Source: Nanobdellota archaeon | Lineage (GTDB): Archaea > Nanobdellota > Nanobdellia > Pacearchaeales > GW2011-AR1 | DNA: 54,466 nucleotides | Assembly (NCBI GenBank): GCA_018816335.1 | Contig: JAHIVP010000017.1 | Coordinates: 1-54,466 of the forward strand | Direction of reading: 5' to 3' | In this document: in pieces, positions 1 to 54,466 of the stretch | Position numbering within the stretch: the first letter of the stretch is position 1 | How the letters are laid out: every line of letters begins with the position of its first letter | Made by a program: the position numbers and the translations under genes | The notes under the pieces: model-generated | Databases searched by the model: none | What the model was told of the DNA's origin: nothing | The model's input: the letters and a program-made list of their open reading frames with translations, nothing else

Positions 1-239
1 CCACCCCTCCTCCCCACCTCCCCCTAACCACCCCTCCTCCCCACCTACCCCTAACCACCCATCCTCCCCACCTACCCCTAACCACCCATCCTCCCCACCT
101 ACCCCCAACCACCCATCCCCCCCACCTACCCCTAACCACCCCTCCTCCCCCCCTACCCCTAACCACCCCTCCGCCCCACCTACCCCTAACCACCCCTCCG
201 CCCCACCTACCCCTAACCACCCCTCCTCCCCGCCCCCAA
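1..239. repeat. 27-bp C-rich tandem minisatellite, about 8.9 copies, at the window edge
   Basis: Unit ccacccctcctccccacctacccctaa repeats at 1, 28, 55, 82, 109, 136, 163, 190 and 217 with few substitutions; minus strand is G-rich (TTAGGGGTAGGTGGGGAGGAGGGGTGG). Confidence 0.95.
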
Positions 240-527
240 CTCATCTAACTTAGTTCCAACCATATGTTGAATTCTCAACAAACTATCATCTCCTTCTCTT
301 GTTTCTTTATATTCTTGAACTTTTCCGTTTCTTGTCGCTTTTATATTATAACTTGCAGAACCATTTCGTCTACCACTAGGATTAACTCTTTCACATTTAA
401 CAAAATAACTACTTGAACCTCCATCATCACTAAAACAACCAGAAACCTCTGTTTCACTTTTTCTTAATCTTTCAAATCCGCGTCTCTGTAATTCTTTATA
501 TATGTTTTCCAATAATAATAAAATCAT
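213..527 (-). CDS. hypothetical protein; stop codon lies in the minisatellite
   Basis: 104-aa ORF directly downstream of rps7; no recognised family. Confidence 0.5.
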   Translation of the reverse strand: MILLLLENIYKELQRRGFERLRKSETEVSGCFSDDGGSSSYFVKCERVNPSGRRNGSASYNIKATRNGKVQEYKETREGDDSLLRIQHMVGTKLDELGAGRRGG

Positions 528-532
528 TTTAA

Positions 533-1243
533 TTACCGAGCAGAATCAGCTTGCTTCTGAGCTTCTTCTTTTTTCTTAGCAGCAAAACTCTCACCAGAAC
601 TTCCTTCAGAAGCTTTAATTAACTCATCAGCCAAACCTTCATAAATCTTAGTTTTCTTATTAAATGATTTATCATAAGCACCCTGAACCAACCATCTAAT
701 AGCCAAACTTATTCTTCTCGAAGGAGCAACATCAACAGCTTGAGGATATCTAGCTCCACCATATTCTATAACAGTAACTTCATCTTGAGGAGCAGAATTC
801 TCAACAGCTTTAACAACAACTTGAATAGGATTTTTCCCTGTCTTCTTTTCAATAATCTCTAAAGCTTTCAATAAAATCTTTGTATTAGATTGATATTTCC
901 CTGTTGCCTGAGATGTAATTATTTTATGCTTCTTCCCTCTATGCCCAGGAACCCCAATCATTCCAATCAATCTTTCAAGAATATTCATCTTAGCCTTTCC
1001 AAACTTTTCAGTATTTGTTCTACCATGACTCTTTAACATTAACCTTGAATCAAGTGAAATATATCTCTTCAAACCAGTATCCTCAACAACAACATCTTTT
1101 GTAGAATACTTATCAAAAATTAAAAACTCCATCTCATTCTCTTTCTTTGCTTCAATTTCCTTCATCTGATCTAATTCTTCTACTACTTCGACTACTTTTT
1201 TTCCTTCTTCTTTCATCTGATCTAATTCTTGTTCTGCTTCCAT
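533..1243 (-). CDS. rps7: 30S ribosomal protein S7 with N-terminal and C-terminal extensions
   Basis: S7 core: KAVENSAPQDEVTVIEYGGARYPQAVDVAPSRRISLAIRWLVQGA. Confidence 0.95.
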   Translation of the reverse strand: MEAEQELDQMKEEGKKVVEVVEELDQMKEIEAKKENEMEFLIFDKYSTKDVVVEDTGLKRYISLDSRLMLKSHGRTNTEKFGKAKMNILERLIGMIGVPGHRGKKHKIITSQATGKYQSNTKILLKALEIIEKKTGKNPIQVVVKAVENSAPQDEVTVIEYGGARYPQAVDVAPSRRISLAIRWLVQGAYDKSFNKKTKIYEGLADELIKASEGSSGESFAAKKKEEAQKQADSAR

Positions 1244-1245
1244 TT

Positions 1246-1548
1246 TTATGCTGTAACCCTCAATTCCATTCTGACTAAATCTCTCGCATCCTCAGCCATA
1301 TTTTTTAATTGTTCTTGGGATAAATTCCTCGCCCCTCCTAAAAACAAAGCCACAGGGGCTACTATTCTTGCCATATATCTTTCTATAATTAAATAAGAAT
1401 CACAATCTTGAGGTTTCCCTTGGCAAAATTGCTGAATATAATTTTTTGATTCTGGTGTAGGTTGTAATCTTAAATCTTGAAATGTAGGACATAGGGAGGT
1501 ATTCATGTATAAACAATCCATTCTTTTAGTATCTGTTTCCCCCACCAT
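1246..1548 (-). CDS. hypothetical protein between rps12 and rps7
   Basis: 100-aa ORF in operon context; no recognised family. Confidence 0.55.
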   Translation of the reverse strand: MVGETDTKRMDCLYMNTSLCPTFQDLRLQPTPESKNYIQQFCQGKPQDCDSYLIIERYMARIVAPVALFLGGARNLSQEQLKNMAEDARDLVRMELRVTA

Positions 1549-1617
1549 CTTATCTCCTTCCCTTCCGAAGGTTTTTGCAAAGCATAATCTTCGTAGGTAA
1601 CAAATTTATTTTAACTA

Positions 1618-2040
1618 TCATCTTCTTCCCTTCTCAATCTTCCCACTAACTAATCTAGCCAACGGTTGATCATTTACTTTAATAACTTGAAACCTGATTC
1701 CAGGAATATCTCCTTTTGTCCTTCCCTTTGCTCCACCAATTCTTTCAATCATAACTTCATCATGTTCATCAATAAATTTCTGAGCTAAGTTCCCAGGAAT
1801 AAAAGCACCAACTTGTCTTCCATTCTTAATCAACTGAACCTTGCAACATTTTCTCATCGCAGAGTTTGGCTGCTTAGCTTCTTTTTGAAACTTCTCAAGA
1901 ACAATTCCTTTTGCTTGACTATCTCCTCCCAAAGGATCAGCTTTTGCATAAAGATTCAATTTTTGTGTTTTATATTTTTTAGAATTCCATTTAAACTTTT
2001 GTCTATTCTTCTTCATTTTTCTTGCGCCCATTAATCCCAT
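1618..2040 (-). CDS. rps12: 30S ribosomal protein S12
   Basis: [28 protein letters not shown]...[30 protein letters not shown]. Confidence 0.96.
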
Positions 2041-2078
2041 TTTAAAGTATAATTAGATTAGAATTTTAGTTTAAAAAG

Positions 2079-2480
2079 TTATCGTGTAGTTAAATTTTCA
2101 AAATCTATTGGTTGTGAAGCTGGAGCTTCAATCATAACCTTTTCCCTCTTAGCTATATCCCAAACATCACCTGCAAGTTCAACTTCTTTTTCTTGTAAAA
2201 ATCTATCATACATTCCCTGCACTTCTCTTGTTGCTCCTGCTTTTGCAAAATTTCTCGCAGCCTGTCTAAATAAACTTCTTTTATCATATTCACCAGAAGT
2301 TTTAGCACTTTCTAAAGAAATCCTACCTAATTCAAAATAATGATTTTTAGATGAAATATCTAAAGAAACACTTCTTCTATCAGAAGAACTATCATATGAA
2401 GAACTCCCACCACACCCTCCACCAACCGCTGCTAAAACCAAAGATAAACCAACTCCAATCAATCCACTTCTTTTTTTCAT
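2079..2480 (-). CDS. putative lipoprotein
   Basis: N-terminal hydrophobic segment followed by lipobox-like AVGGGC; remainder unknown. Confidence 0.6.
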   Translation of the reverse strand: MKKRSGLIGVGLSLVLAAVGGGCGGSSSYDSSSDRRSVSLDISSKNHYFELGRISLESAKTSGEYDKRSLFRQAARNFAKAGATREVQGMYDRFLQEKEVELAGDVWDIAKREKVMIEAPASQPIDFENLTTR

Positions 2481-2533
2481 AAAACTATAGAGAATTAACC
2501 TATTTAAAATTAATTGAGATTAGAAATATATAA

Positions 2534-2950
2534 TCAAACTATCTTCAACTTCTTCTCAAAAAACTGATCAGCAATATCCTGCATCTCCTGCAACCTAACC
2601 CTATTCCTCCCAATCAACCCAGCTTTATTCTGCCTACTTGCAGTTATAACAAACTCTCCATTTTCCAACTTAAAACTCTGAATCTCATAAGGGCTAACAA
2701 TATCAGAAAAAAACTTTCCAGCTCCACTTTCATCACTTGGCATTGCAACAATCTTAATTCTCTTCCTCAAAGTCTCTGAAATCTTTCTAACATTTCTACC
2801 TTCTTTCCCAATTGCTTTTGAAAAAAATGGCTTTAGAACAGCAAAATAAATATAATTATTATAATTAAAACAATAATTAGTCCTAACTCTTGTAATCTTT
2901 TCAAAAAAATTCAAATACCTTATAAAATTTATATCTAAAACTCGTGTCAT
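2534..2950 (-). CDS. nusA: archaeal NusA-like KH protein
   Basis: FEKITRVRTNYCF...SKAIGKEGRNVRKISETLRKRIKIV and GLIGRNRVRLQEM (KH motifs); operon position after rpoA. Confidence 0.85.
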   Translation of the reverse strand: MTRVLDINFIRYLNFFEKITRVRTNYCFNYNNYIYFAVLKPFFSKAIGKEGRNVRKISETLRKRIKIVAMPSDESGAGKFFSDIVSPYEIQSFKLENGEFVITASRQNKAGLIGRNRVRLQEMQDIADQFFEKKLKIV

Positions 2951-2967
2951 ATTCTTATTTCTTCAAT

Positions 2968-5900
2968 TTATTTTTTAACAACCTTCTTACTTTCCTTTTT
3001 CACAGAAACCTTTTTGTCATCTTTTATTTTTCTTGCAGGTTTTGCCAAAGGTCCTGTAACCTTAACAAGAAGTCCTGGCAACCCAGTTCCAACAGGAACA
3101 GGCTGATTCAAAATAATATTCTCAATTACCGACGCCAATTCATCTTTATCTCCTTTAATAGTCGCATTTACAAAATGCTTTATAGGAGTTTCAAAACTAG
3201 CCCTAGCTAAAATACTAGACTTCTGAGTAATTATCCCCATTCTTGTAACTCCCTTAACAACTCCAGAAGAACACATTGCATCAGAAATCAATTCCAAATG
3301 TCTAAAATCAATATCAAGTCCTTGAGAACTTATAACTTTAGAAATCTCATTTACAATAAGTTGTCTTGCAGCTTCAATACCTAAAACACTAACAACTTCA
3401 TGAATATTATTTGAAAAAGTCTTATCCTTATTAACTCCTTTAATCTCAAAAATTTCTTTTAAATTACTTCCAGCTGTCAAAATAACATATTCTCTCTCTC
3501 TCTTAATAACTAAAACTTGAGCAATACCTTTAAGTCCTGAAATAATACTATCCTTAAGTTTAACTTTCAATTTATACAACTCTTTAAAATCCAAATCTTT
3601 ATCAGAAATATACAAATTCTTATCTCTTACTTTAACACTCATACCATTCTGATTCAATCTTTCTGCAATGGAATTAACAGACAAATGAACATGTTTTATA
3701 GCTTCAGCATCTGTAATAATTTCAATCTTCTTCTCATTAAAATTAATCTTAATCTCAGAAACAATATCATCTAGCTTTGTTTCTTTAATTTTCTCAGCCA
3801 TAATTTTAGCTTCCTTTTCATTATTATGCTGGCTATCTAAATAAATTTCCATTGAAGGTGTTGAAGGAAGTTTTCTTGCATCAAATATTTCAATAAGTCT
3901 AGGCAATCCTGTAGTAATCTGCATTTCAGCTACACCAGCGAAGTGGAATACATTCAAAGCCATCTGAGTTGAAGGTTCTCCAAATGATTGAGCAGTAACA
4001 ATTCCTATTGCCTCACCAGGAGCAATCTTTCCATTCTTATGTAACTCAGAAACATCAATCCCATCTCCACCATACAAATACTGAATAATACTTCCTGAAG
4101 CATCTCTAACAGTTCCATCATATTCAACTTTCAAATCCTGCAAAGCATTTGCTAATCTTCTATACAAATAACCAGACTTAGGAGTTCTCAAAGCAGTATC
4201 CATCATCGCATCTCTTCCAGTAATAGCTCCAAAGAAAAATTCCTGAGGTTTCAAACCTTTAATAAATGATGACTTAATAAATCCTCTAGCCTCTGCACTT
4301 AAATCTCCTGGTTTGTAAAAAGATAAAGTTCTATTAGTATAACCAAACCCAATTCTTTTAGCCCACAAAGATTGCTGCCCAACATTACAAGCAATCTGAG
4401 AAATATGAAGAATATTCCCACCAGCCCCAGAAACAATCATTGAATTAACAGGATTATCTTTAGGAAATTCTCTTTTAACAACTTCCCCAATCTTAGTTCT
4501 AACTTCATTTAAAGTTTGAAGTATTTTCATTTCTCTTGAATCTTCTAATGATTTTCCTGGAATTCTATCTCCTTTTCCATCTTCATAATCTTTAATCAAA
4601 CTATTTGTTTTATTCTCTGCATCTTCAATTATTTTATCAGAAGCTTCAAGTGTTTTTGCATCTACATTCAAATCTTCAAGTGAAATAGTATAACCAACAT
4701 TTGATAAATGATTAGTTCCCAAAGCAAACAATTTCTTAATTGTATTAATAGTAGTTGTTCTATTTACTTCAGCATCTAACTCTTTAATTCCCTCTCCTTC
4801 TTCAACTCCTAAATATTTACTTGTAACCTCATTAGGAACTTTATCTCTTTTTGAAAATTTCTTAGGTAAAGCATTAACAATAATTTCTCTTCCAGATATA
4901 ACACTTTTTGTAACTTCAGAAGAAGCTTCAACACCAGATTGATATAATAATTGCATAGCTTGATATTTAGAAATCTCACTCTTAGATAATAAATAATTTC
5001 CAGTAATTGAATCAGCATTACATCCTAATAAGTTCATTCCATTTTTAGGAGAAATTAAATTCTGATTTACATTCAATAAAACTTGAGCTTCTGATCTTGC
5101 TTCTTCATTTTGTGGAGAGTGAATATTCATTTCATCACCATCAAAATCAGCATTATAAGGAAAAATAACAGCAGGATGTATTCTAAATGTTCTATACGGT
5201 AAAATCTTAACAATATGTGCCATTAAACTAGGTCTATGCAACGATGGATGCCTATTAAACAAAACAACATCTCCATCTTGAAGATGTCTCTCAACAATAT
5301 AACCAGGTTCAATCTCTTCCATAATTTCATCTTTCAAATCTTCAGTTATTCTCTTTCTCCTTCCATCAGGTCTAATAATATAATTAGCTCCAGGATAAGT
5401 TTCAGCAGATTTAATCAAATCTTTCAATAATTGTAAATTCATACTAGTAACAGGCTCAGCAACAGTAATAACCCTAGCAATTTCTTTTGGAACTCCAATC
5501 TCATTAAGTTTCAAATAAGGATCAGGACTAATAACAGAACGCGCAGAATAATTAACTCTTTTTCCAGCAAGATTATGTCTAATTCTTCCTTCTTTTCCTT
5601 TTATTCTTTCAGTTATAGTTTTCAAAGGCTGTCCACTTCTATGTCTTGCAGGAGGAATTCTCGCAATCCCATTATCAAAAAAAGTTGTAACATGATATTG
5701 TAACAAGTCCCACAAATCCTCTATAATAACTTCAGGAGCACCAGCATTCAAATTCTCCCACAATCTCTGGTTAGCTCTAACAATATCAGATAACTTATGA
5801 GTCAAATCATCCTCACTTCTTTCTCCACTCTCTAATGTAATAGAAGGTCTAACAGTAACAGGAGGAACCAACAACAAAGTCAAAATTCCCCATTCAGGCC

Positions 5901-6456
5901 TAAAATTTTCAGGATCCATTCCAATCATTTTAAGTTGATCATTTGGAATCTTCTCCAATGTATCTCTAATCTCATTTGGAAAAATTCTCTTTTTACCTTT
6001 CATAAAAGCAGAAGGTTTCTCTAACTTAACTTTCTCCTGAGGATTCTGACAATGAGGACACTTCTTTGTATCTTTAGCTTTTTTCATTCTTGCTGCAGCA
6101 CTAGGATATTTTACTAAAATCTTATCATCAAGCAACAACTTTCCACAAGTATCACAAAAACTTCTCAAAAACATATCAATTATCGCAATATATTTTATAT
6201 GAATTACAGGTCTAGCTAACTCAATACTTCCTGGATGTCCTAAACATTCTTTTAATCCACCACCACAAGTTCTACATCTAACTCCAGGATCAATAGCCCC
6301 TAAACGAAGATCCATCAAACCACCATCAACAGGAAAACCATCAACATCATAAAGTTCAGGAGTCACAACTTTAGCAGTCCCAATCTTTTTAATAATATCC
6401 GGACTAATCAAACCAAACTTCAACGACTTAATTTGTTTTTTTATTACTTCTTCCAT
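2968..6456 (-). CDS. rpoA: DNA-directed RNA polymerase largest subunit, A' and A'' fused
   Basis: NADFDGDEMNIH metal-binding motif plus A''-type APGEAIGIVTAQSFGEPSTQMALNVFHFAGVAEMQITTGLPRLIEIFDARK in one 1162-aa ORF. Confidence 0.97.
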   Translation of the reverse strand: MEEVIKKQIKSLKFGLISPDIIKKIGTAKVVTPELYDVDGFPVDGGLMDLRLGAIDPGVRCRTCGGGLKECLGHPGSIELARPVIHIKYIAIIDMFLRSFCDTCGKLLLDDKILVKYPSAAARMKKAKDTKKCPHCQNPQEKVKLEKPSAFMKGKKRIFPNEIRDTLEKIPNDQLKMIGMDPENFRPEWGILTLLLVPPVTVRPSITLESGERSEDDLTHKLSDIVRANQRLWENLNAGAPEVIIEDLWDLLQYHVTTFFDNGIARIPPARHRSGQPLKTITERIKGKEGRIRHNLAGKRVNYSARSVISPDPYLKLNEIGVPKEIARVITVAEPVTSMNLQLLKDLIKSAETYPGANYIIRPDGRRKRITEDLKDEIMEEIEPGYIVERHLQDGDVVLFNRHPSLHRPSLMAHIVKILPYRTFRIHPAVIFPYNADFDGDEMNIHSPQNEEARSEAQVLLNVNQNLISPKNGMNLLGCNADSITGNYLLSKSEISKYQAMQLLYQSGVEASSEVTKSVISGREIIVNALPKKFSKRDKVPNEVTSKYLGVEEGEGIKELDAEVNRTTTINTIKKLFALGTNHLSNVGYTISLEDLNVDAKTLEASDKIIEDAENKTNSLIKDYEDGKGDRIPGKSLEDSREMKILQTLNEVRTKIGEVVKREFPKDNPVNSMIVSGAGGNILHISQIACNVGQQSLWAKRIGFGYTNRTLSFYKPGDLSAEARGFIKSSFIKGLKPQEFFFGAITGRDAMMDTALRTPKSGYLYRRLANALQDLKVEYDGTVRDASGSIIQYLYGGDGIDVSELHKNGKIAPGEAIGIVTAQSFGEPSTQMALNVFHFAGVAEMQITTGLPRLIEIFDARKLPSTPSMEIYLDSQHNNEKEAKIMAEKIKETKLDDIVSEIKINFNEKKIEIITDAEAIKHVHLSVNSIAERLNQNGMSVKVRDKNLYISDKDLDFKELYKLKVKLKDSIISGLKGIAQVLVIKREREYVILTAGSNLKEIFEIKGVNKDKTFSNNIHEVVSVLGIEAARQLIVNEISKVISSQGLDIDFRHLELISDAMCSSGVVKGVTRMGIITQKSSILARASFETPIKHFVNATIKGDKDELASVIENIILNQPVPVGTGLPGLLVKVTGPLAKPARKIKDDKKVSVKKESKKVVKK

Positions 6457-6457
6457 T

Positions 6458-6625
6458 TTATGGTTTATCTAATATCTCCCCATGTTTACTTCGTATAAAA
6501 GAAGATACCAACATTCTAACATCCTCAGGACAATCATCATATCCATTACCACATTTACCTTCCGGATGTCTAGGACTACCGCAATATCCTTTATCATAAA
6601 TTGGGCATATTCTTTCTCCTTCCAT
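6458..6625 (-). CDS. 55-aa Cys-containing small protein between rpoB and rpoA (not in the ORF track)
   Basis: My translation: MEGERICPIYDKGYCGSPRHPEGKCGNGYDDCPEDVRMLVSSFIRSKHGEILDKP*; stop adjoins rpoA start. Confidence 0.65.
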   Translation of the reverse strand: MEGERICPIYDKGYCGSPRHPEGKCGNGYDDCPEDVRMLVSSFIRSKHGEILDKP

Positions 6626-6626
6626 C

Positions 6627-6830
6627 TTATTCAGCATTTCCTCCAGTTTCTTCTAAATATGTTTTATCTAATTCTTCTTCAACACAAACCCCATGAGCAC
6701 AATGAGTTTCATAATCAGTTCTACTAACATTACATCCTGAACGGTTTATCCTTGATTCACATTCTGCTGCAAACCTGTCACTAATATCTTCCATTAATTG
6801 AGGTCTTATTTGAGTTTCCATCTTATTCAT
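6627..6830 (-). CDS. 67-aa Cys-containing small protein between rpoB and rpoA
   Basis: ORF start overlaps rpoB stop by 8 bp; four Cys; no recognised family. Confidence 0.65.
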   Translation of the reverse strand: MNKMETQIRPQLMEDISDRFAAECESRINRSGCNVSRTDYETHCAHGVCVEEELDKTYLEETGGNAE

Positions 6831-9800
6831 ACTTATTTTTCATTTCTAATTTAGTCATAATATGTAATCCTTGCAACTCTTCAAGCAACAACTTGAAAGC
6901 ATAAGAAACTTCAACAGGTTGAATTTCATTAGTTCCACAAACAGCACAATGTAATTTATTCTTTATATGGTCCTTAATTCCAATAGATCCACACTTCGAG
7001 CAAATGTAAATATTAACTTTATCAGAATCATATCTTTCTTTCAATAACAATGAAGCTCCATGAGCAACAAGTGCTTGCTGTTCCATTTCTCCTAATCTCA
7101 AAGCTCCACCTCGAGCTCTTCCTTCAATTGGCTGTCTTGTTAGCAAAGCAACTTTTCCAGAAGCTCTTGCATGCATTTTATTCCCAACCATATATTTCAA
7201 TTTCAAATAATACATATTTCCAATATAAATTTTAGCTTTCATTTTCTTTCCAGTAATAGCATTATACATTGTCTCTTTACCATCAAATCTAAATCCAAGA
7301 TTTTTTAATTTATTTTCATACTCTTTAACATTATGCTCATCAAAACCAGTCGCATTCATAATTTCTCCTGATAAAGCTCCAACCTTTCCAGCTAATAACT
7401 CCATCAAATATCCAATACTCATACGTGAAGGCAAACCATGTGGATTGAAAATCAAATCTGGCTTAACACCTTTTGATGTAAATGGAATATCTTCTTCAGG
7501 AATAATAGCTCCAACAATTCCTTTCTGACCATGAGGACTCGAAAACTTATCTCCAAGCTCAGGAATTCTTTCATCTCTAGTTCTAGCCTGAACAACTTTA
7601 TTTCCCTCATTATCTTCTGTAACAACAACCAAATCAACAGTTCCTTTTTCTTCTTGTCTAATAACAGAACTACCTTCTTTCCTTGTCTTAATTGAAATTT
7701 CTCTAGCTTCACTCAAAAACTTAGGAGGAGTTGTCTTCCCAATAATAACTTCATTCTGATCTAATTTTGCTTCTGGATAAGCAACACCATCATCTTCTAA
7801 AAATCTATAACTTGTTTCAGTTCTATATCCAGAAACATCTTTCTCTGGAATTGTAATCTCATCACTCAATCCTCCAGGATAATTAATCTGAGTTGAAGCA
7901 TAAGGTCTAAAATAAGTTGACCTTGCTAATCCTCTTTGAACACTTCCCATATTCAAAACCACAGCATCTTCCATATTATAACCTTCATAAGTCATTACAG
8001 CAACAACCATATTCTGACCAGCAGGATAAATATTCAAAGTATCATAAACAAAACTTCTAACCAAAGGTTTTTGAGGATAATGTAAAATAGAAACATCTGT
8101 ATCCATTCGAACAGGAAAATTAGCAGCATAAATTCCCAAAGCCTGTTTTTGAGTCTTACTTCCTCTTAATAATCTAGAAGACTGATTATGATTAACAAAT
8201 GGAATCAAAGAATTAACTAATCCTAAGAACGCAATTGTATCAACCTCAACATGAGTATTCTCTTCTGTAATATCTTTCTTATTCGCAGCAACAAAAGCAT
8301 TTTCCTCTTCACTAGCATCAATATATTCAATAATTCCTTTTTTCAATAAATCTTCCCATTCAATTTTCTTTTCTTTTAATTCTTTCTCAACATTTTCTGT
8401 TAATCTAGAAATCCCACCTTCAACAATTACCATAGGTCTCATAACTCTTCCTGTCTCTGTTGAAATTAAAATTAATTTATTAATACCATCTAACTTAACA
8501 CTCAAATCTTTAGGAAACTCATTTATTCTTCTTTTTACTCTAATACTTTTAACAAATTCCTCTCCACTATCAACAGTTCCAATAAACTTTCCATTATAAA
8601 AAATATCAAACTTCTGTTGTGCCTGCCCTTCCTTTTCTTTAATCATCCCAAAATTAATTAAATCATTTAACAAAATTTCTTCATCAAATTCAATATCAGT
8701 TGAAACTCTTGACATCAAACTCAAGTTCTTTCTTAACCCAATCTCAGTTCCTTCAGGTGTTTCAATTGGACAAAATCTTCCATAATGAGTTGGATGCAGT
8801 GTTCTAGCTAAAAAATTCTCTTGCTCTCCAGGTAACATACTTGAAACTCTTTGCAATTGAGAAATCATTGCCAAGTGATTTGTCTTATCCATATTCTGTG
8901 TAACTCCACTTCTCTCTCCAATCCAATTTCCAGTTGCTACAGCACTTTCAATTCTATGTGAAAATAAAGTAGACTTAGCAATTGTCTTAATACTATAAAA
9001 TTTCTTTCTCTTAGCAACTTTTTTCAAAGTATACTGAATATCTCTAACTAAAATATTCAAATTAACTCTAAACAAATCAGACAACAAATCCCCACTTAAT
9101 CTAACTCTCTTATTAGCATAATGATCTTTATCAGTCAACTTCCCAGGATTATTTTTAGCAATATAAAATTGTTTAATTAATTTACAAAGTGTAACAGCTT
9201 TCTGCATTCTATCTTTTTTCTCCAAACCAATATGTGGCATAAAATATGAATCTATTCTTTGCTTAACTCTATCAAGAATTTCTTTCTTTGTTCCTTGCAA
9301 CGAACTTTTCTCTGCAATTTCCATCAAACCATCTTCAGAATTATGAATTGAAGCAAACTCATACAAATTAACAATAAAACTATCAGACTCATTTGAAATT
9401 AATCTAGAAATATCAGACTCTTTTTCCATTCCTAAAGATTTCAATAAAACAATCGCAGGAATATTTTTAAATCTTGAAAATGAAGTTTCTAAAATACCCT
9501 CTTTAGTTTCTGTAATTGAAATTGGAATTCTATAAGCTCCTCTCTTTGAAAATAATCTCAACATTATATTACCTTTTGATTTTTCAATAAAAGGTTGGTT
9601 CTCAGCCAAATCCTCTGTCATAACTATTGCTCTCTCATTACCATTAATTATAAAATAACCTCCAACATCTAATGGATCATTATATTCTTTTTCCAAATCT
9701 TCTTTTGACATACCATAAGTATTACAAATATTACTCTTTACAATAACCGGAATTCTACCAACTTCAACATCATGGCTCTCAAACTGATTTCCTTGTTTAA

Positions 9801-10080
9801 CATTAATTTCTAAAAATACAGGAGCAGAATAAGTCAAATTTCTTAACCTCGCTTCAGCAGGTGTGATATTTGTTGTACTTCCATCAGCCTCAATAATATT
9901 AGGTTTTTCAATCCTAATCTTTCCCAACTTAATTTCTATCTCATCATTATCCAAACTTTCAGATAACGCATCAACAATGTCCTGCATTCTTCTTCCAATA
10001 AAATCATTATAAGAAATAATATTTGACTCTACCAGCGAATGCTTTTCCAAATATTTTTTAATAACAATATGTTTATTCAT
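6823..10080 (-). CDS. rpoB: DNA-directed RNA polymerase subunit B (unsplit)
   Basis: HPTHYGRFCPIETPEGTEIGLRKNLSL; GDKFSSPHGQKGIVG; ICSKCGSIG zinc ribbon; 1085 aa. Confidence 0.97.
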   Translation of the reverse strand: MNKHIVIKKYLEKHSLVESNIISYNDFIGRRMQDIVDALSESLDNDEIEIKLGKIRIEKPNIIEADGSTTNITPAEARLRNLTYSAPVFLEINVKQGNQFESHDVEVGRIPVIVKSNICNTYGMSKEDLEKEYNDPLDVGGYFIINGNERAIVMTEDLAENQPFIEKSKGNIMLRLFSKRGAYRIPISITETKEGILETSFSRFKNIPAIVLLKSLGMEKESDISRLISNESDSFIVNLYEFASIHNSEDGLMEIAEKSSLQGTKKEILDRVKQRIDSYFMPHIGLEKKDRMQKAVTLCKLIKQFYIAKNNPGKLTDKDHYANKRVRLSGDLLSDLFRVNLNILVRDIQYTLKKVAKRKKFYSIKTIAKSTLFSHRIESAVATGNWIGERSGVTQNMDKTNHLAMISQLQRVSSMLPGEQENFLARTLHPTHYGRFCPIETPEGTEIGLRKNLSLMSRVSTDIEFDEEILLNDLINFGMIKEKEGQAQQKFDIFYNGKFIGTVDSGEEFVKSIRVKRRINEFPKDLSVKLDGINKLILISTETGRVMRPMVIVEGGISRLTENVEKELKEKKIEWEDLLKKGIIEYIDASEEENAFVAANKKDITEENTHVEVDTIAFLGLVNSLIPFVNHNQSSRLLRGSKTQKQALGIYAANFPVRMDTDVSILHYPQKPLVRSFVYDTLNIYPAGQNMVVAVMTYEGYNMEDAVVLNMGSVQRGLARSTYFRPYASTQINYPGGLSDEITIPEKDVSGYRTETSYRFLEDDGVAYPEAKLDQNEVIIGKTTPPKFLSEAREISIKTRKEGSSVIRQEEKGTVDLVVVTEDNEGNKVVQARTRDERIPELGDKFSSPHGQKGIVGAIIPEEDIPFTSKGVKPDLIFNPHGLPSRMSIGYLMELLAGKVGALSGEIMNATGFDEHNVKEYENKLKNLGFRFDGKETMYNAITGKKMKAKIYIGNMYYLKLKYMVGNKMHARASGKVALLTRQPIEGRARGGALRLGEMEQQALVAHGASLLLKERYDSDKVNIYICSKCGSIGIKDHIKNKLHCAVCGTNEIQPVEVSYAFKLLLEELQGLHIMTKLEMKNKYE

Positions 10081-10286
10081 TAGACAACAATCCTATAATA
10101 AATATTTATCTTATCATTTAATTTTCTCTCTATTTTTATAACATCTCCAACTTCACAATTTTCAGGCAATCCAGGATCTTCTTGATTTATCTTTGGTAAT
10201 TGAGAAAGCGCAACATTTAGTTTTTTCAATAGAGCTTCTAGTTCTTCTTTTTTTAATTTAGAATGTTTTGGCTGAAGTGTGTGCAT
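10080..10286 (-). CDS. rpoH: DNA-directed RNA polymerase subunit H
   Basis: QLPKINQEDPGLPENCEVGDVIKIERK, immediately upstream of rpoB. Confidence 0.9.
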   Translation of the reverse strand: MHTLQPKHSKLKKEELEALLKKLNVALSQLPKINQEDPGLPENCEVGDVIKIERKLNDKINIYYRIVV

Positions 10287-10546
10287 CTTTATTTGGTGGA
10301 AAATAGTATTTACTACAACTTAATGATACAAATCTAATCAAAAATACCCTTAAAAACCTTTCTGTTTTATATAAAACAAGCTAAAAAAGACTATTCAGAA
10401 CAATTCACTACTTTTTCCACATTCTATATGTTATACATAAGACTAACTTATATTTAAATCTTACTCATGTAAGATTTATCAAATTCTAGATGGAAATACA
10501 AGAAACCGTTTGAGGTGTCTTGAATATAAATGTTGTGAAACAAATC

Positions 10547-10951
10547 TTAAGAATCAACCCAAACTCGTGTTGCCATATGATAAACAGCATTTCCTCTTCC
10601 ATCAGTTTCAGAATCAAATACTCTTTTTGAGATATCCCATCCTCCCCAAGTTGTCATTCTTCCTACTGGTCTATATTCTGTTCTAACAACATCAGGAACT
10701 AAAGCATATCCCTCATCAATATCTGTAGCAACACCTAATTGAACTAATTTTTCAGCTAATTGTTCTTTTGTATATCTAGGTTCAGGGGTTTTTCCGTGTA
10801 CAATTCTATTCAAAAATCCTTGGCTAGGAGCAAGAAAGTTTCTAGAAAATTCCCACAACAATCTCTGCTTTGTGTCACTACTAACTAAATCAGGATCTCC
10901 ATGCTGTTCACATAATCTATCAGCTAATTGAGGTGCTTGTGTTGTTGCCAT
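10547..10951 (-). CDS. hypothetical protein
   Basis: 134-aa ORF with its own upstream AT-rich region. Confidence 0.6.
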   Translation of the reverse strand: MATTQAPQLADRLCEQHGDPDLVSSDTKQRLLWEFSRNFLAPSQGFLNRIVHGKTPEPRYTKEQLAEKLVQLGVATDIDEGYALVPDVVRTEYRPVGRMTTWGGWDISKRVFDSETDGRGNAVYHMATRVWVDS

Positions 10952-11367
10952 ATTATCCCTTTAAATTAATACTATATAAAGTTTTGCTTTTAGAAAAATG
11001 GTCCCGAAGGTGATATCAACCTCGCTCGCCTTTTTTTAATTAACTCAATACTTCAAATATTTCCAATTAATAACATTATCAAATATTTTTGATTAATATA
11101 TTTTCTTAAAATTTTTCCTCAGCGCAAGCCAGGAAAAATTTAGGGCGGGGTGGCCTATAAATAAATCTCTAAAAAATGGCCCCGAAGGTGCTCCTTCCTT
11201 CACTCGTTAGTCAATTGTATCTCCTCGTGAAAAAACTCGTTGAACCTAGAACCTCCTGCGGGTTCTAGTTATTCCAGCATCCAGAACCTAGGTTCTCTTG
11301 CTTCGCAATTCACTCCTATGTTCAAATCCGAATCTAAATTCTATTTCGCTTTGCTCAATAGATTAAA

Positions 11368-11496
11368 TGGCCCCGAAGGGATTTGAACCCTCGACACCTA
11401 GCTTTCTCCTCAGTGGGTTTTAACCCGCTGTTTTGGGAACCTTTTTTAAAGGTTCAGTAAAAGGCTAGTGCTCTAACCAGGCTGAGCTACGGAGCC
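11368..11496 (-). tRNA. tRNA-Lys(UUU) with 54-nt intron after position 37 (intron about 11404-11457), no encoded CCA
   Basis: Minus strand GGCTCCG-TA-GCTC...GAGC-A-CTAGC-CTTTTA-[intron]-A-GCTAG-GTGTC-GAGGG-TTCAAAT-CCCTT-CGGGGCC-A folds as a cloverleaf; mature anticodon loop CUUUUAA. Confidence 0.9.
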
Positions 11497-11802
11497 ACGT
11501 TTGCAATCTCATGAAATTGTATACAAGACGCCCCGGCAGATTGCGTGCGTGGAGCGCCATCCGTTTGTTTTGGTCCGTAGCGAACCTTATCTATAAACTG
11601 GGTTCCAAAGGGTGTCCCTTTGATGAGCTACGGAGCCACGTTTGCAATCTCATGAAATTGTATACAAGACACCCCGGCAGATTGCGTGCGTGGAGCGCCA
11701 TCCGTTTGTTTTGGTCCGTAGCGAACCTTATCTATAAACTGGGTTCCAAAGGGTGTCCCTTTGATGAGCTACGGAGCCACGTTTGCAATCTCATGAAATC
11801 GT
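11483..11802. repeat. 141-bp tandem duplication (2 full copies plus a third partial) containing the tRNA-Lys 5' end and its promoter
   Basis: gagctacggagccacgtttgcaatctcatgaaat at 11484, 11625 and 11766; full copies 1 and 2 differ at one position (agacgcccc/agacacccc). Confidence 0.95.
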
Positions 11803-11936
11803 GGACAATTATGCCCCCGAACTTATACAACATTACTATCTGAACATTCTGCCCCGACATGTTGTATGAGTGAGTATAGATTGCGTGCTTGGTATATACA
11901 AAATTAATAGATAAAATTCCTTTTTAAAATTTCGTA

Positions 11937-12242
11937 TTACAGAGAACCTCTTCCTCCTTTTTCCATATCACGAGTTGCAGGATCTAAATAAATAAATTGT
12001 TTATCACTTGAGATACCCACACCAGGAGATTTTTTTGTAGCTTTATTTCTAAACCTTCTCTCACACCACCCCTGCCATCTCCTATCTATCTTTTCCAACC
12101 CCTCCAAAATCCCAGCAAGCAAATTAAATGTTCCCTCAACACCTCCATATATCGCTCGAGAACAATATTCTCCATAATTACTCGGTCTAAAACAATAAAA
12201 CAAATCAGAAACTTTTACTCCAAATAATCTTCTATCTTCCAT
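11937..12242 (-). CDS. hypothetical protein
   Basis: 101-aa ORF, no recognised family. Confidence 0.45.
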   Translation of the reverse strand: MEDRRLFGVKVSDLFYCFRPSNYGEYCSRAIYGGVEGTFNLLAGILEGLEKIDRRWQGWCERRFRNKATKKSPGVGISSDKQFIYLDPATRDMEKGGRGSL

Positions 12243-12274
12243 AATTTCATAATAAAATCACCCTTTTTAATTAT

Positions 12275-12421
12275 TTACATAGAATCAAAACCAGAATGAA
12301 AAACAATAAAAGCTCCACCTAAAACCACTTTCCAAAATCCACCATTCATCATAGAATGAAATTTCAAAAACATCTCATCAAATCTACTTCGCAATCCAAC
12401 TGTTGTCTCTTTTGTTATCAT
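12275..12421 (-). CDS. possible 48-aa small hydrophobic protein
   Basis: MITKETTVGLRSRFDEMFLKFHSMMNGGFWKVVLGGAFIVFHSGFDSM* preceded by a GGGGGAG-like ribosome binding site. Confidence 0.4.
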   Translation of the reverse strand: MITKETTVGLRSRFDEMFLKFHSMMNGGFWKVVLGGAFIVFHSGFDSM

Positions 12422-12499
12422 TGTTACTCCCCCTAATTACTGGGTCATAAAATTAAAACTTTTTCCTTTATAAATATTTTCCTAAAAATTAAACCGAAC

Positions 12500-12697
12500 T
12501 TATGATTTTTTCTGATTTAATCGTCGGTAATGTCCTTGAGGGTCATGACGCATTCCAGCAGCACTTGTCAATGCAGTGTGAATCCCACATACAATATATA
12601 CAATCCCCATCTTAATTTTATCAACAAGTTTCTCAAATCTTCCAGAACTTTCAGTCAAAACATTTTCTATTCTATCCACACAAATATATCTTTTCAT
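12500..12697 (-). CDS. hypothetical small protein
   Basis: 65-aa ORF with one hydrophobic segment, directly downstream of the thioredoxin-like gene. Confidence 0.45.
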   Translation of the reverse strand: MKRYICVDRIENVLTESSGRFEKLVDKIKMGIVYIVCGIHTALTSAAGMRHDPQGHYRRLNQKKS

Positions 12698-12699
12698 AA

Positions 12700-13023
12700 T
12701 TATCTTAACATCTCTTCAATTTTTTTTTCAATCTCAAATTGATGCTTACACCCACACATTCTACATACTTCTATTCCTTCTTTAAACAAAACCAAAGCAG
12801 GCAAATTAGAAACCTTAAATTTAGAAACAACTTCATAATTATCTTCAACATTAACACGACAAAATTTTATTTTGTCTTTAAACTTTTCAAAAATCTCCTC
12901 AATAATCGGCTCTTGAGTCAAACATTGCATATGCCACTCTGCAAAGAAATCAACTAATGTAACTTTACCTTTAATTGCTTCATCAAACTGCGACTGCTCA
13001 GCAATCTCTTCAATCTCAACCAT
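12700..13023 (-). CDS. thioredoxin-like protein with altered active site (WHMQC)
   Basis: VTLVDFFAEWHMQCLTQEPIIEE and cis-Pro region SNLPALVLF; extra CRMCGCKH near the C-terminus. Confidence 0.8.
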   Translation of the reverse strand: MVEIEEIAEQSQFDEAIKGKVTLVDFFAEWHMQCLTQEPIIEEIFEKFKDKIKFCRVNVEDNYEVVSKFKVSNLPALVLFKEGIEVCRMCGCKHQFEIEKKIEEMLR

Positions 13024-13182
13024 TGTATATTTCTATTTGAACTAAGGAATTCCACTCGGCTTTTATTCACTCGAGGAATTCCGAGGTGATCAAGAACTAT
13101 TTCATGATGGTTCTTGACATTATTAATTTTAATAGTCATTATAGATAAACTCTAGAAAATTATCTTATTAATAAAGGTATCG

Positions 13183-13854
13183 TTATAACAAAAGTCCTTC
13201 CAATTCTAAAATTCTATTAACCCAATAATCAGACTCATCACTCTCCCCCTTAACATAACAAGTTTTAATTCCTAGATCTCTGCAAGGTCTAATATCTCTC
13301 TTAATTCCATCACCTACATATAAAACTCTCTCAGGAGAAACACTTCTCAGCCCTAACCACCTTTGATATATTGATCCATCTAATTTATTTCCATCTTCTT
13401 TACATAAAACATGTCCAAAAATATCTTTAGGAATTCCTAATCTTTCTAATTTCTGAGAAGTAAGAACTCTTCCAGATCCAGTAACTAAATCTATTTGATA
13501 TCTTCCTCTTAATCTCTCTAACATTTCTCTAAGTTCAGGATTAGGATTTATAAATTCTAAAATATCAGCTTCTTCTAAAGAACGCTGAGCTAATTCAACA
13601 GCATCAATCTTATGTCCATGATTTTCAGCAATAGTAGCAATTGTCTTAGAACCAGAACCAATTTGAGCATAATGTGTTTCAAATAATTTTCTCGTATATT
13701 CAGCAGTAACACCAATAACTTCAGATAATCTTCTACACATCTCTTCTCTAATTATATTATTAATCTCAGAACCTACTGGATACAAAGTCCCATCCAAATC
13801 CAACCCAACAACATCAAACTCCAAGTTTCTCTGTGTCTGGTCTGAGGTCCCCAC
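13183..13854 (-). CDS. HAD-family hydrolase, pyrimidine 5'-nucleotidase-like
   Basis: DVVGLDLDGTLYPVGSEI (motif I), VTGSGR, VLYVGDGIKRDIRPCRDLGI (motif IV). Confidence 0.8.
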   Translation of the reverse strand: MGTSDQTQRNLEFDVVGLDLDGTLYPVGSEINNIIREEMCRRLSEVIGVTAEYTRKLFETHYAQIGSGSKTIATIAENHGHKIDAVELAQRSLEEADILEFINPNPELREMLERLRGRYQIDLVTGSGRVLTSQKLERLGIPKDIFGHVLCKEDGNKLDGSIYQRWLGLRSVSPERVLYVGDGIKRDIRPCRDLGIKTCYVKGESDESDYWVNRILELEGLLL

Positions 13855-14638
13855 TTTTTATACCCCCACTTGGAAATAATCTGTATAGATTCTTATAACC
13901 TTTACCTTCTATAACATCTATCTTATCTTTTCCCCCACCATCTGGCCTATCAGGAATTATATCTAGAAGAGCATAAGGTTTAGGAGCAGCATAATAAGGA
14001 TAACCAAATTTAGGTCCATCAATTAATAAAACTTTTTGAGTCCTATCATTTTCAACAGCAGCATGGATTCTATGAGACCCATCACAAATCAAAGGAACCC
14101 TCGGAACTAGCTGAGCAGCAAGAGCAACATAATCCTCAAATTCCAAATCCAACAAAGCAGGATTTAAATTATGTCCTTCAGTTTGCATCAACTTTCTAAC
14201 TTCATCATTAATTAATTGCTCATAATCTAATCTTCCATTTCTAAAAGCAAGAGGAACAACTTCAACAACAGGAGGAATCAAAGTCCACTGAGTTACTTCT
14301 CCACTATCATCATAAGCATCGTAATCAACACCTCCATCTAAATTAAAAATATCAATTCCATGTCCAACAAAAAGCTCTGCCATTTTATTAACCCTATCAA
14401 GATGTGTTCTATAAACAGTTGGCTGTGGTGTAAATATTTGTTGTCTGATTTGAGAAGGACTTAAATCCAAAGCCTGAATCCTAGCACCTTCATAAATCTT
14501 AACATCAGAAAATCCTCTTAACTTCACCTCATTTAATCTTCTAACAAGCTCATCAAATCCAAACCTATTTGTAATCTCAATCTTAGTCACTACCATCCAC
14601 ATCACCTCTTGGAACATAATGTCCAACCTCTTGTCCAA
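13814..14638 (-). CDS. protein with ParB/sulfiredoxin-like DGSHR motif; true start may be internal (MVVTKIEITNRF)
   Basis: VPLICDGSHRIHAAVEN motif; overlaps both neighbouring ORFs. Confidence 0.55.
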   Translation of the reverse strand: MDKRLDIMFQEVMWMVVTKIEITNRFGFDELVRRLNEVKLRGFSDVKIYEGARIQALDLSPSQIRQQIFTPQPTVYRTHLDRVNKMAELFVGHGIDIFNLDGGVDYDAYDDSGEVTQWTLIPPVVEVVPLAFRNGRLDYEQLINDEVRKLMQTEGHNLNPALLDLEFEDYVALAAQLVPRVPLICDGSHRIHAAVENDRTQKVLLIDGPKFGYPYYAAPKPYALLDIIPDRPDGGGKDKIDVIEGKGYKNLYRLFPSGGIKSGDLRPDTEKLGV

Positions 14639-15548
14639 TTCTTCTTATCTTCGCAGCTTCAGCTTCAAACTCAGGCCCTTTCATATAATTTCCAGTTTGA
14701 GCAACAACTTTCTTAATAACTTCAGCTCTAACACTATCAACATAATCTTGAACAAAAGTTCTATCAAAAGCCCTATGCTCTATTCCTTCTCCTCTACCTT
14801 GAGAAGCTTTCAATCTTTCTAAAAATCCTTGTAACAATTGTTGATTTTTTGCAGTTACATGATAAGAATTATTAGAATCAACCATCCTTCCATTTCTTAA
14901 CCCCATTCCAGTTCTTTCATTAATTCCATCCCTAACATGGCATTGTAATGTATGCATCCCATGCATATTCATAACCGCTGCAATCATAGGATTCCTGCTT
15001 CTAAACTCATAATCCATTCCTAAAACAGGTCCATCATCAGAAGGAGTAATTCCAAACCAAATCCTCTGCAAACAAGGAGTATCTTTTGTTATTGTATCTC
15101 TCTCAGGAACCCAAGTAATTCCTTGTGCTTTTCTTGTAGTAGGTCTTTTAGCTAGAGCTTCAACAATATATTTTAACTGATCTAATGGAACACCTTCATC
15201 AGTAGGATAACCAGTAAATCTTTCATTATAAAGATAATCCCATTTTGTATCATCCGGATCATTTAAATCTTTAATCCAAGAATTTTTAGCACCCATAATT
15301 TCCATCTCATATTCAAACAAATCTTCTAATCCTGCTGTCATTGACTTATGAGCTAATAATTGAGAATCAGGATTTGCAATAACAATTGTCATCCTAGAAT
15401 CAACTTGCATCTTCCCTTCATCTTTAGGATCCTCCCTCCTATACCAATAACCATTATTATTCAATTCAACAATAGACCTTTCCCAAGCTTCAGGAATACT
15501 CTCACCTTCAACTTGCAAAACAGGCAAACCATTATGTCCAACATTCAT
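14583..15548 (-). CDS. thymidylate synthase-like (ThyA-fold) protein
   Basis: KRPTTRKAQGITWVPERDTITKDTPCLQRIWFGI...LGMDYEFRSRNPMIAAVMNMHGMHTLQ...DSNNSYHVTAKN resembles the ThyA catalytic core with PCLQ in place of PCH. Confidence 0.65.
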   Translation of the reverse strand: MNVGHNGLPVLQVEGESIPEAWERSIVELNNNGYWYRREDPKDEGKMQVDSRMTIVIANPDSQLLAHKSMTAGLEDLFEYEMEIMGAKNSWIKDLNDPDDTKWDYLYNERFTGYPTDEGVPLDQLKYIVEALAKRPTTRKAQGITWVPERDTITKDTPCLQRIWFGITPSDDGPVLGMDYEFRSRNPMIAAVMNMHGMHTLQCHVRDGINERTGMGLRNGRMVDSNNSYHVTAKNQQLLQGFLERLKASQGRGEGIEHRAFDRTFVQDYVDSVRAEVIKKVVAQTGNYMKGPEFEAEAAKIRRIGQEVGHYVPRGDVDGSD

Positions 15549-15603
15549 ATTAATATCTATAATACTTCATTTATAAAAATAATTGTGATAGAAAACAACT
15601 ATT

Positions 15604-15790
15604 CACCACGCCCATTCCCCACCTCAACCAATAAATACTAACCCTTCTCCCAATTTCACTAAACTCACAACTTAATACTTAATTACTCACCACGCCCATT
15701 CCCCACCTCAACCAATAAATACTAACCCTTCTCCCAATTTCACTAAACTCACAACTTAATACTTAATTACTCCCCACACCCATTAGGACT
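15604..15790. repeat. 84-bp direct tandem duplication (2 copies plus partial third reaching into the nrdJ 3' end)
   Basis: caccacgcccattccccacctcaaccaataaatactaacccttctcccaatttcactaaactcacaacttaatacttaattact at 15604 and 15688; similar start (ccccacacccatta) at 15772. Confidence 0.95.
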
Positions 15791-18700
15791 AACCCAATCA
15801 CACTCAGGACAAATTTCTTTACAACTCCCCTTCTTAATTAATCTAACCCCACAAACAGCACAAAATCCTCCCTTTTCTTCCCGAGAGTTTGCAGTCTCAT
15901 GATATTTTGAACTAGCTGCCCCGGCAGACTGCGGGCTCGAGGCCCCCAAATTTTTCTTATCCTTATTAACTTCTCCAACTTCAGGAGGTTCAAAAGCATT
16001 CGCAACAACAGAAGGTTGTCTATACAAATCAGAATCAATAAAAGTCTTTTCTAAATAATTTCCAATATAATCTATAATAGACAAAGCAGTTTTAATTTCA
16101 GGATGTCCTTCTAAAACAATTCCCAAAGGATCAAATCTCTGTCTTTTAAATTGCATAATAATTTCTCTCAAAGGAACACCATATTGCAAAGATCTCGACG
16201 CTAAAACTCCAACAGTATCCATCAACCCTCCAATTGTCGAACCTTCTTTAGACATATTAATAAAAAACTCTCCAACACCTCCATCATCATATAATCCAAC
16301 AGTCAAATAACCTTCATGCCCTCCAATATTAAATTTATGAATAACAGCTTTTCTTTCAAGTGGCATCTTTTTTCTAACAGGACCTCCCATCACACTTTTA
16401 GTTACTAGCTTTTGTTTTCCAACAGTTAAAGGTTGCCTTCTCTTACTCCCATCTCTATACATAGCAACAGCTTTCAATCCCATTTTCCAAGCTTCAACAT
16501 ATAAATCAAAAACCTCTTGTTCAGTTACTTGATTAGGTAAATTAACAGTTTTAGAAATAGCTCCAGATAAAAAAGGTTGAACAGCAGCCATCATTTTCAA
16601 ATGCCCATGCGGAATAATAACTCTTTCACCACACGAAATCGCACAATCAAAAATCCCTAAATGCTCTTCTTTAACAATTCCACAACCTTCAACACAACTA
16701 TTTTCCAACACATAATCTGTAATATCTTTTATTTCCTTTTCATCATAACCTAATTTCTTCAAAGCATGTTTAACAGTCTGATTAACAATTTTCAAAGTCC
16801 CACCTTCAGCTAACAACTTTGTTTTAACCAATCCAATATCTGGCTCAATACCTAAAGTATCGCAATCCATCATAAAACCAATTGTTCCAGTAGGAGCTAA
16901 AACAGTTGCTTGCGCATTTCTAAAACCAAACTTCTCTCCCCTCTCAACAACAGTTTCCCAAGTTTCAACAGCAGCATTATAAACATTAATAAAATTATAT
17001 GGCAATTTATCAATATCAATACCACTCAGTGCATCTCTATGTTTTTTAATTACATTCATCATAGGTTCTTTATTTTTCTCAAATTCTTCAAAAGTTCCAA
17101 TATTCTCAGCCATTTCTGTTGAAGTTTCATAAACCTTAGCAGTCATCAAAGCACTAATAACAGCAGCAACAGCCCTTCCTTCATCAGAATCATAAGGCAA
17201 ACCTAAATCCATTAACAAAGCACCTAAATTAGAAAAACCCATTCCCAAAGGCCTAAATCTATTAGAGTTCTCAGCAATTTTTGCAGTTGGATAAGAAGAA
17301 TTATCAATCTCCAAATCCTGAGCAATAGCAGTAATCCTAACAGCATTTCCAAACTTATCAACATCAAAATCATCTTTCTCCATAAATCTCAAAAGATTCA
17401 AAGAAGCTAAATTACAAGCAGAATCATTAACAAACATATATTCACTACAATTATGAACTGTAATCCCATTAGCAACAAAACTATGACTGATTGGTTCTGT
17501 TAAATCATAAACTTTTTCCTCACCTAAATATTTCAAAGAACTCACAGAATCAATTGGTTTATCTTCATAAAAAGAAACATTTGTATTCATTATTTTTAAT
17601 TTCTCGTTTTTATATGACTCTGGCATAAAACCAATTAATTTTTGAAACTTTATTCTCCCATTCCGTGAAACTCTTAATGAATGAATCTCTCTAACTTTAT
17701 ATTCTTTTAATCCTCCTTTTCCATCAGGTAATAAAGAAACTTCTTTTCCAGCCCTTCTATTTTTATAAATCTTTGATTTAATTCCAAACCCAGATAAAAG
17801 AATTTGAACATCTTTTAATAATCTCAAACTTGTAGAATCTAAAGAAATATATTGAGACTTCTCTCCATAATTTGCTACAGTTCCATCAGCAGTAAATAAT
17901 CCCTGCAAAACATATTTTTGTTCTCCTAAATTTAATCCAAATATACTTTCAGATAAACATTTTTCATGAGATTTTAATTTTAAATCAACATATTCTGAAA
18001 GTTTATTTATTACAGTATTGTTTGTTATAGAATACTTTCCAGAAGTATTTGTTATTTGAACAGTTGCAGGAGAATTTTTATGAGTCATTCTTTCATAATT
18101 CTCAGCAACATAATTAGCAAATTTATTCAAAATAGATGATTCATTTTCTTTATGCATTGTTAATTGGATTCCTCTTTGGTTATTTATTTTTCCTCCACAT
18201 CCATCTCCTAAATAAAATCCAATCATCTGATAAAATTCTTTATTCTCTATCTCACTAATCTCAGCAACTTCTGTTTTTGGAAGTAAAACAAAATCATCTT
18301 TAGTTAATTCACAAGCTAAAACAAAACCACGATTAATTGTGAAAACTTTATGATCTCCTGTTAATTTAATTTCATACCCAGATTTGGTTTCTAATTTATA
18401 CACCTGTTTTATTCCAGTTTCAAAAGAACCAACTATTTGAGATTCAACAATATTACCCATATTTGTTAAGATAGTTGTCTCATTGTCTAATAATTTATCT
18501 ATTCTAATCCATCTACCTTCTTTTGTTAAAACTTTTGTATCTCCAGTAACACAAGGATTAGACGCATTAATAGGAGCAGAATTCGGACACGTATGCCACT
18601 TATTTATTGTATCATGAAACTGCATACCAGGATCACCACAATCAAAAGTTCCTTTAGCAATTTTTTCCATTAACTCTCTAGCTTTATATCTCGGCATCTC

Positions 18701-19717
18701 ATCTTTCATTTCTTCACATTTAACAGGAATTGTTTTCCAATCTTCATCTTGAATTACAGCATTCATAAAACCATCAGTAGCTCTCACAGATAAATTAGCA
18801 TTTTGAAAAGCAACAGTATCAGTAGCTTCAACACCATCTAAATCACAATTATCCATCAACAAATGAATCTTCTCTTCTTCTCTTGATTTAGCTTTTATAA
18901 ATTCTAAAATATCTGGATGGTCAACTCTTAAAGAATCCATTTTAGCAGCTCTTCTTGTTTTTCCTCCAGATTTAACAATTCCAGCAACTCTATCATAAAA
19001 CATTAAATAAGCTAAAGGCCCAGATGGCTTGCCACCTCCAGATAGTTTTTCTCTAGAAGACCTCAAAGTTGATAAATCACTTCCTGTCCCACTTCCATGC
19101 TTAAACAAAATAGCTTCATTAATAGCAAGTTGCATAATACTCTCCATAGTATCATCAACCCCTTGAATAAAACACGCAGAAGTCTGAGGATATTTATATT
19201 CTCCTCCAATTGGCAAATCAATCACACTACCATCATGAATAATAAACCCATCTTTTTTTTCATTTTTACCTTCAGTAATTGTATCAACACCAACATTAAA
19301 CCATGTAGGAGAATTAAATGCCATGTGCTGATTCAAAGTCAACCAATTAACTTCATTTTTAAATTTCTCTGCATTTTCAACATCAAAATATCTATCTTTC
19401 AAACCCCAATTTGTAATTTTATTAGAAACTCTTTCAATTAATTGCTGAATAGATTTTTCTCTTTCCTCTTTCCCTATCTCTCCATAAAAATATCTCGAGA
19501 CAACAATTTGTGTAGCTAACTGACTCCAAAAACTAGGAACAGAAATATCTTTCTGAATAAACAAAACACCTCCTCTTTCATCAGAAATCTGTGCATCTCG
19601 TTTTTCCCATTCAACATTTTCAAATACACCTTTATGAGAAAAATAATTATTAATTTTTAATCCACTTCCAACAATCATTGAGGAAGTTAAAACAAGGCCT
19701 TCATCTTCTGGATTCAT
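15767..19717 (-). CDS. nrdJ: adenosylcobalamin-dependent (class II) ribonucleoside-diphosphate reductase, intein-containing
   Basis: [80 protein letters not shown], C-terminal zinc ribbon. Confidence 0.95.
   Translation of the reverse strand: [1316 protein letters not shown]
17450..18553 (-). other. intein (368 aa) with LAGLIDADG homing endonuclease domain in NrdJ
   Basis: Starts [18 protein letters not shown], ends [13 protein letters not shown] before extein Cys (NASNP/CSEYMF); DOD motifs [10 protein letters not shown] and [11 protein letters not shown]. Confidence 0.96.
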
Positions 19718-19718
19718 T

Positions 19719-20162
19719 CTATATAACTACCTCCTTAATTCCCTTCTTAAAATCATTTACATCCTGAAAATCCATATACACAGAAGCAAATCTAATATAA
19801 GCAACCTTATCAACTTTTTTTAATCTATCCATAGTAAATTTTCCAATTAACTCACTCTTAATCTCACTCTTCCCTCTTTTCCGAACTTTATCTTCAATAA
19901 TATTTACATTCTTTTCAATAATTTCGTGACTAATATCTCTTTTCTCACACGCCTTAATCAATCCCAACAACAACTTATCTCGATTAAAAACTTCTCTTCT
20001 TCCATCTTTCTTAACAACAAACAAATCACTTTTCTGAACATCTTCATAAGTTGTATATCTTTTTTTACATTTCAAACACTCCCGTCTTCTCCTAATCAAA
20101 TGCTTAGAATCTCTTTTATCTGTAACTTTACTATCATGATGCTCACAATATGGACATTTCAT
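19719..20162 (-). CDS. nrdR: transcriptional repressor NrdR
   Basis: MKCPYCEHHDSKVTDKRDSKHLIRRRRECLKCKKRYTTYE zinc ribbon plus ATP-cone. Confidence 0.95.
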   Translation of the reverse strand: MKCPYCEHHDSKVTDKRDSKHLIRRRRECLKCKKRYTTYEDVQKSDLFVVKKDGRREVFNRDKLLLGLIKACEKRDISHEIIEKNVNIIEDKVRKRGKSEIKSELIGKFTMDRLKKVDKVAYIRFASVYMDFQDVNDFKKGIKEVVI

Positions 20163-20176
20163 TATACACCTCTACA

Positions 20177-20221
20177 TACAACATATTGTATACATAAAAT
20201 AATCATACACAATTGATTGTA
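20177..20221 (-). promoter_or_regulatory. two NrdR-box-like inverted repeats upstream of nrdR-nrdJ
   Basis: tacaacatattgta (20177-20190) and tacacaattgattgta (20206-20221), centres 30 bp apart (about three helical turns); TATA-like atataaatat further upstream. Confidence 0.65.
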
Positions 20222-20296
20222 GTTTTATACAAAAAATAATTCACTACACTATATAAATATTTTTGTTCTCAAGTCACTATGTTTAAACGAAACTTA

Positions 20297-20656
20297 TTAA
20301 TTCTCTCCGTCGATAGAGTAGACTTTTCTCAAAACCTTCTTAATATTTTCTTCTTTATGTGGCCAATCACATCCAGAACAATCCCAAATACGCCCAGTTG
20401 TTAATTTATCACTCAAATGCCACCCCCCCTTCTCATTATTAATCTTACACCCTCCCTCTTCTTTATCATTTTCATAATGAGGACAATAACACAAAAAACA
20501 ATTCATATCAGCTAAACCAATCGCATGACATTTATCATTTTTAAAACAAGGACACCATTCAGGATCACTAACCTTCAACTTCCCATATCTAAACTTATCA
20601 ACAACTTTATCAATATGTTTCTCTATCCACTTTTTTGTTTCAGCTTCCATAATCAT
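20297..20656 (-). CDS. cysteine-rich small-domain protein (family often linked with cobalamin genes)
   Basis: EWCPCFKNDKCHAIGLADMNCFLCYCPHYENDKEEGGC...WDCSGCDWPHKEEN. Confidence 0.7.
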   Translation of the reverse strand: MIMEAETKKWIEKHIDKVVDKFRYGKLKVSDPEWCPCFKNDKCHAIGLADMNCFLCYCPHYENDKEEGGCKINNEKGGWHLSDKLTTGRIWDCSGCDWPHKEENIKKVLRKVYSIDGEN

Positions 20657-20889
20657 ATATATATATTTAATTTAAATAATCTTCTATAACTAATCTATTA
20701 ATCTGACCAATAGTAACCCTATCTTGAAATCTTCTTCCATTAACAAATTCCAAAAACAAGATAACCGAGCTTCGAGGTTATCGAGTTGGGGTGGGGGGTT
20801 TCCAAACTCAAAAACATTTAAATAATATAAAAACTTTATCAAAAGGAAAGTGCGCCAGAAAACCTTGGTTGTCTGGCATAAAAGAGGAA

Positions 20890-21165
20890 ATGGCAGAAAC
20901 ATTAAGTTCAACAATAGCTGAAATATCTGGACTAGAACCAACCTTATTCTTTATCTTAATGGCTTGGATTATGGTTTGGAAGGGGTTAGCAATGTGGAGA
21001 GCAGCTAAAAGAGACAGCAAGATTTGGTTTGTGATATTCTTAATTTTCACCACAGCAGGAATCCTTGAAATTTTATACATCTTCATCTTCTCAAAAATGG
21101 GTGGAGAAAAAACAGTTGAACAAATTAAGAAACCAATTTCTAAGTCTAAAAAGAGAAAGAAATAA
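20890..21165 (+). CDS. DUF5652-like small membrane protein
   Basis: LFFILMAWIMVWKGLAMWRAAKRDSKIWFVIFLIFTTAGILEILYIFIF; ORF track extends to 20791 but the internal ATG at 20890 is more plausible. Confidence 0.7.
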   Translation: MAETLSSTIAEISGLEPTLFFILMAWIMVWKGLAMWRAAKRDSKIWFVIFLIFTTAGILEILYIFIFSKMGGEKTVEQIKKPISKSKKRKK

Positions 21166-21178
21166 TTTATCTTTAAAT

Positions 21179-21541
21179 TTAATCCCTGTTCCAAGGAGCA
21201 ACATCATAATGTGCTTCACTAAAACATTTTACCATAGTCTTAAGAATATCAGTATAAGCAGTTAGTTCCCCGCTTTTTATCCTTTCCCCCACTTTAGTTC
21301 TATTAGGCAATATTTCTCCAGGTTTAGCATCATGATATCTTAGAGTTTGACCCTGTGCAACAGCAAAAGTAAATGATCCTCCCGCGCGCGCTGCAGGTAA
21401 TTCAAAACCCACTCTTCTGTCAGGCGAAGTAGTAATTGAAATCCCAATAAGAAGACTTCCAACATCTGTTTCAACAACTACATCTAATATATTTCTAATC
21501 TCAACAATGCTTCTAATAGGATGTGCTGGAAAATAGGCCAT
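21179..21541 (-). CDS. hypothetical protein
   Basis: 120-aa ORF, no recognised family. Confidence 0.5.
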   Translation of the reverse strand: MAYFPAHPIRSIVEIRNILDVVVETDVGSLLIGISITTSPDRRVGFELPAARAGGSFTFAVAQGQTLRYHDAKPGEILPNRTKVGERIKSGELTAYTDILKTMVKCFSEAHYDVAPWNRD

Positions 21542-21874
21542 AACAATTTATATAATTATAAGTTATTTAAACTTTTATATGCTGTGATATAGATGTTCAC
21601 TTACCTTCATTTTACAAATCTTTCAATAAATTATTTTAGATTTAACAACCCCCTATCAAATTAAATTTTTCTATTAATAAATTTCTTAACGAAAATCTGT
21701 GACAAAGTCCAGATTTGAGATTTTTTTATTAACCAATTCTTTTATTAACCACATATTTAATCAAATCTCCCAACAATCTATTTTGGAATTAATAAAAACA
21801 ATTTCTTTGCAAATATATTTTAATTTGTGCAAATAAATTGCAAGGGTGGAGGAAAAAATTCATCCTTATACTGA

Positions 21875-22714
21875 TTAAATTTTACTACCCAACATCTTAC
21901 ACTTCTTACAAATCTCTCCCCTACTAGGCTCCCCACAAACCTCACAATACTTCACCTCAGAACTAACTTTCTTATCTTTCATCATCTCCAAATTATTATT
22001 AACAATATTCAATTTCTCTTTACCATCAACTGTATTCAAAAACTTTCTAGTCTTAATTCTATAAGAATCTAAAGCACAAGGACACGGTTCAGAAATATGT
22101 TCAATCTTTTTATCCAAAGCAAAAGTCCTAACATCATCTTCAGGAATAAAAAACAAAGGCTTAATCCTAGGCACAAATTTCTTATCAACAACAACCCCAA
22201 CAATTGGTTTACTATTAATACTCAAATCTAAATTTCCCTTAAAAAAATTCATCAAAACAGTCTGAGCTTCATCATCTAAATTATGTCCAGTAGCAATCTT
22301 ATCTGCCTTCAACTTTCTCGCCTCTTTATTCATAACCCACTTCTTCACAACACCACAAACAGCACAATTATTCAGCTTCTCCTTACTCTGCACCCCAGTC
22401 CTAATATAACACATACTCCCTCCCTGCTCCTTTCTCATCTCATAAACATGAAGCTTAACATCAAGCTCATCACATAATTTTCTAATAGAATCTAAACATC
22501 TCTCACTATATCCAGATATTCCCAAGTTAATATGAAAACCTTCAACTTTATATCCAAATTTCTTCAACAAATACAAAACACTAGAACTATCCTTCCCTCC
22601 AGAAAGCGCAACTAAAACTTTATCTTTTTTAGAACAAAGTTTATACTTCTCAATAGTTTGTTTAACTTTATTGGGAATTTGTTTTATGTTCATGTTAAAT
22701 AAAGAAATTTTCAA
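21875..22714 (-). CDS. TtuA/Ncs6-family tRNA 2-thiolation protein
   Basis: KVLVALSGGKDSSSVLYLL PP-loop, ATGHNLDDEAQTVLMNF, zinc fingers at both ends (CEVCGEPSRGEICKKC). Confidence 0.88.
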   Translation of the reverse strand: MKISLFNMNIKQIPNKVKQTIEKYKLCSKKDKVLVALSGGKDSSSVLYLLKKFGYKVEGFHINLGISGYSERCLDSIRKLCDELDVKLHVYEMRKEQGGSMCYIRTGVQSKEKLNNCAVCGVVKKWVMNKEARKLKADKIATGHNLDDEAQTVLMNFFKGNLDLSINSKPIVGVVVDKKFVPRIKPLFFIPEDDVRTFALDKKIEHISEPCPCALDSYRIKTRKFLNTVDGKEKLNIVNNNLEMMKDKKVSSEVKYCEVCGEPSRGEICKKCKMLGSKI

Positions 22715-23243
22715 CTTCTTGTTTTTTTAATTTTACAAATTTATCACAAACTTTTTTTAAATGAAAAGAGAATTTATTCTCAAATCCAATATCTTCAACT
22801 TTCTTTCCAATCTCTTGCACAGCTTTAATTGCCGGAACAAAATCTCCATCAGAAGAAACTAAAATTGCAGTATCATAAGCTTTATTATATCCTAATTTAA
22901 CCATATCAACAGCAAGATGAATATCATCTTCTTTAACTTGATAAATAGTTTTTCCTCCAATCTTTACTTTTTGCATTCTACACAATACTAACTTAAAATT
23001 AGGCATCTCTCTCAACTTTTCAAAAAATCTTTGTTGAGCTCTATAAGCTTTGTTATCTTTATTTCTATCTAAAGGACAATTATAATAATAAACTCTAATT
23101 AAAGTTCTGGCTCCCACAATATTTTTCAGGAATTTTGAAAAATTAAATTCTATCTGTTTTTGATCAGGACACAAGTTTTTGACTAAATGATATAAATTAC
23201 TTCCATCAATAAAAACTATAACTTTTTCTATTTCTTCACCCAT
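22695..23243 (-). CDS. NYN-domain (DUF88/LabA-like) putative RNase
   Basis: KVIVFIDGSNLYHL, DDIHLAVDMVKLGYNKAYDTAILVSSDGDFVPAIKAVQEIGKKV. Confidence 0.88.
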   Translation of the reverse strand: MGEEIEKVIVFIDGSNLYHLVKNLCPDQKQIEFNFSKFLKNIVGARTLIRVYYYNCPLDRNKDNKAYRAQQRFFEKLREMPNFKLVLCRMQKVKIGGKTIYQVKEDDIHLAVDMVKLGYNKAYDTAILVSSDGDFVPAIKAVQEIGKKVEDIGFENKFSFHLKKVCDKFVKLKKQEVENFFI

Positions 23244-23287
23244 ATAATTTTATTGAAATAGAATTAATAAACTTTTAGATATAAAAA

Positions 23288-23315
23288 CCTAGGGTTGCTA
23301 AAAAGCAAGCCTAGG
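23288..23315 (-). promoter_or_regulatory. strong inverted repeat in the 5' region of the NYN gene 22695..23243
   Basis: CCTAGGgTTGCTaaaaaAGCAAgCCTAGG (+ strand), near TATA-like tatataatt. Confidence 0.7.
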
Positions 23316-23519
23316 GGGTATATAATTATTATATAATTCCATCAAATATAAATGTTTCTATTACAAAGAATCAAATGGACTTTTAATACTTACCATTCTT
23401 TTTCCAGAATTATAAATAAAAGTAAATATAAAATTTCAATCCACTGAAAACATTATAAACATCATTTCTTTGATTCTATTAACATAATCCCAGGTGATCC
23501 GCAAGGGTTGCCTGATGAT

Positions 23520-24082
23520 TTAAGATTTATTATTCTCTCTATAAAAAAACTTATTTGCTGTTTTTTTATTAATAAAACTAAATTTGTCTGATTCATTAAG
23601 CAAATTTCTTGAAGCTAATTCATCAAAAGAAATAACCTCAACTTTTTTGTTTTTGTTCTTAACATATTTTAACAAAGGAGCAAAATCCCCATCTCCTGAA
23701 AATAGAATTGCTTTATCATATTTATTTTCCCACGCATCATTTAACATATCTAAGGCTAAATTAATATCATCACCCTTAATTGTATAATATTCTTCATCAT
23801 CTTTGTTAAATCGTTTTTGTCTTTTACATAATATAACTTTGCATTTGGTTATTTTCTTTAATCTTGCTAAAAGTTTTTGTTGCTCCTTAAATCTTCTTGG
23901 ATTAATCGCTTGTTTTAAAGAAGCATTATAATAAAAAATATCAATTAAATCATTTTTACCAATTATTTTTTTAAAGAAGTTTTCAAAATCAAAATGAGAA
24001 TCAGAATATTTTTCATTTAAACTTTTTAGCCCATAAAACAAAGTTAGCACCATCAATATAAATAGAAATTCTTTTTACCATT
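23520..24082 (-). pseudogene. second NYN-domain putative RNase, with an apparent frameshift near its N-terminus
   Basis: Frame from ATG 24082 reads MVKRISIYIDGANFVLWAKKFK*; the rest of the NYN domain (GDDINLALDMLNDAWENKYDKAILFSGDGDFAPLLKYVK) is in ORF 23520..24056. Removing one A from the A5 run (+ strand T-run 24023-24027) joins them. Confidence 0.75.
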
Positions 24083-24092
24083 TGAATAAAAT

Positions 24093-24157
24093 CCGGTATT
24101 ACCGAAGTAATAACCGGGAACACGCTTGCGGTATGTCCGAAGACTTAAGGCAATACC
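24093..24157 (-). ncRNA. structured leader with two UUCG-capped hairpins upstream of the second NYN gene
   Basis: Minus strand CCGGTTATTAC-TTCG-GTAATACCGG (24117-24093) and GGTATTGCCTTAAGTC-TTCG-GACATACC (24157-24130). Confidence 0.55.
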
Positions 24158-24532
24158 TGTTACCTTATATATTGAATTAAGGCACTTATTTAAAGTTTTT
24201 GTTAGCTTCAAGATAATCTCAAATACAAAATTAACTATTTTATAATTAATATAAAATTTCCCGAAGCATGATTTAATTTGCAGTCTTTCAGCCTTTCTAC
24301 CTCTAGAATTTAAAACTTTTCGCTAAAAGACTGTTAAATAAAATATTTTTCTAACTGAAAAACACTCAACTCTTTGTGAGTTGCCCTCCATTCTCAAATT
24401 TCTTAACACTTCGTATTCACTACATTAAAATTTGGAAGTCACGTCATCTAACACTGATTATACACAATAAAATTTCCGTTTCTTTAAGAAAAAAAGAGGC
24501 GAGAACCCCCACCTTGTGCTTCGCACAAAGAA

Positions 24533-25516
24533 TTATTCAATACACTCAAGCCGTTCTTTTAATTCTTCTACTAATTCAGCTTTATCTGATCTGTGTGAAA
24601 TGTCAACAGCATCAAATGTTAAAGGATTGTGGCCAACTTGATCAACATCACAATCAAAACAGCCAACTTTAGTATCAAAAGTGGGCATTTCATTAATAAT
24701 TTGTATCATTTGTTCCCCTAATTCTATATTTGTTAAAGGCCTATTTTTACCTTCTTTTTCTTCTGTTGCTAATTGCCTAGCATACGCACTTTTAGGGGAT
24801 GGATTAACCCCCATGAAAGTCAAGAATTTTGGTCTAATCTCTCCAATTACTCTTGCAGTATTTCTCACATGTCTATCATTATACTTAATCCCTCCCAAAC
24901 CAGGCATAATCATAACAGAAGCCCCCACTTTAGTATTATTCAATGTTTCTGCAGCTCTTAAAATTTCATCTTGAGTACACCCTTTTTGCACATATCTTAA
25001 TACTGCTGTCGACCCACTTTCAACACCCCAATAAATTAAGTCTAATCCAAAGTCTCCATCTTCATTGAATAGTCGACCCAATCCATTCTCACCTTTTTTT
25101 CTTATTGAGTCTGTTCTTCCATAGATAGCAATTCTCCCTGGAGAGTCACCTGTGAACTCCATAAATTGTTCTCCAGTATACATAATTGCACTAGAAAGTT
25201 GTGTTGTTCCAACTGCTAAAGCATTTCCTCCACCTATAAAAATTCTACCAAGGTCTTCAGCAAGTCTTGTTCTTTTACCAATTCTTTTCCATACCTGATC
25301 GACATGTTCTCTATATTCATCAGCAGTTTTTACTCTATATTCTATTCCATCAAATCCACCGCAATAACTACAACGTCCCCAATTACAACCAGTTGTTAAT
25401 TCAAATCTTATCACATGGGGTAACCTCTCTGCTGGAGGGGAAAACATATCTGGAGAACTATACAATTCTCTATCTTGATATAACTGATCTACCTTTCTAA
25501 CTTTTCTAGTTGCCAT
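24533..25516 (-). CDS. radical SAM protein
   Basis: RFELTTGCNWGRCSYCGGFDG (CX4CX2C), IFIGGGNAL, YWGVESGS, IMPGLGG. Confidence 0.88.
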   Translation of the reverse strand: MATRKVRKVDQLYQDRELYSSPDMFSPPAERLPHVIRFELTTGCNWGRCSYCGGFDGIEYRVKTADEYREHVDQVWKRIGKRTRLAEDLGRIFIGGGNALAVGTTQLSSAIMYTGEQFMEFTGDSPGRIAIYGRTDSIRKKGENGLGRLFNEDGDFGLDLIYWGVESGSTAVLRYVQKGCTQDEILRAAETLNNTKVGASVMIMPGLGGIKYNDRHVRNTARVIGEIRPKFLTFMGVNPSPKSAYARQLATEEKEGKNRPLTNIELGEQMIQIINEMPTFDTKVGCFDCDVDQVGHNPLTFDAVDISHRSDKAELVEELKERLECIE

Positions 25517-25748
25517 ATTTAATAGATTTAATATTTGATTTTTAAACCTTTCGTTTATTTACTACTCTTAAGTTACTATTGATGAACGACGCCAACCTCT
25601 TAAAACGCTCGCCCGCTTACTTTGATTTTTTGCCTTCCGGCATCGTTGCACTCTCGCCTTCGGCTCAGGAAACATAACAACAATTACAAAAAATAAATTC
25701 TAGTGTGAAATAACATATATTTATATTTTCATAATTTATAATTAGTAC

Positions 25749-26429
25749 ATGAAAATATCAAAAAAACTCTATAACAATATTTGGTTTAGAATTTATATCT
25801 CCATTACTCTCATTTTTTTGCTTTACATGATTATAATTCCCTACAATTTTATAGGATATTTAAGTACATATCTTCAAGAACCATTTTTTTCATTAAACAC
25901 ATTTTTTGATGATTTAATACCATTCATCCCAATTTTTGTTTTCCCGTATATCAGTTTATTTTTTTTACTTCTTGCAACTATATTTTTTTCTTTCCGTAAA
26001 AAAATAACAACAATTGAACTAATCTCATTTCACATTACTCAGATAATGCTTTTAATTTCATGTTATATAATTTATTTAATTTTCCCAACTACTTCATCTA
26101 GCATTATGGTCAATTTGAATCAGTATGGAGATTCTTTAACAATAAAATTAATCACAATCTTATATAACCTAGGAGTACCATTCAATGCTTTTCCAAGCTA
26201 TCATGTAGCCCCATTAGTTTTTATTGCTTTATTTACATACCACAAATGGAGAAAACTATTTTGGATTAGTCTACCTTTTAATATTGCATCTGTATTATCA
26301 ACTGTTTTTATCAAATATCATTTTTTTGTTGATATCTTAGGAGGAATCGGAATAGGATATTTTGCTTATTATGTCCTCTATAAAAAAGTTGCTTTAAAGT
26401 ATTTAAATAAATTTATAAAAATTAAATAA
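25749..26429 (+). CDS. PAP2-superfamily membrane phosphatase
   Basis: FNAFPSYHVAPLVFIALF and KYHFFVDILGGIGIG with several TM segments. Confidence 0.75.
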   Translation: MKISKKLYNNIWFRIYISITLIFLLYMIIIPYNFIGYLSTYLQEPFFSLNTFFDDLIPFIPIFVFPYISLFFLLLATIFFSFRKKITTIELISFHITQIMLLISCYIIYLIFPTTSSSIMVNLNQYGDSLTIKLITILYNLGVPFNAFPSYHVAPLVFIALFTYHKWRKLFWISLPFNIASVLSTVFIKYHFFVDILGGIGIGYFAYYVLYKKVALKYLNKFIKIK

Positions 26430-26499
26430 AAAATATAAAACAAAAACATATAAAAACTAAAAAAACATAATATAAACAACAAAAAAGGAGGAAAATTAA

Positions 26500-26691
26500 A
26501 TGAAAACACTAATGAACATTGTTATGGCAATTGTTGGAGTTTTAGTTTCACTAGCAGTAGGTTTCGGAATGATATCAGGAACACTAACAGTACCATATGT
26601 ACAAAGCATAGTGCCAATTGCAGGTTACATTGTAGTTATAGGAACAGTTATTGGACTTATATTAGGAATCATAAAAGGAGCTTCAAAATAA
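26500..26691 (+). CDS. 63-aa membrane protein
   Basis: Two hydrophobic segments; strong aaaggagg ribosome binding site upstream. Confidence 0.75.
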   Translation: MKTLMNIVMAIVGVLVSLAVGFGMISGTLTVPYVQSIVPIAGYIVVIGTVIGLILGIIKGASK

Positions 26692-26715
26692 ACTCCTTTA
26701 TTTTTATTTTTTAAT

Positions 26716-27258
26716 TTAATTTATATCTATAGGTTTATCTCCAATATAACCCTTATTAACTTCAAACTTAGGAATTTTATTTTTTGTTACATCTCCAGAG
26801 CAACAATACCCAATTTTATCAAACTGTTCTCGAATCTTAAACCAATCCTCACTCTGAATTAAATCCATAGCAGCAGGATAAAGAATCTCATCTTCTTTCA
26901 TAATATGATCCCTCATTTTATGTATCAAAAATTTCCCTTCAAATAATAATAAAGATTTTATAGTTTCAATCTCCCCATCATCTATAACCTCTTTCAAAAC
27001 TTCCTTTGCCTTCTTCATATCTCTATGTTCCTTCTTCATAATATTAACAGATAAATTCTTCCCATCATTTTCTAATAATTTAAAAAAAACTTTTTCTTCT
27101 TTTTCATGATGTATCTCAGCATCCCAGATAACCCTAAAAACTTCTTTAAGTCTATTCAAATCAGGTTCTTTTGGAAGCTGGTTTATAATTGCTTCAAACT
27201 CATTCAGTTTCCCAAGCATAAATTCATGTTCTTTTGCAAGTGCTTCATTTGGTTGCAT
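26716..27258 (-). CDS. hemerythrin HHE-domain protein
   Basis: KEHEFMLGKL, EIHHEKEEKVFF, KKEHRDMKKAK, RDHIMKEDEILYPAA. Confidence 0.9.
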   Translation of the reverse strand: MQPNEALAKEHEFMLGKLNEFEAIINQLPKEPDLNRLKEVFRVIWDAEIHHEKEEKVFFKLLENDGKNLSVNIMKKEHRDMKKAKEVLKEVIDDGEIETIKSLLLFEGKFLIHKMRDHIMKEDEILYPAAMDLIQSEDWFKIREQFDKIGYCCSGDVTKNKIPKFEVNKGYIGDKPIDIN

Positions 27259-27310
27259 TTTATTTACCTTTCATATCATAATACTCTCAAATATATATAG
27301 TTTATGGAAT

Positions 27311-29491
27311 TCATATCTTCTTCCTTCTCAACAAATTAGCATTACTAACAACAGTAATAGAACTCAAAGCCATAGCAGCCTCAGCAATTATCGGGCTTAA
27401 AATTCCTGCAATCGCTAATGGAATAGCAATAACATTATAAGCAAACGCCCAAAACAAATTCTGCTTTATTTTTCTAAAAGTAGCTTTAGATAAATTAATC
27501 GCTTGAACAACTCCTTCTAAACTTCCTTTAGCTAAAACTAAATCTCCTGCCTCAATTGCAATATCTGTTCCTGTTCCCATTGCAATTCCAACATTAGCTT
27601 GTTTCAAAGCAGGAGCATCATTAACACCATCCCCAACAAAAGCCACAAACCCTTCTTTCTGCAACTCCTCAACTTTCTTAGCTTTATCTTCAGGCAAAAC
27701 ATTAGCAATAACCTCATCAATCCCAACCTCTTTAGCAATTGCCTTTGCTGTTCTCTCATTATCTCCTGTAATCATAACAGTCTTATATCCTTGCTCATCT
27801 AACTTTCTCAATGCAGCAATAGAATCATCTTTCAAAGCATCTGCAACAGCAATAACCCCAATAACTTCCTTATTCTCAGAAACAATCATTGTAGTCTGAC
27901 CTTTTTCCTCAAACTTCTCAATCTTATCTTCAAAACCTTTCAAAGAAATCTTTTTTTCTTTCATTAAAGTAGCATTCCCAATAACAATATCTTTTGAACC
28001 AATTTTACCTTCAACACCTCTTCCTCTTAAAACCTTAAAACTTTTAACAGCTCTATATTTCTTTAAGTTAGCTTTCTTAACAACAGCCTTAGAAATCGGA
28101 TGCTCACTTAACTTTTCCAAACTTCCAGATATATCCCATAAATAACTTTCCTTAACTTTAGAATAATAATCAACAACCTCTGGCTTTCCTTTTGTTATAG
28201 TTCCAGTCTTATCAAATAAAATAATCTTAACTTCTTTCATTGTCTGAATAGCTTCTCCTTTTCTAATCAAAACTCCATGCTTAGCACCTATTCCACTTCC
28301 AACAGTCAAAGCAATCGGCACAGCCAAACCTAAAGCACACGGGCAAGCAATAACTAAAACAGAAATTGCAATTCCAATAACAGCCCCAATTTCATAAGAA
28401 GAAAAAATCAACCAACTAAAAAAAGTCAAAACAGTAATAACTAAAACAGCAGGAACAAAAATATTAGTAATCTTATCTGCCATTGCCTGAATCGGAACCT
28501 TTGTTCCCTGAGCTTCTTCAACTAATTTAATAATATGCGCTAAAAAAGTATCTTTCCCTATTTTCTCTGCACGAACATACAAAATACCATCTTGATTTAT
28601 TGTTGCTCCAATAACATTTCCTCCTTTTAATTTATCAACAGGCAAACTTTCCCCTGTGATCATAGACTCATCAACAGAACTATCCCCTTTAACAACAGTT
28701 CCATCAATAGGAATCTTCTCCCCAGGTTTGACAATCATAACATCTCCAACTTTAACTTCTGAAATAGGAATCTCAATCTCTTTCTTTCCTCTAATAACAA
28801 CAGCATTCTTAGCTCCTAACTCTAACAACTTCCTAATCTCCTGAGTCGCCTTTCCTTTAGCTTTAGTCTCAATATATTTTCCTGTAATAAAAATAGTCAT
28901 AATCATTCCTGAAACTCCTGAATAATCTTGCATCTCCATAAAAAATGTCAAAATTCCAGTAGAAAACGCAATAATAGTTCCTAATGCAATTAAAGAATCC
29001 ATTGTAAAATAAAGCTTGTAAAATCCTCTTAACCCAGACTTAATTGTAGGATATCCAAAAATAAAAATCACAGGAAAACTCAAAGCCAACATAATAATTG
29101 TCATAGTCTGCATAGAAAAAGCCTCAATCCCAAACAATTTTTCAGAATACATAACTAAAATGGCAGGAATAGTAAACACCCATGCCCCAATTAATCTCTT
29201 TGACCACTTATTCTCCTCTCCTTTATCATAACTAGCATGATTTGAATGAGAATGAGAAGAAGATTTCTCTTCTTCAAAAATAACTTCAGTTGCAGTATAT
29301 CCTGCTTCCTTAACAGCATCTTCAATCTGTTTATCTGTAACAGAATCATCAACTTCTAAAAACCCCTTACCCATAACAACATTTATGTTAATGTTCTTTG
29401 CTCCAGACAACTTTTCTAACTCTTTCTTCACATGACCTGCACAACTAGCACATGTCATTCCATCTATCTTAAGTTTTGCTTTTTTTGTCAT
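27311..29491 (-). CDS. copA: copper-translocating P-type ATPase with N-terminal HMA domain
   Basis: [52 protein letters not shown]. Confidence 0.96.
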
Positions 29492-29493
29492 TA

Positions 29494-29703
29494 TTATCTT
29501 TTCTGTATCTGTTTAATCAACCAAATAATTAATAATACCAAAACTACAATAACTAATATGCTAAGTATCCATCCAAAGAACATTCCACCATACCCATAAC
29601 TTCCTCCCATCATTCCTCCTTCATGTCCATCTACTCCATCTGCAAGAGCTAAAGGCATTACTAACAAGCCTAGTATTATAAATCCAAACAAGACTTTTTT
29701 CAT
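29494..29703 (-). CDS. small membrane protein with Met/Gly/Tyr-rich segment
   Basis: [38 protein letters not shown]. Confidence 0.7.
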
Positions 29704-29733
29704 TTTTATTTTCCTCCTATATTTTTAGTTTAT

Positions 29734-30099
29734 TTATCTCCATATGTTCCTATACCCACCACCATACCCACCTGAAAATCCTCCCATCATGTCACTATTT
29801 CCATAGCTTCCATAACCTCCTCTATATCCTCCATAGACACTACCATACCCACTTCTGTAATTTCTATCATAACTTCTCCCATCTCCACTTCTGTATCCTG
29901 AATCATAATTTCTAACATACCCACCTGAAAATCCTCCCATCATATCTCCATTCTCAAAACCACCCATATATCCACTAGATCCAACATTATTATAACTTCT
30001 CATTCCGCTTGAATACGAACCTCTTGATCCATATGCAGAAGCCATAGCTGTTACTATTAAAATTCCTATCAACAACATTACAGATAAAATTATTGCTTT
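29734..30099 (-). CDS. secreted/anchored Gly-Tyr-Arg-Met low-complexity protein (ORF track extends to 30114 through a TTG)
   Basis: N-terminal hydrophobic segment then repeated DMMGGFSGGY and SGYGSVYGGYRGGYGS. Confidence 0.7.
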   Translation of the reverse strand, partial: KAIILSVMLLIGILIVTAMASAYGSRGSYSSGMRSYNNVGSSGYMGGFENGDMMGGFSGGYVRNYDSGYRSGDGRSYDRNYRSGYGSVYGGYRGGYGSYGNSDMMGGFSGGYGGGYRNIWR

Positions 30100-30109
30100 T
30101 TTCATTTTT

Positions 30110-30164
30110 TTCAAAATGCTCAGTAATTAGGGGCCTTCTTATGGGTGTGGTGGCCCATTTTGAA
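30110..30164 (-). ncRNA. structured intergenic element copy 1
   Basis: Minus strand TTCAAAATG-GGCCACCACACCCATAAGAAGGCCCCTAATTACTGAG-CATTTTGAA. Confidence 0.75.
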
Positions 30165-30274
30165 AACCCTAAAGTTTGCTAAGCAAATTTTTATGTTTTC
30201 CTCCTATAAAATTTAATTATTTACTTTTTGGTTTCTTTTTCTTTTTACTTCCACAACATCCCATTTTTTTCTTA

Positions 30275-30541
30275 TCAATTTACCTCCTTATAATAATCTA
30301 GACAATACAAAGTATTTTCATGATGTCCTAAATGCTCTTTCCATGACTCAACACTATTTTCATATTGAGGCAGCCTACAATCTACAGGAATATCATCACT
30401 TCTATACTTATCTAAATCAGAATTACCATTATTAACCACATTTCCATTAATAGACGAACTTCGAAATAATCCTAAATTTGTAGATATAACTAACACCAAC
30501 ACAATTCCAACAACTATCCATAATATAATTTTCTTATTCAT
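30275..30541 (-). CDS. hypothetical anchored protein
   Basis: N-terminal TM segment; DDIPVDCRLPQYENSVESWKEHLGHHENTLYCLDYYKE. Confidence 0.6.
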   Translation of the reverse strand: MNKKIILWIVVGIVLVLVISTNLGLFRSSSINGNVVNNGNSDLDKYRSDDIPVDCRLPQYENSVESWKEHLGHHENTLYCLDYYKEVN

Positions 30542-30986
30542 GTTTTTTCATCCTTCCCTTTAATTTTTTATTCTTCTGCCAATACATAATAGAAATTCCC
30601 GCAACATTTGATATAATCCCTAACCATAAAAAATAAACTGTATAATCTGCTAAAAATGTAAATGCTGTAACTCCAATAAACGCTCCTAAGAAAGGAAGTA
30701 TATTTAATATATAATGAGAACAACACAAAATCATACTCACAGTTGATATTCCCCCAGAAACAACACTTGTCCCGCAACTAATCGCACTAATTCCATTAAA
30801 ATAAGTAAACAACCCAATCTGAAAACCAAACCCTCCAATTAATAAAACCAACAAAATAATATATTTACTAATTATATCTAATGCCATAATCGGAAAATCT
30901 AACAAATACAAAACTAAAAGATTCACAGCAATAACTATTAATACAGCTATAATTCCATTTCTAATTGCTCTTGCTTTAATGTTCAT
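30534..30986 (-). CDS. multi-TM protein with intramembrane CCSHY motif
   Basis: MILCCSHYILNILPFLGAFIG; four or more TM segments. Confidence 0.65.
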   Translation of the reverse strand: MNIKARAIRNGIIAVLIVIAVNLLVLYLLDFPIMALDIISKYIILLVLLIGGFGFQIGLFTYFNGISAISCGTSVVSGGISTVSMILCCSHYILNILPFLGAFIGVTAFTFLADYTVYFLWLGIISNVAGISIMYWQKNKKLKGRMKKHE

Positions 30987-31307
30987 TTATGCTACCTCCA
31001 ACTTATTTTTTTTTAAAGTTAAAACAGGGTTTTGGAATCTAACAAATAAAAATGAATTATCTCCAATTATATCCTCTAATTTTTCAAAAGGATAAAATAA
31101 AGAAACTCTTCCATTAATTCCTAATCTTAGTTCAGGTTTATTTCTTTCATAAAAATAATCAGCTAATTCTTGAAAAGACTTACATCCACCAACACCAGTA
31201 TAAACTCCAGTATATTCAGGATTGTTGTTTGAATTAGGCCTATCTCCAATCACTAAAACTAATTCTTTTTCTAATCCAGGAGTTTTATATAAATTTACAC
31301 TTATCAT
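30987..31307 (-). CDS. hypothetical protein
   Basis: 106-aa ORF overlapping the ArsR-like gene. Confidence 0.6.
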   Translation of the reverse strand: MISVNLYKTPGLEKELVLVIGDRPNSNNNPEYTGVYTGVGGCKSFQELADYFYERNKPELRLGINGRVSLFYPFEKLEDIIGDNSFLFVRFQNPVLTLKKNKLEVA

Positions 31308-31657
31308 CCCCCCATATCCTCCTTTATTTTACAACACTCCTTACAATTATGCTTCTTTCCATTAAAATGATCAATAGCATCTCTAAGTATACACCAACAA
31401 AAATCTCCAGATAAAGAAAAAAACTTCTCTCTTCCTTTTTTTTCAAAAACAACAATATCAATATCTTCAAGTTGTTTTAATTGATGTGATATCCCAGACA
31501 AAGTTATCTTATCTTTCCCAACATAATCATGAATTTCTCCAACATTCTTAGAACTTTTTGTTAAACTCATAACTATCTTCAACCTAGTTTCATCTGAAAG
31601 TGTCCCAAAAAACCTAAGTATTTTTTTACTTTCCATAATAGTTGAGTAGTTGCTCAA
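31304..31657 (-). CDS. ArsR-type winged-helix regulator
   Basis: FFGTLSDETRLKIVMSLTKSSKNVGEIHDYVGKDKITLSGISHQLKQLEDIDIV; C-terminal HNCKECCK. Confidence 0.85.
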   Translation of the reverse strand: MSNYSTIMESKKILRFFGTLSDETRLKIVMSLTKSSKNVGEIHDYVGKDKITLSGISHQLKQLEDIDIVVFEKKGREKFFSLSGDFCWCILRDAIDHFNGKKHNCKECCKIKEDMGG

Positions 31658-31661
31658 CTAT
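31638..31661 (-). promoter_or_regulatory. perfect inverted repeat operator overlapping the start of the ArsR-like gene
   Basis: ATAGTTGAG-tagttg-CTCAACTAT, just downstream of TATA-like TTTATATAG. Confidence 0.75.
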
Positions 31662-31677
31662 ATAAATGTTTTGTTTA

Positions 31678-31995
31678 TTATCTAGGAAACAAATCAAAAA
31701 GAACTCTCCTACTTTCAGCAACCCTAGCATCCCAATCCACATCATCCCCATTTTTATATCTAACATTTACAGTAGTGAAAACAGCATTACCATTATGTAA
31801 TATCTGTTGACCATACCGACTTTTTAAAAACATTTCAGCTAAATTTTTACACCTAGTAGTAGGACAAAAATAATCAATAACAGTAGAATCAATATCACCT
31901 ACTTTCTCTGTAACTCCTAATTCTAAAGCTTCTCCATCAATAGGTTTATCACACGCAGGACACTTTCTTTCACCTTCAAGTTCTACGGTTCTCAT
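31678..31995 (-). CDS. hypothetical zinc-binding protein
   Basis: ERKCPACDKPIDG and CPTTRC. Confidence 0.55.
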   Translation of the reverse strand: MRTVELEGERKCPACDKPIDGEALELGVTEKVGDIDSTVIDYFCPTTRCKNLAEMFLKSRYGQQILHNGNAVFTTVNVRYKNGDDVDWDARVAESRRVLFDLFPR

Positions 31996-32010
31996 TGTAA
32001 TTAATTTATT

Positions 32011-32628
32011 TTATTCAGAATTCCCCAACTCCCCCTCTATCCCCCCCCTAAAACTTTCAAAACTAACCCCAGAAACCTTCTTTCCATTAATATAAAATGT
32101 AGGAGTTCCCTTAACATTAGCTTTCCTTCCATCACTTAAATCTTTCAAAATTTCTTGTTCATACTTTTTATCATCTAAACAACTATCAAACTCCTCAGAA
32201 TTTAATTCTAACTCAACAGCATAACTCTTCAAACTATCAACATCTAAATTATTTTGATTTTCATATAATTTATCATGCATTTCCCAAAATTTTCCTTGTT
32301 CATTTGCACAAGCTCCAGCTAAAGCAGAATTAAAACCATTCTCATGAATAGATAATGGAAAATTTCTAAAATAAATCTTAACATCATTACCATAAACTTC
32401 TAAAACCTCTTCAACAACAGGCTGTATCCTTTCACAAGCAGGACACTGAAAATCACTAAACTCTATAATCTCAATATCTCCAAAACCTTTTCCATTATAC
32501 ATTCCTACATCAACATCATATATCTGGTTAGGATCACCACCCCCCGGATTACTCATTATCATCACAACTAACAAAACCCCAACTAACACTCCTGCAAAAA
32601 TCAACAAAACTCTACTATTTTTTTCCAT
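32011..32628 (-). CDS. DsbA-like membrane-anchored thioredoxin-fold protein
   Basis: IEIIEFSDFQCPACERIQPVVEEV...VKIYFRNFPLSIHENGFNSALAGACANEQGKFWEMHDKLY...VKGTPTFYING. Confidence 0.92.
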   Translation of the reverse strand: MEKNSRVLLIFAGVLVGVLLVVMIMSNPGGGDPNQIYDVDVGMYNGKGFGDIEIIEFSDFQCPACERIQPVVEEVLEVYGNDVKIYFRNFPLSIHENGFNSALAGACANEQGKFWEMHDKLYENQNNLDVDSLKSYAVELELNSEEFDSCLDDKKYEQEILKDLSDGRKANVKGTPTFYINGKKVSGVSFESFRGGIEGELGNSE

Positions 32629-32630
32629 AT

Positions 32631-32763
32631 TTAAAATCTAAAGATTTTAATTGCTCGGGAATTTTTAATTCCCGTTGTATTCAAAATGCTTAATTATCAG
32701 GGGCCTTCTTATGGGTGTGGTGGCCCATTTTGAAATCCCCAAAAATTTGCTTTGCAAATTTTA
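32631..32763 (-). ncRNA. structured intergenic element copy 2 (main hairpin 32680-32734; helper hairpins 32656-32674, 32631-32650, 32741-32763)
   Basis: Minus strand TTCAAAATGGGCCACCACACCCATAAGAAGGCCCCTGATAATTAAGCATTTTGAA, CGGGAATTAAAAATTCCCG, TTAAAATCTTTAGATTTTAA. Confidence 0.8.
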
Positions 32764-33840
32764 TGTTTTATATTCCCCCCCTATAGCTTCCTTTATATTA
32801 CTATAACCATCTTTCTCTAACAACTCAACTAACTCTTTATTTATCTTTTTAATAACTCCAGGACCACCATAAATCATTCCAGTAATAAGTTGAATAAGAG
32901 AAGCACCTTTTTTAATTTTATCATAAGCATCTTGTCCATTAAACACCCCTCCAACCCCAATTATCACAAACTTCCCTTTTGTCTTCTTGTACACATACTC
33001 AATCATACTATTTGCTTTTTTAGCAACATGTTTTCCAGAAACTCCTCCTGGAAACTTCAACTTAGGATCTTTAGTCAATCCATTTCTTTTTTTACTTAAA
33101 TTACTAATAACAAATCCATTAATTTTATATTTCCCAGCAAGTTCAATAATCTTATCCAACTTTTTCTTATCTAAATCAGGAGATATCTTCATAAATATAA
33201 TTTCTTTTTTCCTTACCTTTTCTATCTTTTTTAACAAAGCTTCTAATAATTTATCATTTTCAAAACTACAACCATCTCCAGAATTTGGACAACTAATATT
33301 AATTGTAATATAATCTCCAATATCTTTCATCTTCATAAAACCACTAAAATAATCTTCAACACTTGCATCTCCTTTAATATTTTTATCATTTGTTTTAGCA
33401 ACACTAACTCCGACAGGAATTCTAAATTTCTTTCCTTCTAATCTTTTATTAATCTTATCAGCCCCTTCATTACACAATCCATAATAAACAATTATTCCTT
33501 TATCTTTTACAAGTCTATGTAATCTTGGTTTAGGATTTCCTTCACAAGGATGAGCAGTCACACTTCCAACCTCAACAAAACCAAATCCAATATCAGGCAT
33601 AAAATCAGTTAAAACAGCATTCTTATCAAAACCAGCAGCCAACCCAACAGGATTATCAAACTTAATTCCTAAAACTTCATTTTCTAACTTTTCATTTTTA
33701 TAAACAAACATCCCTCTAACTAACCTAGACAATTTAGTAAAAGAAGCAAACCTACCCAAACGAGTCAGCCTATCATGGACTTTCTCAGGATCTTGCTTAA
33801 ACAACATTGGTCTTATTATTTTTTTATACATCTTCAACAA
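32761..33840 (-). CDS. pyrD: dihydroorotate dehydrogenase, class 2-like
   Basis: DPEKVHDRLTRLGR, NPVGLAAGFDKNA, FGFVEVGSVTAHPCEGNPKPRLHRL, VISNLSKKRNG, GGVFNGQDAYDKIKKGASLIQLITGMIYGGP. Confidence 0.88.
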   Translation of the reverse strand: MLKMYKKIIRPMLFKQDPEKVHDRLTRLGRFASFTKLSRLVRGMFVYKNEKLENEVLGIKFDNPVGLAAGFDKNAVLTDFMPDIGFGFVEVGSVTAHPCEGNPKPRLHRLVKDKGIIVYYGLCNEGADKINKRLEGKKFRIPVGVSVAKTNDKNIKGDASVEDYFSGFMKMKDIGDYITINISCPNSGDGCSFENDKLLEALLKKIEKVRKKEIIFMKISPDLDKKKLDKIIELAGKYKINGFVISNLSKKRNGLTKDPKLKFPGGVSGKHVAKKANSMIEYVYKKTKGKFVIIGVGGVFNGQDAYDKIKKGASLIQLITGMIYGGPGVIKKINKELVELLEKDGYSNIKEAIGGEYKT

Positions 33841-35314
33841 TCAAAACCCCCTTCATCCCCGCCTCCTTATGCCCAGGAATCTTACAATAAAATTCATACT
33901 CTCCTTCTTCCAAAGCATTTATCCTAATCCTCCTACTTCCACCCCCCTCCAAATTTACATGAACATCCATCTCATCAATATCAAACGAATGAATAACATC
34001 AACATTTGTTATATTTATATCAAAATAACCTTTTTTAACTTTTATGATACTCGGATTAAACCCCATACTATATGCATCCATCTGAACAACACCACCTTCT
34101 TCAACAACATAAACATTCCCACTATAAGAAAATAAACTCAAAGGCCCAGGAATCAAAACCAAAACCCAAAATCCAGCAATAGCAATTATACTAATAAAAT
34201 AAACTAAAAACCTTTTATCAAACAAATCATAAGACAATTTAGAGCTCCATATAACTCCAATTCCTAAAATAATATATTTACTAACAGCAATCATTGTATC
34301 TCCAATACTTGTTAACGGAGTTAAAAATCCAAATACAATTAAAAAGAAAAACAATGAAAAAACCAATGGCAAATAAACAAAACCAGAATTTCTCAAATTT
34401 TCTCTATAACTTCCTTTTACAAATAAATTAATAAATAAAAATAATCCTAAAAAAATCCCAATCCACAAAACAAAATCTATTGCCCTAAGCAAACTTCCAC
34501 TAGCATCAAAAAATCTCAATAACAAAGTTCCTCTAGTAGTCAACAAAACAGACATTCCTAACAAAGCAATAATAAAAAAACTCTCTCTCAAACTAAAACC
34601 AGCTTTTTCCCTTAATTCTTCTCCAGCTTTTATTTTACATATTTTAGCAGAATCATAAGGACAATTTTTAATACAATAACCACACATCACACAATCTTTA
34701 TTAGACTTAATTTTTGGAACATTAATAAAAGTAGGACATTTTGGATACTCTCCTCCTACAACACACTCTTTTGTCTTACACTTCTCACATTTTACTTTAT
34801 CTGTTCTAACTCCTAAAAAAGATAATCTTGAAAAACTCCCAAACAAAGTTCCAATCGGACAAAACATTTTACAAAAACCCCAACCAGGCAAAATAAGACC
34901 TAATAAAAATCCAGCAGAAACAAAAGACACAAGAAAAAATATTGTAACTTGTGTTGATGAAAACAATCCTGAAATCTGTTCCCAAAAAACAATTAGAAAA
35001 AATACAACAAATGGAATAAATCCATACCTATAAAATTTTGTCTTTCTTTTTTTACTTAATGAATTCCCAACTTCATTTGCTAAACCAACAGGACAAATAA
35101 ACCCACACCATAATCTTCCTAAAAATATTAAACTCACATATAATAACGGCCACCAAAACACCCATAAAACAAACATCATTAAACTAGAATTAAATCCAAA
35201 GATTATCTTCACACTACCAATATACAAAACTATCAAAGCAAAAATAAAACCAATAGCAGAAATTATTCTAATAATTAAAGGAAACCAAGATTTTTTAACT
35301 AATTTATTAAACAT
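33824..35314 (-). CDS. NapH/CcoG-like membrane 4Fe-4S protein fused to a C-terminal cupredoxin domain
   Basis: RLWCGFICPVGLANE, WGFCKMFCPIGTLFG, CVMCGYCIKNCPYDSAKIC, then cupredoxin VDVIHSFDID...YEFYCKIPGHKEAGMKGVLIV. Confidence 0.9.
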   Translation of the reverse strand: MFNKLVKKSWFPLIIRIISAIGFIFALIVLYIGSVKIIFGFNSSLMMFVLWVFWWPLLYVSLIFLGRLWCGFICPVGLANEVGNSLSKKRKTKFYRYGFIPFVVFFLIVFWEQISGLFSSTQVTIFFLVSFVSAGFLLGLILPGWGFCKMFCPIGTLFGSFSRLSFLGVRTDKVKCEKCKTKECVVGGEYPKCPTFINVPKIKSNKDCVMCGYCIKNCPYDSAKICKIKAGEELREKAGFSLRESFFIIALLGMSVLLTTRGTLLLRFFDASGSLLRAIDFVLWIGIFLGLFLFINLFVKGSYRENLRNSGFVYLPLVFSLFFFLIVFGFLTPLTSIGDTMIAVSKYIILGIGVIWSSKLSYDLFDKRFLVYFISIIAIAGFWVLVLIPGPLSLFSYSGNVYVVEEGGVVQMDAYSMGFNPSIIKVKKGYFDINITNVDVIHSFDIDEMDVHVNLEGGGSRRIRINALEEGEYEFYCKIPGHKEAGMKGVLIVEDV

Positions 35315-35317
35315 TTT

Positions 35318-35725
35318 CTATCCACTTTCTACAGGAGGAGCATACTTCACATCTACATACTCAATTATCTCTTCCATACTCCTTCCTTCATTATACATTC
35401 TTTTAACATCAAGAGTTGTCCCTAAACACCCTCCACATAAAGTACCATGGTCAGAAATACTACCATCCTCATTAAAATAACATTGTTTATTACTTTCATG
35501 ACCTATGTTTAAACATCCACAATAACACGGAACTTGTTCTAAAACATCTGGATTTTCAACAGCAAAAATATATGCCTCTCTAACATTTTCATTTGGATGA
35601 TTGTAAATTTCATCAGGCAAACCAAATTCATTTCCTCGAGGATTTAACATAGCATATAATCCAAAAACTATCAAACCTATAATTACAACAACTCCTATAG
35701 TTTTCAAATTTATTTTATATTTCAT
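35318..35725 (-). CDS. PCYCGC-motif protein, membrane-anchored
   Basis: NPDVLEQVPCYCGCLNIGHESNKQCYFNEDGSISDHGTLCGGC. Confidence 0.85.
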   Translation of the reverse strand: MKYKINLKTIGVVVIIGLIVFGLYAMLNPRGNEFGLPDEIYNHPNENVREAYIFAVENPDVLEQVPCYCGCLNIGHESNKQCYFNEDGSISDHGTLCGGCLGTTLDVKRMYNEGRSMEEIIEYVDVKYAPPVESG

Positions 35726-35745
35726 ATTATTAAATAAAAAAATAA

Positions 35746-35775
35746 GTATATAACCCTGTGTATGAAACTAGTTTC
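35746..35775 (-). promoter_or_regulatory. promoter module P1: GAAACTAGTTTC palindrome plus TATA
   Basis: Minus strand GAAACTAGTTTCATACACAGGGTTATATAC. Confidence 0.75.
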
Positions 35776-35777
35776 GT

Positions 35778-36263
35778 CTATTCTAAAACACATCCACTCA
35801 ACTCAGAAAGCTTTTCAATTGTGTGAATCCCAGAATAAGTATTCCCCTCAATTTCCCAAGTCGGAGTAATCTCAACTCCTTTCTCATCACACAATTCATC
35901 TTCAATAATACATTGTTTATAATCTAAATACTTCTCAGATTTCCCAAACATATTCAGCTGCTGAATAGTATATGAACATCCATCATTTCCATAAACAACA
36001 ACTCCTTTTTCACTTAAACAAGTCGCAAAACCATCTAAAACTCCTGTCTTCTGAGACTTAATATAAAATGTTCCAGAAATCAAACCAATAATTAACACAA
36101 TACCCACAATATAAATATATTTTTTAAAATTAATTTTACCTTTAGTATTTTCTTTTATAGCATGTGCCATACTTTTATGTTGTTCTAAACTTTCTACAGC
36201 ATTAAATTTCTTATTGCATACATCACATTCAAAACTCATTTTTCCTCCTGTTAACGCCCACAC
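35778..36263 (-). CDS. C2H2-like zinc finger + TM + thioredoxin-like domain
   Basis: FECDVCNKKFNAVESLEQHKSMAH; TM segment; GVVVYGNDGCSYTIQQ...VEITPTWEIEGNTYSGIHTIEKLSELSGC. Confidence 0.75.
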   Translation of the reverse strand: MWALTGGKMSFECDVCNKKFNAVESLEQHKSMAHAIKENTKGKINFKKYIYIVGIVLIIGLISGTFYIKSQKTGVLDGFATCLSEKGVVVYGNDGCSYTIQQLNMFGKSEKYLDYKQCIIEDELCDEKGVEITPTWEIEGNTYSGIHTIEKLSELSGCVLE

Positions 36264-36406
36264 CCAGCACCAGCATACTGACCACCACCAAAGCTAGAAG
36301 TCGCAGCTCCTGTAGTCCCACCATCATTTCCAAGAGACATTCCAAAAATAATAGCAGCAATAATAAGAACAACAATTATCAGAACTGTCTTACTATCAAT
36401 TTCCAT
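36251..36406 (-). CDS. 51-aa TM protein with Gly-rich Cys-containing C-terminus (not in ORF track)
   Basis: MEIDSKTVLIIVVLIIAAIIFGMSLGNDGGTTGAATSSFGGGQYAGAGCGR*, start overlaps upstream stop. Confidence 0.65.
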   Translation of the reverse strand: MEIDSKTVLIIVVLIIAAIIFGMSLGNDGGTTGAATSSFGGGQYAGAGCGR

Positions 36407-37514
36407 TGTTTCCTCCTATTGTTTGATATTTAACTCCAAGACCATCAATCCCTCTAAAAACAAACTTACCATCACTTTCAAAAGTTCCAACTTGATCTAA
36501 GCTCTTTTCAATTAAATCATAATCTCCTAATTCTTTTGACAAAACAACAGTAGGAATTATAGTTATATTATATTTAGAAATCAAACTCTTTCCAGCAGAA
36601 GATGAAACTTCAACATAATTTTCTCCATCAATAAAAACTCCAATTCTCTGAAATCCAGATTTCAACTCTGTAATATTAAAACAATCCTCACAACTACTAT
36701 TCTGAAGATAAGTAATATCCACCTTCCCAATAATTTTTCCAGTTAAAATTTCCTTATGTGGATAAATAGGATTTTTAAAAGTATAATATTCATCACTAGA
36801 ATCATCTATAACAGATGTTAGTACTTCAGTTAACCACCAGTATTCATCAATATCTTTTGACAACAATAAACTTGGAATCATTTTTAATTCATTTCCAGAT
36901 ATTAAACCTTTTCCAGCTTCTGATTTTGAATCTATAATTTCATAATTTCCAACCATAACACCTAAACTTTCAAATTGTTCTCTCATCTTTGATAAACTTC
37001 CACATTCACTACAAGTTCCATCTATAATCTCTTTCATATCAATAAGACCTTTCACTTCATCAGAATCAACTTCTACATATGGAACAGGCCTATCAAATAC
37101 AATAGCATCATCACTTTTTGTAAAAACAGTTTCATCAACAGCAATTTTATCTAAATCATCTGAATAAACAACCATTACAGGAAATCTTGTAAAACCAAAT
37201 TTACTAATTAACTCTCTAGCCTCATCAGAATCTCTTGAAATAATTCTTTCATTTTCAACAACAACTCCTTGAACACCTTTAATCAAAGTTGAACTATCTT
37301 CAATATTAAAACAATCCTCACATCCACTTATCTTTATAATTTCAACATCATAAGTTTCAACTCCTGGAACAGAAGGTGATGAAATAAATCTAGGATATAA
37401 CATAAATATAAGATAAGCAGCTAATATTACAACTATTATAACCATTGCTTTTTCTTCTTTACTAAACTTTTTGCTCTTTGTCATTTTCTCTAATAATTTT
37501 CCCCTCCCCACCAT
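36396..37514 (-). CDS. membrane-anchored protein with three tandem thioredoxin-like domains
   Basis: Repeated ISGCEDCFNIED / IDGTCSECGSLSK / QNSSCEDCFNITE each followed by a ...G(K/E)xLIS...xxPxxxx strand with cis-Pro. Confidence 0.75.
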   Translation of the reverse strand: MVGRGKLLEKMTKSKKFSKEEKAMVIIVVILAAYLIFMLYPRFISSPSVPGVETYDVEIIKISGCEDCFNIEDSSTLIKGVQGVVVENERIISRDSDEARELISKFGFTRFPVMVVYSDDLDKIAVDETVFTKSDDAIVFDRPVPYVEVDSDEVKGLIDMKEIIDGTCSECGSLSKMREQFESLGVMVGNYEIIDSKSEAGKGLISGNELKMIPSLLLSKDIDEYWWLTEVLTSVIDDSSDEYYTFKNPIYPHKEILTGKIIGKVDITYLQNSSCEDCFNITELKSGFQRIGVFIDGENYVEVSSSAGKSLISKYNITIIPTVVLSKELGDYDLIEKSLDQVGTFESDGKFVFRGIDGLGVKYQTIGGNNGN

Positions 37515-37547
37515 TTAAAAAAAAATAAAAAAATAAAAAAATAAAAA
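37515..37547 (-). terminator. T-rich tract between genes
   Basis: Minus strand TTTTTATTTTTTTATTTTTTTATTTTTTTTTAAA directly after a stop codon; archaeal terminators are poly-T. Confidence 0.5.
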
Positions 37548-37709
37548 TTAGCAACCCCCAACCATTCCACTACTTTGTGCAGCTTGTCCTGCAGATTGTG
37601 CAGCAGGGATTACTTGACTACTTGATGATCCACCTTGAAAAAAGGTTATGTAAACTACAGCAATCACCAAAATAGCTATTATTACCCATAAAATAACTCT
37701 TCTATCCAT
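37548..37709 (-). CDS. 53-aa TM protein ending in MVGGC (not in ORF track)
   Basis: MDRRVILWVIIAILVIAVVYITFFQGGSSSSQVIPAAQSAGQAAQSSGMVGGC*. Confidence 0.7.
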   Translation of the reverse strand: MDRRVILWVIIAILVIAVVYITFFQGGSSSSQVIPAAQSAGQAAQSSGMVGGC

Positions 37710-37718
37710 TTTGATTTT

Positions 37719-38435
37719 TTAACAGCCTCCAACCATTTCACCACCACCAGATGCTTGTCCTTTCTCAATACCTCTATGTGCGTTGCTTGCTAAGTTAATA
37801 TAGTTAACTTCAATCCCTTGTTCTTTAAGAACTTGTGCTTTCTGTTCATGAATTCCAGGGAAAAACAAAACTTTCCATTTTCCAATCTCTTCTAGAATTT
37901 CATCATCTGTAAACTCATCTCCATGATTTTGGATTAAATACTTTCCTAAACCTCTCATAGCAAAACTATGTGCACACCCACAAGCAGCTTGACCATTTTC
38001 AAATATCACAGAATTAGCACCACAGCAAAATTCACATGAAATTTTCAAAAGAATTGTTGTATATCTTTGCAACTCATCTCCTTCTAAAGTAACAGTCCTA
38101 TCAACATTAGACAGAACACCAATTGTTTGATCTGCTAATTGCGGATTTGAAGCTGAAACTCCATCATATGAGATACCTAGTTCTTCACCATATACAGCAG
38201 GAATACCAGTAGGGATTATCTCAGAAGCAGATACAGTTCCTATACCCCCAGCTCCTCCAGTACCCTTTCCAATATTGTACATTAAAAGCAAAGCCAATAC
38301 AGCGATTATTGCTATCTGAACATAAAACTCAGTATCACTTTTCTGAACTTTTCCACTTTTTCCAATATCGAGTTCATCATGATCATCTTTTTCCTCATGA
38401 TCTTCCTTATCTTCTTTTTCTTGATCTTTAGACAT
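37719..38435 (-). CDS. membrane-anchored Cys-rich protein ending in MVGGC
   Basis: KISCEFCCGANSVIFENGQAACGCAHSFAMRGLGKYLI...SGGGEMVGGC*. Confidence 0.8.
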   Translation of the reverse strand: MSKDQEKEDKEDHEEKDDHDELDIGKSGKVQKSDTEFYVQIAIIAVLALLLMYNIGKGTGGAGGIGTVSASEIIPTGIPAVYGEELGISYDGVSASNPQLADQTIGVLSNVDRTVTLEGDELQRYTTILLKISCEFCCGANSVIFENGQAACGCAHSFAMRGLGKYLIQNHGDEFTDDEILEEIGKWKVLFFPGIHEQKAQVLKEQGIEVNYINLASNAHRGIEKGQASGGGEMVGGC

Positions 38436-38480
38436 CTTTTTCCTCCAACTTTATTTAATTAAAATTATACAATAAATAAA

Positions 38481-38510
38481 GTATATAAAAGTGTGTATGA
38501 AACTAGTTTC
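38481..38510 (-). promoter_or_regulatory. promoter module P2: GAAACTAGTTTC palindrome plus TATA
   Basis: Minus strand GAAACTAGTTTCATACACACTTTTATATAC. Confidence 0.75.
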
Positions 38511-38765
38511 GCTATTCATATGTGCCCATTAGACATTTGCCTAGGCTAAACCAAAAATTAGTAACTCATTTCATTTATTAAATTCATAAACCCAAAATCA
38601 TCTCCCACTAATTTTAGAATTTTTCCAATTAATATATTCTTATAAAATTTGGCCATGATGAAATCTGGACAAATTACAATATTGTTGCAAAGCAACCTAT
38701 CTTATAAAACGAAAGAAGAATAATATATTTAGTAATCTTTATAATCTATAAAATAATTTAATCTT

Positions 38766-39221
38766 ATGAAAAAAAGAATAATAACTCTCCTAATAATAAT
38801 ATTCATTTTAAATTTAATCTGGGAGTTTTCTCATTTCCCTCTCTATATAGATTTATCCTGGGAAAATTCAACTCTCCATCTTATTTACGCAACCTTCGGA
38901 GACCTATTACTAATCTCAATTATCTTCACAATCATATCATTAAAAAACAAAACAATAAATTGGATAAACAAATCATCAATCTTCGACTACATTTTAATAA
39001 CATTTTTAGGAATAATAATAGCAGTATTTATAGAACTCAGAGCTTTTGTAGAAAATAAATGGGAGTACACTCAATACATGCCAACAATTTTTTCAATTGG
39101 TTTAACACCTCTTATACAACTTGCAGTCACAGGAATTTTATCTCTATTAATATTAAATTTTATCTTCAAACAAAAACAGAAAGTAAAACAACCACATACC
39201 ACAAAATCAAATTTATTATAG
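38766..39221 (+). CDS. multi-TM hypothetical protein
   Basis: Four hydrophobic segments; TATA-like ctataaaataa upstream; 3' end overlaps the convergent gene by 56 bp. Confidence 0.65.
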   Translation: MKKRIITLLIIIFILNLIWEFSHFPLYIDLSWENSTLHLIYATFGDLLLISIIFTIISLKNKTINWINKSSIFDYILITFLGIIIAVFIELRAFVENKWEYTQYMPTIFSIGLTPLIQLAVTGILSLLILNFIFKQKQKVKQPHTTKSNLL

Positions 39222-39609
39222 AAAAAATCTTCATCTTTTTCTTGGCTCTAATAAAACCTAAAGTTGGTTTATCATCTCCTTTCGGAGCAAAATCCATCAT
39301 CTTTTTAGAATTCAATCCTAACAAAACTCCAATTATCACAATCCAAGCAACTAAAATATGTTTAATCAAAAGATTTTGAGTATTTAATTCCCAACGTATA
39401 TAACTCGGAAGAAGAATTCCAGAAACAATTAATAATAAAATTCCAATCCATATCATCTTTACAATTGCAGGAGAAATTTTCATTGCTGCTTTTGCAACAT
39501 CTTTATCTTTTCCAGCTTTTGCCGAGATAATTGCCATAACTGTTGCTCCACCAACACCCCAAATTAATCCAATATCATGAATAAAATTTAAAATTTCTAA
39601 TCCTGCCAT
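39166..39609 (-). CDS. multi-TM hypothetical protein (CopD/DUF2269-like topology)
   Basis: FIHDIGLIWGVGGATVMAIISAKAGKDKDVAKAAMKI; four TM segments. Confidence 0.65.
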   Translation of the reverse strand: MAGLEILNFIHDIGLIWGVGGATVMAIISAKAGKDKDVAKAAMKISPAIVKMIWIGILLLIVSGILLPSYIRWELNTQNLLIKHILVAWIVIIGVLLGLNSKKMMDFAPKGDDKPTLGFIRAKKKMKIFSIINLILWYVVVLLSVFV

Positions 39610-39644
39610 ATTTTATTTATACATTTAAACTATTTATAATTTTC

Positions 39645-40193
39645 TTAGAAACCAAAATCATCTTTCTTAAACTTCCCCCACCAAAACCACATCAAACTTA
39701 AAACAATCAAATTAGAAACAACACCCATTAAAGGCAATGTTACTAATCCATAATCAAAAACAAATTTAGTAGAACAAGCAACAGCTTCTTGAAGACACCC
39801 TCCAGAACTTGGGAACAACTGAATATAATAATGATAAGCTCCAATCACAACTCCAATAACAGTTAATGGAACAACATAATAAACAACATCTTTAGCTTTT
39901 CTATAAAGTCCAACAAATAAAACAACTACACTTGAATAAACAAAAATTCTCTGAAACCAGCAAAATCTACACGGCTCATAACCAACAATCTCAGAAAAAT
40001 ACAAACTTCCTAACATCGAAACAACAGCAACTAAAAAAGCAAATAACAAACCATTCTCCTCAAAAAACTTAATTCTTATTTTCTTCTTTGAATAATAATT
40101 ATATATAATCAAACCTAGAACAAACAACACAAACAAAATCCCAATTAAAGTCATAAACGACAACATCCCTGTAACACTTTCAACACTTACCAT
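39645..40193 (-). CDS. DsbB-family disulfide oxidoreductase
   Basis: YEPCRFCWFQRIFVYSSVV and SGGCLQEAVACSTKFVF with four TM segments. Confidence 0.9.
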   Translation of the reverse strand: MVSVESVTGMLSFMTLIGILFVLFVLGLIIYNYYSKKKIRIKFFEENGLLFAFLVAVVSMLGSLYFSEIVGYEPCRFCWFQRIFVYSSVVVLFVGLYRKAKDVVYYVVPLTVIGVVIGAYHYYIQLFPSSGGCLQEAVACSTKFVFDYGLVTLPLMGVVSNLIVLSLMWFWWGKFKKDDFGF

Positions 40194-40197
40194 AATA

Positions 40198-40719
40198 TTA
40201 TTTATCTCCCTCTCTTTTAAATATTACTTTACATGAGATTAATCCTCTTGTCATTAAATAATCAGAAATCAATAATAAAAAAACAGATGCAATTCTTAAT
40301 TCTAATCCATGATAAGGAAAAGACATCAAAGCTAATGGCATTCCAATTAAACCAAATATAAAAGCACCACACATCGGACACCCTGCACCAAAAGCAGCAG
40401 CTATCGCTCCAATAATTCCTAAAATCCCTCCACCATTATAAGATTTACAAATAGAACTAATCTTAAAAACCATCAACACAACAAAAATCCCAAAAAACCA
40501 AGCAATAAACATAAAGCTCAAAATAGAAATATAAGCAAACCACAAACCATTCATCATAATAAAAATCTTTAAACTATATCCTGCTGTTGTTGCAACCATA
40601 AAAAAATACAAAGCTCCAAAAGTCAAAAAAACAGTTATCCAAAATATCCACTGATATTTCTTATTCTTCAATATAAATTTTACTAAATTAATTGATTCTT
40701 TTATTTTTTGTTTATCCAT
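40198..40719 (-). CDS. multi-TM protein with CPMCG motif
   Basis: AAAFGAGCPMCGAFIFGLIGMPLALMSFPYHG. Confidence 0.7.
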   Translation of the reverse strand: MDKQKIKESINLVKFILKNKKYQWIFWITVFLTFGALYFFMVATTAGYSLKIFIMMNGLWFAYISILSFMFIAWFFGIFVVLMVFKISSICKSYNGGGILGIIGAIAAAFGAGCPMCGAFIFGLIGMPLALMSFPYHGLELRIASVFLLLISDYLMTRGLISCKVIFKREGDK

Positions 40720-40721
40720 AT

Positions 40722-40823
40722 TTAAAATCTTTAGATTTTAACTGCTCGAAAATTTTTAATTCTCATTATATCCAACTCGCTCAATTATCAGGGGCCGAAT
40801 TTGAAGTGGTGGTTAGAGTTGGA
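40722..40823 (-). ncRNA. structured intergenic element copy 3 (main hairpin 40771-40823)
   Basis: Minus strand TCCAACTCTAACCACCACTTCAAATTCGGCCCCTGATAATTGAGCGAGTTGGA then TGAGAATTAAAAATTTTCG and TTAAAATCTAAAGATTTTAA. Confidence 0.8.
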
Positions 40824-40825
40824 TT

Positions 40826-41236
40826 TTAATTAACAATTAACATCCCTTGCATACTCCTATGCTCACTACCACAAGGGACATTACAAAAAAAACTAAATGT
40901 TCCCTTCTTATTTGCAACAAACTCAACATGAACATCATCTCCAGGATTTAATCTTTCACTTACTCCAAATTGAGGAATAGAAATACCATGAGTAACATCT
41001 TTACTTTCAACATTCATTACAACTTTATCTCCTAAATTAACCTCAATTGTTGCAGGCTCAAATTCCCATTGTTTAGCAATAATATCATAAGTTTTTGTCT
41101 CTCCTGTTTCAACTATTACATCATCACTACCTGAATTAGCAACATCACTTCCATTACTTTGTCCACTTAACATAGTCCATGCTAAAAATCCAAAAACAAT
41201 TACAACAACAACTACAATTAAAATTTCTTTTTTCAT
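40826..41236 (-). CDS. stand-alone CuA (cytochrome oxidase subunit II-type) domain, membrane-anchored
   Basis: FEPATIEVNLGDKVVMNVESKDVTHGISIPQFG...GTFSFFCNVPCGSEHRSMQGMLIV: H...CX3CX3HX2M CuA ligands; likely start MKKEIL at 41236. Confidence 0.88.
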   Translation of the reverse strand: MKKEILIVVVVVIVFGFLAWTMLSGQSNGSDVANSGSDDVIVETGETKTYDIIAKQWEFEPATIEVNLGDKVVMNVESKDVTHGISIPQFGVSERLNPGDDVHVEFVANKKGTFSFFCNVPCGSEHRSMQGMLIVN

Positions 41237-41256
41237 ATTAAATAAATAAAAATATT

Positions 41257-41286
41257 TTATATAAACATATGTTTGCAACTAGTTAC
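41257..41286 (-). promoter_or_regulatory. promoter module P3, related to P1/P2, upstream of the CuA gene
   Basis: Minus strand GTAACTAGTTGCAAACATATGTTTATATAA, same 18-bp offset from TATA. Confidence 0.6.
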
Positions 41287-41295
41287 TGGTTAAAT

Positions 41296-41454
41296 CTAAT
41301 ATCCCCAACTCTCCCTCTCAACTAATCTATCATCTTCATACCCCTCTTCAATATCAGCATCATTATCAAGCTCATCTATATCAACATCTACACAACAATT
41401 TTCAGGGTCCTCACTATATCTTTTACATTTAATACACTGTCTTATGTTTTTCAT
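41296..41454 (-). CDS. 52-aa acidic Cys-containing small protein (not in ORF track)
   Basis: MKNIRQCIKCKRYSEDPENCCVDVDIDELDNDADIEEGYEDDRLVERESWGY*. Confidence 0.55.
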   Translation of the reverse strand: MKNIRQCIKCKRYSEDPENCCVDVDIDELDNDADIEEGYEDDRLVERESWGY

Positions 41455-42065
41455 TTTAATATCTCCTTATACAACTCATCAACCTTTTTCCAATTAATCA
41501 CACTAAAAAAAGCTTCAACATATTCAGGTCTCTTATTTTGATACTTCAAATAATAAGCATGTTCCCAAACATCTAAAGCTAACAAAGGAATCTTTCCTTC
41601 ACTCATTGGAGAATCTTGGTTTGAAGTCTTCATTATTCCGACATCTCCATCAGTATCAGCATAAAGCCAAGCCCAACCACTTCCAAATTGAGTCAGCGCA
41701 GCTTCTGTAAAATGCTCTTTAAACTTTTCATAACTTCCCGCTTTTTTCACAATTGCTTTACCTATCTCACTATTCTCATCAAAACCCACACCTTTCTTCA
41801 AAATCTTCCAAAAAAAGCTATGATTCACATGTCCACCACCATTATTTCTAATAGCAATTCTAATTTTCTCAGGAATCTTATCCAAATTTTTAACTAGCTG
41901 TTCAGCTGTTTTCTTCTGTAAATATTCATCTCCTTCCAAAGCAACATTTAACTTATCAACATAAGCTTGATGATGTTTCCCGTGATGAATCTTCATTGTC
42001 TTTGCATCTATAAAAGGCTCTAAGCTATCATATCCATATTCTAGTTTTAATAATTTATGTTTCAT
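41451..42065 (-). CDS. sod: Fe/Mn superoxide dismutase
   Basis: LEYGYDSLEPFIDAKTMKIHHGKHHQAYVDKLN, NNGGGHVNHSFFWKIL, QFGSGWAWLY, LALDVWEHAYYLKYQNKRPEYVEAFF. Confidence 0.96.
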   Translation of the reverse strand: MKHKLLKLEYGYDSLEPFIDAKTMKIHHGKHHQAYVDKLNVALEGDEYLQKKTAEQLVKNLDKIPEKIRIAIRNNGGGHVNHSFFWKILKKGVGFDENSEIGKAIVKKAGSYEKFKEHFTEAALTQFGSGWAWLYADTDGDVGIMKTSNQDSPMSEGKIPLLALDVWEHAYYLKYQNKRPEYVEAFFSVINWKKVDELYKEILK

Positions 42066-42122
42066 TTTTCCTCCTTACAATTCTATTTAATTAGCTAATA
42101 AAAAAAATAAAAATAAAAAAAT

Positions 42123-42317
42123 TTATTTATGTGGTGTAAATATTGTGTAAATCGCAGCAAGTCCAACTAAAGCATATACAATTCTTGCAAGCATAGCTCC
42201 CATTCCACCAAATATAGCTGCAACTAAATCCCACTGAAAAAACCCAACAAGGCCCCAGTTTAACGCTCCAACTATTATCAATACCCACGCAATCCAATCA
42301 AGTGTATTTTTTTCCAT
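42123..42317 (-). CDS. DUF378 membrane protein
   Basis: LDWIAWVLIIVGALNWGLVGFFQWDLVAAIFG...RIVYALVGLAAIY. Confidence 0.85.
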   Translation of the reverse strand: MEKNTLDWIAWVLIIVGALNWGLVGFFQWDLVAAIFGGMGAMLARIVYALVGLAAIYTIFTPHK

Positions 42318-42318
42318 T

Positions 42319-42664
42319 TTATTTTACCTCCTTATATTTCTTTGATTTAAATTTAAAATTAGTTCTGCAATTCTTACATCTCTTTAACAAATCAACCATA
42401 CTTTTTTCAGGATCAACTTTTCCCAACCTTACAAATTTCATTCTATGGATTGGAGATTTATGATTCATACCTCTCTTAATCATTTCAATTTCCAATTCAC
42501 TATGTCTCTTTCTGATATTATGAATCTCAACAAAACCTTTTTCAACAAAACCCTTAAAAGATTTTTTTCTTTCTAAAGCACCAACAAACATATGCATCTC
42601 AACATGTTCTCCTAAAATATGTTGATTGCACATATATTCCACATCAACATTCCACATTCTCATA
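42319..42664 (-). CDS. pyrimidine dimer DNA glycosylase (DenV/Pyr_excise-like)
   Basis: MRMWNVDVEYMCNQHILGEHVEMHMF...RHSELEIEMIKRGMNHKSPI. Confidence 0.75.
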
Positions 42665-42730
42665 TTTAAACCCTCCAAAATTTAATTAGTAATATCAAAA
42701 AAAAATAAAAAATAAAAAATAAAAAATTAT

Positions 42731-43180
42731 TTATGTATTAAATGTCATTTGTAGAACTTCAAAAATTCCAGGACTTCCATTAGGTGGACATGTCTTACTT
42801 GTAATTTGTCCATCCTTACCATGTACAATCATACAAACATTATTTTTTGTTGATATCTTATATGCATGTGACATAGCCTGACCTTTTTTCCAAAATACAC
42901 TATCAACTTTATCTCCTCCAGCTGAAACAACTCCCCATACACCATGCTTTGGAACAACATGCTGGTTTTTCGCAACAGGATCACAATTAAATTCTTCAAA
43001 TTTTGCATCATTGTCATGAACAACTAAACAAACTTTATGTTTACTTGCCAATTCTTTTGCATACTTAACAGCATCTTTACGCTCATCAAATAATTTAGTT
43101 GCCTTATCACTACCAGCTTCCTTAACAGCCCATTTATCATCTCTCGGAACTACATGTTTATTCTTTTCCATTTTATTCAT
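42731..43180 (-). CDS. tandem DUF2188-like protein
   Basis: Two repeats: HVVPRDDKWAVKEAGSDKATKLFDERKDAVKYAKELA and HVVPKHGVWGVVSAGGDKVDSVFWKKGQAMSHAYKIS. Confidence 0.8.
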   Translation of the reverse strand: MNKMEKNKHVVPRDDKWAVKEAGSDKATKLFDERKDAVKYAKELASKHKVCLVVHDNDAKFEEFNCDPVAKNQHVVPKHGVWGVVSAGGDKVDSVFWKKGQAMSHAYKISTKNNVCMIVHGKDGQITSKTCPPNGSPGIFEVLQMTFNT

Positions 43181-43282
43181 TGTATTTAACCTCCTTACAA
43201 TTCTATAGAAATTTAATTAGAAAATATAAAACCCCTGAAATTATCAGGGAAAATTTAAAAAATTAATAAAAAATTTAAAAAC

Positions 43283-43519
43283 TTATTTCTTGCCTTCTCT
43301 AGATTTTGCTTTTTCAGCTGCTTGTCCAATTTTAATTGCAGCATACACCGCAATTATTGTTACAACAATAGCATATACAAACAAAGCTCCGATTGTTCCA
43401 GCTTCACCAAACACAGCAGCAAATACAGCTTTAATTGACTCATTCCAAGCCAATGCAGCTATCAATCCAAACGCTGCTATTATCAAAGCTGACAATTTTT
43501 CAATTACTTCTGTTCTCAT
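43283..43519 (-). CDS. DUF5654-like membrane protein (likely start MRTEVIEK)
   Basis: EKLSALIIAAFGLIAALAWNESIKAVF...YAIVVTIIAVYAAIKIG. Confidence 0.75.
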   Translation of the reverse strand: MRTEVIEKLSALIIAAFGLIAALAWNESIKAVFAAVFGEAGTIGALFVYAIVVTIIAVYAAIKIGQAAEKAKSREGKK

Positions 43520-43539
43520 TTTCCCCCTATTCTTTAAAT

Positions 43540-43851
43540 TTATTTCTTTACTTTTAGAAAACATACTTTCAAAACCTTATCATATTTTTCTACATATTTT
43601 TCTATATTATTAATAATATCAATCATATCTTTATCTAACCAATAAACCCTATTTTTACCAACATACTTACACTTAACAAAACCAACACATTCCAATCGTT
43701 TCAGGTTATGAGAAACTCTCGACTGTTCAAAACCTGTTTCTTTAACAATCTCACCAACATTTCTCTGTCCTTTTCTTAAAACTTTAATTATTTCAAACCT
43801 TGTATGGTTTGTGAATGCATTGAAAAATGTCTTGTATTTTATGTAACTCAT
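43540..43851 (-). CDS. ArsR-type winged-helix regulator
   Basis: FFNAFTNHTRFEIIKVLRKGQRNVGEIVKETGFEQSRVSHNLKRLECVGFV. Confidence 0.88.
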   Translation of the reverse strand: MSYIKYKTFFNAFTNHTRFEIIKVLRKGQRNVGEIVKETGFEQSRVSHNLKRLECVGFVKCKYVGKNRVYWLDKDMIDIINNIEKYVEKYDKVLKVCFLKVKK

Positions 43852-43864
43852 TTTAGAACCTATT

Positions 43865-43880
43865 ATGTTTATTTAAACAT
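43865..43880 (-). promoter_or_regulatory. perfect inverted repeat upstream of the ArsR-like gene
   Basis: ATGTTTA-tt-TAAACAT between TATA (tatatataaatg) and start codon. Confidence 0.7.
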
Positions 43881-43947
43881 ATGATACATAAGTCATACTT
43901 ATATATAAATGTTTCTATTTATTATTTTCATCTAGAAGTAGTAAAAT

Positions 43948-44424
43948 TTACTTCAAAACAACAACGTTAGTCATTCCTCTTCTTTTTCTTTCAACTATCT
44001 CTCTATTCTCTAGTTTATCTAAAATCCTAGAAATTTTAACTTTTGAAAATCCAGAATTATCAACTAAATCAGATTGAAAAATAGTTCCATCAGAATCTTC
44101 TATAACTTTGATTATTTTTTTTTCCTCACCATTTAAATCATTAGTATTAATCTTTCTCTTTACAGTTTTCTCTTTAATCTTCTTAACAACAATTCTCTCA
44201 GCAGGTTTGTTAAACATTATAACTAATCCAATTACAACTATAATTCCTATAATAGCTAAACTAACTCCCGTCTGAACTCTTATAGTATCATACATTGTAC
44301 ACTCAGGCCCATGAGCACAAGTATCATCAACAATTGTGTTTAATGCACTATTAAATATTCCAACTATAATTGCCATTACAACAGCAATTCCAATAATCAA
44401 CCATCCTACGTGTTTATTTTCCAT
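43948..44424 (-). CDS. membrane-anchored winged-helix protein
   Basis: Two TM segments then NGEEKKIIKVIEDSDGTIFQSDLVDNSGFSKVKISRILDKLENREIVERKRRGMTNVVVLK. Confidence 0.85.
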   Translation of the reverse strand: MENKHVGWLIIGIAVVMAIIVGIFNSALNTIVDDTCAHGPECTMYDTIRVQTGVSLAIIGIIVVIGLVIMFNKPAERIVVKKIKEKTVKRKINTNDLNGEEKKIIKVIEDSDGTIFQSDLVDNSGFSKVKISRILDKLENREIVERKRRGMTNVVVLK

Positions 44425-44431
44425 ATATTTG

Positions 44432-44582
44432 AATTCCTTTGGAATTTAAATGCTCGAGAATCTTTGATTCTCGTTGTTTCCAACTCGTTCAACTATCAGG
44501 GGCCTTCTGTGGTGGCGAACGATTTCATGAGGCGATGAAAATCGACCAACGAGTGAGATCGCGAGTTGTGGCAAGAGTTGGA
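44432..44582 (-). ncRNA. structured intergenic element copy 4 (main hairpin 44479-44582 with inserted sub-hairpin)
   Basis: Minus strand TCCAACTC...GGCCCCTGATAGTTGAACGAGTTGGA, CGAGAATCAAAGATTCTCG, AATTCCAAAGGAATT. Confidence 0.8.
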
Positions 44583-44615
44583 TTACTATATCAATAAAAA
44601 TTTACTACTTAAATC

Positions 44616-44915
44616 TTATGAAACTAAACTTAATATAAATGAAGTATTCTCTTCAGCTTTCAAAGAATGTTTAACATCAGCTTTCATATGGATAAAAACT
44701 CCTGGTTTCATCTCAATATCTTCTCCTTCCAAATTAAAAATTCCTTTTCCTTCAACAACATAAACACTTCCTTCTTTTGAAGATGTATGCTCTGAAATCT
44801 CTTTTCCAGCAGCCATACAAAATAAATCAACATTTAATTTATCAGTTTTAATTATTTCTTTACTCAAAACTCCTTCACTAGGATATTCAATCATATCAAT
44901 TATTTTTTTATTCAT
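44616..44915 (-). CDS. cupin-fold protein
   Basis: EISEHTSSKEGSVYVVEGKGIFNLEGEDIEMKPGVFIHMKADVKHSLKA. Confidence 0.85.
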   Translation of the reverse strand: MNKKIIDMIEYPSEGVLSKEIIKTDKLNVDLFCMAAGKEISEHTSSKEGSVYVVEGKGIFNLEGEDIEMKPGVFIHMKADVKHSLKAEENTSFILSLVS

Positions 44916-45466
44916 TTTTTATTTTCAACCCCCTTTGCAAATTTTGTATATCTTTCCTTATCTTCTTTTCTCTCAATCCCTATTTTCATAAATTTTTTCT
45001 CCATCTCTTCTAACTCTTCATTATCTAAAGCTTCATCAGCCATAGGGTATAAAATATTATCTTCTTTGTATATATGTTCTTGCAATAACTGAGCATAACC
45101 TCTTCCATTTTCAATAACTTTTTCCTTGTTATCTTCCTTAACCTCATCTTCCATATTTTTAACAAACTCTCTACCTAAATCATGCTCATGCAACATCTGA
45201 TCAATAGGATTACAATGCAATTTCTCCTGAGTTCCTTGCTTACACATCTCTTTAAACAAAATATCCTCTTCTTTTGCATGATGAAACTTATCAGCATAAC
45301 TTCTTATAAAATCAATAGTCTTAGCAAAAAACTTTTCATCTATCTCTTTACCATTCTCAATCTCTTCACATTCTTTAATTAGAGCATCCACTACTTTCAA
45401 AATATAAACATGTTCATCTATTAATAATTGAATTGGTTTACTCATCTTTCCCCCTATAATCCGCAA
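44912..45466 (-). CDS. hemerythrin HHE-domain protein (likely start MSKPIQ)
   Basis: LIDEHVYILKVV, DKFHHAKEEDILFKEM, LHEHDLGREFV, LQEHIYKEDNILYPMA. Confidence 0.9.
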   Translation of the reverse strand: MRIIGGKMSKPIQLLIDEHVYILKVVDALIKECEEIENGKEIDEKFFAKTIDFIRSYADKFHHAKEEDILFKEMCKQGTQEKLHCNPIDQMLHEHDLGREFVKNMEDEVKEDNKEKVIENGRGYAQLLQEHIYKEDNILYPMADEALDNEELEEMEKKFMKIGIERKEDKERYTKFAKGVENKK

Positions 45467-46955
45467 TAGCAGCTTTCAAAGCATCAGCAGCTAAATTTGA
45501 ACAGTGCATCTTAATCGGAGGCAACTTTCCTAAAGCATCAGCAACATCCTTATTAGTAATCTTCAAAGCTTCATCTAAAGTTTTTCCCATAGCCAATTGA
45601 GTAACCATTGATGAAGTAGCAATAGCAGCAGGACAACCCAAGGTCTGAAACTTTATATCTGAAATCTTATTATCTTTAACTTTAATATAAACATACATCA
45701 CATCTCCACAATTATGAAGAGTAAAAGCTTCTGAAACAAAAGAATGAGAACCAGGAATTTCTAAGTTATAAACAAGTCCAGAATATTTTTTTTGTTCAGT
45801 TTTTGTTATTGGGGTATATAAATAATTATTATCAAACCAGGAAGTAACAGAAGTGTAAGATTTAGGAGTATATTTAATTCCTAAAATATCACATAGATTC
45901 TTCAAAGAATCTCTTTGTCCAACATGAATTATGTAACTTTCTTTATGCTTAATTCCTCTAACAATTTTTTCTTTTTCAAAATAAATAGAAGGAACTATTT
46001 TTTGTCTTAATAATAATAATTTTAATTGATAAGCAAGTTTAGGAGAAATTGTAGAATAACCTACCCTTGCCCCGTCACGATTAAGATTAACATAACCATC
46101 CCCTCTCCACATTCCTTTAATCAAATCCTTTTGCTTTTCAACAGGGAGAAACATCATAAAATCTGGGAGTTCTTTATTCTGTGCTCCTTTGTTAAATAGT
46201 CTTTTAAAAAATCTTGATAATCTTGCACTATAGATTAAGATCTTCGTAGTATTTTTTTTAACATCCTCTTCAATTTTAGCATCAATTCCAAATAATTTTT
46301 TAACTAATTGAAATGTATCTTTCACATATTCCTTTTCATTAATGTTAAAACAAATTGAAATATGATTATTACATTTTCTTTCACTTATATGCCTCTCTGC
46401 TAAAAAATAACCAGATAGTCTCAAAAATTCAGAATTTATTGGAATTTTATTTGGGAGGTCTTTACTTTTAAAATCATATTTTAATTTAGGAATATCAAAA
46501 GAAATAAATTTAACATCTTCAGTTTTTTTAGGAATTGGATATAAGATGATATCTCTCTTCTCCAAATTTTCAGCATGATACCATGCAGGAATTAATTTCT
46601 TTTTATTTTTTGTTCTAAAATATTTTTGTTTTTTATCTGGAAGTTTAATAGCATAAACAAGATGTTCTGGAGTTAGAGAAACATTTCCTAATTGATTCTT
46701 TAATATAGTTATATTCCCATTATATTTTCTTCTTGAAGTTTCTTCTACCTGACTATATCCCCCCTTATGATTTAAAACTTTTTTTGTTTTATCTAATTTA
46801 GAAATTTGTATTAGCTCAGGATTAGTATGGATTTTTTCTGTGGGCAATAAACATCTAGGATTTCCAACTTTCCCAACTCCGTCTGCATCTTTCATCTCTC
46901 CCATATTCTTAGGATTTCTAAACATCTCTAAAACTTTCTCATTATATTGTTCCAT
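45438..46955 (-). CDS. iscU: IscU Fe-S scaffold protein interrupted by an intein
   Basis: Exteins MEQYNEKVLEMFRNPKNMGEMKDADGVGKVGNPR + CGDVMYVYIKVKDNKISDIKFQTLGCPAAIATSSMVTQ...KMHCSNLAADALKAAIADY. Confidence 0.95.
   Translation of the reverse strand: MEQYNEKVLEMFRNPKNMGEMKDADGVGKVGNPRCLLPTEKIHTNPELIQISKLDKTKKVLNHKGGYSQVEETSRRKYNGNITILKNQLGNVSLTPEHLVYAIKLPDKKQKYFRTKNKKKLIPAWYHAENLEKRDIILYPIPKKTEDVKFISFDIPKLKYDFKSKDLPNKIPINSEFLRLSGYFLAERHISERKCNNHISICFNINEKEYVKDTFQLVKKLFGIDAKIEEDVKKNTTKILIYSARLSRFFKRLFNKGAQNKELPDFMMFLPVEKQKDLIKGMWRGDGYVNLNRDGARVGYSTISPKLAYQLKLLLLRQKIVPSIYFEKEKIVRGIKHKESYIIHVGQRDSLKNLCDILGIKYTPKSYTSVTSWFDNNYLYTPITKTEQKKYSGLVYNLEIPGSHSFVSEAFTLHNCGDVMYVYIKVKDNKISDIKFQTLGCPAAIATSSMVTQLAMGKTLDEALKITNKDVADALGKLPPIKMHCSNLAADALKAAIADYRGKDE
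45711..46853 (-). other. intein (381 aa) with LAGLIDADG-type endonuclease domain in IscU
   Basis: Starts CLLPTEKIHTNPELIQI, ends GSHSFVSEAFTLHN before extein Cys; endonuclease-like LSGYFLAER and IKGMWRGDGYV. Confidence 0.95.
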
Positions 46956-46963
46956 TGTATTTG

Positions 46964-47066
46964 AATTTTTTAAAATTTAAATGCTCGAAAATTTCTTTGA
47001 AATTTTCGTTGTATCCAACTCGTTCAACTATCAGGGACCATCTTAGGTGTGGGGGTCAGAGTTGGA
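46964..47066 (-). ncRNA. structured intergenic element copy 5 (main hairpin 47014-47066)
   Basis: Minus strand TCCAACTCTGACCCCCACACCTAAGATGGTCCCTGATAGTTGAACGAGTTGGA, CGAAAATTTCAAAGAAATTTTCG, AATTTTAAAAAATT. Confidence 0.8.
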
Positions 47067-47072
47067 TTTTAT

Positions 47073-47282
47073 TTATTTCTCAGCTTTCTTTTCTAACTTC
47101 TTATTTATCTCATCAACTACTTTGTCTGCATCAATACCATGAGCTTCACATCCTTGCTCAATTGTCTCTTCACCAGCCATAGGACAACCTAAACAATACA
47201 TACCATTTTTCATAAATACCTCTGCAACATCTGGATCTCTCATCAAAGCTTCTGAAAACTTTGTCTTCTTAGTTATCTTCAT
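47073..47282 (-). CDS. DUF1858 (ScdA_N-like) domain protein
   Basis: FSEALMRDPDVAEVFMKNGMYCLGCPMAGEETIEQGCEAHGID. Confidence 0.88.
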   Translation of the reverse strand: MKITKKTKFSEALMRDPDVAEVFMKNGMYCLGCPMAGEETIEQGCEAHGIDADKVVDEINKKLEKKAEK

Positions 47283-47382
47283 TGTTATCTCCTAAAGCCT
47301 CTTCTTCCCTACACACATCACACCCACTTCCATCACAACACACAAACTTTTCTTTGTCATCAAATTTATTATTTGGTCTCAT
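47269..47382 (-). CDS. possible 37-aa Cys-rich peptide (not in ORF track)
   Basis: MRPNNKFDDKEKFVCCDGSGCDVCREEEALGDNNEDN*, 3' end overlaps the DUF1858 start. Confidence 0.5.
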   Translation of the reverse strand: MRPNNKFDDKEKFVCCDGSGCDVCREEEALGDNNEDN

Positions 47383-47383
47383 T

Positions 47384-48115
47384 TTATCTCCTTTTATTTA
47401 ATTCTAATTTTAAACTCTCTAAATTAATTCCTTGATATTGGCTTTTACTAATTTCTTTATCTTCTCCAAGAATTTTAACATTAAATCCAACAGATTCAGC
47501 AATCTGAATATAATCTTCTTTTAATAAAGCTCCTGCAACACAACCACATAAAAGTTTTTCATCATTTTTCTGTTCATCACTAAGTTCTCCTAACAAGACA
47601 ATATCTGAAATATAGCCTTTTCCATTTTCTTTTAAAACTCTATGTATTTCTTTGAAAACTTTTTCTTTATCTGGAGAAAGATTAATAACACAATTACTTA
47701 TAACAACATCCACACTATTATCTTCAATAGGTAAATCCTCTATTTCTCCTAGTTTAAATTCAACATTTTTATAATCATCTTTTTCAGCATTTTCTTTAGC
47801 TCTTATTACCATCTCTTCAGTCATATCTACTCCAATTACTCTTCCTGTTTTTCCAACTCTTTTTGAAGCTAAAAAAGCATCAAAACCTGCCCCACTTCCC
47901 AAATCCAACACTATATCTCCTTCCTTAATATTGCTCAAGGCAACTGGATTTCCACAACCTAGCCCTAAATTTCCTGCAGTTTGTATATCTTCTTCAGAAT
48001 ATCCTATAGATTTTGAAATAGTTTCATCTGAACCACACCCACAACTACAGCATCCACTATCCTCAACTATTTTTTTATACCCTTCTTTAACAATTTGTTT
48101 GATATCTTTTTCCAT
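47384..48115 (-). CDS. SAM-dependent methyltransferase, arsenite methyltransferase (ArsM)-like
   Basis: [65 protein letters not shown]...[31 protein letters not shown] near N-terminus. Confidence 0.85.
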
Positions 48116-48134
48116 TAAATTGGTTGTCTATATT

Positions 48135-49280
48135 TTATTTAAACGGACTTATCTTCCTTAATTTAATTACAACATCACTTAAAACTTCTAGAACTTTATC
48201 TATTTCTTCTTCATTATTAAATTTACTTAAAGATATTCTTATTGAACTATTAGCACATAAATCATCTAACCCCATTGCTTTCAAAACATGCGAAGCTTCT
48301 AATGTATGAGAACTACAAGCAGAACCAGTTGAAACTTGAATTCCATAACCATCTAAATACTCTGCAATTGCCTCACCTTCAATATTATTAAAAGACAAAT
48401 TAATATTATTACACAACCTATTATATCCTTCAGGCCCATTTAATTTAACATTATCTATCTTATCAATAATTTTTTTTATCATTCTATCTCTCATCTCAGA
48501 CATTTTTTTAATATTTTTCTTATCAGCTAATTCAACAGATTTTCCAAAACCAACAATTCCAGGAATATTTTCAGTCCCACTTCTCATCTTTCTTTCATGT
48601 CCTCCTCCATGCATAAAGATATCAATTTCAACTCCCGATCTAATATATAAAGCTCCAACTCCTTTAGGCCCGTGAATCTTATGAGCATTTAAAGTAACTA
48701 AATCTAAATTCTGTTTCTTAACATCAATATCAGTTTTAGTATAAGATTGACAAGCATCAGTATGAAAATAAACCCCTTTATCTCTACAAATCTTTCCTAT
48801 CTTCTCCAAATCTTGAATAACACCAACCTCATTATTCCCATGAATAACAGAAACAATAGCAGTATCTTCTGAAATCTCTTTCTTCAAATGTTCCAAATCA
48901 ACAAATCCTTCTTTATCAACATCTAGATATGTAACTTTTATTCCTTGCTTTTCTAACCACTTTGACGCATTTAAAACACAATCATGATCAATCTTAGTTG
49001 TTATAACATGTTTCTTCTCTGTCTTCCAAACAGCTCCTTTAATTGCCCAATTATTAGCTTCTGTTCCTCCAGATGTAAAATAAATTTCTTCTGGTTTAGC
49101 ATTAATTGATTTTGCTATAATTCCTCTAGCTTTTTCCATTGCATCTCTTGCTTCCTGTCCTAAACTATGAACACTTGAAGCATTTCCATATTTATCACTA
49201 TGAAACTTATTCATTTCATCAACAACTTCTTTATCAACTTTCGTTGTCGCAGCATTGTCAAGGTATATCTTTTCATTCAT
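48135..49280 (-). CDS. iscS: cysteine desulfurase
   Basis: IYLDNAATTKVDKEV, GTEANNWAIKGA, HTDACQSYTK, LVTLNAHKIHGPKGVGALYI, STGSACSSHTLEASHVLKAM. Confidence 0.96.
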   Translation of the reverse strand: MNEKIYLDNAATTKVDKEVVDEMNKFHSDKYGNASSVHSLGQEARDAMEKARGIIAKSINAKPEEIYFTSGGTEANNWAIKGAVWKTEKKHVITTKIDHDCVLNASKWLEKQGIKVTYLDVDKEGFVDLEHLKKEISEDTAIVSVIHGNNEVGVIQDLEKIGKICRDKGVYFHTDACQSYTKTDIDVKKQNLDLVTLNAHKIHGPKGVGALYIRSGVEIDIFMHGGGHERKMRSGTENIPGIVGFGKSVELADKKNIKKMSEMRDRMIKKIIDKIDNVKLNGPEGYNRLCNNINLSFNNIEGEAIAEYLDGYGIQVSTGSACSSHTLEASHVLKAMGLDDLCANSSIRISLSKFNNEEEIDKVLEVLSDVVIKLRKISPFK

Positions 49281-49428
49281 TTTTCTTCTTCTTTATTTTT
49301 TCAATTTTAAATTTCTCTGGAAATATAGCAGCACGATATCCACACTTATTACACCTCCACCACACCCCATCCCCTCTTTCCATAACAACATTATTACTCT
49401 TACACTTAGGACAAATTCTTACCATCAT
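49273..49428 (-). CDS. 51-aa zinc-ribbon protein (not in ORF track)
   Basis: MMVRICPKCKSNNVVMERGDGVWWRCNKCGYRAAIFPEKFKIEKIKKKKNE*, overlaps both neighbours. Confidence 0.75.
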   Translation of the reverse strand: MMVRICPKCKSNNVVMERGDGVWWRCNKCGYRAAIFPEKFKIEKIKKKKNE

Positions 49429-49760
49429 ACACACTTACAATCATCAGCAAAATTACAATGCTCACAATTCTTAGACTCATGTTTATCTAAAATATTTAAT
49501 ATTGGAATTAAAGTTGTTTTATTCAAGCTATAAATTCTTTTTTTCCCTAAAATTTTACAATTAACCAGATTACATAATTTAAGTGAACCTAAAGCATGAC
49601 TTAATTTACTTTGCTCAACTTTTAATTTAGTGACAAGCTCATTAACACTCATTTCTTTCTCTCTTAAAGAAGTTATAATATCTATTCTAAGTTTATTAGA
49701 AAGTCTACTAAAAAATACATGATAATTCTTAGCTCTTTTATTATGTGTAATATTTCTCAT
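49425..49760 (-). CDS. ArsR-type winged-helix regulator
   Basis: FFSRLSNKLRIDIITSLREKEMSVNELVTKLKVEQSKLSHALGSLKLCNLV; C-terminal CEHCNFADDCKC. Confidence 0.88.
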   Translation of the reverse strand: MRNITHNKRAKNYHVFFSRLSNKLRIDIITSLREKEMSVNELVTKLKVEQSKLSHALGSLKLCNLVNCKILGKKRIYSLNKTTLIPILNILDKHESKNCEHCNFADDCKCV

Positions 49761-49777
49761 ATGAATTATAATTCATA
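49760..49777 (-). promoter_or_regulatory. 18-bp perfect palindrome at the ArsR-like gene start
   Basis: TATGAATTATAATTCATA abutting the start codon, TATA-like ATTTATAAAG upstream. Confidence 0.7.
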
Positions 49778-49807
49778 CTACTTTATAAATATTTCGGTAG
49801 TCCAGAA

Positions 49808-51469
49808 TCATCCATTCTTAATAAATTCTTCAACTAATTTCAAAACTTCTTTCTGTTTATTAGGGACAAAATTAATAGAACCTGCATTTTTATGCCCACC
49901 CCCATCAACAAAAGCATTAGGAAGTTTCTTTTCTATAAATTCAATAAGTTTATGAACTGAAAAATTAGCTTCATCAGTAGCCCTAATTGTCATCGCTGTT
50001 CTCATCAATCCAATTGAAATAACACTTGTCAACTTCTTTGTTTTCTGAACATCATCATGAATAATCCCAATAGACCTTCCTGGCTTAGGATAAAAATCAA
50101 AACCTGGGAAAGTCTCATCAATATCAACTAACTGCAAATTAGTCTTCCCAACTTTTTTCACAACAGCATTAGCCCTCCCCATTTCCAAAGCCTTTGCATC
50201 AAGCTTTTTAATATAAGGCGCAAGTAAATCAACTAACTCTTTTTGTTTATTCCTCGGCTCTCCAAAAACAACTTCAATATATTCTCTAACTTCCATAAAT
50301 CTTATCCTCGATGAAACATAATCTATAACAGTAGAAATATTAGACAACAAATCTCTTGAATAACCTTCCTTTTCTGCGATTTTAACATAATCATCAACAG
50401 CAGATTTATTATTCAAATCAATTCTATCAGCCAACCCAGCCAACGCAGGAATCTGATTAATATTAGCAACAGAATTATTAACCAACCTCGCAAGTTCAGC
50501 ACACAACATTCCTGCAGAAAATCTTGCCCCGTCTTCTCCAACTAAAAAAGGATTAATATGAACAAGAACCTCGTCGGAAATAACATCTTCATCAAAATAA
50601 TGATGGTCAACAACAATAAACTCCATGCCGTGAATTTTCCCTTGCTTAATAGCCATAAGATCTTGCGAAGACGAGCCATTATCAAGAATAATAATTAAAG
50701 GCATTTTATTTGAAAACTTTGCAACATTTCTAAGCGAGCTCGCAGTATCTCTTATTGAATCAGAAAGTTCATAAAACGGCGCTGTCGAAGGAGACCTCAT
50801 ATAATATTCCCAAGAAGCCTTCAGAGAATTATGTTGTTTCTCAATCAAAGGAAGAATCGCCCTCTCCAAAGCAAACCCAGCACTATATCCATCTGTATCA
50901 TTATGATGCCTTATAATTATAGGTCTGTTCTGAATTATCGCCAACCTTATCTCCCCCGCAGCTTTAACAAATCTCTCCTTTAAATTATCTAAAATATCAC
51001 TCTTAATCAAAAAATCAATCTCTTCAACCTTTGCTCTTTTTCTTTGAATATCTGAAATTGTTTTAATCAATGTATTTTTATCTTCATCTGTTAAACGTTT
51101 TATACTAACAATTTCTCCTTCAATCTCTCCATTAAATTCAACAACTTTAACAATAGCTCTCACTGCATCATTCTCTTTAATTTCCGGAAAAGCTCTTGCT
51201 CCTGGCGACACAAATCCCTTAAGAGGCATAGTCCCAGTTCCATCAGAAACATCAAATATCGTCGGTCCCCCAGTCTGAACAATTCTTTCAACAATCCCTC
51301 CAATAATAACACTATCAGGCCCAAGAGTCATATTCTCAATAGCAACATATTTCAGTTCTTTCTTTGGACCTCCAGAACTCTTTCGAGAATTATCATAACC
51401 AGAACTTTTCTTAAACTTCCCATAGCCTCCATCTTTTTTCCCAGTAAACTTGTTATTATGTTTTTTCAT
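49808..51469 (-). CDS. archaeal DHH-family (RecJ-like/GAN) nuclease with OB fold
   Basis: IIRHHNDTDGYSAGFALERA, VVDHHYFDED, FVDGGGHKNAGSINFVP. Confidence 0.9.
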   Translation of the reverse strand: MKKHNNKFTGKKDGGYGKFKKSSGYDNSRKSSGGPKKELKYVAIENMTLGPDSVIIGGIVERIVQTGGPTIFDVSDGTGTMPLKGFVSPGARAFPEIKENDAVRAIVKVVEFNGEIEGEIVSIKRLTDEDKNTLIKTISDIQRKRAKVEEIDFLIKSDILDNLKERFVKAAGEIRLAIIQNRPIIIRHHNDTDGYSAGFALERAILPLIEKQHNSLKASWEYYMRSPSTAPFYELSDSIRDTASSLRNVAKFSNKMPLIIILDNGSSSQDLMAIKQGKIHGMEFIVVDHHYFDEDVISDEVLVHINPFLVGEDGARFSAGMLCAELARLVNNSVANINQIPALAGLADRIDLNNKSAVDDYVKIAEKEGYSRDLLSNISTVIDYVSSRIRFMEVREYIEVVFGEPRNKQKELVDLLAPYIKKLDAKALEMGRANAVVKKVGKTNLQLVDIDETFPGFDFYPKPGRSIGIIHDDVQKTKKLTSVISIGLMRTAMTIRATDEANFSVHKLIEFIEKKLPNAFVDGGGHKNAGSINFVPNKQKEVLKLVEEFIKNG

Positions 51470-51522
51470 ATTATTATTTAATTACGTTCAATTTAAACTT
51501 TATGGAAATAAAGTTTATCAAA

Positions 51523-51720
51523 TCAACCCTTAGAAATAGCATCAGTAGGACAAACTTCAATCATCTCTGTAACTTCATCGTCAGTAAAATCATTTTTCTT
51601 AACAACAGCCTTCATCTCACCATTAACATTTTCTAATTCAATTCTTTCATCAGCAACAGTTGTACATGCCCCACAACCAATACAACTAGGGATATCAATT
51701 TTAATTTTCATAAAAACCAA
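51523..51720 (-). CDS. ferredoxin
   Basis: KIDIPSCIGCGACTTVADERIEL...EVCPTDAISKG. Confidence 0.88.
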   Translation of the reverse strand: MVFMKIKIDIPSCIGCGACTTVADERIELENVNGEMKAVVKKNDFTDDEVTEMIEVCPTDAISKG

Positions 51721-51761
51721 AACAAAAATACATTTTTAAACTTAACTAACTATAACCAAAT

Positions 51762-52886
51762 ATGGAAAAAGAAGAGGTTTCTGTAGTTAAATGCAAAACA
51801 TATAATAACAAACTTGTAGCAAAAGCTCTTGAAGATTCATTAAAAAATATTAACTTTAATTTTATACCCAATCAAACAATTTTAATTAAACCAAACATTT
51901 TGTCACCAACACATCCAGATAAAGCAGTAACAACTCACCCAATCATTCTTGAAGAACTATGCAAAATCCTAAAAAAACATAATTCAAAAATTCTAATTGG
52001 AGAAAGCTCTTCTCACAACACTGATGAAGCATTCAAAACATCTCAAATTTCAAAACTATCAAAATACGCAAAAATAATTAATTTTGAATCACAAGATAAA
52101 AAATTCTTTAATCTAGGAGAAGGAGAACTTTCAAAAGTCCCTCTACCAAAAATATTATTTGATGTAGATTTAATTATTAATGTAGCAAAACTTAAAACTC
52201 ACAGTCTTACAACAGTAACATTGTCTGTAAAAAATTTATATGGTTGTGTTCCAGGACAACTAAAAGAAAAATATCATCGCGTTCTTCCTCTAGCAAAAGA
52301 CTTTTCAAAATTACTTATAGGAATTGAAAACAAAATAAAACCCCAACTAAATATTATTGATGGAGTTATAGGATTAGAAGGAGAAGGCCCAGGACCTACA
52401 GGAACACCCATAAAATCAGGAATAATTCTAGCAAGCAAAAATTCTCCCGCACTTGACATAATAGCCTCAGAGAAAATGGGCTTTAATTATAAAGAAATTT
52501 ACACTAACATATATTCAGAGATAAACATAAAAGATATAGATATCATAGGTAATGGAAAAAACATTCAACTTAATTTCAAAAAACCAAGCCATTTAATGAT
52601 TCCATTTTTTATGTATCTCTCAAGATTATTGCCTAAACCAAAAATAGCTTACAAGTATGAAAAATGTACAAGATGCAAAACCTGTGAAAAAAAATGCCCT
52701 GTTAAAGCAATATCAATGACTCATTCTTATGAAAAAAAATCAAACTATCCTGAATGTGATCATAAAAAATGCATTATGTGCTTATGTTGCATTGAAGTAT
52801 GTCCAGAACAAACAATATACTTACAAGAACCTTTATTAAGAAAAGCAGCGAAATCTTTTTATAAATTATTCAAAAAACTAAGATAA
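51762..52886 (+). CDS. DUF362 protein with C-terminal 2x[4Fe-4S] ferredoxin domain
   Basis: LIKPNILSPTHPDKAVTTHP, INVAKLKTHSLTTVTLSVKNLYGCVPG, CTRCKTCEKKCPVKAI, CIMCLCCIEVCPEQTI. Confidence 0.9.
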   Translation: MEKEEVSVVKCKTYNNKLVAKALEDSLKNINFNFIPNQTILIKPNILSPTHPDKAVTTHPIILEELCKILKKHNSKILIGESSSHNTDEAFKTSQISKLSKYAKIINFESQDKKFFNLGEGELSKVPLPKILFDVDLIINVAKLKTHSLTTVTLSVKNLYGCVPGQLKEKYHRVLPLAKDFSKLLIGIENKIKPQLNIIDGVIGLEGEGPGPTGTPIKSGIILASKNSPALDIIASEKMGFNYKEIYTNIYSEINIKDIDIIGNGKNIQLNFKKPSHLMIPFFMYLSRLLPKPKIAYKYEKCTRCKTCEKKCPVKAISMTHSYEKKSNYPECDHKKCIMCLCCIEVCPEQTIYLQEPLLRKAAKSFYKLFKKLR

Positions 52887-53464
52887 TGCTACCCCTAATA
52901 CAATCCTTACAATACTTCAAAGACTTTCCAATTGCAAAATTTGAAATAGTAAATGAAAAAAGTTTAGTTGAAGCCTCTTCAAAAATTCAATTTCCTTTAT
53001 ATCTAAAAGTTGATACAGAAAAACACAAAGCAAAAATAAACGCTATATTCAAATGCAACAATTTCCAAGAACTACAAAAAAACTTCAACAGCTTATTAAA
53101 AAAATTCCCAAATCAAAGATTAATAATCCAAGAAGATATCAAAGGAATAGAACTAGTTTTAGGAATTCAAAAAGATAAAACATTTGGAAAAATTCTCATG
53201 TTAGGAATTGGAGGAACACTTATAGAACAAATCAAAGACATAAAGTTCAGAAAAATTCCAATAACTAAACAAGAAATTCAAAATTCAATAGAAAAATTAA
53301 ATTTATATAACTCAATATCATCTTCTTTAAATGAACACAATAAGCAATCTTTCATAAACCTTGCTTATGAAATTCAAAAACTTAATTTAAAAGAAGCAGA
53401 TCTCAATCCAATAATATTAACAGACAAAGAAGCAAAAATTGTCGACGCTAGAATTCAAACCTAA
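52886..53464 (+). CDS. ATP-grasp (acyl-CoA synthetase beta-like) domain protein
   Basis: FPLYLKVDTEKHKAK...LIIQEDIKGIELVLGIQKDKTFGKILMLGIGGTLIEQIKDIKFRKIP...EADLNPIIL. Confidence 0.85.
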   Translation: MLPLIQSLQYFKDFPIAKFEIVNEKSLVEASSKIQFPLYLKVDTEKHKAKINAIFKCNNFQELQKNFNSLLKKFPNQRLIIQEDIKGIELVLGIQKDKTFGKILMLGIGGTLIEQIKDIKFRKIPITKQEIQNSIEKLNLYNSISSSLNEHNKQSFINLAYEIQKLNLKEADLNPIILTDKEAKIVDARIQT

Positions 53465-53957
53465 AATGCCAAAAAAACCAAAAAACACAATACTAAAAGA
53501 GATAAATAAAATAACTTCTATTGGAGGTCACGTCCCAAAACTTATTACCCGATTCATAAGATATCTAACAACAGGAGCTATTGCTTTAGTTCTTGATTTA
53601 ATTTTATTATTTATCCTAGTTGAATTAGCAAAACTAGAAATTCTTACAGCAGCTGCAATCGCGTTCTCAATAATATTCACTCTAAACTTTTTTCTGATTA
53701 GAAGATGGGGGTTTAAAGGAACCAAAGTGTCAAGTGCAAAAAGTTTCATATACTTCAGCTCCTTTGGATTAATAAGCTTATTATTAACTCTAATAATTCT
53801 AGGAATCATAATGAACACTTTCCACTTCCACTACTTAGTTGCAAGATTCTTAACAGCAATAATTGTAGGAGTTTTCAATTTCACTATGAACTACATTTTC
53901 ACTTTTGACATGGCTCGTAAAATTGACCAAGATTTACATACTTACTCTAAGACATAA
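53439..53957 (+). CDS. GtrA-like membrane protein
   Basis: RFIRYLTTGAIALVLDLILLFILVE...NFFLIRRWGFKG...FNFTMNYIFTF. Confidence 0.85.
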   Translation: MSTLEFKPKMPKKPKNTILKEINKITSIGGHVPKLITRFIRYLTTGAIALVLDLILLFILVELAKLEILTAAAIAFSIIFTLNFFLIRRWGFKGTKVSSAKSFIYFSSFGLISLLLTLIILGIIMNTFHFHYLVARFLTAIIVGVFNFTMNYIFTFDMARKIDQDLHTYSKT

Positions 53958-54036
53958 CTTCCAAGTAATCCTACTCTATCTTAATCTCAAAGTTAAAGTA
54001 AAATTATAAAATCTCAATGTCTTTCTAACATATCCT

Positions 54037-54201
54037 ATGAGAATTAAATTACAATTTGTTAGGAAATTTCTAAGTAAATTCAAATTTTCAAGATGGAATT
54101 CCAAAAGACATTTATTAGACACTCTCCCAAAAATAAAAACAGCTGACAAATACATTCCAGAAAAACTCAAATATAACAAAGATATTCAGTTAACATTGTA
54201 A
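54037..54201 (+). CDS. possible 54-aa basic small protein
   Basis: MRIKLQFVRKFLSKFKFSRWNSKRHLLDTLPKIKTADKYIPEKLKYNKDIQLTL*. Confidence 0.4.
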   Translation: MRIKLQFVRKFLSKFKFSRWNSKRHLLDTLPKIKTADKYIPEKLKYNKDIQLTL

Positions 54202-54259
54202 AGACAACATTAAATTTTTTAAAGATTAATTTTAAATATCCCTCATACTATTTATTAAA

Positions 54260-54463
54260 ATGAACCCAAACATAATCAGATCAATAATCTTCCTCATAGC
54301 AGCCTTAATTCTAATTATATATCCAAAAAAAGTCATGAAATTCCAAGAATACATCTTAAAAAAAATAAATATTAAAGCCAGAGATTCAGAAAAATCAACT
54401 AGAATTCTAGGAATCATCTTCCTAATAATTGCTGCAATCTTATTTTATTTTGGATTAAAATGA
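54260..54463 (+). CDS. small membrane protein
   Basis: Two hydrophobic segments; 67-aa ORF ending at the window edge. Confidence 0.6.
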   Translation: MNPNIIRSIIFLIAALILIIYPKKVMKFQEYILKKINIKARDSEKSTRILGIIFLIIAAILFYFGLK

Positions 54464-54466
54464 TAA

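What the first reader, a model, noticed from the sequence alone, without database searches (positions are those of the whole stretch)
11368..11802. Tandem amplification of the tRNA-Lys promoter plus tRNA 5' end
A 141-bp unit containing the TATA-like TTGTATACAAT, the start site and the first 13-14 nt of tRNA-Lys (TGGCTCCGTAGCTC) is present twice, nearly identical, with a third degenerate copy. The tRNA therefore has stacked promoters, each followed by a tRNA 5' fragment. Near-identity (one difference) suggests recent duplication or ongoing conversion. Each unit also contains the hairpin AAAGGGacaCCCTTT. The + strand ORF 11511..11843 (47-aa repeats) is a by-product.
Basis: seen in the sequence. 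Interest (0 to 1): 0.62.

Follow-up and report, generated by a model that had tools for sequence, protein, structure and literature searches.

The report
tRNA genes wearing self-copying hairpin leaders
In front of a lysine tRNA gene of an uncultured archaeon sits a repeated hairpin whose one arm copies that tRNA's own beginning and whose other arm is complementary to it; tailor-made versions of the same thing stand before many other tRNA genes across one archaeal family, which I could not find described before.

Summary
The repeat is real: two 141-bp units (one difference) plus a 44-bp third copy, directly 5' of an intron-containing tRNA-Lys(UUU). The reading "stacked promoters" is not supported: TTGTATACAAT does not resemble this lineage's BRE/TATA. 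What is repeated is R-S: R copies the tRNA's own 5' end (nt 1 to about 14-22); S is a short structured insert ending in the complement of that same 5' end, so R+S folds on itself. Equivalent units precede tRNA-Phe, a second tRNA-Lys, tRNA-Cys and tRNA-Leu in this genome, and were verified by reading in about 35 of 181 genomes (26 genera) of its Pacearchaeota family; outside the family the pattern falls to control level. Arms are tRNA-specific (permutation p<=5e-5) and covary. S cores form at least two homologous structural classes, one a three-way junction seen in seven genera. Congeners show filled versus empty sites behind the same promoter. I read these as tRNA-targeted insertion-duplication elements, transcribed as self-masking 5' leaders and probably removed by RNase P; a cis-acting leader switch is the main rival. 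No transcript data exist. I found no description in the open-access papers searched. Interest high; mechanism moderate.

The parts
11368..11496 (-). tRNA-Lys(UUU) gene; intron 11404-11457 (54 nt)
   Evidence: Rfam RF00005 55.1 bits; intron removal gives a 75-nt tRNA with anticodon TTT
11483..11496 (-). R2: the tRNA's own 5' end GGCTCCGTAGCTCA
11624..11637 (-). R1: first upstream exact copy of the tRNA 5' end
11765..11778 (-). R0: second upstream exact copy of the tRNA 5' end
11572..11637 (-). R1+S (class I): three-way junction; stem GG(c)TCCGTAGC/GCTACGGACC, hairpins AAAGGG-ACA-CCCTTT and GAACC..GGTTC
   Evidence: fold -30.1 kcal/mol for 11559-11637, z -5.6; covariance-model hit 92.5 bits, the model includes it
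11713..11778 (-). R0+S, second copy of the same structure
11483..11623 (.). 141-bp unit 1
11624..11764 (.). 141-bp unit 2
11765..11808 (.). partial third copy (44 nt, 93%); TTGTATACAA reads TTGTCCACGA here
11503..11544 (-). E2 inverted repeat in unit 1: GCAATCT..GCCGGGGC..AGATTGC, includes TTGTATACAAT
   Evidence: 80% similar stretch in nrdJ at 15887-15936
11644..11685 (-). E2 inverted repeat in unit 2
11821..11871 (-). related inverted repeat ACTCATACAACAT..GTCGGGGC..ATGTTGTATAAGT upstream of the array
   Evidence: (I1)
11923..11932 (-). candidate TATA element AAATTTTAAA upstream of the whole array
   Evidence: score 4.6; median of leaderless tRNAs 6.2
11511..11843 (+). 110-aa ORF through the repeat; not a gene
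   Evidence: length follows from 141 = 3 x 47

Best explanation
It is one array of a family of tRNA-targeted insertion-duplication elements, R-S units, standing between promoter and tRNA. SHOWN: each unit starts with a copy (R1) of that tRNA's own 5' end, often from nt +1 to A21, followed by S, a 30-75 nt insert with a hairpin core and a 3' arm complementary to R1; the intact tRNA (R2) follows; units can be tandemly repeated; congeners can lack the unit behind the same promoter. INFERRED: S enters the transcribed 5' end of the tRNA gene, and snap-back (template-switch) copying makes both the direct repeat R and the complementary arm, which explains why the arms fit each target while the core is shared; unequal exchange between the R copies then multiplies units. 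INFERRED: transcription starts near the first copy, each R1+S folds first and masks the redundant 5' end so that it competes less with R2 for the tRNA's 3' half, and RNase P cuts the leader off. The insertion is thus tolerated. In the window unit an E2 inverted repeat has been added, making it 141 bp.
For: Own-tRNA copies: about 15 of 116 tRNAs upstream, 0 downstream, 1.1% control. Family pattern: 22 of 181 genomes, 0 reversed-control hits, nearly all directly 5' of a tRNA; across the class 13 of 85 family genomes versus 4 of 293 others, with 4 control hits. More units found by covariance models and read in context. Arms tRNA-specific: summed R x S duplex energy -511.5 versus -399.4 +- 13.8 permuted, p<=5e-5. 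R1+S folds better than S-shuffled versions (<=4.5%) in 34 of 35 units. Covariation: class II 13 double-change cells versus 5.1 +- 2.1; class I 17 versus 6.6 +- 2.3, including acceptor positions. Filled/empty: tRNA-Lys(UUU) G468 filled, G470 empty, same promoter. Coordinated change in tRNA, R1 and S: Thr(UGU) G468/G470. Shared core, different tRNAs: AAGTTCTA(N)GAACAA at Lys, Ile, Asn, Thr. Identical tandem units: G398, G055. R2 is the working copy: in G469 tRNA-Gly R2 fits the 3' acceptor, R1 does not. RNase P RNA in 9 of 12 genomes. Native S lowers R1 mispairing 0.92 to 0.74, p=0.002.
Against: No mobility enzyme is linked and no insertion has been watched. S is 85-91% identical between some units whose 45-nt upstream sequence is at random level, which constraint would also explain. 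Equilibrium folding often still lets R1 pair with the acceptor 3' strand (mean 0.74), though the multiloop energies favour that state. TATA placement before R1 is only a tendency (23 of 37). Snap-back copying is inferred from anatomy. In the genome's own Phe and Lys(CUU) units the S arms do not fit their own R better than other tRNAs' R.
Confidence: 0.48

Rival explanations
1. Cis-acting leader switch. S's 3' arm can pair with R1 (tRNA folds from R2 and RNase P cuts) or with R2 (tRNA 5' end blocked). The conserved core senses something, or R1+S acts as a folding chaperone, setting the tRNA's maturation.
For: R1 and R2 nearly always identical and S complementary to both; coordinated triple change in Thr(UGU); class I core conserved across seven genera and several tRNAs; S more alike than flanks; always between promoter and tRNA.
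Against: Patchy: orthologous tRNAs of congeners lack it; the R1 fossil in G469 tRNA-Gly no longer matches R2; no ligand, protein or expression evidence.
Confidence: 0.27
2. Neutral mutational debris: replication-transcription conflicts at strongly transcribed tRNA 5' ends make template-switch duplications (R, complement, R); quasi-palindrome correction keeps the arms matched; nothing is mobile or selected.
For: Anatomy R / complement / R is what a double template switch gives; transcription-linked quasi-palindrome mutation is known in yeast (PMC3820800), and template switching homogenises inverted-repeat arms (PMC8604942, abstract).
Against: S cores are homologous across tRNAs and genera and are not tRNA-derived, so they were not made locally each time; restriction to one family.
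Confidence: 0.15
3. R1 is the true 5' exon and S+R2 is an intron-like insertion at position 21/22, spliced out.
For: Identity R1/R2 often stops at A21/G22; TATA-like motif tends to lie upstream of R1; equilibrium folds often pair R1 with the acceptor.
Against: No bulge-helix-bulge can join R1 to nt 22, since the complement of R1 lies in S and not next to the 3' junction (folds); R2 is an intact tRNA 5' end; G469 tRNA-Gly works only with R2.
Confidence: 0.04
4. Degenerate tandem tRNA pseudogenes.
For: The G420 unit seems to include an anticodon-arm-like stretch.
Against: Other S cores do not resemble the downstream parts of their tRNAs; arms are complementary to R.
Confidence: 0.03
5. Assembly artefact of a short-read metagenome.
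For: Draft metagenome assemblies; contigs of a related genome end at tRNA genes.
Against: One fixed difference between units; independent units at other tRNAs and in about 35 genomes.
Confidence: 0.02

Closest known systems
Rickettsia palindromic elements and REP-type palindromic repeats
   Same: Small structured inserts, dispersed, tolerated in functional genes (from general knowledge; PMC3733652 seen as an abstract)
   Different: Those carry their own constant stems; here the outer stem is rebuilt from each target tRNA and the target's 5' end is duplicated
tRNA-targeted integrative elements and the tRNA gene fragments they leave (PMC9897764)
   Same: Partial tRNA copies flank an insert and the tRNA stays whole
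   Different: Those inserts are kilobases long (about 9-23 kb in PMC9897764); here 30-127 nt, at the 5' end, complementary to the tRNA
Quasi-palindrome / template-switch mutations (PMC3820800, PMC8604942)
   Same: Inverted copies and arm homogenisation, promoted by transcription
   Different: Shared non-local cores and direct duplication of the tRNA 5' end in many genera
Split tRNA genes of Nanoarchaeum equitans (PMC3491384)
   Same: tRNA 5' portion followed by complementary sequence in a DPANN archaeon
   Different: The complete tRNA follows; no halves, no trans-splicing needed; RNase P RNA is present
Archaeal bulge-helix-bulge tRNA introns
   Same: Extra structured RNA in tRNA transcripts, here alongside real introns
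   Different: Lies 5' of an intact tRNA; no splice motif joining R1 to the tRNA body
T-box and other structured RNA leaders
   Same: Structured 5' leader with alternative pairings and tRNA relevance (general knowledge)
   Different: Precedes the tRNA gene itself and copies its sequence

Membership tests
BHB tRNA intron | Bulge-helix-bulge at the two junctions joining R1 to nt 22 | tested here: not met
   Complement of R1 is inside S, away from the 3' junction (predicted folds)
Split or permuted tRNA | tRNA body not contiguous | tested here: not met
   Complete tRNA at 11368-11496 after intron removal
REP / Rickettsia-type palindromic element | Constant element sequence including its stem | tested here: not met
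   Outer arms are tRNA-specific; core shared
REP / Rickettsia-type palindromic element | Dispersed at unrelated sites | tested here: not met
   Read pattern and model hits are tRNA leaders or tRNAs, apart from two coding-looking hits
tRNA-targeted integrative element | Integrase gene or payload between the tRNA repeats | tested here: not met
   Inserts of 30-127 nt only
Template-switch quasi-palindrome | Arms complementary, tailored to local sequence | tested here: met
Template-switch quasi-palindrome | All sequence of local origin | tested here: not met
   Cores homologous between different tRNAs and genomes
Known Rfam RNA family | Match to a curated model | tested here: not met
   Only the tRNA at E<=0.1; only chance-level hits to RF01079 at E 4.8 in the repeat
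Regulatory RNA leader / switch | Two exclusive structures with a measured effect on expression | not testable with these tools
   Alternative pairings are possible by sequence; no expression data
Tandem promoters | BRE/TATA-like motif in each unit | tested here: not met

The most novel reading that the evidence does not exclude
A family of cis-acting pre-tRNA leaders that carry a decoy of the tRNA's own 5' end plus its complement, forming a two-state switch (S pairs with decoy or with the real 5' end) that controls tRNA folding and RNase P maturation, and that spreads between tRNA genes by rebuilding its arms to fit each one.
Probability: 0.2. Interest if true: 0.92.

Novelty: categorically new. 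Interest (0 to 1): 0.74.

Why it matters
tRNA genes are among the most conserved and most transcribed genes. A recurrent element that copies the 5' end of whichever tRNA it precedes and adds a matching complementary arm is not described in anything I found. It offers either a new kind of target-tailored insertion or a new layer of tRNA control in host-dependent archaea, and its filled/empty sites and coordinated triple changes make the two readings testable.

Tried and rejected
Default ARAGORN finds no tRNA here and miscalls isotypes of intron-containing genes, so anticodons were read by eye. Short-pattern search for the E1 core in 92 relatives gave only control-level matches outside the own genome; the later covariance model found real homologues. 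Stacked promoters: rejected. Protein-coding reading of 11511-11843: rejected. Hammerhead ribozyme or C/D-box guide on the opposite strand: considered from GATGA/CTGATGA by eye, rejected for lack of the remaining motifs; no Rfam support. BHB intron, split tRNA, assembly artefact: see rivals. Thermodynamic choice between R1 and R2 judged unreliable because multiloop energies reward extra branches. Paper searches found no description; one search was malformed; the library lacks most subscription journals.

Full report
THE OBSERVATION. The window is contig C27 of a 0.9-Mb draft genome (82% complete). RpoA1's best named relatives are Candidatus Pacearchaeota assemblies (67-68% identity). The tandem repeat exists as stated: two 141-bp units with one difference and a 44-bp third copy, abutting a tRNA-Lys(UUU) gene with a 54-nt intron.

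WHAT THE UNIT IS. Read on the tRNA strand, each unit is GGCTCCGTAGCTCA (R, the tRNA's first 14 nt) followed by TCAAAGGGACACCCTTTGGAACCCAGTTTATAGATAAGGTTCGCTACGGACC (S). S ends in the complement of R: GG(c)TCCGTAGC pairs with GCTACGGACC, enclosing two hairpins, a three-way junction (-30.1 kcal/mol, z -5.6). A DNA search of the own genome found the same S in front of two other tRNAs: tRNA-Phe(GAA) (72-bp units plus a shorter third copy) and a second tRNA-Lys (CUU by inspection; 70-73-bp units). In each, R is that tRNA's own 5' end. tRNA-Cys and tRNA-Leu carry unrelated sequences of the same architecture, for example GCGCGGATGG-AGAGATTAAAAATCTCAG-TATCCTCGCG-agac|GCGCGGATGG, and a tRNA gene on C35 has a minimal hairpin holding GTAGCTCA.

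NOT CHANCE, AND FAMILY-WIDE. All 116 Rfam-detected tRNAs of four genomes were examined: own-5'-end copies (14 nt, <=2 mismatches) occur upstream of about 13%, downstream of none, versus 1.1% for other tRNAs' prefixes. The box GTAGCTCA duplicated at short distance occurs in 22 of 181 family genomes with no reversed-control hit; two of the 22 are coding-looking. Across the class, 13 of 85 family genomes against 4 of 293 others, with 4 control hits. Covariance models of two S classes (R1, R2) added units read in context. By reading, about 35 genomes of 26 genera carry at least one unit, in front of Lys, Ile, Phe, Thr, Met, Arg, Asn, Tyr, Gly, Cys or Leu tRNAs. This is a lower bound, since the searches were biased to GTAGCTCA tRNAs.

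TAILORED ARMS. Across 35 units the R x S duplex energy is far better for own pairs than for permuted ones (-511.5 versus -399.4 +- 13.8, p<=5e-5), and 34 of 35 R1+S fold better than all but 4.5% of S-shuffled versions. The signal is not uniform: the own genome's Phe and Lys(CUU) units do not individually prefer their own R. Class II (long hairpin, core such as GTTC-UAAN-GAAC) has 13 double-change cells versus 5.1 +- 2.1 expected; class I (three-way junction, GTAGCTCAtGAGGGG..CCCCTTACAGTAACCCC..GGTTCGCTAC) 17 versus 6.6 +- 2.3, including acceptor positions that differ between tRNAs. The R1/R2 identity often runs from +1 to A21 and stops there.

DYNAMICS. In genus g296 the tRNA-Lys(UUU) promoter leads straight into the tRNA in G470 but into R1-S in G468; Asn is filled only in G469; Ile has two units in G468, one in G469, none in G470; Met has a full unit in G470, an R1 remnant in G468 and none in G469. 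Thr(UGU) is filled in both G468 and G470, and the D-loop difference GCGATA/GTGATA recurs in R1 and, as its complement (ATCGCT/ATCACT), in S. G469 tRNA-Gly keeps an R1 equal to the G470 tRNA-Gly 5' end while its own tRNA differs; only the own 5' end fits the 3' acceptor. S can be 85-91% identical where the 45 nt upstream are at random level. Tandem identical units occur in G398 and G055, diverged ones in G440 and G469.

HOW IT PROBABLY WORKS. The promoter motif of leaderless tRNAs (AAACCTTTTA) tends to score higher before R1 than before the real tRNA (mean 5.3 versus 2.5; 23 of 37; in arrays 'before R1' may be another unit). RNase P RNA is present in 9 of 12 genomes searched, so a leader could be removed. 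I infer that the unit is a transcribed leader whose R copy is masked by S. Native S lowers predicted mispairing of R1 with the tRNA 3' strand relative to shuffled S (0.74 versus 0.92, p=0.002), but the equilibrium model is biased and cannot tell which 5' end wins. For origin, snap-back copying at the transcribed tRNA 5' end explains direct repeat and complement together; yeast offers transcription-linked quasi-palindrome mutagenesis as a precedent (PMC3820800). Homologous cores at different tRNAs argue that something moves. The alternative, a maintained switch in which S pairs with R1 or R2, is not excluded.

STATUS. Shown: anatomy, recurrence, tRNA-specificity, covariation, filled/empty sites, working copy R2 in one informative case. 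Inferred: transcription, masking, RNase P removal, insertion mechanism, any function. Unknown: expression, in vivo copy number, enzymes involved. No description was found in the papers searched.

Noticed in passing
window 11240-11328; L049 1396-1484; L051 1233-1321 and 1407-1495; L041 1578-1664: An 89-bp repeat (94-99% identical) lies just 3' of at least four different tRNA genes of this genome: a second, trailer-side tRNA-associated repeat.
   Followed up: partly
window 15887-15936 (inside 15767-19717, minus): The E2 inverted repeat of the tRNA-Lys unit has an 80% similar relative in frame near the C-terminus of a gene that reads like B12-dependent ribonucleotide reductase, with compensating stem changes (GCAATCT/AGATTGC versus GCAGTCT/AGACTGC). 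Another GCCGGGGC hairpin lies 3' of a tRNA-Leu (L055).
   Followed up: partly
window 15767-19717, minus: That ribonucleotide reductase reading frame seems to contain an intein-like insertion (from the translation only).
   Followed up: no
L008 1842-2562; G468 C2 30956-31405; G469 C1 35492-35950: The RNase P RNA gene lies next to tRNA-Phe in this genome and in two relatives.
   Followed up: no
window 1-231: Array of 27-bp tandem repeats (8.6 copies, 94%) at the contig end.
   Followed up: no
window 15603-15784: Tandem repeat of 84 bp (2.2 copies, 97%) next to the ribonucleotide reductase gene.
   Followed up: no
L126, L206 (G176 C6 around 88793-88946): Array of at least three R-S-like units with one shortened unit in front of a tRNA, the longest array seen.
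   Followed up: partly
L033 and L039 upstream of tRNA-Gly(UCC) and tRNA-Val(UAC): Structured leaders without an evident own-5'-end copy (folds -17.6 and -24.6 kcal/mol for 70 nt).
   Followed up: no
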